From Kiritimatiellia bacterium (GTDB taxonomy: Bacteria; Verrucomicrobiota; Kiritimatiellia; SS1-B-03-39; UBA6053): a DNA stretch of 33,070 nucleotides. The stretch spans positions 4,739 to 37,808 of the forward strand of contig JAPYUI010000020.1 of the NCBI GenBank assembly GCA_029936175.1, given 5' to 3'. This document shows positions 1 through 33,070 of this stretch, piece by piece (position 1 is the first letter of the stretch; every line of letters begins with the position of its first letter). The position numbers and the translations under genes are program-made. The notes beneath the pieces were generated by a model that saw nothing but the letters and a program-made list of their open reading frames with translations, ran no database searches and was not told the origin of the DNA.

Positions 1-258
1 GACTTGGCGATCGAGCAGCGTCCTGCCGTGGTGGATCCTCAAAACATGCCGGATCGCTGGTCGAGATATATGGAAGATGACACCCGGGCGACCATCAATA
101 TGGCGGTCCTGCTGGAACGTGAGTTCGGGACGGAAGCGAAGACCCGGGAACTGGCGACAAGGTATCTCAGGTACTTCCCGGGAAACCCGACCTTGTTGAG
201 CGCGCTGAAACAAGCGCGCTCGTCACAACCGGGTCCCGGGCTTCAACGGGCACCTTAG
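1..258 (+). CDS. C-terminal fragment of an unrecognised protein (5' end outside window)
   Basis: An open frame runs from base 1 to a TAG stop at 256-258, giving about 85 residues with no interruption, so the gene starts upstream of the window. An in-frame TTG at base 4 exists, but nothing marks it as a real start. The fragment is soluble and charged, with an amphipathic helical stretch (around NMAVLLEREFGTEAKTREL) and a Pro/Gly-rich tail, and has no membrane segment or motif I recognise. It converges on the minus-strand esterase gene, and the two stop codons lie only 5 bases apart. Function unknown. Confidence 0.55.
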   Translation, partial: DLAIEQRPAVVDPQNMPDRWSRYMEDDTRATINMAVLLEREFGTEAKTRELATRYLRYFPGNPTLLSALKQARSSQPGPGLQRAP

Positions 259-263
259 GGCTG

Positions 264-926
264 CTATTCCTCTAAAAAGGATTCCATCGCCCGGACCCAG
301 GCTGCATAGCCCGCCTCATTGAGGTGAAGCCCATCCTTGAGGAAATATTCCCCCCGCGGTTGGCCATCCGTTCCGAGCATGGGGCTGACCGTGTCCGCAT
401 AACCGAGCAGCTTGTGCTTTGCGGTGTAGGCCGCGATCAGCTCATTCGCCTGCTTCATCTCAGGCCAGAAGGCCCAGCGTGCGATGCTCGGCTTAATCGG
501 CAGATAGACAATGCGTGTCCGGGGTAAGCGGGCGTGAACCGTCTCCACGAAGGCTTGAAAGTCCTTGAAAACACCATTCACCGTACGCCCTCTATGCACA
601 TCGTTGTCCCCGGCGTAGATGAAGATCAGCCTCGGGTGGTAGGGAAAGATAATCGCCTCGGAAAAATGGGTCGAATCGACGATTTCCGATCCGCCAAAGC
701 CCCGGTTGATGTAATCCTTTCCCGGGAAGCTCTGGTCCAGCTTCCACTTGCGTACACTGGAACTCCCCATGAACAACACGTGATCCCGCTTTGGCAACTG
801 TTTTGCATCCTCCTCCGCGAACGTCTTCATGGCACGGTCCCATTTCGCGAAGTTCTTTAGCGTGGCCTGTTGGGCCGGGGCGTTCAGGGCGAAGATCAGT
901 GCGGTGAGGATGGGATATAGTTTCAT
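264..926 (-). CDS. Secreted SGNH/GDSL-type esterase
   Basis: 220 residues. Residues 1-19 form a signal peptide (MKLYPILTALIFALNAPAQ), so the enzyme should act in the periplasm or outside. The SGNH blocks are all visible: block I as MGSSSVRKW with the probable nucleophile Ser56 (the family Asp of GDS is replaced by Ser), block II GFGGS with Gly79, block III GDND with Asn108, and block V DGLH with Asp198 and His201. The length is normal for a single-domain enzyme. Family knowledge suggests ester hydrolysis, often deacetylation of a polysaccharide, but the substrate cannot be read from sequence. It is the last gene of the minus-strand block, 60 bases after the four-CxxC protein. No strong ribosome binding site precedes the ATG. 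Confidence 0.85.
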   Translation of the reverse strand: MKLYPILTALIFALNAPAQQATLKNFAKWDRAMKTFAEEDAKQLPKRDHVLFMGSSSVRKWKLDQSFPGKDYINRGFGGSEIVDSTHFSEAIIFPYHPRLIFIYAGDNDVHRGRTVNGVFKDFQAFVETVHARLPRTRIVYLPIKPSIARWAFWPEMKQANELIAAYTAKHKLLGYADTVSPMLGTDGQPRGEYFLKDGLHLNEAGYAAWVRAMESFLEE

Positions 927-986
927 GGCTTGGCCCGGTTAGAAAATGGTATTTGAGGGTCCTTGCGTGTGTCGCCCGCGGTAGGC

Positions 987-1529
987 TTAAAGGAGCATCG
1001 GTCGTTTTGTCGGCAGATCCTCGCTCTCCGGTGCGCAGGGGAAGGTGCGGCCCACCCAGTCATCCCAACTCTTTCGCGTCTGTTCGGAGATCAGGTCCTG
1101 GATGTTCGCCTGGCATTCAGAACATATCATCATCCCGGCTGCGAGAAAGGGGCCATAGCAACTTCCTGCCATCGTGTAGCTGACCGCATCATCCCTTCGC
1201 CGTCCGCAGTTCAAGCACCCCTGCAGCCCTTCATCCGCCAGTTCCTGCAGGCCAAAATATTGATTCAACCGCAGGACCGTTTCCTTGGAGAACCCCTGTC
1301 GAACTTCGTCATGGCATTCGCTGCAGAGGGCGAACTCAAAAATAGTCTCGCCGCGGTGCACGGCCTTCTGCACCATGTATTCCTCGAAGCTTTCGACCAT
1401 CTCCCGGCTACAATCCGCGCAATGGGTAAACGGCTTATCCGTTTCCATTGAGTGCAACTCGGGAGGAATCAGCAGGACCGGCTCTACGTCGCCTTCCTTC
1501 CCGTCAAAGTCGTCGTCAAATTCTTTCAT
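987..1529 (-). CDS. Four-CxxC putative zinc-binding protein overlapping polX
   Basis: 180 residues starting MKEFDDDFDG. I chose the ATG at 1527-1529 because the longer open frame upstream lies entirely inside polX and looks like a shadow (Trp/Arg/Ser-rich). The start overlaps the polX stop by 14 bases, which suggests translational coupling. The protein has an acidic N-terminus and then four CxxC pairs: CADC, CSEC, CLNC and CSEC. The pairs are spaced so that two zinc knuckles or ribbons could form, probably an internal duplication. There is no signal peptide or membrane segment, so it is probably cytoplasmic. I do not recognise the family. Its position suggests a role linked to PolX in DNA repair or in regulation, but that is inference from context only. 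Confidence 0.75.
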   Translation of the reverse strand: MKEFDDDFDGKEGDVEPVLLIPPELHSMETDKPFTHCADCSREMVESFEEYMVQKAVHRGETIFEFALCSECHDEVRQGFSKETVLRLNQYFGLQELADEGLQGCLNCGRRRDDAVSYTMAGSCYGPFLAAGMMICSECQANIQDLISEQTRKSWDDWVGRTFPCAPESEDLPTKRPMLL

Positions 1530-3285
1530 TTTTCGGGGTCTCAAACCAGGTGGAAATCTCCTCCAGCGATTTCGTGTTGAGGACCCGCTCCGGGTTATAC
1601 CATCCCTTGCGTGCAACGCCGACACCATATTCCATGTCATCCAGCATCTGCAGGTTATGTGCATCGGGATTTATTGAGGTCATCATCCCGCACTCGTGGG
1701 CCTTGCGTCCGTATCGCCAATCCAGATCCAGGCGCCTGGGATTGGCGTTGATCTCGATGACCGTTTTATGGTCGGCGCAGTGTTCCACCAGTGCATTCAA
1801 ATCCATCTCACTGCCCTTGCGCTTCAGCAGGAGGCGGCCGGTCGGGTGCCCGATGATGGTGCAGTAGGGGTTGGCCGCCGCTTTTTGCATGCGCTCGAGC
1901 ATTTTCCCGGCCTCCATGTCCAGGGCGGAATGGACGCTGGCAATGATGAAGTCAAAGCCGGCGAGGATCTCCTCCTCGTAATCGAGTTCGCCGTTTCCGA
2001 GGATGTCGGACTCAATGCCTTTAAAGACGTGGAAGCAATGCCCTTCGTCTGCCAGTTGCTGATTCACCTGGTCGATTTCTTTCCATTGGGCCTCAACCCG
2101 CTCAGCGGTCAACCCGCCCGCATAGGCGGCCGCGCGTGAATGATCCGTCAGGCCCAGGTAACTATAGCCCCGCTCGATACAGCCCAGGGCCATCTCGTGG
2201 ATCGTGCAGGCCCCGTCGCTCCATGTGCTGTGTGCGTGCAGGATCCCCTGGATATCAGCGGCCTGGAGCAAGTCGATCTTCTCGTGTGATTCAAACCAGG
2301 CGAATTCGCCCCGGTCCTCCCGGAGCTCGGGCTCGATAAAGGGCAGGTCAAGTTCCCGGTAAATATCAGCCTCTGTTTTCGTGTTTACCGGTTCATCAAA
2401 ATTGGTGTCGCCCTTGTCGTCGAGTTGGAATAGGCCGTATTCGTTCAGTGCCATCCCTCGCTCGCGTGCGCGTGCGCGGGTTGCGATGTTATGCTCCTTG
2501 CTCCCGGTAAAATACATCAGGGCGGCTGCAAAGTGTTTTTCAGGGATGACCCGCAAGTCGACCTGGCGACCCTCCCGGGTACGTATCGAGCTCTTGGTAT
2601 CGCCCTTTGCGAGAATCTCGACCACGTCTGGGTGGGTCGTGAAGGCTTCCATAATGGAGGGGGAATGTAATTCCTTCGCGGCGACCAGGATGTCGATGTC
2701 ACCAATTGTTTCCAGGCGCCGGCGGCTGGACCCAGCGAGGGAAATCGCATCTACGCCGGGCTGGCCGAACAGGAAATCGTTAAATGTTTTCGCGACGGAA
2801 GCGGCTTGGTCGGCGCGACAGCGTTCACCAAATTTTTCCATGAACGCGATGGACGACAGAATTTTCTCTGCGGTTTTTTCGCCCATGCCTTTCAGTTCGG
2901 CCACGGAGCCATCCCTGCATTTCTCGACCAACTCGGCCATTTCCGTGATGCCGAGTTCCCGGTGAACCTTGTAGATCTTCTTGGGTCCCAGGCCGGGGAT
3001 ATCCAGCCACTTGATCAGGCCGGATGGGATCTGCTCGTGCAGGGCATCAAGGACGGGGAGGCGGCCGGTATCCGCGTATGCGTAGATCTGTGTCGCCAGC
3101 GACTTGCCGATACCGGAAATGCTATCCACGTTCTCGCCCTCGATGTATTCAGCAATCGGGGTTTCCATGTTTTCAATCTGCCGGGCGGCCCGGTCATAGG
3201 CTGCGGCCTTGAAATCGTTTTCCCCGGCCAGGCGTTTTAAGACGCCGGTTTCTTCCAGGAGTTGGGCGAGTTCCTTGTTGTCCAT
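1516..3285 (-). CDS. polX: DNA polymerase X family protein with PHP domain (PolX)
   Basis: 589 residues, the usual length of bacterial PolX. The N-terminal helix-hairpin-helix region carries ISGIGKSLA (about 56-64), IPGLGPKKI (about 96-104) and LKGMGEKTA (131-139). The polymerase palm shows GSSRRR (185-190) and GDIDILV with metal ligands Asp196 and Asp198, and a third Asp243 in VDLRVI. The C-terminal PHP domain begins at LHAHSTWSDG (349-358) and continues through GLTDHS, GIESDI, ASVHS, IIGHP and NPDAH, so the metal-binding His/Asp set looks intact. Known members do gap-filling synthesis in base excision repair and have a Mn-dependent 3'-5' exonuclease in the PHP domain. It lies 108 bases downstream of hflX. 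No clear Shine-Dalgarno precedes the ATG. Confidence 0.95.
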   Translation of the reverse strand: MDNKELAQLLEETGVLKRLAGENDFKAAAYDRAARQIENMETPIAEYIEGENVDSISGIGKSLATQIYAYADTGRLPVLDALHEQIPSGLIKWLDIPGLGPKKIYKVHRELGITEMAELVEKCRDGSVAELKGMGEKTAEKILSSIAFMEKFGERCRADQAASVAKTFNDFLFGQPGVDAISLAGSSRRRLETIGDIDILVAAKELHSPSIMEAFTTHPDVVEILAKGDTKSSIRTREGRQVDLRVIPEKHFAAALMYFTGSKEHNIATRARARERGMALNEYGLFQLDDKGDTNFDEPVNTKTEADIYRELDLPFIEPELREDRGEFAWFESHEKIDLLQAADIQGILHAHSTWSDGACTIHEMALGCIERGYSYLGLTDHSRAAAYAGGLTAERVEAQWKEIDQVNQQLADEGHCFHVFKGIESDILGNGELDYEEEILAGFDFIIASVHSALDMEAGKMLERMQKAAANPYCTIIGHPTGRLLLKRKGSEMDLNALVEHCADHKTVIEINANPRRLDLDWRYGRKAHECGMMTSINPDAHNLQMLDDMEYGVGVARKGWYNPERVLNTKSLEEISTWFETPKNERI

Positions 3286-3393
3286 AGCCGTTTAGATGGG
3301 GGATTTGGGGCGGGGGCGCAAGGTTATTCCCCTGGCGACCCTCATAGCCCGGACCCTGGGTTGATGTCCCGTGCGCTGTCGGGGTTCTCGGCC

Positions 3394-4680
3394 TTACTCG
3401 ACGCCGTTGCGCTTGAAGGGCGTAAACCGCTTCTCAAAGCGCTTGGGGATAGAGGCGGTCAGGCGAACCCCGTCGTACTCATAGCGCTGCTCGAGGATCT
3501 TGCCATGATCGTGAATCGTCGATATCAAGTCCGCCCGTTCGTGCGGAATGGCTAAGTCCATGTGCACAACTCGGTTGGCGATCATGTCCTGCATCCGCTG
3601 CTGCAGTTCATCCAGGCCTTCGCCCGAATGGGTGGAGATAAACACGCACTCCGGATCGAGCCCTTTCAGGGATGGCAGGAGACTGCGGTCTTCCACCAGG
3701 TCGATCTTGTTCCATGCCGTGATTATGCGTGTCTGGTCGGCCCCGAGTTCCTTCAATACCCGGAGGGTGGTTTCATAATATTCCGGGGCTGCTGGCTGGC
3801 TGGCATCGATCACATGAATGAGAAATTCAGACAGGGCCGCTTCCTCAAGCGTGGCCTTGAAGGCCTCGATCAACCGGTGCGGGAGGTTGCGTACAAAGCC
3901 CACGGTGTCGGTAAGCAGGAGGGGATTTCCGTTTGGCAGTTCCACCTTGCGGGTCGCGGTGTCCAGGGTGGCGAAGAGTTTATCCGCGACCAGGATATCC
4001 GCATGGGTAAGGCTTCGCAGCAGGGAGGATTTTCCCGCGTTCGTGTAGCCCACTATCGCTGCATTTGGAACGGGGGTGCGTTCCCGCTCCTTGCGTTGGG
4101 TTGCCCGGTGCTTGCGCACCTGGGTTAATTCCTCCCGCATCTGGGAGATCCGCTTGCGCACGATCCGCCGGTCGAGCTCGATCTGCTGTTCTCCTTCACC
4201 GCGCGTCGCACCGCCCCTTCCGCCTTGGCGACCGAGGTGGGTCCACGCCCGCTTCAAGCGGGGGAGGGACCATTCCATCCGGGCGAGGTTGACCTGGAGC
4301 TTGGCTTCCCTGGTCTGGGCGCGCCGGGCAAAAATATCGAGGATGACTTCCTGGCGATCGACCACGCAGCGTTTCGAGGCGGACTCCAGGTTGCGCTGCT
4401 GGGCCGGCGAGAGCTCGTTGTCGAAGACGATGCAGTCGGCCTCGACTTCAGCGGCCCGGTCGAGCAGCTCCTCCAGTTTGCCCGTGCCGACCAGGTAGCG
4501 CGAATGTAGCCTGGGCACCCGCACAAGTGCCTGGCCGACGATATCGATGCCCAGGGTCTTGACGAGTTCGCCGAGCTCCAGGAGCAGGCTGTGACCCTCC
4601 GGCTCCTCGTATTTTTCCTGGTAGAGTCCCACCAGGAAGGCCCGTTCCACGAATTGGGGTCTTTCACGTACATCCAGCAT
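3394..4680 (-). CDS. hflX: Ribosome-associated GTPase HflX
   Basis: 428 residues from ATG 4678-4680. An upstream in-frame extension to 4983 is rejected because it lies inside the DUF1501 gene and has no HflX similarity. The N-terminal HflX domain includes VGTGK (64-68) and FDNELSPAQQRNLE (86-99). A basic helical linker with GRGGATRGEGE follows. The G domain has P-loop GYTNAGKSS (211-219), DTVGF (258-262) and NKID (324-327). A C-terminal segment ends at 428. HflX binds the 50S subunit and rescues or splits stalled ribosomes under stress. It sits between the DUF1501 gene (71 bases upstream) and polX. A possible terminator lies in the upstream gap, so hflX may have its own promoter, although none is obvious. 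Confidence 0.95.
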   Translation of the reverse strand: MLDVRERPQFVERAFLVGLYQEKYEEPEGHSLLLELGELVKTLGIDIVGQALVRVPRLHSRYLVGTGKLEELLDRAAEVEADCIVFDNELSPAQQRNLESASKRCVVDRQEVILDIFARRAQTREAKLQVNLARMEWSLPRLKRAWTHLGRQGGRGGATRGEGEQQIELDRRIVRKRISQMREELTQVRKHRATQRKERERTPVPNAAIVGYTNAGKSSLLRSLTHADILVADKLFATLDTATRKVELPNGNPLLLTDTVGFVRNLPHRLIEAFKATLEEAALSEFLIHVIDASQPAAPEYYETTLRVLKELGADQTRIITAWNKIDLVEDRSLLPSLKGLDPECVFISTHSGEGLDELQQRMQDMIANRVVHMDLAIPHERADLISTIHDHGKILEQRYEYDGVRLTASIPKRFEKRFTPFKRNGVE

Positions 4681-4711
4681 GGGGGCAATGTACCTAAATC
4701 TGGTGAAATGC

Positions 4712-4747
4712 CGAATTAAAACGATGCCGGCAGCTCCACGGAGCCGG
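4712..4747 (-). terminator. Possible intrinsic terminator after the DUF1501 gene
   Basis: Read on the minus strand, just after the DUF1501 stop, CCGGC (4747-4743) can pair with GCCGG (4731-4727) around an 11-base loop. About four bases later comes a T-rich run, GTTTTAATT. The stem is short and the U-run interrupted, so this is a weak call. If real, it would separate the cytochrome/DUF1501 pair from hflX. Confidence 0.3.
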
Positions 4748-4751
4748 TCCG

Positions 4752-6182
4752 CTAGGCCAGGATGGGGCGAACGACATGCCCATGTACATCTGTCAGCCGG
4801 AAGCGTCGCCCCTGGTACTTGAAGGTCAGGCGTTCGTGGTCGATCCCGAACAGGTGCATCAGGGTGGCATTCAAGTCGTGAACATGGACCCCCCCGTCTA
4901 CCAGGTTGTAGGAGAAGTCGTCGGTTTGACCATAGCTCGTTCCGGGCCTGATTCCACCGCCGGCTATCCACATGGTAAAGCAACGCGGATGGTGATCGCG
5001 CCCGAAGTTGTTCTGGGTGAGTTTACCCTGGCAGTAATTGGTCCGGCCAAACTCACCACCCCAGACCACCAGCGTGTCCTCCAGGAGCCCGCGTTGCTTG
5101 AGGTCCTTGATCAAGGCTGCGGAGGCCTGGTCGGTTTCCCTGCACTGCTTGCGGATGCCGCCCGGCAAGCTCCCGTGTTGGTCCCATCCCTGGTGAAAAA
5201 GTTGGATGTATCGTACCCCGCGCTCCGCCAGGCGTCGCGCCATCAGGCAGTTGGCGGCAAAGGATCCCGGCGTTTTAACATCCGGTCCATACAAGTCCAG
5301 GATGTGTGCAGGTTCGTCACTGAGATCCGTGACTTCGGGTACGGCGCTTTGCATGCGGTAAGCGAGTTCATAGTGCGCGATACGCGTCTCGATCTCGGGA
5401 TCTGGAATCTCGGCAAACTGGACCTCGTGCATTTCCTGCAGGCGATCGAGCAGCATGCGCCGGCTCGGGTCATCCACGCCGGTGGGATTTTTCAGGTACA
5501 GCACCGGGTCCGCACCCGATCGAAAACGTACACCCTGGTGACGGGAGGGGAGGAAGCCGCTGCCCCAGAGGCGGGATATCAGGGGTTGCCCCCCCTTGTT
5601 CCGGGTGACCAGCACGACAAAGGTCGGCAGATTGTCGTTGGCGGAACCCATCCCGTAATCCAGCCAGGCCCCGAAACTGGGTCGCCCCGGTATTTGGGAG
5701 CCTGTTTGGAGGTACGTGATCGCGGGCCCGTGGTTAATCGCCTCGGTGTACATCGATTTCACAAAGCAGAGATCGTCCGCGACTTTCGCGGTGTGGGGTA
5801 GCAGATCGCTCAGCCAGGCGCCGCTTTCACCGTGCCGGGAAAAGGCGAACGGCGACCCGGCAATCGGCAGGCTGGATTGGTTCCCGGACATACCGGTGAG
5901 TCGCTGCCCCTTGCGCACCGAGTCCGGTAATTCCTGTCCGTGCATCTTGTTGAGCATGGGCTTGTGGTCAAAGAGGTCGATTTGGGAGGGCCCCCCACTT
6001 TGAAAGAGGTAGATGATCCGCTTGGCCCGGGGTGCGTGATGGGGTGCAGCGGGGAGGGTGTCGGCTCGCGCCGGGTTGACCAGGTCTGCGAGTGCAATCC
6101 CACCCAGTCCCGACCCGAAACGGTTCAGGAACTGCCGGCGCGACCCGCCACTTGCTTGTTCAAATCCTGTACAGAGGTTCAT
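4752..6182 (-). CDS. DUF1501 family protein with Tat signal
   Basis: 476 residues. The start at ATG 6180-6182 is preferred over an in-frame ATG 42 bases upstream: it has GGAG 8 bases in front, and the upstream choice would overlap the preceding gene. The N-terminus carries a twin-arginine signal, SRRQFL (about 14-19), followed by an Ala/Gly/Leu stretch ending near PARA (residue 40). Typical family motifs are visible: [15 protein letters not shown] (about 61-75), [10 protein letters not shown] and GRDHHP towards the C-terminus. DUF1501 belongs to the alkaline phosphatase/sulfatase-like superfamily. In planctomycetes and verrucomicrobia it is nearly always encoded next to a PSCyt1/DUF1549/DUF1553 protein, as here, with a 16-base gap. 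The biochemical role of the pair is not established; Tat export implies a folded periplasmic protein. Confidence 0.92.
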
Positions 6183-6198
6183 AGGGTTTCTCCAGAGT

Positions 6199-9100
6199 CT
6201 AGCGCAGGACCACGCTGGCGTCAAAATTCATCAGCAGGCTGATCATCGAGGTGGTTGCCGCGAGCTCGACCGGGTCCAGGTCCTCGCCGGGCTTGCGTAG
6301 GCCGACCCGGGTGAATTGCTTCGCCGCATCCGGGTTGCCTTGGAAATGTTTTCGCTGGTCATCCAGCATGTCGCGGAGAATCTTTCGCTGAACATCCGTG
6401 GGTTCCAGACTCGTCAAGCGGCGGAAGGCCTCCCGGATACACCGGTCCGGGTCGCTGGGGAAATCCTTCATCAGCCCTTCAGCGAGTACCCGCGCAGCTT
6501 CCACGAATTGCGGCCCGTTCAACAATACCAGGGCCTGGAGAGGAGAAGAGCCCGGCTCGCGCTTGACCGTGCAGGCGTCCCGCTTCACGGCATCCAGGGC
6601 CATCATCACCGGCGAGGGCCCGGTCAATTTCCAGTAGGTGTACACGCTTCGGCGGTACAGGTTTTCGTTCTTGTCGTGATTCATCGGCTTGAAGGATTCC
6701 TTCAAGTCGTAGGGCTTGGCCGGTGTGCCGCCGATTTTATGCACCAGCAGCCCGCTGGCCGCCAAGGCGTGATCCCGCAGCATCTCCGCGCTCAGGCGCA
6801 TCCTGGGCCCGCGCGCAAGCAGTACATTTTCGGGGTCCCTTCGAAAGGTCTCCGGGTTGGGGAGGGAACGCTGGCGATAGGTTGCCGAATGCACAATCAG
6901 GCGATGCAGGGCCTTCAGGTCCCAACCGGACGCGATGAAGCGATAGGCCAGCCAGTCGAGTAGCTCCGGGTGACTGGGGGGGCTTCCCTGGGAGCCAAAG
7001 TCCTCCGTGGTTTGAACCAGGCCCTGGCCGAAATGCATTTGCCAGTAGCGATTGACCGCGACCCGCGCGGTCAGCGGGTGCCCGGGATCGGTCAGCCATT
7101 GCGCGAGACCAAGGCGGTTGGCGGGATGATCCAAAGCACCCGATGGCAGCCAGGCGGGTGTGTGTGCATCCACCGCTTCACGTCGCTCGGCATAATGTCC
7201 CCGGTGAAGTACGTAGGTTTGGCGAGGCCTGGAACGTTCACGCATGACCATGATCTCGGTGAAGCTGTTCGCGTGCTGGTCCCGGGTGGCCCGTTTTGCC
7301 TGCAGGTGCTGGGCGGCCGCCTGCCCGGTGGTGCTGGCGGTCGCAAGATACCAGTCAAACAATTTCGGGTCGCGTGCATCAATGGCCCCCTGCAGGCTGG
7401 AGCCGTCGTGGAGATGACGTACTTCGAGTTCGCTCAGGCAGCGCCCGACGATCACCAGCTCATCGACCGCTCCCCGGGCAAAGCCCCGGTCCCGGAAGCG
7501 CTCACCCATGGCAAAGTGTTTTACTCCCCCGGCTGCGATTCCCTTGCTGAGTTGATCGTGAACCACCTCGCAGTCCGCTGCCCGGCCATTGACATACAGG
7601 GTAAGTCCGGCCGCCTCGCTCGACCCGTCGTAGGTCAGGGTGACGTGCTGCCAGGTGTTCAGGCCCAGCTTGTCCTTCGTGCGAATACTGATCGCATTCC
7701 CCGGCCAGAAGTGGATAAGCGAGGCACTCAACCGGCCCTCTTCCAGCAGGAGTTGGTAGCCCTGGCTGGCCGAGTCGGTCCAGGCGCGGGAACGATGAAA
7801 GATCACCGCGCGTTCCTTGTGCTCGGGTGTCCGCATCCACAGGGCGACCGAAAAGGCCTGGGCACGATTGAACGCCCCGGTTTCAATTTTAATGGCGTCG
7901 TCGCCGGTGAGCTCCAGGGCTCGGCCGTGCCTCCCCGGGATGCTGGTGTTCCGGTTGCTGGTGGAAGCGGCCTTTTTTTCGTTAGCGGCATTCCCGTGTT
8001 TGCCCACCTGTTCTTCATCAAAGGAGACCCGTGCGAGCAGACCGGGAATGTGCGCCGGGGGCAGGGGACCCTTCAGCCAGTCGGCAAAAGCGGGTTCGGC
8101 CTCTTTTCGCACCCGGGCCAAATCGGCTTTTGCGGCTTCGACTTCCGCATTGAGTTGATCGAGGCGTTTCCTCTGTGCATCGCTGGTCATCGCGAGGACG
8201 GGCGTGGGTACGGCCTGGGTGAAAAAGCTGTACAGGCCGGCTTCGTCGATGTTGTTGAAGTAGGCGAAGAATCGGTAATAGTCGCGGCTCGTAATGGGGT
8301 CGTACTTGTGGTCGTGGCAGCGCGCACATTCCAGGGTGAGTCCGAGAAAGGCGGTGCCAAAGGTGTGGGTACGGTCGGCTACGTATTCCACGCGGAATTC
8401 TTCCTCCACCGTGCCGCCCTCGACTTTCTGCTGGTGCAGCCTACAGAACGTGGTGGCGAGGATCTGCTCGTCGCTGGGGTCGGGCAGTAAATCCCCGGCC
8501 AGTTGCCAGGTAATGAATTCATCGTAGGCCTGGTTGCGGTTGAAGCTCCCGATAACCCAGTCACGCCAAGGCCAGACATAGCGGTTGTTGTCCCGCTGGA
8601 AGCCGTAGCTGTCCGCGTAGCGGGCGAGGTCGAGCCAGTCGGTCGTCATGCGCTCCCCGTACCGATCCGATCCGAGCAAGCGCTCGACCGTGGCTTCATA
8701 GGGTTCCTTAGCGTCGAGGTCACTCGCGCTCGGCGGCAGGCCGGTCAGGCCAAAGCTCGCCCGGCGGAGCAGGATGCGGCGATCGGCCTCGGCGGCCGGT
8801 TTAAGCCCCTCCCGCCGGAGGCGTTCCAATACGAAGCGGTCGATATCATTCCGGATCCAGGGATCCTCGATGGCCGGGGGGCGTATCTTCCGGGGAGCGA
8901 TATAGGCCCAGTGGCCCTCCCAACTCGCCCCCTGGGCGATCCAGGCCTTCAGGATCTCTTTCTCCGCCGGGCCCAGGCTCAGCTTGGACTCCGGTGGGGG
9001 CATCATTTCGTCCGGATCTGTTTCGAATATTCGGTGGACGATTTCACTCCGGGCCGGATCGCCCGGCTTGATCGCAAAAAGGTCGCTGTCTTTCAACCGG

Positions 9101-9303
9101 GCCTTGGCGGTCTCCTCCAGGTCCAGGCGGAGACCCGCCTTGCGTGCACCGCTGTCCGGGCCATGGCATAAAAAACACTTATCCGAGAGGATGGGGCGAA
9201 TGTCGCGATTAAACTGGATCTCAGCGGCCTGCGTGCCCGTACCCAGCAACAAGAGGAGTAAAAGGCGTACGGGCCGGGTTGGAGATGTGCGGAGCCTTGC
9301 CAT
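6199..9303 (-). CDS. Planctomycete-type cytochrome protein: PSCyt1 - DUF1549 - LamG-like - DUF1553
   Basis: 1034 residues. Residues 1-27 are a signal peptide with a run of seven leucines. A PSCyt1 domain follows, with haem-c motif CFLCH (43-47). DUF1549 spans about 150-357 ([20 protein letters not shown]) and contains a second CxxCH, CARCH (326-330). A helical linker (about 370-410) leads to a LamG/concanavalin-like insert (about 420-630, with FSVALWMRT and LTLYVNGR). DUF1553 occupies about 725-985 ([35 protein letters not shown]). Many relatives carry such a lectin-like insert. The protein is presumably exported and haem-bearing, working with the DUF1501 protein encoded 16 bases downstream. 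Such pairs are often suspected to act in polysaccharide or sugar oxidation, but substrates are unknown. It starts 36 bases after the cardiolipin synthase stop. Confidence 0.92.
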
Positions 9304-9339
9304 AGGGATAGGTTCTTCAGGCGGGGACCAATTGCAACC

Positions 9340-10854
9340 CTATTGTAGGGGCGAAAGTACGCGTGCGAGGCGAACCATGACCTGGAAGCCGATAGGTCGG
9401 CAGGTCATCTCGTCTTCCACGACTTCCCGGCATTGATCGAAATCCCTGGTCAGCATATCAGCCACCTGCTGAATGAAGTCCGGATGGGCGACGAGCAGGT
9501 TCAACTCAAAATTCAGGAAGCATGAACGGTTGTCGAGGTTGCTGGACCCGACCGCGGTGATCTCGTTGTCCACGAGCAGGACCTTCTGGTGCATGAAGCC
9601 CGGTTGATAGCGGAATACGCGTGCCCCCACTTGGTGCAGTTCATGAAAATACGAAAAACTGGAAAGGAAAACCATCAGGTGGTCTGGTTTTTCAGGCAGC
9701 ATGATGCGCACATCGACCCCGCGAAGGGCCGCGAGTTGAATCGCGGAAACCAGGGCCTGGTCCGGAACGAAATAGGGGCTGCAGATCCATAGACGCTCGC
9801 GTGCGGAATTGATCGCCCGCAGGTAATAGAGGTGGCAGGTCTCGAGTTCGTCGGCGGGCCCGGTGGCCAGCACGAGGACTTCCTGGCCCGGACCTTCTCC
9901 ACCCGGAACCTGCCAGGTGAGTTGCAGGGTCTCGCGGGTGATCCAGTGCCAGTCCTCCATGAACGGGACCTGCAGCGACATCGCCGCTGGCCCGGTAACC
10001 TGGATGGCGGTATCGCGCCAGGATCCGAAGCGTTTGTCGTGACCGAGATATTCGTCGCCGACATTGAATCCCCCGACGAACGCGGTTTGACCGTCAATCA
10101 CCAAGATCTTGCGATGGTTCCTGAAATTTATTTGCAGGCGGGTAATGCGACCCCGCGAAGAACGGAAGGGGTGAACATGTACGCCAGCCATGCGCAGGCT
10201 GCGCACGTAGCGGTTGGGCAACTTGCGGCTGCCGATGCTGTCAAAGAGGAAGTAGACGCGGATACCGGCTCGTGCCCGTTCCTCGAGCAGGGCATGGAAT
10301 GCCCTGCCCAGTTTGTCGTCATGGACGATGAAAAAGTGAATGAGTACGTAGTCGGTGGCTTTCCGGATGGCATCGAACATGTGATCAAATGCAGTTGTCC
10401 CGTCCTCGAGCAGTTCCAGTTGGTTGGAATGGGTGGCTCGCAACCCCGCTAATTCCTCGTACAAAGCGAAGGTGCGTCCAACCGGTGCGTCAAAGGGGAC
10501 ATACCACGGCTCAATGGAAGCCAAGGCAGCCTTGACCTGGACGTTGATTTCCTGGTCGCCTTCCCGGCGGGTTTTTACATAGCCGTGGAACTTGTAACGG
10601 CCAAAGGTCCAATACAGGGGGATGGCCAGCAAGGGGATGGTTATCAGGGTGACAACCCAGGCGATGGTTCCCCTGGGGGAACGTACGTGCATGACCGCGT
10701 GCAGTGCATTCACGATGCCGATGAGGTTAAAAACGGGCAGTACGTAGAGCGCCAGGATGGTTAGTATTTCTTTAACGTTTTCCACAAAGATGCAACTCAA
10801 TCCGATTTCGTCGGCGAATCCAAATTGAATTATCAGTGGTCTGGGTCTCCGCAT
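9340..10854 (-). CDS. cls: Cardiolipin synthase (phospholipase D superfamily)
   Basis: 504 residues from ATG 10854. A GTG at 10783-10785 (VENVKEI...) would give a more typical N-terminus, and neither start has a good ribosome binding site, so the start is uncertain. Two membrane helices lie at about 29-57 and 62-84. Two HKD catalytic motifs follow: NHRKILVID with His247, Lys249 and Asp254, and MHQKVLLVD with His422, Lys424 and Asp429. Both continue with the family pattern (VGGFN; GSSNLDNRS). The enzyme joins two phosphatidylglycerols, or PG with another phospholipid, to make cardiolipin at the cytoplasmic membrane. It is divergent from the ABC-F gene across an 80-base spacer and heads the long minus-strand block. 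The gene variant within the Cls family is not resolved. Confidence 0.92.
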   Translation of the reverse strand: MRRPRPLIIQFGFADEIGLSCIFVENVKEILTILALYVLPVFNLIGIVNALHAVMHVRSPRGTIAWVVTLITIPLLAIPLYWTFGRYKFHGYVKTRREGDQEINVQVKAALASIEPWYVPFDAPVGRTFALYEELAGLRATHSNQLELLEDGTTAFDHMFDAIRKATDYVLIHFFIVHDDKLGRAFHALLEERARAGIRVYFLFDSIGSRKLPNRYVRSLRMAGVHVHPFRSSRGRITRLQINFRNHRKILVIDGQTAFVGGFNVGDEYLGHDKRFGSWRDTAIQVTGPAAMSLQVPFMEDWHWITRETLQLTWQVPGGEGPGQEVLVLATGPADELETCHLYYLRAINSARERLWICSPYFVPDQALVSAIQLAALRGVDVRIMLPEKPDHLMVFLSSFSYFHELHQVGARVFRYQPGFMHQKVLLVDNEITAVGSSNLDNRSCFLNFELNLLVAHPDFIQQVADMLTRDFDQCREVVEDEMTCRPIGFQVMVRLARVLSPLQ

Positions 10855-10934
10855 TGTCGGATTTGAGTTGGGAGAGTTGCATTTTGGACTATGAAATGAT
10901 CGATCTGGTGTAGTTTGGGTATGATGGGAAGCAG

Positions 10935-12878
10935 ATGATTGATTTTCAGCGGGTAAGCAAATTTTACGGAGACCAGGATGTTCTGGAGGATGCGTCCTTT
11001 GTCGTGAATCCTGGGGAACGGGTTGGAATCGTCGGTCCGAACGGGGCGGGGAAGAGCACCATTTTCGGCATGATCAACGGCCAGATCCAGCCCGACAAGG
11101 GTGAGGTACTCTTTCCGCGAAAGACGCGCTTTGGTCACTTGCGCCAGGAACTCCGCGCCGACGGGGTGGACCAGGTGCTGCTCAACTACGTGGTCGACGG
11201 GGTGCCCGAGTTGAAGGAGTTGCACGGGCAGATTGAAACCCTGGAAGCCGGACTGCTGGGCCTGGAGGGCACGTTCCGGGAGAAGGAACTCCAACGCATC
11301 GGTGCTTTGCAGGATGCCTTCGAACACGCGGGTGGTTATGACATTGAAGCCCGCGCCGCCGCGGCCTTGTGCGGCCTCGGCTTCCAGGATGCTGGCTTAC
11401 AGCGCCCGTTTAACGAATTCAGCGGTGGTTGGCAGATGCGCGCCGAGCTGGCGCGAACCCTGATCACGCGCCCGGATGTGCTCCTGCTCGACGAGCCTTC
11501 CAACTACCTCGACCTGCCTGCCGTGGAATGGCTGCAACGCTTCCTGCGTAACTTTACGGGCACCCTGTTACTGGTGTCGCACGATCGCTACCTCCTCGAC
11601 TCGCTTACCACCATCACCTTGGAGGTAATGATGGGGAAGGTTTCCCGTTACGCCGGAAACTACAGCCATTACCTGGTGGAAAGGGAAGGGCGCTACGCAC
11701 AGTTGTCCGCATCGGCCAAGAACCAGGCGCGTCGCCGTGAACAGATTGAGCGCTTCATCACCCGGTTCCGCGCCAAGAATACCAAGGCCACCCAGGTGCA
11801 GAGTCGAATGAAGATGCTGGACAAGATGGAGGAGATCCAGGTGCCGGCAACCTCGCCGGACCTGTCCCTGATCAAGATTCCCGATCCGCCTCACTGCGGA
11901 ACGACGGTGTTGCAGGTCGAGGGTATGAGCAAGAGCTACGACGGTTCCGAGTTTGTGCTGAAAGATGTTGATCTAGCTCTCCAGCGTGGGGACAAGGTCG
12001 CCCTGGTGGGCTACAACGGCATGGGCAAGACGACCTTGTTGCGTATCCTGGCGGGCGAATTGGAATATACGGAGGGTAAGCGGATCGTAGGACACAAGGT
12101 TGTGATCGGGTATCAATCCCAGGAATTCTCCGATACGATGCCCCCGGAAAAGACGGCCTATGACATCGTTCGGGCGGCCGCTCGGGATACCGACGACAAG
12201 CAGGTGCGAACGATCCTCGGCATGTTCGGCTTCAGTGGCGAGGCGGCAATCAAGCCTTGCAAGGTCTTGAGCGGCGGTGAAAAAATTCGCCTCGCGTTCG
12301 CCCGTATCTTTATCAATCCACCCAACCTGCTCGTGCTCGATGAACCGACCACGCACCTGGACATCAACGGGCGGCGCGCATTGGAAGAGGCGCTGACCCG
12401 TTATGCAGGGGCGGTCTGCCTGGTCAGCCACGATGTGACCTTCGTGCAGAAAACAGCCACCCACATCGTGGCGATGCAGCCTCCCGGGATTACCCGTTAC
12501 CACGGCAACTACAGCTATTACCGCGAAAAGGTCGCAGCTCAGGCTGAGGCCCCCTTGCGTACGAATGCCTCGAAAAGCGACGTAAACGGGAAAGATAAGA
12601 AGCAGCTGCGGAAGGAACGGGCGGAACAGCGCGAAACCTTGAAAAAGAAGACCCGTGGGCTGGAGAAAACCATCGTGAAGGCGGAGGCGCGCATCGAGGA
12701 GCTGGAAGCCGAGCAGTCCAGGGTTCTTGGGTATTTGTCGGCCCACGAACCGGGCACGGATTTCGAAGACCTGAACCGCCGCTTGAGCCTCATCCAGGGG
12801 ATGTTGGTCCAGGCCAATAAGGAATGGGATATCGCGGTGGACGAATTGGATTGCGCGAAGGCGGGCATGCAGGCATGA
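10935..12878 (+). CDS. ABC-F family ATPase (translation factor type, Uup/YheS-like)
   Basis: 647 residues with two fused ABC domains and no membrane segments. Domain 1 has Walker A GPNGAGKS (34-41), signature FSGGWQMR (about 163-170) and Walker B LLLDEPSNYLD (about 183-193). Domain 2 has GYNGMGKTT (about 359-367), LSGGEKIRL (about 445-453) and LVLDEPTTHLD (about 467-477). Between them lies the charged P-site-tRNA-interaction linker (about 240-300, RRREQIERFITRFR). A Lys/Glu-rich C-terminal coiled coil (about 550-645) resembles the Uup/ABCF3 type. ABC-F proteins act on ribosomes, relieving stalls or giving antibiotic protection, and do not transport. The start has GGGAA closely upstream. The stop overlaps the M36 protease start (ATGA), so the two are probably translated together. 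Confidence 0.9.
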   Translation: MIDFQRVSKFYGDQDVLEDASFVVNPGERVGIVGPNGAGKSTIFGMINGQIQPDKGEVLFPRKTRFGHLRQELRADGVDQVLLNYVVDGVPELKELHGQIETLEAGLLGLEGTFREKELQRIGALQDAFEHAGGYDIEARAAAALCGLGFQDAGLQRPFNEFSGGWQMRAELARTLITRPDVLLLDEPSNYLDLPAVEWLQRFLRNFTGTLLLVSHDRYLLDSLTTITLEVMMGKVSRYAGNYSHYLVEREGRYAQLSASAKNQARRREQIERFITRFRAKNTKATQVQSRMKMLDKMEEIQVPATSPDLSLIKIPDPPHCGTTVLQVEGMSKSYDGSEFVLKDVDLALQRGDKVALVGYNGMGKTTLLRILAGELEYTEGKRIVGHKVVIGYQSQEFSDTMPPEKTAYDIVRAAARDTDDKQVRTILGMFGFSGEAAIKPCKVLSGGEKIRLAFARIFINPPNLLVLDEPTTHLDINGRRALEEALTRYAGAVCLVSHDVTFVQKTATHIVAMQPPGITRYHGNYSYYREKVAAQAEAPLRTNASKSDVNGKDKKQLRKERAEQRETLKKKTRGLEKTIVKAEARIEELEAEQSRVLGYLSAHEPGTDFEDLNRRLSLIQGMLVQANKEWDIAVDELDCAKAGMQA

Positions 12879-15262
12879 AACACGGGGTGAGCACGGGCTT
12901 GCTGTGGTTGCTGGCTGCATCACTTTTTTCCGAGCCCCTGCCCATTTTTCTAAGCGGAGCATCAGACGACGACCCCGAACGCATCGCCCGGGATTACCTG
13001 AATGCGCAGGTGGACAACAAGCCCACCTTGCGGCTGCTCCGTCGATGGCGGGATGCGCACAATGGCCTCCACCATTTCATTTTTCAGCAGGAACTGCACC
13101 GGTTGCCGGTATTCGGCGATCACCTTTGCGTGCACGTGACACGTAGGGGACAGGTTGTCAGTTGCCATGGTGAACTGCGCCACCTGGAGAGTCTTCCGGA
13201 AGCCGGATGGACGGCTGCGCAGGCTCGGGGTTCCGTCCGGGCGGCGCTGGACTTTCCGGTGGGGGATGAGGTCGCTGCGGAGTTGATGGTTTTCTTCCCG
13301 GAGCACGAGGCGCCCTGCCTGGTGTGGAACATGCAGATCCATGCACCGGACGGCCGCGTCGCCCTGGATGTACATGTGGATGCCGCAAGCGGGAAGGTGA
13401 TCTGGCAGAACGACCTGGTCCGGCGCTGCACGCACCGTGTTTTTGCGCCGCCCCTGGAGTCGCCCGACCACGGCCTACAGACCCTCCTGCAACATACGCC
13501 CGATCCCGTCGCCTCGCCCTTTGGCTGGCACGATACCAATGGCGTTGCCGGACCGGAGTTCACCGATACGCGGGGCAACAACACCCAGGTGCAGGAAGAT
13601 GGGGACGCGAATAACATTGGCGGGCTTCGCCCGGACGGCGGACCTTCCCTGAGCTTCGATATTCCCTTCGATCCGTCCCTGGTGGTCAGCGGAAACCGGG
13701 ATGCCGCCATGGTCAACGTCTTTTTCTGGGCCAACTATCTTCACGATGTACTGTATCATTATGGCTTCGATGAGGCCTCGGGTAATTTCCAGGCCAATAA
13801 CTACGGTCATTCCGGAACGGCGGGTGATCCGGTCCTCCTGGATATCCAGGACGGGGCCTCCGTGAACAATGCGACCTTCACCGCCAGCTCGGATGGGATA
13901 CCCGGGCGGATGCAATTGCATATATGGATAAACGGTGCGGTTACGGTCACGGTTTCCGCTCCTGCCGCAATCGTGGGCCTTCTCCAGGGGAGCGGTGCCC
14001 AGTTCGGAGGCTCCATTCCCCCGGGCGGTCTCTCCCATGAGGTGGTCCTCGCGCGGGATGCGGCTGATCCTCCACTCAACTCCACGACCGATGCCTGCTC
14101 GGCCATTACCAATGTCACGGAGGTCACGGGAAAGATCGCACTGATCGATCGAGGCGACTGCCTGTTCACCGACAAGGTGAAGCGGGCGCAGGATGCCGGG
14201 GCGATTGCTGTTATCATCGCGAACCACGAGGGCGAGGGCCTGGTTCGGATGGCGGGATCGGATGCCACGATCGTGATTCCCTCGGTCTTTATCCGCCAAT
14301 CCGCCGGCGAGGTACTCAAGGCGCAGCTCGCGCTGGGGGAGACGATCGAGGTGACGATCAGCGGGAGTCCCGAACGGGATGCGGCCCTCGACAACGGGAT
14401 CATCGCCCACGAGTATGCCCATGGCCTCACCTCGCGATTGACCGGCGGGCCGGCGAATCCGAACTGCCTTTCCACGGTCAACCGCCAGAGCGTCGGCCTG
14501 TCGGAGGGCTGGAGTGACTATTTTGGCCTGGTGTTCACCCAGGAGCCCGGGGATGTACGTCAGACCCAACGTAGCGTCGGGGCCTATGTACTGGGCGACA
14601 TCACGGGGCCGGGGATTCGTTCCCTCCCCTATGCCGCAGACCTCTCGATCAACCCGCTTACCTTTAATGACCTCTTGAATGTAAGCGACTTTCACCGCAT
14701 TGGCGAAGTCTGGTGCCTGGCCTTGTGGGAACTGTATTGGGATTTTATTGACCGCTATGGGTACGACCCCGACTTGGTTCACGGACAGGGCGGCAACAAC
14801 CTTTGTCTCCAACTGGTGCTGGACGCACTGAAGCTGCAGCCCTGCAACCCCACCTTCACCGATGCCCGTGATGCGATCCTGCTGGCTGACCAGGTCAACC
14901 ATGCCAGCGCGTACCAGTGCCTCATCTGGCGGGCCTTTGGCCGGAGAGGACTCGGTCAACTGGCGAGTGCAGGCGCCCCCACGGCCACCGTGGTGAATGA
15001 AGATTTCTCCGTGCCCCTGGGATGCGAGGCGGATATTGATCTGAGCCTTCATTCGCCCACCGGCGTGCCCTTCCAGATGGATTGGCCCGCCGTGAGCGGT
15101 GCGGTGTACCAGGTGCAGCAGCGTTTCATGTTCGATTCCGGTGCCTGGGTCGATCTCCCGGATGGCCGGGTGACTGCGACCCTGCAAAACGTGGTATTCG
15201 ATCTGCCGACAACGGCACCCACGCAGCTTTATTACCGCGTCCAACTTAAGCTGGATCCCTGA
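12875..15262 (+). CDS. Secreted M36 (fungalysin-type) metalloprotease with PA domain insert
   Basis: 795 residues from the ATG at 12875, which overlaps the ABC-F stop as ATGA. An upstream in-frame ATG at 12824 lies inside the ABC-F gene and would spoil the signal peptide. Residues 1-20 look like a signal peptide. An FTP/PepSY-like propeptide region follows (about 30-180, with VWNMQIHAPDGRVALDVHVD). The peptidase core begins around NVFFWANYLHDVLYHYGFDE (281-300). A protease-associated domain is inserted at about 360-495 (KIALIDRGDCLFTDKVKRAQDAGA). The zinc site is HEYAH (512-516), with the third ligand Glu544 in SEGWSDYFGL. The C-terminal region is beta-rich. The family digests extracellular proteins such as elastin or collagen; a nutrient role is likely. 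There is no C-terminal sorting signal. Confidence 0.9.
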   Translation: MKHGVSTGLLWLLAASLFSEPLPIFLSGASDDDPERIARDYLNAQVDNKPTLRLLRRWRDAHNGLHHFIFQQELHRLPVFGDHLCVHVTRRGQVVSCHGELRHLESLPEAGWTAAQARGSVRAALDFPVGDEVAAELMVFFPEHEAPCLVWNMQIHAPDGRVALDVHVDAASGKVIWQNDLVRRCTHRVFAPPLESPDHGLQTLLQHTPDPVASPFGWHDTNGVAGPEFTDTRGNNTQVQEDGDANNIGGLRPDGGPSLSFDIPFDPSLVVSGNRDAAMVNVFFWANYLHDVLYHYGFDEASGNFQANNYGHSGTAGDPVLLDIQDGASVNNATFTASSDGIPGRMQLHIWINGAVTVTVSAPAAIVGLLQGSGAQFGGSIPPGGLSHEVVLARDAADPPLNSTTDACSAITNVTEVTGKIALIDRGDCLFTDKVKRAQDAGAIAVIIANHEGEGLVRMAGSDATIVIPSVFIRQSAGEVLKAQLALGETIEVTISGSPERDAALDNGIIAHEYAHGLTSRLTGGPANPNCLSTVNRQSVGLSEGWSDYFGLVFTQEPGDVRQTQRSVGAYVLGDITGPGIRSLPYAADLSINPLTFNDLLNVSDFHRIGEVWCLALWELYWDFIDRYGYDPDLVHGQGGNNLCLQLVLDALKLQPCNPTFTDARDAILLADQVNHASAYQCLIWRAFGRRGLGQLASAGAPTATVVNEDFSVPLGCEADIDLSLHSPTGVPFQMDWPAVSGAVYQVQQRFMFDSGAWVDLPDGRVTATLQNVVFDLPTTAPTQLYYRVQLKLDP

Positions 15263-15265
15263 TCG

Positions 15266-15721
15266 ATGGTTGAAGAAGAGCATCTCAGGGCCGCCCTGGC
15301 CGAATCGGTTTGTATTTCCCCCGAGGTGCGCGTCCGTGCCCAGGGCCGGAGCATGGGTCAACCCTACGCCCAGGCGGCCCAGCTGATTGTCCAGGGCCGC
15401 GAGCATGCAGAGGTAAAGGTTGGATCGATCATCCTTTTCACGGGCTTGAGCGGTTGGAGGGCGCACCGGGTTATTCGGATCCTGGGCGAGGGGACTGCGG
15501 TGCAGTATGTGACCCGGGGTGATGCCAATCGCTCATTCGATATCCCCTATGTCACGCACGATCGCCTGCTGGGTCTGGTTGTCGGCTGGGTGAAAGGCGA
15601 GGACGAGATTGTTTTCGGCCTGCGCGAGCGATTGCGCGGATGGCGCATGGTTCGCAGCGGCCGGGTTCGCTGGGCCTGCCGGGCCTTTTGCATCCGGGTA
15701 AAGGGAATCCTGTACGGATAA
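15266..15721 (+). CDS. S24/S26-like (signal peptidase-type) serine peptidase without an obvious membrane anchor
   Basis: 151 residues, starting 3 bases after the M36 stop and so almost certainly in the same operon. The pattern fits the S24/S26 fold: QGRSMGQP with probable nucleophile Ser29, then KVGSIILFTG (51-60), AHRVIRIL with His67 where SipW/Sec11-like enzymes keep a catalytic His, YVTRGDANRSFD (81-92) and LLGLVVG (101-107). The N-terminus is not hydrophobic, so the transmembrane anchor of ordinary signal peptidases is missing. The C-terminus is Arg-rich and basic (about 115-148). It could process a partner protein in the cytoplasm or at the membrane surface, or it could be a degenerate member; the substrate is unknown. 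Confidence 0.7.
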   Translation: MVEEEHLRAALAESVCISPEVRVRAQGRSMGQPYAQAAQLIVQGREHAEVKVGSIILFTGLSGWRAHRVIRILGEGTAVQYVTRGDANRSFDIPYVTHDRLLGLVVGWVKGEDEIVFGLRERLRGWRMVRSGRVRWACRAFCIRVKGILYG

Positions 15722-15748
15722 TGAGTGGCCGCCCGGGGTGTTGGATTC

Positions 15749-15777
15749 TAGACAATCCGTGCTCACTCTCGTATAGA
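15749..15777 (+). promoter_or_regulatory. Candidate sigma-70-type promoter for the haem dehydrogenase gene
   Basis: TAGACA (15749-15754) and TATAGA (15772-15777) are separated by exactly 17 bases, giving five of six and four of six matches to the -35 and -10 consensus. Transcription would start near 15784, about 20 bases before the ATG at 15805, leaving room for the GGAG ribosome site. It fits the 83-base gap after the M36/S26 operon. This is a prediction from pattern only. Confidence 0.45.
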
Positions 15778-15804
15778 TGTCCACCTCAAGCGAATGGAGA
15801 CGGC

Positions 15805-18474
15805 ATGTTTATGAAATATCTGCTGACCGGCCTCGGATGCCTTATGGGCTTTTTATCCCGGCCCATGGCGCAGACCGCCCCGACCCGGGAGGCTTTTGCT
15901 GCCCAGGCCCGTGAAGTTTCCCGGGTTCCCCTGGAGGCCTTCGCGTTCGCTCCGGATGCCGAGAAGGAGCTGAAAATGGAGATCTGGGCCACCTCGCCAC
16001 TGATATTTTCACCGGTCGCGATGGATATCGATGCCCTGGGCCGGGTCTGGGCGACCGAGGGCATCGATTACCATGTCGGTCGGCGGGTGGAGGCTGGCCA
16101 ATCGATTATGGTGCTCAGCGATACAGACTTGGACGGAAAGGCGGACCGTTCCCAGGTCTTTGTCAGCGAAAAGAACAGCCGGCCCGCGCCCCTGGGCATT
16201 GCGGTGTTCGATAACAGGATCGTGCTCTCGAGCACGCCGGATCTAATCGTCTATACCGACTTGAATCGCAACGCGGTTTTTGATGAAGGCGACACCCGCG
16301 AGGTCCTGCTCACCGGCTTCCAGAATAAAACACACGACCATACCCTGCACGCGGTGGTTGGCGCACCCAGCGGGCAGTGGTATTTCAGCTATGGCAATTC
16401 CGGGGCGGACCTGAAGACAAAAGACGGGCGTCATTTTATCTCGGCCTGTTATTACGGCCACGCCGATGCCATTGGCAAGCGTAGTTCCGACGGCCATCTC
16501 TACGTCGGGGGCATGGCCATGCGGATGAATCCGGATGGGACCGGCCTGCATCCCGTGGGCGAAAACCTGCGCAACACGCACGATATGTTCGTTACGTCGA
16601 TGGGCGACGTGTACCACAGTGATAACGACGACCCGGCCCAGTGCCGGGTAACCTGGCTGATGGAATACGGGAATCTCGGTTACGCGGACCTGCGGGACGG
16701 GAGCAAGTCCTGGGAAGAAGTCGGCAAGTCATGGGAAGAGCCGCAGGCGAGTAATTCCCGTGGCCGCCGGCGTTATTCCCTGGCCCACTGGCGCCAGAAT
16801 TATCCGGGGACCATCCCGCCCGGGGATGTGTATGGTGCAGGGTCCCCCACGGGCAACGTGTTCATCGAGGGGGATGAGCTGGGGGAGCAATTCCGCGGGT
16901 ACTACCTGGTATGTGACATGGTTCGGAAGGGGGTGATCGCGCACAAACCCAAACTGGTTGACAGCCAGGTCGAGATGGGGGAACTGCATGATTTCCTTCG
17001 CCTGAAAGATGGATCAAAGGGTGAACATTTTCTTCCGACGGACTTGGCGCTGGCCCCGGATGGCTCGCTCTTCCTTGCGGATTTTTATAACAGTACCAGT
17101 CGGCGGACGGCGCAGGTTGAAGGCACAATCTACCGGATTTCCCGGAAGGATGAAGAGCCGGCGGGGCGAACGTCGATCGATTACAAGACCGCCCGGGGTT
17201 TACTGGATGCCTTGAAGAACCCGGCCGTGCACGTGCGCTGGGTGGCGCAGGAAAAGCTGGTCGATGAAGGTGAAGCCCATCTCCCGGCACTCAAGTCCTG
17301 CTTTGAAAATGAGACCAATCCCTATCTTCGTGCCCGGGCCATTTGGGTCATGGCGCGGGTGGGCCCGTCCGGCCAGGAGGCGGTAAAGTCCCTGTTAAGG
17401 CATCCCGACCAGCGTTTTCGCGTGGTCGCGTACCGGGCGCTTCGCCACGTCTTGCCGGGTCAGTTGCTCACGCATGCGGCGTTGATGGCAGGCGATACGT
17501 CGCCGGCGCTTCGCCGGGAAGTCGCCCTTTCCCTGCGGGATATCCCGTATGGTGATTGCCGGGAGATCCTGTCCCGCCTGGTCGATGGCTTCGACGGTGA
17601 AAACCGATGGTATCTCGAGGCCCTGGGCACCGCGTTCACCGGAAAGGAAGCGGAGGTTTATAACGAGTTGATTCGCCCGCGTTTTGTCCAGGTACCTTTT
17701 GGCCGGTGGCCGCCGCTTGCCGTCAACCTCGCCTGGCGAATCCACACGCCGCAGGCCAATGATGACCTGCAACGGGTCATGCTCGAAAGTCCACCATCGC
17801 TGGATGTTTTCCGCCGCCTGGTAATGGCCTATGCCCTGTTTGACACTGAGGCCCAGCGACTGGATGGACAGGATAAACTGGAGGCCCTGGCCCGGGCCCC
17901 CGGTTACGAGGGGGAGGCTTACCAGCAAACGATCACGGAAGTGCTGGACCGCGACATGCGCGGCTTGAAAGGGGAACTGCTACGCACCAGTTACCAGGTT
18001 CCCACGTCCTTTGGCGCGCCCACCAAGCTGTCGAATACCGGGACTATCGCCGCCTTGCCGGGTGATGCCGGGCGGGGCAAAGCCAGGGCAGGGGTCTGTC
18101 TGACCTGTCATAAAATTTCCGGAGCCGGTGTGGCCTTCGGTCCAAACCTGAGCGCATGGGGAAAAGAACGCACGGTTCCGGAAATTATTCACGAGTTGTT
18201 GAATCCTGCTGAGCATCTGGCGCATGGGTATGACAAGCCGGTTCGCGTACGTGCCGGCACGCATGTCGCGGAAGGCCTGTTGATGAATTACAGTCATCAT
18301 GCGGGGTCCTTGAAGCTAAAGATATTCGGTGGGACGTATAAAAAAATTCTTTTCCGCCGCTCCGGTGCAAAGGTGGAGCACCTGAAGGATCATTCGTGGA
18401 TGCCGCCCGTTTCCGAGATGGGTTTAAACGACCAGGATGTTCGCGACATCGCCGAATATTTGAAGCGGATCTAA
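15805..18474 (+). CDS. PVC-type membrane-bound dehydrogenase with HEAT-like repeats and C-terminal haem-c domain
   Basis: 889 residues from ATG 15805, which has GGAG six bases upstream; the frame is open further upstream, but that part overlaps the peptidase gene and has no signal. MFMKYLLTGLGCLMGFLSRPMAQT is a signal peptide. The N-terminal half (about 45-430) is the putative dehydrogenase beta-propeller typical of Pirellula/Verrucomicrobium proteins (MDIDALGRVWATEGIDY, DLALAPDGSLFLADFYN). HEAT-like helical repeats occupy about 440-700. The C-terminal domain has haem motif CLTCH (765-769), then GPNLSAWGK and a distal Met in SWMPP. The expected role is periplasmic oxidation of a sugar or alcohol with electron transfer to the haem, but the substrate is unknown. 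It has its own candidate promoter and is followed by a 678-base gap. Confidence 0.9.
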   Translation: MFMKYLLTGLGCLMGFLSRPMAQTAPTREAFAAQAREVSRVPLEAFAFAPDAEKELKMEIWATSPLIFSPVAMDIDALGRVWATEGIDYHVGRRVEAGQSIMVLSDTDLDGKADRSQVFVSEKNSRPAPLGIAVFDNRIVLSSTPDLIVYTDLNRNAVFDEGDTREVLLTGFQNKTHDHTLHAVVGAPSGQWYFSYGNSGADLKTKDGRHFISACYYGHADAIGKRSSDGHLYVGGMAMRMNPDGTGLHPVGENLRNTHDMFVTSMGDVYHSDNDDPAQCRVTWLMEYGNLGYADLRDGSKSWEEVGKSWEEPQASNSRGRRRYSLAHWRQNYPGTIPPGDVYGAGSPTGNVFIEGDELGEQFRGYYLVCDMVRKGVIAHKPKLVDSQVEMGELHDFLRLKDGSKGEHFLPTDLALAPDGSLFLADFYNSTSRRTAQVEGTIYRISRKDEEPAGRTSIDYKTARGLLDALKNPAVHVRWVAQEKLVDEGEAHLPALKSCFENETNPYLRARAIWVMARVGPSGQEAVKSLLRHPDQRFRVVAYRALRHVLPGQLLTHAALMAGDTSPALRREVALSLRDIPYGDCREILSRLVDGFDGENRWYLEALGTAFTGKEAEVYNELIRPRFVQVPFGRWPPLAVNLAWRIHTPQANDDLQRVMLESPPSLDVFRRLVMAYALFDTEAQRLDGQDKLEALARAPGYEGEAYQQTITEVLDRDMRGLKGELLRTSYQVPTSFGAPTKLSNTGTIAALPGDAGRGKARAGVCLTCHKISGAGVAFGPNLSAWGKERTVPEIIHELLNPAEHLAHGYDKPVRVRAGTHVAEGLLMNYSHHAGSLKLKIFGGTYKKILFRRSGAKVEHLKDHSWMPPVSEMGLNDQDVRDIAEYLKRI

Positions 18475-19152
18475 GGCGCCGGCGTTTTCCCGTACCCGGA
18501 ACGTTCTGGAAAAATCGTTTCGGACATCGGCCTGCGGATTATGGTACCTGTGTCCGTTCTCCGCCCCTTCGCTAGGGTCGGGTGCGGGCCTTTCGGTTCC
18601 CGTGGTCCAGCGAGCTGCCTGCGGCTCGAAATCCTCTCGTCACCGGGTTTTCAAATAGCTTTTGCGGCGCCAGGTCCCGATTTCGGTTTCGCCGACAAGC
18701 GCAAGCTCCTCGATTCCGGGCGGTTTCTATATGGCTGTAGGTGAAAAAAATGAACGGATGTTCCAGGTTTCGGTCCTTCGGTCGAGTTTACGCTTTATTT
18801 GTAACGAAGGTCATTTTAGTCTGTGTGGGATGTTTGCTTACTTTCTCACAGCAGGCGCTAAGAGGCCTGATGCAAGGCTGTTATATTTTTTAGAATTGCG
18901 AAAATTATCCCATATCAGCGGCCGCTCAGAATGCTATTTCAGGCAGCTAAAACGGGGCTTTTGCATAGGAGACACGGTCTTAAATTCCCCTCCTTCCCCG
19001 CCTGGTCACAGATCTTCCTGCCCCTTCAAAGTATTCTGGCACACGCGATGCTTATATATAACGCGATGGATTGGACCGTAAATCGATGAAGCACCGCGTG
19101 ACGCTAGAATCGCCAGGGCAAGGAAGACAGCCCGGGCTTTAGAACGGATAAT
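18475..19152 (+). other. Long non-coding gap upstream of the giant surface-protein gene
   Basis: 678 bases between two plus-strand genes. Open frames here (for example 18541-18744 and 18662-19081) lack ribosome sites and recognisable protein character, so I see no gene. The left part (about 18540-18680) is GC-rich and contains small hairpins such as CGAGC...GCTCG. Its minus strand reads as a short low-complexity peptide that gives the impression of a dispersed intergenic repeat; this cannot be tested here. The middle (about 18770-19000) is clearly more AT-rich than the flanking genes. A near-palindrome CCGGAACGTTCTGG sits at 18496-18509, 22 bases after the dehydrogenase stop. A sigma-54-like promoter lies at 19037-19052. 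Confidence 0.6.
19037..19052 (+). promoter_or_regulatory. Candidate sigma-54 (RpoN) promoter of the giant surface-protein gene
   Basis: TGGCACACGCGATGCT matches the RpoN consensus TGGCAC-N5-TTGCW except for one base. The invariant GG (19038-19039) and GC (19050-19051) are separated by the required 10 bases. Transcription would begin near 19062, leaving a leader of about 90 bases before the ATG at 19153. The long upstream gap gives room for an enhancer-binding activator. An AT run, TTATATATAA, follows immediately (19052-19061) and could confuse the call, but no matching -35 box stands in front of it. Confidence 0.5.
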
Positions 19153-22100
19153 ATGATGAATAAAATGCACGAAAAATACGAATGGTTGAAGCGGGTTCCC
19201 CTGCTCGCCCTGATCTCCCTGTTGAGCCTGGCCTTCGATGCCGGCCCGGTTTACGGACAGGATTCCGACGGGGATACGGTTGCGGACAGCGTTGACCTGG
19301 ATGACGATAACGACGGCATTCTCGACGTGGTCGAGAGGCCAAGTCCGGATGTGACCACCTGGATCAACCAGGTTGGCGGGATTACCGCCGTGGGAAACAC
19401 CCTGCATTTCAGTTCATCGGCCCCCTCCAGTTGGAATTCAACCCTGACCTCGCTCGACTTCAGTGCACTTGGCGTCAGCGGAACCTACACGGTATCTTTC
19501 ACCCCGGACCAGGGGAATATTCGAAACGTGATGATCGGCCTGAACAAGGCGGGCCAGAACTCGGGAACTAGTACGAGCTGGTCCAACATCGACCACGCCA
19601 TGTATTTGCGGTCAGATGGTGTTCTCCGGATTTATGAAAGTGGCTCAAACAAGCACAGTTCCAGTTATTCTGCTGGCGATCTCTTGACCATTGAAGTCAC
19701 GGGCAGCACCTTGAAATACAAACGGAATGGAAGCACCCTTCGCACGAAGACCATTACCTCCGGACAGGATTTCTATATCGACACCGCGTTCCCCGGTGGG
19801 GCACCGTCCAACTACACCATTTCCAATGTCCAGTTGGACTCCGGCGGCACGGCCGTCAGTGACACGGATGGTGATGGAATCGCCGACCACCTGGATACGG
19901 ATAGTGATGGGGACGGCGTTTCTGACCTGATCGAGAGCGGGCAGGCGCAGGGCGTTGTCGACACGGACAATGACGGCCGGCACGATGGCAGCGTGGATGC
20001 TTCGGGGGTGCCGAATGCTGCTTCCGGTGGCGTGATCCCGGTCGACAGTGACAATGACCAGCGCGCCGATGTGCTGGACCTGGACAGCGACAACGACGGG
20101 GTTCTCGACGCTGACGAAAGTTTTGACACCCGTATAATGACCTGGATCAACCAGGTCGGCGGCGTGACTGTGGCTGGAAACACCCTGAGCTTCGATGATG
20201 ATAACTGGTCGGGTGCCTGGAATTCGACCATCCATTCCCTTGACTTCAGCGCGCTCGGGGTCGCGGGCGGTTTTGAGTTCAGTTTCGTCTCAGAGATATC
20301 CCCGGTTTGGAGGGCGATGATTGGCCTGAATAAGGCCGGGAATAACTCCACGGCCAGTTACTCCGACATTGACCATGCGATCTACCTGAATAAGGGCAAG
20401 GTCCTCGTGTTTGAAAACGGGGCCAACCAGGGGAACTTTGGCAACTTCTCCGCGAATGATCGCTTTTCCATCACGGTCGATGGCGGCTCGCTCAAGTACA
20501 AGCGGAACGGCGTGACATTCCTGTCCCGCGCGGTGACTCCCGGGCTCGACTACTACGTCGACAGTTCCTTCCTGGATAGCGGTGATAACGTAAATTACAG
20601 CCTGTCCGATATCCGGGTCCGGCCTTACGACGGCATCAGGGACAGCGATGGCGACACGGTTGCCGACCGCTTGGACATCGACAGTGATGGCGACTCGATC
20701 ACGGACATGGCCGAAAGCGGCCAGGATTCCAGAACCTACGATACCAATACCGACGGGCGCCATGATGGTGGAGTCGATAATGATGGTGTACCGGTTGACG
20801 CGGCGGGCGGAAAGAGCCTGGTGGATAGCGATCTCGACCTGGTCTTCGACATCCTGGACTGGGACAGCGATAATGATGGTATCCTGGATAACATTGAGGG
20901 CCCGAGCAACCCGGACGTCCTGGCGTGGAAGAACCAGGCGGGTGGTCTCACGGCCAGTGGGAATAACCTGAACCTGGATTTCGGAACCACTTCATCCGGG
21001 TGGTCCTCCACGATTCACTCTGAAGACTTCAGTACCCTGGGAGTCGGGGGTGATTTTACGTTCAGCTTTACGGCAGAGAATCACCCATGTAACTACTTTT
21101 TCCTCGGGATCAACCAGGCGGGCAACAACAGCACCGCCAGTTACTCGGATATCGATCACGCGTTTTACCTGCGCAAGACGGGGTTTCGACTCTTCGAGAA
21201 TGGCTCGCAGGTTTTAAACGCTGGATCCTGGTCCGCCGGTGATCGCTTCAGCATCGTTCGGGAAGGTTCCCAGATTATATACAAGCGCAATGGCGCCGTG
21301 GTTCACACCTCCAGCGTGATCGGGACGGGAACAGACTACTATATTGACAATTCGATGCACAGTTCGGGTTCGGGTTTGCACACGATCTCCGACGTGGAGA
21401 TCGTGGGCGCATTTGGCCATCCGCGTGATTCGGATGGTGACGGTTACGCCGACTACATCGATACGGACAGCGATGAGGACACCATAAGCGACCTGATTGA
21501 GTCCGGCCAGGACTGGGAGGTGGTCGATGTTGATGAAGACGGTGTGCATGACAGCGGGGTGGATGAGTATGGGGTGCCCGTGGCTGCTGCGGGTGGGGTT
21601 GTCCCGGTTGACACCGATGCCGATGGCACCATCGATGTGCTGGATTTTGACAGTGATTCCGATGGCATTCCCGACCAGACCGAAGGCTATGCGGATCCGG
21701 ACAACGACGGCAAACCCAATTTCCAGGACTTGGATTCAGACGGCGATGGTATTCCGGATGCCCCGGAGGTCGGCGACTACGCCCAACTGTTCTATGTTCC
21801 GGTTGAAGATGAATTGGCCCGGACCGCCTTTGATCATTACGAATCCGGAAACGTGGACCTGGACCAATATGGAGTCATCTCCATTACCGCTACGGCCGAC
21901 GGCACGGTCCTGTATTACGACCAGTGGGAAGATGGCGGATATGACCTGGATATCACCACGCCGATTAATGTCTACAGCACGGGCAACCTCTCCGGCACCC
22001 AGATCTGGGGTGATGGAGATGACGCGAACGGAAAGCCACCTGGTTTCGCCAGTGATTTCATCAGCCTGGGCGACGTGATTCGCCTCGAGAATCTGGTACC

Positions 22101-25100
22101 CATCCCCCGGGATGCCAATGACCTTCGTTTCGATGGTGGTGACAAGTTTGCCGTGACGGAACCGGTTGCCGTGACGCGTGCATCCTGGAATGACGAGGCG
22201 AAAGCCCTGCTCGCCGGAGCCCTGGAGGTCTATGATACCAGTGCCTGGGGGGTGTCCTACTCGATCCCCCTGAGTGAACATTACAGCCACTCCGATCAGA
22301 TTTTTCAATACGTGGCACTAATGATCATGGCATCACAGGATAACACGGTCGTGAACATCGATGAAGACGCGGACGGATCCTCGACGGTGATTACGCTGGA
22401 TGAAGGGGAGTCCATCCTCGTTTCCGGCAATGTGTCGGGCTACAACAACGTGGTCGCTGGTGGCCAGATTAACGCGACGCACCCGGTACAGGTGGAAATG
22501 ATAACGGGTAGCACGTACAGTCGCTACCAGTCACGCTGGTACCACATCACCCCGACGGAAAACTGGAGCTGTGAGTACTTTAACCCGGTGGCTTCCCTTT
22601 CCGGCGACGATCGTTCAGACGTGTTCGTGTACAATCCGCATCCCTTTTCGATCACGGTCAAGTATGAACGCCTGGTGAACGGGAGCTCGAGTATTAACAC
22701 CTATTCGGTCGACCCGACGTCCACCCGGACGATCCCGATCAACAGTTTGAATACGGCCCAGCGATTCTACACCGAGAACGTTACGGATACCTTCTATGCT
22801 TTTGTAGCGGTGGATGCTGTCACCCGTGCCGGCACCCACGACTGGGGACTGGCCCTGGTGCCAAATACCAGCCTGAGTCCGGCCTTGCAGGTCGGTTGGG
22901 GACCCGGCCGCGATGCCTTGTCAACCACATCGCCCAACGGTAATTACAACCCCGTCTGGGTGACGGCGGTCGCCGACACCACGGTGTACATTGACTTCAA
23001 CGGTGACGGAGGGCCCATCTCAAATGGTTGCGGAACATGGGATACATCGGTCAGCGTAGCCCGGCTTGAATCGGTTCGGATCTTTGATCCGGACGGTGAT
23101 CAAACGCAGATGAAGCTCCAGACCTGCGACGGCACTCCGATCACGGCGGCCTGGGGCCAGGACACCTCGGTTGCGCCGGGGGCCCAACCCGCGCTGGACA
23201 TGGGGACGACGGTTCCGCCCCTGCCCCTGTTTGCATCCTCGAAATCGGTGGCCCATGCGCCGGGTGGTGACCTGAATGGCGACGGTGAGTTCAATCCCGG
23301 GGATACCATCCGGTACACGATTGAAGTTTCCAACCCGGCCTATGTCCTGACCCGTCAGCTTCAGTTGTCTGACACGCTGCCTCCTGCCGGAGCAACCTAT
23401 GTGGCAGGCAGTACCTTCCGCGGCGGGATATCCATCCCGGATGCGGGGAGTACGCCGTTTCCCCTGGATGAAGGGAATTATGCTATTGGCGTGCTCGCTA
23501 GCCAGGAAGCGACGCATTTCCAATACGATATGGTGCTGGATTATCCATGGACGGTGCCGGTGGTCACGCTCGTCAGTGCGGCCACGGTGTCGGATGCCCA
23601 GAATACCTTTACGCCCAGTGTCAGTGTGCCCGTGGTCTTGAGCCCCGAGCTCACGGTTACCGTGACCACCACCACGCCGGAAGTTTGTATTGGCGATACC
23701 GCGCAGTTCTCGGTGACGGTGGAGAACACGGGCGATACCATCCTGAGTAACATCGGGAGTTCCTCGGCCCTTGCGAGCGGCTGCGACCAGGTCATTGGCA
23801 CCTTGAATATCGGTGAATCGGCAAGCTATTCCTGCAGCAAGGCCAACGTTAGCGCGGCTTTCCTGAATACGGTTGTCGCGGCTGGTGATGTGCCGGGCGG
23901 CCAGACGACCACGGGGATCGGCAGCGTCCAGGTCACCCTGCAGCCTCCAGCCACTATTTCCGGTACCGTGGTGAAGGACTTGAATGCCAATGGCCAGGTG
24001 GACGGTGGGGAAGGGGGTCTCTCCGGGGCCACGGTTTCCCTTAGCGGTCCCTCCGGAAGCTTCCAGGTGACCACAGGCTCCAGCGGCAACTTCACCTTTA
24101 CCGACCTGAAGCAGGGAACCTACACCCTGACCCGGGCAAATCCGACGGACTGGATTTCCTCGGCGGCCCTGCCGGGGACGGTGGGTGCGACGGTTGTATC
24201 CGTTGACGAAATCTCGGTGGTTGTGGCTCCGGACGATACGAGTAGCAACAACCGCTTCCTCTCCTATGTCCCCAGTACCATCTCCGGTACCGTATACGAT
24301 GAGCTGGTCATCGACGGGGTTGTGGGTGCCGGAGAGGGCCCCTTGGCAGGAGCCATTATTACGCTCACCGCTCCGGGCTTCAGTGAGCAGGTCACGACGA
24401 CGGGTGACGGCACCTACGAGTTCGACGAGCTGGAAGCGGATACCTACGTGATCAACATCATTCCGCCGGCGAATCACGGTTCTGGGAGTGCGGTTGCGGG
24501 GACCATTGGTGCCGTTGTCGATGCGGAGGACCAGATTACGGTTGTCCTGCCCCAAAGCTCGGATAGTGAAGACAACAACTTTTTCACCTACGAGCAGGCC
24601 AGTATCTCCGGGGTCATCTATGAAGACGGCGGCGCGGACGGGGTCGAGGAAGCCAGTGCCCCGCCCATTCTCGGCGTGGTCCTCAGCCTCTATACCTGCG
24701 ATGACGTTTTCATCACCAGTACCGCGAGTGCGGCGGATGGCTCCTATGCCTTCGGTGGGCTGGATCCCCGGGTTAACTACAGCATTCGTTACTCGAATGT
24801 GCCGGCCAACTTTGAAATCTCCCCGGTGAACGCATCCGATATCGAGACCGACAGCGATGCCTACGAAGATGGCCTGGTGGATGACGATGAATCCTCGACA
24901 ATCGTGTACGGGCAGTGCGAGACCTCCGCTGTATCCATCGTGAACGGCAGTTTTGAAGATCCCGTGGATCCGAACGGGGTCCGCACGACCTTCGGTGGCG
25001 GTTCATTGCACGCGTATTATATCTACGAGGATTACATTAATGGTTGGGAAACCGATGCATCCGATGACCTCGGTGAAATCTGGGACTCCGGTTTTGCCGG

Positions 25101-27450
25101 GGTACCTTCCCATGATGGTGATCAGCATGCGGAAATCAACGCAACCCGGTTTGCGGCCCTGTTCCAGGATGTCAACACCTCACCCGGGGCTCGCATGACC
25201 TGGTCCTTTGCACACCGCGGTCGCAAGGGGGTCGATGCCATTCGCCTGGAAATCGGTCCACCCGGGGGCCCTTACGTCTCCGAGGGAACCTACGCCGACG
25301 GAAAGCACAATTGGGGTGTCTACACCGGGGACTATAACGTGCCCGAGGGGCAGACCGTGACGCGTTTCCGCTATGTCGCGATTTCCACGGCCCGTGGCCA
25401 CATCTCCATCGGTAACTTCCTGGATGCGATTTCCTTTGAGGAGTGTATCCAGGTGGTTGATGGAACGGTGGCGGAAAATGACCCGACCTGTTTCGTATTG
25501 GCCGTTGGTGAAAACCGCGACACGATCGACCTGGGCATGTACGAGGTGCTTCCGCAGATCTCGGTAAATGACCAGGAAGTCCTGGAAAGTGACGGTGATA
25601 CCAAGGTCTGGGTTTGCCTCGACAAGGCAGGTGAACTTCCGGTGCAGGTGGACTATGTAACGATCAGTGGTTCTGCAGTGAGCGGATCGGATTACACGAC
25701 TACCACCGGGACGCTGGTCTTCCCGGCCTTTGAAACCTGCATGCCGATCACCATCCCGATCATTAACGATCCCACTATGGAATCAACCGAGCAATTCAGC
25801 GTCCAGATCAGCAATCCCCAGAATGTGGCGGTCGTCGATGATACCGGTGTGGTGACCATCTATGATGACGATGTACCGGCATTCAGCATATCGGGTACGG
25901 TCTACGCGGATAACGACACCAGCAACGATAACGTTATCGGTAACGATGATACGGGTATCGCGGGTGTGACCCTCGACCTCTATAAGGATGCCAACGCCGA
26001 CCAGGTGGCGCAGTTGAGCGAGTTTGTCACCACGACCACGACCGCCGGTGATGGCACGTATACTTTCCCCAACCGCGACTATGGCATGTACTGGGTCGTG
26101 GAAACCGACCTGCCCGGCTACGTGAGCGAGACGGATTCAGATGGGGTTAATGACAACGTGGTCGCAGGGCTCTACTCCAGCAACGCAACCAATGTCGACT
26201 TCCTGGATGACGATGTCCCGTTCAACGCGATCAGCATTAATGACGTCATGGTCGACGAAGATGCGGGCACGGTTACCCTGACGGTCAGCATCAACCGGGT
26301 GACCGCCGATGCCGTCAGCTTCGATTATGTCAGCGAGGGCATCCTGGCGACGGATGGCCTGGACTACCTGGGTCATGCCGGGACGGTCAACGTGGCCGGC
26401 AACGAGACGGAGCATCTGCTGGTGTTCACCGTCCTCGACGACTTGGAAGACGAATCGGATGAAACCTTCCGGGTCGTGTTGAGCAGTCCGGTCGGGGCCC
26501 TGATCCTGGATGACACCGGCCTGGTCACCATTCTCGATGATGACGAGGCTCCCGTGTTTGTCGACCTCAGTGGTACGGTGTACGGCGATTCCGACCTGGA
26601 TGACAATGATATCATCGATACAAACGATTACCCAATCGGAGGGGCCCTGATCTCCCTGTGGACCGACCCGAACGGAAACGGAGACGAATCCGATGATGGG
26701 GTGCTGGTGGAGCAGGTGATTACCGCCTCCGATGGCATGTATTCTTTCATTTCCCTGCAGTCGGGTAACTACGTGATCATCGAAACGGATCCCACGGGTT
26801 ACACAAGCGACTGGGATGCACAGGGCACGAATGACAACGTGATTGCCGGAAACTATACCGTGACGACGGGGAACCTGGACTTCCTGGATGATGATAGCGG
26901 TTGTGTTGACACGATCAATACCTTCGACACCTATGCATTCGATATTGAAGCCGCCTGCGAGTTCAGTGGATTCAGCCTCGCGACCGATGCGACGACGGTG
27001 AACGGCCACAACTACTACACGGGTGACGTGACCGCTCCGCTGGGTGCCCTGGGCGAACCGATCACCATGCAGCGCCTGACGGGAGAAGTATTGTTGATCG
27101 ATGCGAGTATCGATACGGGTGGTGCGAACAACCTGATCGTCCAGGGTGTATTGGACTTCACGGTCTTCAAGGGTGACCCGAACTCGGCTTTCCCGGGTGA
27201 GCTGGCGGGCAATCTCCTGGTGACCTACGAGGATCTGAGCACGGATGTCTTCTACGTCTACTACGAGCAGGTCTGTGGTCTCGACTACAATGGCGTGGCC
27301 GGCGGCGTGCTCGTGCTGGGTTGTAACAACTGGCCGAACCAGACCCAGAGCAAAGCCGCCTTTGAAAACAGTGGTGGAGTGGCCCGCGCCTTCACCCTGT
27401 TGGCGAGCATTCCGCCGATCTGTGGCGAGGGCGGTGGGTCCAACCAGTAA
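19153..27450 (+). CDS. Giant secreted mosaic surface protein (TSP3-like, DUF11-like, SdrD-B-like, Calx-beta-like domains)
   Basis: 2765 residues. A signal peptide covers about 1-36, ending near VYGQ; the first of several nearby ATGs is used and no start has a strong ribosome site. Order of modules: three 261-residue repeats (70-852), each a lectin-like beta domain plus an Asp-rich TSP3-like calcium segment; a large module (about 874-1355, from AQLFYVPVEDELART to TTVPPLPLF) of the kind that precedes DUF11 domains in bacterial adhesins and recalls IgGFc-binding domains; a DUF11-like domain (about 1360-1490); a second CARDB/DUF11-like domain (1499-1597); three SdrD-B-like domains (from about 1600, 1708 and 1816); a DUF642-like NGSFEDP domain (about 1928-2099); Calx-beta (2135-2242); SdrD-B (2245-2355); Calx-beta (2359-2465); SdrD-B (2470-2582); and a unique Cys-containing C-terminus. 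No LPXTG, PEP-CTERM, Por-type tag or membrane helix ends it. Adhesion or matrix function is inferred. Confidence 0.85.
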   Translation: MMNKMHEKYEWLKRVPLLALISLLSLAFDAGPVYGQDSDGDTVADSVDLDDDNDGILDVVERPSPDVTTWINQVGGITAVGNTLHFSSSAPSSWNSTLTSLDFSALGVSGTYTVSFTPDQGNIRNVMIGLNKAGQNSGTSTSWSNIDHAMYLRSDGVLRIYESGSNKHSSSYSAGDLLTIEVTGSTLKYKRNGSTLRTKTITSGQDFYIDTAFPGGAPSNYTISNVQLDSGGTAVSDTDGDGIADHLDTDSDGDGVSDLIESGQAQGVVDTDNDGRHDGSVDASGVPNAASGGVIPVDSDNDQRADVLDLDSDNDGVLDADESFDTRIMTWINQVGGVTVAGNTLSFDDDNWSGAWNSTIHSLDFSALGVAGGFEFSFVSEISPVWRAMIGLNKAGNNSTASYSDIDHAIYLNKGKVLVFENGANQGNFGNFSANDRFSITVDGGSLKYKRNGVTFLSRAVTPGLDYYVDSSFLDSGDNVNYSLSDIRVRPYDGIRDSDGDTVADRLDIDSDGDSITDMAESGQDSRTYDTNTDGRHDGGVDNDGVPVDAAGGKSLVDSDLDLVFDILDWDSDNDGILDNIEGPSNPDVLAWKNQAGGLTASGNNLNLDFGTTSSGWSSTIHSEDFSTLGVGGDFTFSFTAENHPCNYFFLGINQAGNNSTASYSDIDHAFYLRKTGFRLFENGSQVLNAGSWSAGDRFSIVREGSQIIYKRNGAVVHTSSVIGTGTDYYIDNSMHSSGSGLHTISDVEIVGAFGHPRDSDGDGYADYIDTDSDEDTISDLIESGQDWEVVDVDEDGVHDSGVDEYGVPVAAAGGVVPVDTDADGTIDVLDFDSDSDGIPDQTEGYADPDNDGKPNFQDLDSDGDGIPDAPEVGDYAQLFYVPVEDELARTAFDHYESGNVDLDQYGVISITATADGTVLYYDQWEDGGYDLDITTPINVYSTGNLSGTQIWGDGDDANGKPPGFASDFISLGDVIRLENLVPIPRDANDLRFDGGDKFAVTEPVAVTRASWNDEAKALLAGALEVYDTSAWGVSYSIPLSEHYSHSDQIFQYVALMIMASQDNTVVNIDEDADGSSTVITLDEGESILVSGNVSGYNNVVAGGQINATHPVQVEMITGSTYSRYQSRWYHITPTENWSCEYFNPVASLSGDDRSDVFVYNPHPFSITVKYERLVNGSSSINTYSVDPTSTRTIPINSLNTAQRFYTENVTDTFYAFVAVDAVTRAGTHDWGLALVPNTSLSPALQVGWGPGRDALSTTSPNGNYNPVWVTAVADTTVYIDFNGDGGPISNGCGTWDTSVSVARLESVRIFDPDGDQTQMKLQTCDGTPITAAWGQDTSVAPGAQPALDMGTTVPPLPLFASSKSVAHAPGGDLNGDGEFNPGDTIRYTIEVSNPAYVLTRQLQLSDTLPPAGATYVAGSTFRGGISIPDAGSTPFPLDEGNYAIGVLASQEATHFQYDMVLDYPWTVPVVTLVSAATVSDAQNTFTPSVSVPVVLSPELTVTVTTTTPEVCIGDTAQFSVTVENTGDTILSNIGSSSALASGCDQVIGTLNIGESASYSCSKANVSAAFLNTVVAAGDVPGGQTTTGIGSVQVTLQPPATISGTVVKDLNANGQVDGGEGGLSGATVSLSGPSGSFQVTTGSSGNFTFTDLKQGTYTLTRANPTDWISSAALPGTVGATVVSVDEISVVVAPDDTSSNNRFLSYVPSTISGTVYDELVIDGVVGAGEGPLAGAIITLTAPGFSEQVTTTGDGTYEFDELEADTYVINIIPPANHGSGSAVAGTIGAVVDAEDQITVVLPQSSDSEDNNFFTYEQASISGVIYEDGGADGVEEASAPPILGVVLSLYTCDDVFITSTASAADGSYAFGGLDPRVNYSIRYSNVPANFEISPVNASDIETDSDAYEDGLVDDDESSTIVYGQCETSAVSIVNGSFEDPVDPNGVRTTFGGGSLHAYYIYEDYINGWETDASDDLGEIWDSGFAGVPSHDGDQHAEINATRFAALFQDVNTSPGARMTWSFAHRGRKGVDAIRLEIGPPGGPYVSEGTYADGKHNWGVYTGDYNVPEGQTVTRFRYVAISTARGHISIGNFLDAISFEECIQVVDGTVAENDPTCFVLAVGENRDTIDLGMYEVLPQISVNDQEVLESDGDTKVWVCLDKAGELPVQVDYVTISGSAVSGSDYTTTTGTLVFPAFETCMPITIPIINDPTMESTEQFSVQISNPQNVAVVDDTGVVTIYDDDVPAFSISGTVYADNDTSNDNVIGNDDTGIAGVTLDLYKDANADQVAQLSEFVTTTTTAGDGTYTFPNRDYGMYWVVETDLPGYVSETDSDGVNDNVVAGLYSSNATNVDFLDDDVPFNAISINDVMVDEDAGTVTLTVSINRVTADAVSFDYVSEGILATDGLDYLGHAGTVNVAGNETEHLLVFTVLDDLEDESDETFRVVLSSPVGALILDDTGLVTILDDDEAPVFVDLSGTVYGDSDLDDNDIIDTNDYPIGGALISLWTDPNGNGDESDDGVLVEQVITASDGMYSFISLQSGNYVIIETDPTGYTSDWDAQGTNDNVIAGNYTVTTGNLDFLDDDSGCVDTINTFDTYAFDIEAACEFSGFSLATDATTVNGHNYYTGDVTAPLGALGEPITMQRLTGEVLLIDASIDTGGANNLIVQGVLDFTVFKGDPNSAFPGELAGNLLVTYEDLSTDVFYVYYEQVCGLDYNGVAGGVLVLGCNNWPNQTQSKAAFENSGGVARAFTLLASIPPICGEGGGSNQ
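19360..21708 (+). repeat. Three tandem 783-base (261-residue) protein-coding repeats
   Basis: The landmark Trp of the WINQVGG / WINQVGG / WKNQAGG motif falls at residues 70, 331 and 592, an identical period of 261 residues each time. Each unit has GNTL or GNNL, a STxxSxDFSxLGV strand, GLNKAG or GINQAG, DIDHAxYL, KYKRNG or IYKRNG, a xDxYxD segment, and then an Asp-rich TSP3-like stretch with ESGQ, a DGxHD/DGRHD motif and GVP...GG. Sequences have diverged considerably although the length has been kept. A further half unit of only the calcium-binding type follows (about 853-873). Units: 19360-20142, 20143-20925, 20926-21708. Confidence 0.9.
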
Positions 27451-27488
27451 CGCGTGCATTTAAGCGCGGTGACCCGGTCGCCGCTGAT

Positions 27489-27527
27489 CCGCCGGTCCTG
27501 CTTCGCGCGTGGCCGGCGGTTTGCTTT
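27489..27527 (+). terminator. Intrinsic terminator of the giant surface-protein gene
   Basis: CCGCCGGTC (27489-27497) pairs with GGCCGGCGG (27511-27519), nine pairs including one G-U, around a 13-base loop. It is followed by TTTGCTTT (27520-27527). It begins 39 bases after the stop of the giant gene, in the gap between it and the converging oxidoreductase gene. The U-run has one interruption, but position and stem strength support the call. Confidence 0.65.
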
Positions 27528-27594
27528 ACATGAACGCGGTGGATCGGAAGCTACGCCGGGCTATGATGCCGTGGTGCACGGAAGGCCCGGTTCC

Positions 27595-29028
27595 CTATAT
27601 CTTCCCCGGCAGCGCAAAGGGGGCGCGATAGGCCCTGCCGAGCAGGGCGTTGGCCTCTTCATTGCCCGGGAAGCGTTCGGCTTCCGGGTCGAAGCGCAGC
27701 ATGGGCCCCAGGTGGATTTGTGCGGATGTGGCATCGATCCCATTGGCATCCAGGTGAGCGGCCATGCGGTCAAAAGTAGCGGCGTTCGGGGCATCGGCCT
27801 TGCGCATTTCCCGGGCTTCCGCGATCGAATGTTTGTTCCCGAGGCGATGTGAGATGTTGCCCTGGTGGCAGAGTCCGCAGGAGAGGTGACCGACCGCGAT
27901 CTCGGCGTTCAGGTCTGCTCGCTTGCGACTGCGCACGGCGGCGATGAAATTGGCCTGGTGGGTGCGTCCTCCGTTGCCGACGATTTGCCGGATCTTCTTT
28001 CCGTCCTTGTCGTAGAGGTGCCCACCGTCCATGCCGGCGAAATAGCCTTCCTCGCACTCGACCACGAGGCCGGTGCGGATACCCTTGTAATGATCGGCCG
28101 TGCGCATGCCCTTTTTCGCCGGAAGGTTGCGGACCTCCATGATGATCGGTGCCGGTTGGTAATCGTAGTAGACCAGGTGGGTGTTGGGGGTTTCGCCGTC
28201 GTCATTCCAGCCGAAGCGTCCGCCCACGCTGACCACGCCGGGTGCGAGCGTCTCGTAGCCTCCGACCCAGCGGGCGAGATCGAGTTCGTGCGGGCCATTG
28301 TTTCCCAGTTCCCCGTTGCCGGTTTCCCAGACCCAGTGCCAGTCGTAATGCAGGTTCTTACGCATGAGCGGGCCCTTGGCAGAGGGTCCGCACCAGAGGT
28401 CGTAGTCAACATGTTTCGGTACGGCCTGGGCACCCTTCACCTTGCCGATGCTCCCGCGGACGCTGTAGTGGCACACCCGGATTTGCTTGATCTTTCCCAG
28501 CTCCCCCTTGCGGAGCGCCGTGAAGGTTTCCGCCAGGGCCGGGTCCGAACGACGCTGGGTGCCCGATTGGACGATGCGGTCATATTGCCGGGCTGCGGCA
28601 ATCATCTGTCGGCTCTCCTCGATCGTGTAGGAGACCGGCTTCTCCACGTAGACGTCCTTTCCGGCCTGGCAGGCCCAGATCGTCGCCAGGGCGTGCCAGT
28701 GATTGGGTGTCGCAATCACCACCGCATCCAGCTCCTTGTCATCCATCACCCGTCGCAGGTCAGTATGGGTTTTCGCCTGCAGATCACCCAATTCTTTTGC
28801 CCGCGCGGCGAGGATGTTCCGGTCGGGATCACAGAGTGCAGCGACGCGTACCCCGTCCATCGCCTTGAACATCTGCATATGCTGTTTGCCCTTTCCGCGT
28901 AGCCCGATGATCGCGACCTGAATCGTGTTGTTGGGGGAATCGTTGGCTGCGCGGAGGACGGTGGGGAGGGATGCGGTGGCGGCTGCCGCCGCAGTGGATT
29001 TAAGGATGGCCCGTCGGGTTGTCTTCAT
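27595..29028 (-). CDS. Tat-exported Gfo/Idh/MocA family oxidoreductase
   Basis: 477 residues. The N-terminus has a twin-arginine signal, TTRRAILKS (3-11), followed by an Ala-rich stretch ending near LRAA. The NAD(P)-binding Rossmann fold starts at IQVAIIGLRGKGKQH (36-50), where the usual GxGxxG is modified, and continues with ALCDPD (64-69). The family signature EKPVS is at 129-133 and ATPNHWHAL at 106-114. The C-terminal catalytic domain is present, so the length is normal. Exported members are very common in planctomycetes and verrucomicrobia and probably oxidise or reduce sugars or cyclitols in the periplasm; the substrate is unknown. The ATG has AGGA seven bases upstream. The stop faces the terminator of the giant gene, so the two genes are convergent and not co-regulated. 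Confidence 0.93.
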   Translation of the reverse strand: MKTTRRAILKSTAAAAATASLPTVLRAANDSPNNTIQVAIIGLRGKGKQHMQMFKAMDGVRVAALCDPDRNILAARAKELGDLQAKTHTDLRRVMDDKELDAVVIATPNHWHALATIWACQAGKDVYVEKPVSYTIEESRQMIAAARQYDRIVQSGTQRRSDPALAETFTALRKGELGKIKQIRVCHYSVRGSIGKVKGAQAVPKHVDYDLWCGPSAKGPLMRKNLHYDWHWVWETGNGELGNNGPHELDLARWVGGYETLAPGVVSVGGRFGWNDDGETPNTHLVYYDYQPAPIIMEVRNLPAKKGMRTADHYKGIRTGLVVECEEGYFAGMDGGHLYDKDGKKIRQIVGNGGRTHQANFIAAVRSRKRADLNAEIAVGHLSCGLCHQGNISHRLGNKHSIAEAREMRKADAPNAATFDRMAAHLDANGIDATSAQIHLGPMLRFDPEAERFPGNEEANALLGRAYRAPFALPGKI

Positions 29029-29157
29029 GTGGGTATCCTAGGCGATTCCCGTTGCGGGATCAAGCCGTAGCTGCTGGCCGCGATCCCGGTGGGGATGTTC
29101 AGCGTCGATTGTGCTCTTTGGACCGCGCTAAGGGGTAGCCACAGCCCCGTACGTTTC

Positions 29158-29649
29158 TCACGGCTTCTTCTGCTCATACACCCGCTTGCGCTGCCGGTAA
29201 GCCTCGACGGCACGATGGAACCGTGCCATGGCCACGTCATCGTTCTTGTCCAGGGCCTGATATTGTTCCTGGAGGCTTTTCTTCATCTTTGCCAGGCGCC
29301 TCTTTTCGGCATCACGCGAGGTCATGTGACCGACTTCGGTATCCGGATAGAGGAATGCCTCAAGGACTTCCTGAGCGTAGGCCACCGGGGCTTGGCCCGA
29401 CAGCGCGCCGCTGATGGTGGGAACCAACAAGATGCCGAGCCCGGTGAGAGCCGCACCGACCATACCCCTTGCATCGGTCCAGTGCTTAATCGCGTACGCA
29501 ATCCAGGCAAAAGGGGGCATGATCAAGGCCGCCAGGCCCCAGGCCCAATGGGTCCCGAAGGCTTTGAGGACCAAGCCGATGGCGCCGAGGAGGAGAAAAC
29601 CGAAGCCGGCGAAGATGGCGATCGCCAGAACGGAGTTACCGTCGATCAT
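29158..29649 (-). CDS. Small three-helix membrane protein of unknown function
   Basis: 163 residues. The ATG is preceded by GAGGAG with suitable spacing, one of the best ribosome sites in the window. Hydrophobic helices are at about 7-29, 35-55 and 62-82. After them comes a hydrophilic, highly charged tail (about 105-163) rich in Lys, Arg, Gln and Glu (AEKRRLAKMKKSLQEQ), probably helical or coiled-coil and cytoplasmic. I do not recognise the family. It lies 129 bases upstream of the oxidoreductase gene on the same strand, too far for certain co-transcription. The coding potential, ribosome site and clean topology make it a convincing gene. Confidence 0.75.
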   Translation of the reverse strand: MIDGNSVLAIAIFAGFGFLLLGAIGLVLKAFGTHWAWGLAALIMPPFAWIAYAIKHWTDARGMVGAALTGLGILLVPTISGALSGQAPVAYAQEVLEAFLYPDTEVGHMTSRDAEKRRLAKMKKSLQEQYQALDKNDDVAMARFHRAVEAYRQRKRVYEQKKP

Positions 29650-29739
29650 GTGTTCTCCTCGGGCTGGTGACCACGTTAACAGGTGGGTAAGGTTTCATTT
29701 CCAGGATTTCCCTCTAGCTCTATCAGGATTAAGTCCGGG

Positions 29740-29770
29740 TTGGAAAACTAAATTGGACGGTTCATATAGT
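29740..29770 (+). promoter_or_regulatory. Weak candidate promoter upstream of the DUF151 gene
   Basis: TTGGAA (29740-29745) and TATAGT (29765-29770) are separated by 19 bases. The -10 box matches five of six consensus positions; the -35 is fair and the spacer is long. Transcription would start near 29777 and give a leader of about 155 bases before the DUF151 gene, containing the two short open frames described at 29785 and 29846. Confidence 0.35.
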
Positions 29771-29784
29771 GCGTGGAGGAACGA

Positions 29785-29799
29785 ATGATGGAGAATTAG
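29785..29799 (+). promoter_or_regulatory. Four-codon open frame with a strong ribosome binding site
   Basis: GGAGGA (29775-29780) stands four bases before ATG ATG GAG AAT TAG. A strong ribosome site in front of a minimal open frame looks like a leader peptide or a regulatory ribosome-loading site for the downstream genes. It may equally be chance in a purine-rich stretch. Confidence 0.3.
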
Positions 29800-29845
29800 C
29801 CGATACGGTGGTGGAACCTGTCGCTTAAGTATGGTTTATTAACCT

Positions 29846-29920
29846 ATGGGTGCGATAATATCAGCCGTGCTGCTCGTCTTTATTTTCGGGATGGTGATTT
29901 ATATCACCCGCGAACTGTAA
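29846..29920 (+). CDS. Possible 24-residue single-helix membrane microprotein
   Basis: ATG at 29846 opens a 24-codon frame, MGAIISAVLLVFIFGMVIYI followed by TREL, ending in TAA at 29918-29920. Apart from the first two residues and the TREL tail it is a continuous hydrophobic helix, the layout of known bacterial single-pass microproteins. It ends 12 bases before the start of the DUF151 gene on the same strand, so it could be co-transcribed with it. No convincing Shine-Dalgarno precedes it, which is why confidence is limited. Verrucomicrobial genes in this window often lack one. Confidence 0.4.
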   Translation: MGAIISAVLLVFIFGMVIYITREL

Positions 29921-29932
29921 CACATCCCGGTC

Positions 29933-30403
29933 ATGATTGAGGAAGAAATACCTGTAGAAGTTAAAGGCCTCGTACCAACGCCCTCGGGTTCCGGGGTATT
30001 TCTAAGCAGTGGACAAAAGGTGATCGCGATCTTTGTAGATCCCAGTGTCGCCGCAGCCATCACCATGTTTCTACAGGATATCAAGAAGCCCCGCCCGCTC
30101 ACCCATGACCTCATCGGAAACATCCTGACCGGCCTCAGCGTGACCGTACAGAAGGTGGTGATCAACGACTTGAAGGAGGATACCTTCTTTGCCCGGCTGC
30201 ACATGTACCAGCAGAACGAGCTCGGCACCAGCCTGGTCGAGATCGACGCCCGTCCCAGCGATTCAATCGCTCTTGCCATCCAGCAGAACTGCCCCATTTT
30301 TGTGCATGAAAAAGTCTGGCACCAGGCCGAGGATATGAGCTGGGCGCTCCAGGAGGCCGCCAACGACTTGGACGAGGATGAGGACGACGAGGGGCTTTTC
30401 TAA
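29933..30403 (+). CDS. Bifunctional nuclease (BFN/DUF151) family protein
   Basis: 156 residues. The family signatures RPLTHDL (54-60), VVINDLKEDTFFARL (about 77-91) and IDARPSDSIALA (about 103-114) are all present, followed by CPIFV. The C-terminus is strongly acidic (DLDEDEDDEGLF). Family members have been described as in-planta-induced nucleases with DNase and RNase activity, and they occur as small cytoplasmic proteins in many bacteria; the physiological role is unclear. The start used has no strong Shine-Dalgarno. The gene lies 29 bases upstream of cinA, on the same strand, so the two probably form an operon. Confidence 0.9.
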   Translation: MIEEEIPVEVKGLVPTPSGSGVFLSSGQKVIAIFVDPSVAAAITMFLQDIKKPRPLTHDLIGNILTGLSVTVQKVVINDLKEDTFFARLHMYQQNELGTSLVEIDARPSDSIALAIQQNCPIFVHEKVWHQAEDMSWALQEAANDLDEDEDDEGLF

Positions 30404-30432
30404 GCTCCTCCATTCCCCATACGCTCCCCGTC

Positions 30433-31653
30433 ATGACAACAGCTGAAATCATTACCACCGGCGCGGAACTCCTCAATGGCAGCGTGACCAATGGGCATGC
30501 CCGGGTTTTGGGTTCCATGCTCGGGCGACTCGGCATCCCCCTGGTTCGGGACACGACCGTGATCGATGACCCGGCCCTCATCGTCTCTGCGATAAAACAG
30601 GCGGTCGCGAAGAGCGACCTGGTTTTTATCACCGGCGGCCTGGGTCCGACCCAGGATGACATCACGCGCGAAGCATTGTGTGAAGCACTCGACCTCAAGA
30701 TGTCTTTGAATCCAGACGTGTTGGAGCATATCAATAAGCGGTATGCGCAGTCGGGTAGCCGGGCGATGGAAGGGCGGGAGCGCCAGGCCATGGTCATCGA
30801 TGGTGCCGATGCCCTGTTGAACCCGGTTGGTTCTGCACCGGGTCAGCGCCTTGACCACCAGGGCGGGACTATTTTCGTGCTGCCGGGCCCGCCGTCGGAA
30901 TTTATCAGCATGATGCAGCACCATGTCCTGGAATGGATCGCCCAGCACCTCCTTGTCGGAGCGGCACCGGTTGAAAAGGTATTCATGCTGGCGGGGATCG
31001 GCGAGTCCGAGATCGTCAATCGCCTGCGTGACCACGCGCTCGTCGGTTCGGACATCGAGGTGGCTTTTTGCGCGATGCCGGGCCGGGTGGAGCTTCGATT
31101 GACTTCACATAACGTGGTTGCGCTTGAACAGGCTGCCCTGCAGGTGGCCGGCCATTTTGGCGAACATGTTTATTCGGATCGCCGGATGGCCATGGAACAG
31201 GTCATCGGCGAGAAGTTGCTTGCATCCGGGCAGACCCTGGGTGTCGCCGAGTCCTGTACCGGCGGCCTGCTCGGCGGGCGTCTCACCTGTGTTCCGGGGA
31301 GCTCTACCTGGTTCAAGGGTGGCATCATTTCCTACGCGGACGAGGTCAAGGTGGCCCTGCTCGGGGTGCGCGAGAGTGATTTACAGGAACACGGTTCCGT
31401 GAGTTGCCCTGTCGCAGAACAGATGGCGCGGGGGGTGTGTGAAAAGCTCGGGACCGATTTTGGTATCGGCATTACCGGCGTCGCCGGTCCGGACGGGGGA
31501 AGCCCGGATAAACCCGTTGGCTTGGTATACATAGCCCTGGCGATGCCGTCCGGCATCGAGGTGCAGGAGGATACCTTCCGGGGCGACCGGGAAATGATCC
31601 GGGAGTCCAGTGTGCAGCGGGCCATGAGCCAGTTGTGGCGAGCCCTGGCCTGA
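30433..31653 (+). CDS. cinA: CinA-like protein (MoCF-like domain plus nicotinamide-nucleotide amidase domain)
   Basis: 406 residues, the full family length. The N-terminal MoCF/COG1058 domain starts at AEIITTGAELLNG (4-16) and has GGLGPTQDD (about 69-77) and FVLPGPPSE. The C-terminal CinA/PncC domain begins around residue 255 and has VAESCTGGLLGGRLT (about 271-285) with the active-site Ser, plus GITGVAGPDGG. Characterised relatives hydrolyse NMN to nicotinate mononucleotide (pyridine nucleotide recycling) and cleave ADP-ribose; in some bacteria the gene is competence-induced. Here it follows the DUF151 gene closely. No later gene is tightly linked; the next start is 121 bases away. Confidence 0.93.
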   Translation: MTTAEIITTGAELLNGSVTNGHARVLGSMLGRLGIPLVRDTTVIDDPALIVSAIKQAVAKSDLVFITGGLGPTQDDITREALCEALDLKMSLNPDVLEHINKRYAQSGSRAMEGRERQAMVIDGADALLNPVGSAPGQRLDHQGGTIFVLPGPPSEFISMMQHHVLEWIAQHLLVGAAPVEKVFMLAGIGESEIVNRLRDHALVGSDIEVAFCAMPGRVELRLTSHNVVALEQAALQVAGHFGEHVYSDRRMAMEQVIGEKLLASGQTLGVAESCTGGLLGGRLTCVPGSSTWFKGGIISYADEVKVALLGVRESDLQEHGSVSCPVAEQMARGVCEKLGTDFGIGITGVAGPDGGSPDKPVGLVYIALAMPSGIEVQEDTFRGDREMIRESSVQRAMSQLWRALA

Positions 31654-31680
31654 AACGCCACCTGTGCACGATGATCGAAT

Positions 31681-31710
31681 GATCCGGGCGAACCCTTCTT
31701 AACCCGGATC
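31681..31710. repeat. Perfect 8-base inverted repeat after cinA
   Basis: GATCCGGG (31681-31688) and CCCGGATC (31703-31710) enclose a 14-base loop and are followed by GAAAAAAG. The position, 27 bases after the cinA stop, suits a terminator, but there is no T-run after the stem on the plus strand and none on the correct side for the minus strand. It may be a Rho-independent-like hairpin lacking its U-tract, an RNA-stabilising stem, or an operator for the next gene. Confidence 0.45.
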
Positions 31711-31774
31711 GAAAAAAGCTTTCACCGTCTCGAATTGCTTGCTTTACTTCGTGTTGAACCCGGAACCGGACTCC

Positions 31775-32296
31775 ATGAAAGCAATCGCATCGTATACCCT
31801 TTTCCTGGGCCTGTGTGCCCTCGGGCAGGCCGAAACCAAGGCGGTAAAGGTCGGGGACCTCTCGCTGAAGATTCCGTCGACCTGGACCCAGGAGCAGCCG
31901 TCGAGCAGCATGCGTCTCGCGCAGTTCGTTGTTCCCGGGTCCAAGGAAGGCGCGCACGCGGACCTCGTCATTTATTTCTTCGGTGCGGCGAGCGGCGGCG
32001 GTGTGCGCGCCAACATCGATCGCTGGGTGGGGCAGTTTGTGGAAAAGGGCCGGACCGCCAGGGAGAGCAAGGGCACGTCCGCGAACGGTGCCTACGATCT
32101 CGTCTCGGTCACCGGCACCTACAACAAGCCGGTGGGACCCCCGATCATGCGCAAGAGCCAACCCACGCCGAACCAGCGGATGCTTGCGGCGATCGTGCAG
32201 ACCGCGAAAGGGAACTACTTTATCAAGTTCACCGGGCCGAAAAAAACGCTGAATAGCGCGGAGAAGGCATTCATGGACAGCTTTGGCGCAAAATAG
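31775..32296 (+). CDS. Small secreted protein of unknown function
   Basis: 173 residues from ATG 31775. An in-frame ATG at 31739 would add 12 non-signal residues in front of a clean signal peptide (MKAIASYTLFLGLCALGQAE), so the later start is preferred. Cleavage probably follows GQA; the Cys at residue 14 does not sit in a proper lipobox. The mature part has short beta-type motifs (KVGDLSLKIPSTWTQE, YDLVSVTGTYNKP, GNYFIKFTGPKKT) and ends AFMDSFGAK. The WTQEQPSSSMRLAQFVVPG stretch resembles small periplasmic proteins that fold as a single beta-rich PsbP-like domain, but I cannot assign a family. It may stand alone, as it is 121 bases from cinA and followed by a 126-base gap. Confidence 0.7.
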   Translation: MKAIASYTLFLGLCALGQAETKAVKVGDLSLKIPSTWTQEQPSSSMRLAQFVVPGSKEGAHADLVIYFFGAASGGGVRANIDRWVGQFVEKGRTARESKGTSANGAYDLVSVTGTYNKPVGPPIMRKSQPTPNQRMLAAIVQTAKGNYFIKFTGPKKTLNSAEKAFMDSFGAK

Positions 32297-32299
32297 GGA

Positions 32300-32371
32300 T
32301 TCCTGCCAGGGGAAGGCTTTTCGCCGGCGTTCCGGCCAGGAAAAACCCTATTCTTCGGTCGTACCTTTTTT
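32300..32371 (+). terminator. Hairpin cluster and T-run, possible terminator
   Basis: Just after the small secreted protein gene, TTCCTG (32300-32305) can pair with CAGGAA (32337-32342), and a compact stem GCCGG-CGTT-CCGGC sits inside (32323-32336). A run of six to seven T residues comes only about 25 bases later (32365-32371). The separation makes classic intrinsic termination doubtful. Confidence 0.25.
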
Positions 32372-32374
32372 CTT

Positions 32375-32404
32375 TTGCGGTTCTGCCGCACCTTTGGGTA
32401 TAAT
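32375..32404 (+). promoter_or_regulatory. Candidate sigma-70 promoter for the right-edge gene
   Basis: A perfect -10 box TATAAT (32399-32404) has TTGCGG (32375-32380) 18 bases upstream. Transcription would begin near 32411, only about 12 bases before the ATG at 32423, leaving a very short leader and no room for a strong ribosome site. A small hairpin, TGCGG-TTCTG-CCGCA, overlaps the spacer. Confidence 0.5.
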
Positions 32405-32422
32405 CCGGGAACGATTCTTGAC

Positions 32423-33070
32423 ATGGCTTACACAATAAAACGATCCAGTATTTTACGCTGGTTCATCCTCCTGGGGATGGCTATATCCGTTTTCGCCGCG
32501 GATGAAATTGAACTGCCCGACGGAACGAAATTCGAGGCGGATGTCATGCTGTACAAGACGGGCCGCCTGATGATGATCAAGAAGGACGGCAGCAAGGTGG
32601 TCATGGCGGTTACGGATATCAAACGTGCCAGCTTTGAACCGCCTGAGGGATCCTTTATGCCCATGATATTTCCGGGCGGCCAGCGCAGCAAGGCCATGGT
32701 GCAGGATTATGACGAGGGGTCCTTTAACCTCCTGACGATGGAGGGCGAGGACAAGTCTCTCAGGCCCAACGAGATTGCGGCCATTCAGTTTCGTACCAAG
32801 TCCACCATCGCTTCGGATGCCGCGGAGGCCACGGCCAGGAAGTCCGAGGACCCCAAGGTAAAGGAGGCGGCGAGCAAGCGGATCAGCGATGAGGACCTGG
32901 CGGAGGTGCCGCCAACGCTCTCCGTGGAGCTTCCAAAAAAACTCATCGAGGGCATCCTCGACCAGCTGGATTTGCGCGCTGAGCTGGAGGCGTTAAATAA
33001 CGACTTTGAAGGGGGTAAGAAAACGGATAGTCGTATCAAGAAGCTCAACGAGGAAATCAAGGAAATGAAC
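32423..33070 (+). CDS. N-terminal part of a secreted protein with a duplicated short beta motif (runs off window)
   Basis: An open frame from ATG 32423 continues without a stop to the last base, giving 216 residues of an incomplete gene. Residues 1-26 are a signal peptide (RWFILLGMAISVFAA then DE). The mature N-terminus contains two aligned segments of 39 residues, 33-71 and 85-123. They share G, A, V, Y, G, an acidic-Gly turn (KKDG / TMEG), Ile and a terminal Phe, so they look like a duplicated small beta-barrel of the kind found in SHD1-like verrucomicrobial proteins. A charged, helical, probably coiled-coil region follows (about 124-216, rich in Lys, Glu and Ala). The function is unknown. 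Confidence 0.7.
   Translation, partial: MAYTIKRSSILRWFILLGMAISVFAADEIELPDGTKFEADVMLYKTGRLMMIKKDGSKVVMAVTDIKRASFEPPEGSFMPMIFPGGQRSKAMVQDYDEGSFNLLTMEGEDKSLRPNEIAAIQFRTKSTIASDAAEATARKSEDPKVKEAASKRISDEDLAEVPPTLSVELPKKLIEGILDQLDLRAELEALNNDFEGGKKTDSRIKKLNEEIKEMN

Follow-up and report, generated by a model that had tools for sequence, protein, structure and literature searches.

The three-unit array and its gene

The window (the whole stretch of 33,070 nucleotides analyzed here) encodes a giant, putatively secreted protein of 2,765 residues (positions 19153 to 27450, +) that holds three units, each made up of a beta domain of about 168 residues and an Asp-rich spacer of about 91 residues. Residues 1 to 35 (19153 to 19257, +) were identified by eye as a likely signal peptide, and this N-terminus is nearly identical in two paralogues. 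An Asp-rich lead-in segment with two Asp loops follows (residues 36 to 61; 19258 to 19335, +). Beta domain 1 (residues 64 to 231; 19342 to 19845, +) contains Trp70, the landmark of the original prediction, and the conserved Trp94, while beta domains 2 (residues 323 to 491; 20119 to 20625, +) and 3 (residues 584 to 752; 20902 to 21408, +) contain Trp331 and Trp592; all three are predicted to have a concanavalin (ConA) fold. Five DxDxDG-like loops recur in fixed register in the thrombospondin type 3 (TSP3)-like spacers, at residues 237, 250, 270, 298, and 311 in spacer 1 (residues 237 to 320; 19861 to 20112, +) and 497, 510, 530, 558, and 571 in spacer 2 (residues 497 to 580; 20641 to 20892, +). 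Spacer 3 (residues 759 to 870; 21427 to 21762, +) has extra loops, seven in all, and the offsets of the first to the fifth loop are 0, 13, 33, 61, and 74 in all three spacers.

Downstream of the array, a stalk-type region (about residues 1380 to 2500; 23290 to 26652, +; outer limits approximate) matched DUF11, SdrD_B (five stretches), and Calx-beta (two stretches) in a Pfam scan, and a SpaA match also lies downstream of the array. The region of about 490 residues that separates the array from the DUF11 part (residues 880 to 1370; about 21790 to 23262) matched no Pfam family except DUF11 at its end; it may have an IgGFc-binding-like look. No anchor motif was identified in the 2,765-residue protein, and its surface location is therefore an assumption. 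Elsewhere in the window, a PSCyt1/PSCyt2/PSD1 protein (6199 to 9303, −) carries a Laminin_G_3 insert (E = 1.9e-19), a ConA-fold domain of a different family, and a fungalysin M36 metallopeptidase with a PA domain and a propeptide is encoded upstream of the array (12824 to 15262, +).

The original prediction had placed the three repeats at 19360 to 21708 with Trp residues at 70, 331, and 592, and both the coordinates and the Trp spacing of 261 and 261 residues were correct. Its further claim of exactly 261 residues with no length change holds for the chosen Trp but not for other landmarks, which range from 260 to 262: NIDHA/DIDHA at residues 145, 405, and 666 (periods of 260 and 261), YKRNG at 189, 449, and 710 (260 and 261), ESGQ at 260, 520, and 782 (260 and 262), and a DNDG motif at 51, 312, and 572 (261 and 260). 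A profile-based domain start gives periods of 259 and 263 residues. Several small indels in the beta domain nearly cancel. Moreover, Trp70 is not the conserved Trp of the family, as its column is W in only 19 of 49 members, while the Trp94 column is W in 47 of 49.

The units were also said to differ widely. This is so in ungapped comparison (15, 30, and 30% identity), but when aligned, the beta domain of unit 1 is 45 to 46% identical to those of units 2 and 3 over about 176 residues (BLASTP E = 1e-49 and 5e-44 in single comparisons), and the spacers are 56 to 60% identical among the three units. The likeness among the units is far beyond chance, and because the beta domains align by themselves, alignment through the Asp-rich parts only is excluded.

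Fold and phage relatives of the beta domain

An AlphaFold2 model of domain 1, built from 49 aligned sequences, had a pLDDT of 88 and a pTM of 0.85 and comprised 14 strands, all beta except for short helical turns. A Foldseek search of the PDB returned mostly ConA-type proteins that act on or bind glycans (sialidase BT_1020, VvEG16 glucanase, the Emp46p carbohydrate recognition domain, and CBM66). VIA-align placed SPRY domains at the top of its list (Z scores of 14.2 to about 13), with VvEG16 at 13.2, ERGIC-53 at 12.7, and CBM66 at 12.4; 759 of 971 aligned chains had a Z score of at least 8, and among the rows listed, 145 to 164 of 180 residues were covered. The beta domain is confidently predicted to be a concanavalin-type two-sheet sandwich, in keeping with the lectin-type domain originally proposed. 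In a model of all three units (mean pLDDT of 60.8, pTM of 0.45), the strand pattern was repeated in each of the three domains, in line with the common fold that the prediction had anticipated.

In Pfam (newest models from 2025) and NCBIfam (June 2026), no family matched more than 2 of the 49 aligned members at an E value of up to 0.1, so that no known Pfam or NCBIfam domain could be assigned to the beta domain. Laminin_G_3 (PF13385) matched 2 of the 49 members only (best E = 0.011), below its curated cut-off. Pfam SPRY (PF00622) was absent among the 17 families matched by any of the 49 members at the same threshold. A 2021 survey (PMC7824862) describes jumbo phages whose virion parts carry SPRY and Laminin G3 domains, with SPRY in tail fibers, and a second 2021 paper (PMC8195603) states that SPRY originated in phage tail proteins. 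Since its 49 aligned members lack a Pfam SPRY match, we do not file the family as SPRY, although its fold fits this phage-tail picture.

Several phage proteins matched by sequence profile or predicted structure. PHROG 19691, a virion structural protein, matched units 1 to 3 with E values of 9.1e-12, 7.7e-9, and 2e-6, the matches spanning about 115 positions of the 623-position profile. Among predicted structures in BFVD, the best match was the phi13:1 structural protein (E = 1.4e-11), with a phage protein annotated as ash2-like in second place. In a separate search, the domain matched a protein encoded by a Manatee Spring phage (E = 2e-9). Family profile A8, which left out one degenerate copy from locus L033, near-identical copies (>90%), and L070 (a duplicate of L077), matched residues 107 to 240 of PDB chain 26gp_Q (E = 1.2e-6). 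Structural proteins from Pseudomonas phages, KPP25 among them, show 100% identity over this stretch (6 of the 8 matched records). The remaining A8 matches in the PDB, including pyocin L1 (E = 0.016), were weak and taken as chance, and a PDB sequence search with one unit gave chance rows only. A phage structural protein carrying the domain, together with a weak collagen-repeat match, was detected by MS/MS. A literature search found no paper on the 26gp structure and, among open-licence papers, none naming the beta domain. By these profile comparisons, the beta domain belongs to an unnamed family that shares homology with phage virion proteins, including one of solved structure.

Distribution, arrays, and spacers

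A pattern scan of a genome collection yielded 20 loci, 13 in Bacteroidota, 2 each in Bacillota and Omnitrophota, and 1 each in Absconditabacterales, Chlorobiota, and a mussel gill symbiont; three scans of viral contigs, which partly overlapped, yielded 4, 5, and 5. In a set of 97 relatives, the source genome was the single one with the module. In a sample of the phylum, profile A1 matched 4 of 387 genomes and profile A2 matched 6 of 387, counts that include the source genome and a doubtful genome, G270, whose match (E = 0.0048) was judged to be chance. A search of the phylum to which an Omnitrophota genome belongs matched 9 of 285 genomes. Little or nothing was found with profile A1 in genome contigs and viral contigs or with domain 1 in plasmids, and a nucleotide search of plasmids with the phage stretch gave seven records with matches of 33 to 47 bases, taken as chance. 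The module invoked in the original prediction, with DIDYAIYL- and YKRNG-type motifs, is present in other surface proteins, and profile and pattern searches recovered it and its beta-plus-spacer arrays beyond the source genome, as anticipated.

The arrays differ in their spacers. L027 and L029, from another family of the same phylum, have a period of 211 to 221 residues except for one interval of 175, and their spacers contain two Asp loops and, in most cases, a WE motif. Four proteins from the Omnitrophota phylum (L157, L158, L159, and L081) have periods of 248 to 257 with fn3 spacers, and a Vicingus protein has a period of 247 to 248 and Ig-like spacers, which matched Ig_3 at E = 3.3e-5 although none of the stretches passed by itself. 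Three further proteins (L073, L080, and L088) carry adjacent copies with 4 to 6 residues between them. Irregular arrays also occur: one interval in L030 measures 241 residues, and the spacing is highly variable in L031 and L033. Regular length is common in arrays of the beta domain whatever the spacer (TSP3-like, fn3, or Ig-like). L031 is an open frame of 8,885 residues (contig C3 of genome G234), with at least 12 domain copies in the 6,499 residues fetched. The copies from Absconditabacterales have 9 and 6 TGA codons in frame, in accord with a genetic code that reads TGA as a sense codon.

This regularity bears on the earlier idea of a rigid rod made of beta domain and TSP3-like calcium segment. 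Arrays with fn3 or Ig-like spacers are as regular (252, SD 0.5; 248, SD 0.4), so that constant length needs no rod, and the period of exactly 261 was rejected as evidence for one both for this reason and because the landmarks vary from 260 to 262. The rod itself was unsupported: the spacer blocks of the three-unit model mostly had a pLDDT of 32 to 47, in a model built without calcium from an alignment that supplied no related rows for the spacers. With such values and the low pTM, the relative orientation of the domains is undefined. Stiffening of the spacers by calcium would be compatible with a calcium-free model. The TSP3-like character of the spacers was weakly supported: they have Asp loops and all three matched TSP_3 (PF02412) at an E value of up to 10, but the best match (E = 2.6e-4) scored 21.1 bits against a curated cut-off of 25. 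Matches of the spacer profile in the PDB (BamM, E = 0.28; FrpC, E = 0.39) were too weak to be used. The spacer is also present in a further genome of the phylum (G275), there without a detected beta domain.

Partner domains were scanned in 21 non-window proteins. DUF6443 or RHS repeats occurred in 9 of the 21 and fn3 in 7. Two are phage tail proteins: in Clostridium acidisoli, a prophage tail protein that also carries an S74 chaperone, and in Sporomusa ovata, a tail-tip J protein. A single protein, L081 of Omnitrophota, is fused to a glycosidase (GH5, E = 2.2e-33), which is followed by domain-fn3-domain-fn3-domain; no carbohydrate-active enzyme was matched in the window protein. These phage and GH5 layouts, few as they are, suggest binding at surfaces or to polysaccharides. 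RHS-type proteins with the beta domain end in Tox-URI2 (L082, Tenacibaculum) or a Tle1-like domain (L158).

Proposed function and origin

We lean towards the view that the window protein is secreted, forms a very long component of the surface or matrix, and serves as a three-domain glycan-binding adhesin with calcium-type spacers. At its N-terminal end, three concanavalin-fold binding domains would precede a stalk built from Ig-like SdrD_B and Calx-beta domains. Each beta domain would bind glycan, three copies on one chain would provide avidity, and the spacers would hold the domains apart and probably stiffen once calcium is bound. Secretion, the glycan ligand, calcium binding, and avidity are all what we infer for this protein.

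Known SPRY members bind proteins and peptides. The beta domains might likewise be SPRY-like modules that grip another protein, whether on a partner cell, on a phage, or in the cell's own matrix, which we consider unlikely. The rank of SPRY in the VIA-align list, the ash2-like phage protein in BFVD, and the SPRY domains of jumbo-phage tail fibers described in PMC7824862 speak for such modules, but glycan-type ConA proteins are within 1 to 2 Z units, and gaps of this size are not decisive. None of the 49 members matches Pfam SPRY (E up to 0.1), and the GH5 fusion with fn3 linkers has a layout like that of a carbohydrate-binding module (CBM).

That the domains are spacers only, stable beta modules that lengthen the stalk and bind no ligand themselves, seems distinctly improbable. 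The remainder of the protein consists of stalk-type repeats and the copies are regular in length, as this would have it, but spacing poorly explains one or few copies in phage tail proteins and behind GH5. Residues W94, G129, I146, D147, E162, Y189, and D210 are also kept across phyla in the family alignment, although a buried core may partly explain this. Glycan binding by an adhesin remains our preferred reading, and the beta domain is probably a general-purpose gripping module.

The copies are old. The source genome holds two further single units, on contigs C12 (in a 412-residue protein) and C391 (in a protein cut by the contig end), and the N-termini of these proteins and the window protein are nearly alike. 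In a tree of 72 domains, made by a quick method with SH-aLRT as its only support and leaving out a false segment of L028 (residues 1196 to 1376) and the L031 copies, the five copies of the source genome formed one clade (SH-aLRT 100). Recent tandem duplication, with equal length due to youth alone, is very improbable and was rejected on this tree: although the spacers are still so similar, unit 1 shares 70% identity with the C12 unit, as against 46% with unit 2 (BLASTP), and clusters with the C12 and C391 units to the exclusion of units 2 and 3 (SH-aLRT 99). The copies thus predate the split between these paralogues, and the earlier view that the duplication was not recent was borne out. In L029 and L030, from a second family of the same phylum, units at the same position tend to pair (support of 84 to 97 for three pairs), pointing to old, position-bound units. 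The two paralogues have the likely signal peptide and one unit in common with the window protein; the C12 protein stops soon after its unit, and the C391 contig stops inside its unit, where the repeat perhaps broke the assembly.

The domain family, without a name in Pfam or NCBIfam, occurs in phage virion and bacterial surface proteins of several phyla, and the solved phage homologue (26gp chain Q) is usable as a template for it. If the domain binds glycans, the family would offer a module set with which to learn what phages and environmental bacteria attach to, and its varied spacers would be a natural experiment on the tuning of lectin spacing. A doubtful but broader possibility is an uncurated prokaryotic SPRY-like lectin family, moving among phage tails, bacterial adhesins, and enzymes on lineage-specific spacers, within the ConA-fold phage-tail pool proposed as the source of eukaryotic SPRY.

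Compared with known systems, the window protein has only SdrD_B domains in common with the SdrD MSCRAMM, and it scored 54.9 bits against the NCBIfam model of that adhesin, below the cut-off of 2,500. Thrombospondin type 3 repeats likewise have Asp loops, and the window spacer has two loop pairs 13 residues apart, but it differs in that its middle loops are 20 and 28 residues apart and it lacks cysteines. The structural protein of Cellulophaga phages phi13:1 and phiST (PHROG 19691) has a homologous domain by sequence profile and predicted structure; it differs in being a virion protein in which the domain occurs once, ahead of a weak collagen-repeat match. The KPP25-type structural protein of Pseudomonas phages has a homologous domain too, but as a single distant copy in a virion protein. 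SPRY/B30.2 is the closest fold by VIA-align, yet the listed structural alignments show identities of 6 to 14%. ConA-type CBMs and lectins (CBM66, Emp46p/ERGIC-53, and Laminin_G_3) have the same fold, and one family member has the GH5-fn3 layout.

Follow-up and report, generated by a model that had tools for sequence, protein, structure and literature searches.

The locus described here raises the question of how a giant, exported-looking protein that ends without any recognisable anchor is held at the bacterial surface, or whether it is released. In PVC bacteria, the movement of such giant proteins and their retention at the surface are poorly known. Our window, the whole stretch of 33,070 nucleotides that was analysed, comes from a Kiritimatiellia bacterium with a draft genome of 5.04 Mb (518 contigs, 86% complete). 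The protein, P0001, had been described in a first-pass annotation as a 2765-residue mosaic surface protein with a signal peptide, and both its length and its N-terminus were confirmed: a single intact frame on the forward strand runs from the ATG at 19153 to the stop at 27450, and a K/R-rich start is followed by LLALISLLSLAF and then by VYG and QD on the two sides of the predicted cleavage site, which by eye is a Sec-type signal. This is also the most hydrophobic segment of P0001 (best 19-residue Kyte-Doolittle mean 1.85). The protein is very acidic, with a net charge of -324, and contains 18 cysteines, five of which lie within the last 183 residues. Its features are listed below.

19153..27450, + strand: whole open reading frame of P0001, intact, 2765 aa
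19153..19260, + strand: Sec-type signal peptide, residues 1-36 (MMNKMHEKYEWLKRVPLLALISLLSLAFDAGPVYG, then Q), from sequence and hydrophobicity; kept in paralogues L004 and L005
19351..19848, + strand: unnamed module, copy 1, residues 67-232 (lectin-like as a guess only); 64-70% identity to paralogues on contigs C12 and C391
20134..20628, + strand: unnamed module, copy 2, residues 328-492, about 48% identical to copy 1
20917..21408, + strand: unnamed module, copy 3, residues 589-752, about 45% identical to copy 1
21775..23130, + strand: IgGFc-binding-like adhesin module, residues 875-1326, conserved
23218..23952, + strand: DUF11/DUF7507 repeats, residues 1356-1600 (Pfam, NCBIfam)
23956..24927, + strand: SdrD_B repeats 1-3, residues 1602-1925 (Pfam)
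24928..25482, + strand: stretch first named DUF642-like, residues 1926-2110
25483..25887, + strand: Calx-beta 1, residues about 2111-2245 (Pfam)
25888..26217, + strand: SdrD_B repeat 4, residues 2246-2355 (Pfam)
26218..26562, + strand: Calx-beta 2, residues about 2356-2470 (Pfam)
26563..26898, + strand: SdrD_B repeat 5, residues 2471-2582 (Pfam)
26899..27447, + strand: orphan terminal module, residues 2583-2765, five Cys, unique in all searches

The signal is thus followed by TSP3-like acidic stretches that alternate with three modules of about 165 residues, then by the module at 875-1326, the DUF11/DUF7507 region, three SdrD_B repeats, the stretch 1926-2110, Calx-beta and SdrD_B domains in alternation (two of each) and finally the 183-residue terminal module. 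Most of the mosaic proposed at first pass was recovered with Pfam, which reported five SdrD_B stretches (E 1.2e-34), two Calx-beta domains (E 1.8e-23) and DUF11 (E 3.3e-7, two DUF11-type stretches, with DUF7507), as well as four SpaA matches; SpaA, SdrD_B and DUF11 are known stalk domains. The TSP3-like DSDGDG repeats (residues 37-66, 233-325, 493-588 and 753-875) are plain in the sequence and lie below the Pfam reporting level, and the DUF642 assignment found no support: neither Pfam nor NCBIfam gave a match for residues 1926-2110 at E 10. The first pass had missed the triplicate module between the TSP3 stretches. Identity to copy 1 is 44-48% in the other two copies. Pfam and NCBIfam returned no match for copy 1, and among 39 genomes searched the module occurs in this one only, in three proteins with conserved N-termini. 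No Pfam adhesive domain and no carbohydrate-lyase domain was found in P0001.

The two other proteins with this N-terminus (L004:1243-2481 and L005:1501-2334) have the signal peptide and first module in common with P0001 at 64-67% identity. L004, a protein of 412 residues on contig C12, is 67% identical to P0001 over the first 320 residues and ends differently, in a shared tail called A5 that P0001 lacks, whereas L005 is truncated where its contig stops. This pattern suggests domain shuffling by recombination, and P0001 and the short L004 form a natural pair for comparison.

The earlier statement that P0001 has no recognisable anchor held in all comparisons. The PEP-CTERM, LPXTG, Por-tail and barrel models of Pfam and NCBIfam gave no match in the protein. 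P0001 does not combine a PEP motif, a transmembrane helix and a basic tail as an exosortase substrate would, nor LPXTG, helix and basic tail as a sortase substrate would; its C-terminus reads PPICGEGGGSNQ. Neither a Por_Secre_tail match, indicative of type A T9SS substrates, nor an autotransporter C-terminal beta-barrel was detected in P0001, and genome-wide there was a single borderline Por_Secre_tail match (23.7 bits, cut-off 23). No membrane-like segment was seen apart from the signal peptide, the best 19-residue Kyte-Doolittle mean in the last 200 residues being 1.12. The A5 tail ([FY]YR[LIV]xV near the stop) was absent by HMM and by profile-profile comparison, as was t2, a terminal module described below. 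An anchor hidden by a simple frameshift was also considered and rejected, since the other two frames past the stop contain no tail and a convergent oxidoreductase gene has its end at 27595.

Shared tails are nevertheless present in this genome, with nine PEP-CTERM matches, three exosortase matches and many copies of A5, in which a TSP3 repeat is followed by about 75 residues that close with [FY]YR[LIV]xV and a few more positions. First seen at the ends of L004 and of a 4013-aa frame on contig C353, A5 was found in 32 copies in the genome with a two-row profile and in at least 57 with a 31-row profile, by which it was present in all 14 genomes searched. Nearly all of the two-row examples fetched end a few residues from the stop; the exceptions L173, L178 and L184 are internal or run on, one of them preceding sulfatase-like sequence. 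Among the loci retrieved, 64 near-full-length matches include a stop, and every one of them ends within 10 residues of it; the loci overlap, and 64 is not a number of independent genes. One A5 protein outside the training set of the profile lies in the window itself and serves as a contrast to P0001, of which it is no part:

12824..15262, + strand: M36 fungalysin-type peptidase, 813-aa frame, A5 at residues 750-810 (E 1.3e-7)

Pfam recognises only the TSP3 part of A5, and NCBIfam names no such tail, Amuc_1099 giving matches with a best E of 3e-6. A weak profile match (E 1e-3) was obtained to small domains of a glucanase/chitosanase, which we take to be discoidin-type CBM32 domains. Literature searches yielded no description of A5, though one may exist. 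It may serve in sorting, bind carbohydrate or act as a structural cap. Tentatively, and as a possibility rather than an expectation, A5 could be an undescribed sorting or surface-retention tail of dozens of large exported proteins in Kiritimatiellota, with P0001 in a second class that has a private end and is released or held differently. A5 is reused, unnamed and directly testable as a sorting tail, and it deserves pursuit more than P0001 does. PEP-CTERM and A5 counts were 9 and at least 57 in the genome of P0001, 107 and 21 in the relative G003, and 84 and 6 in G006, a genome of the same family; this inverse trend is not monotonic across all genomes. Two of the exosortase matches, on contigs C221 and C278 of G000, have identical scores and frame lengths (553 aa), probably because one contig is present twice in the draft.

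Relatives of P0001 were also followed through the adhesin module at 875-1326. It was found in six of 29 genomes, including this one; G006 has a match on its contig C1. A profile from a four-row alignment detected at least 107 loci in genome_contigs, distributed over Verrucomicrobia, Kiritimatiellota, Chloroflexi, Cyanobacteria, Bacteroidota, Proteobacteria, Actinobacteria and others. In most cases the module lies towards the N-terminal end of a long frame that looks exported. Pfam IgGFc_binding (PF17517) matches two of nine aligned homologues (best E 9e-9) and not the module of P0001 itself. An AlphaFold2 model of the module is of good quality (mean pLDDT 79, pTM 0.82) and nearly all beta, and Foldseek gave no solved structure matching its whole length, only local beta-sandwich similarity with a query-length TM of at most 0.20 among the matches listed.

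The ends of 34 complete relatives are diverse, and none among the adhesin-module homologues is of the P0001 type. Type A T9SS tails occur in four of the 34 (L062, L080, L123 and L133) and an RTX-type end in one; LPXTG was recognised by motif in two hosts of actinobacterial type, L106 (Coriobacteriia) and L122 (Ilumatobacteraceae), one of which Pfam also matches. A module of about 170 residues, t2, ends the proteins at L045/L060, L047-L049, L114, L128 and L134, from Kiritimatiellota, Verrucomicrobia and Lentisphaerae, and L117 ends in A5. That some homologues carry the tag of their own host where it has a known anchor system, such as LPXTG or a T9SS tail, points to a family located at the surface or outside the cell, which is best seen as one whose tails are swapped to suit the host. 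Several further observations were made at these loci. The t2 module also ends one large protein of the P0001 genome (L011, weakly aligned). Three of the 34 tails end in a C25 (gingipain-type) peptidase (PF01364), assigned by eye to L108, L119 and L129, and L050 appears by eye only to have such an end. One tail, by eye that of the Chloroflexi protein L110:16157-16606, apparently has a sortase domain fused to its end (PF04203, E 1e-24). At four loci, a gene of about 300 codons with an A5-type tail adjoins the adhesin-module gene. In one genome it lies upstream of that gene, in two others downstream, and its product is possibly a partner of the adhesin-module protein:

L047:3577-4494: A5-tailed neighbour gene of about 300 aa
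L048:3805-4749: A5-tailed neighbour gene of about 300 aa
L114:13260-14297: A5-tailed neighbour gene of about 300 aa
L128:14217-15110: A5-tailed neighbour gene of about 300 aa

In addition, an adhesin-module frame in L013 (contig C302) is open at a contig end, and a compatible HYR-like/DUF11/SdrD_B frame in L012 (C138) is open at another; the two are perhaps pieces of one giant gene.

The first-pass annotation had suggested that P0001 is either released or held by an unrecognised mechanism, perhaps through its terminal module. The module indeed contains five cysteines (residues 2584, 2602, 2708, 2724 and 2757). However, comparison of the last 183 residues with the whole genome found the module once, in P0001 alone, so no sorting domain shared with other proteins was revealed. 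It was not found in 96 other relatives, and 388 genomes sampled from the phylum gave no credible match; ten weak matches were discarded as unrelated proteins (among them a diaminopimelate-epimerase-like and a HAD-like enzyme) or stray frames. The module was also absent from genome_contigs and from viral contigs, in scans that reach close relatives only, so that distant relatives may exist beyond the phylum, and plasmids gave only a chance match, which overlaps a cytochrome oxidase gene. No match was returned by Pfam, NCBIfam or PDB sequences either. Modelled alone and with no homologues, it reached a pLDDT of 35. Since sorting domains should be reused and this module is single-copy, the proposed sorting mechanism is left without support. 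At the level of sequence the module gives no sign of a sorting role, though it may still bind something. Between the two alternatives, release or a non-covalent hold is the simpler reading.

We favour, with a probability that we would place a little above even, the interpretation that P0001 is an exported fibrillar-adhesin-like protein which is released or non-covalently held and carries an orphan terminal domain. It would be exported by Sec. The three modules of about 165 residues and the IgGFc-binding-like module probably bind a target, and DUF11, SdrD_B and Calx-beta domains would form a long acidic stalk that is probably calcium-binding. The C-terminal end would be a domain private to P0001 rather than a sorting signal. 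Passage across the outer membrane would most likely follow a general Sec-dependent pathway; seven secretin-domain matches occur in the genome. P0001 would then be released, or kept on the cell surface or in the matrix through binding instead of a covalent anchor. Counted for this interpretation were the domain content, the spread of the adhesin module across phyla, the secretins and the fact that PEP-CTERM/exosortase and A5 both exist in the genome while P0001 has neither. On the other hand, a 2765-residue protein with a stalk and an N-terminal head makes most sense when held at its C-terminus, which would make true release an odd design, and the terminal module could be an anchor of one protein only, hidden from sequence comparison.

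In an alternative that we regard as unlikely, the terminal module is a dedicated retention domain that binds a surface glycan or protein, or cross-links by its five cysteines, with the head pointing outward. The module sits at the end of the stalk, its odd number of cysteines could leave one free, and a head distal to the anchor is usual in Gram-positive fibrillar adhesins (PMC8286594); yet cysteines occur elsewhere in P0001 too, and a module found in no other protein of the genome or its relatives is not what a normally reused sorting domain would be. Even less probable in our view is attachment by way of the middle of the protein or its N-terminal part, for instance with IgGFc-like or triplicate modules binding the capsule of the cell itself, with the orphan end as an outward ligand-binding domain. 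The restriction of the triplicate module to three proteins of a single genome would fit this idea, as would the private nature of the terminal domain, since ligand-binding ends are often private, but the Gram-positive relatives show the opposite polarity, their IgGFc-like module being distal to the LPXTG anchor. Finally, replacement of a normal tail by an assembly or recombination artefact might be imagined from the fragmented draft and the A5 end of L004, but it is highly improbable given a frame intact to the stop, a third-position GC of 0.75 at the end of P0001 (0.70 in the rest, 0.69-0.76 in the neighbours), no tail in other frames and ordinary genes that continue along the contig.

Returning to release or non-covalent retention, P0001 can be compared with known kinds of protein. 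SdrD_B-type repeats match the MSCRAMM SdrD of Staphylococcus (NF012181) at 54.9 bits, but far under the family cut-off of 2500 and over the B-repeat part only, and P0001 has no LPXTG. Others are the large TSP3/MSCRAMM proteins of PVC bacteria, among them one of about 6000 residues with a signal peptide, no transmembrane helix and, in a figure legend, MSCRAMM and TSP3 domains, which was read as extracellular (PMC12057145). P0001 shares the giant size, signal peptide, lack of a transmembrane helix and TSP3 plus MSCRAMM-type domains, and differs in that no carbohydrate-lyase domain was found in it. In the survey of fibrillar-adhesin-like proteins, SpaA is a stalk domain and nearly half of the proteins have no known anchor (PMC8286594), so the lack of one in P0001 is ordinary for its kind. 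Although its adhesive part has no Pfam match and its terminal domain is an orphan, P0001 resembles these proteins in being long, multidomain and secreted, with SpaA/SdrD_B-type stalk repeats, a putative adhesive part and no known anchor. P0001 thus looks like a normal member of a familiar sort of adhesin mosaic, and A5 is the item to follow.
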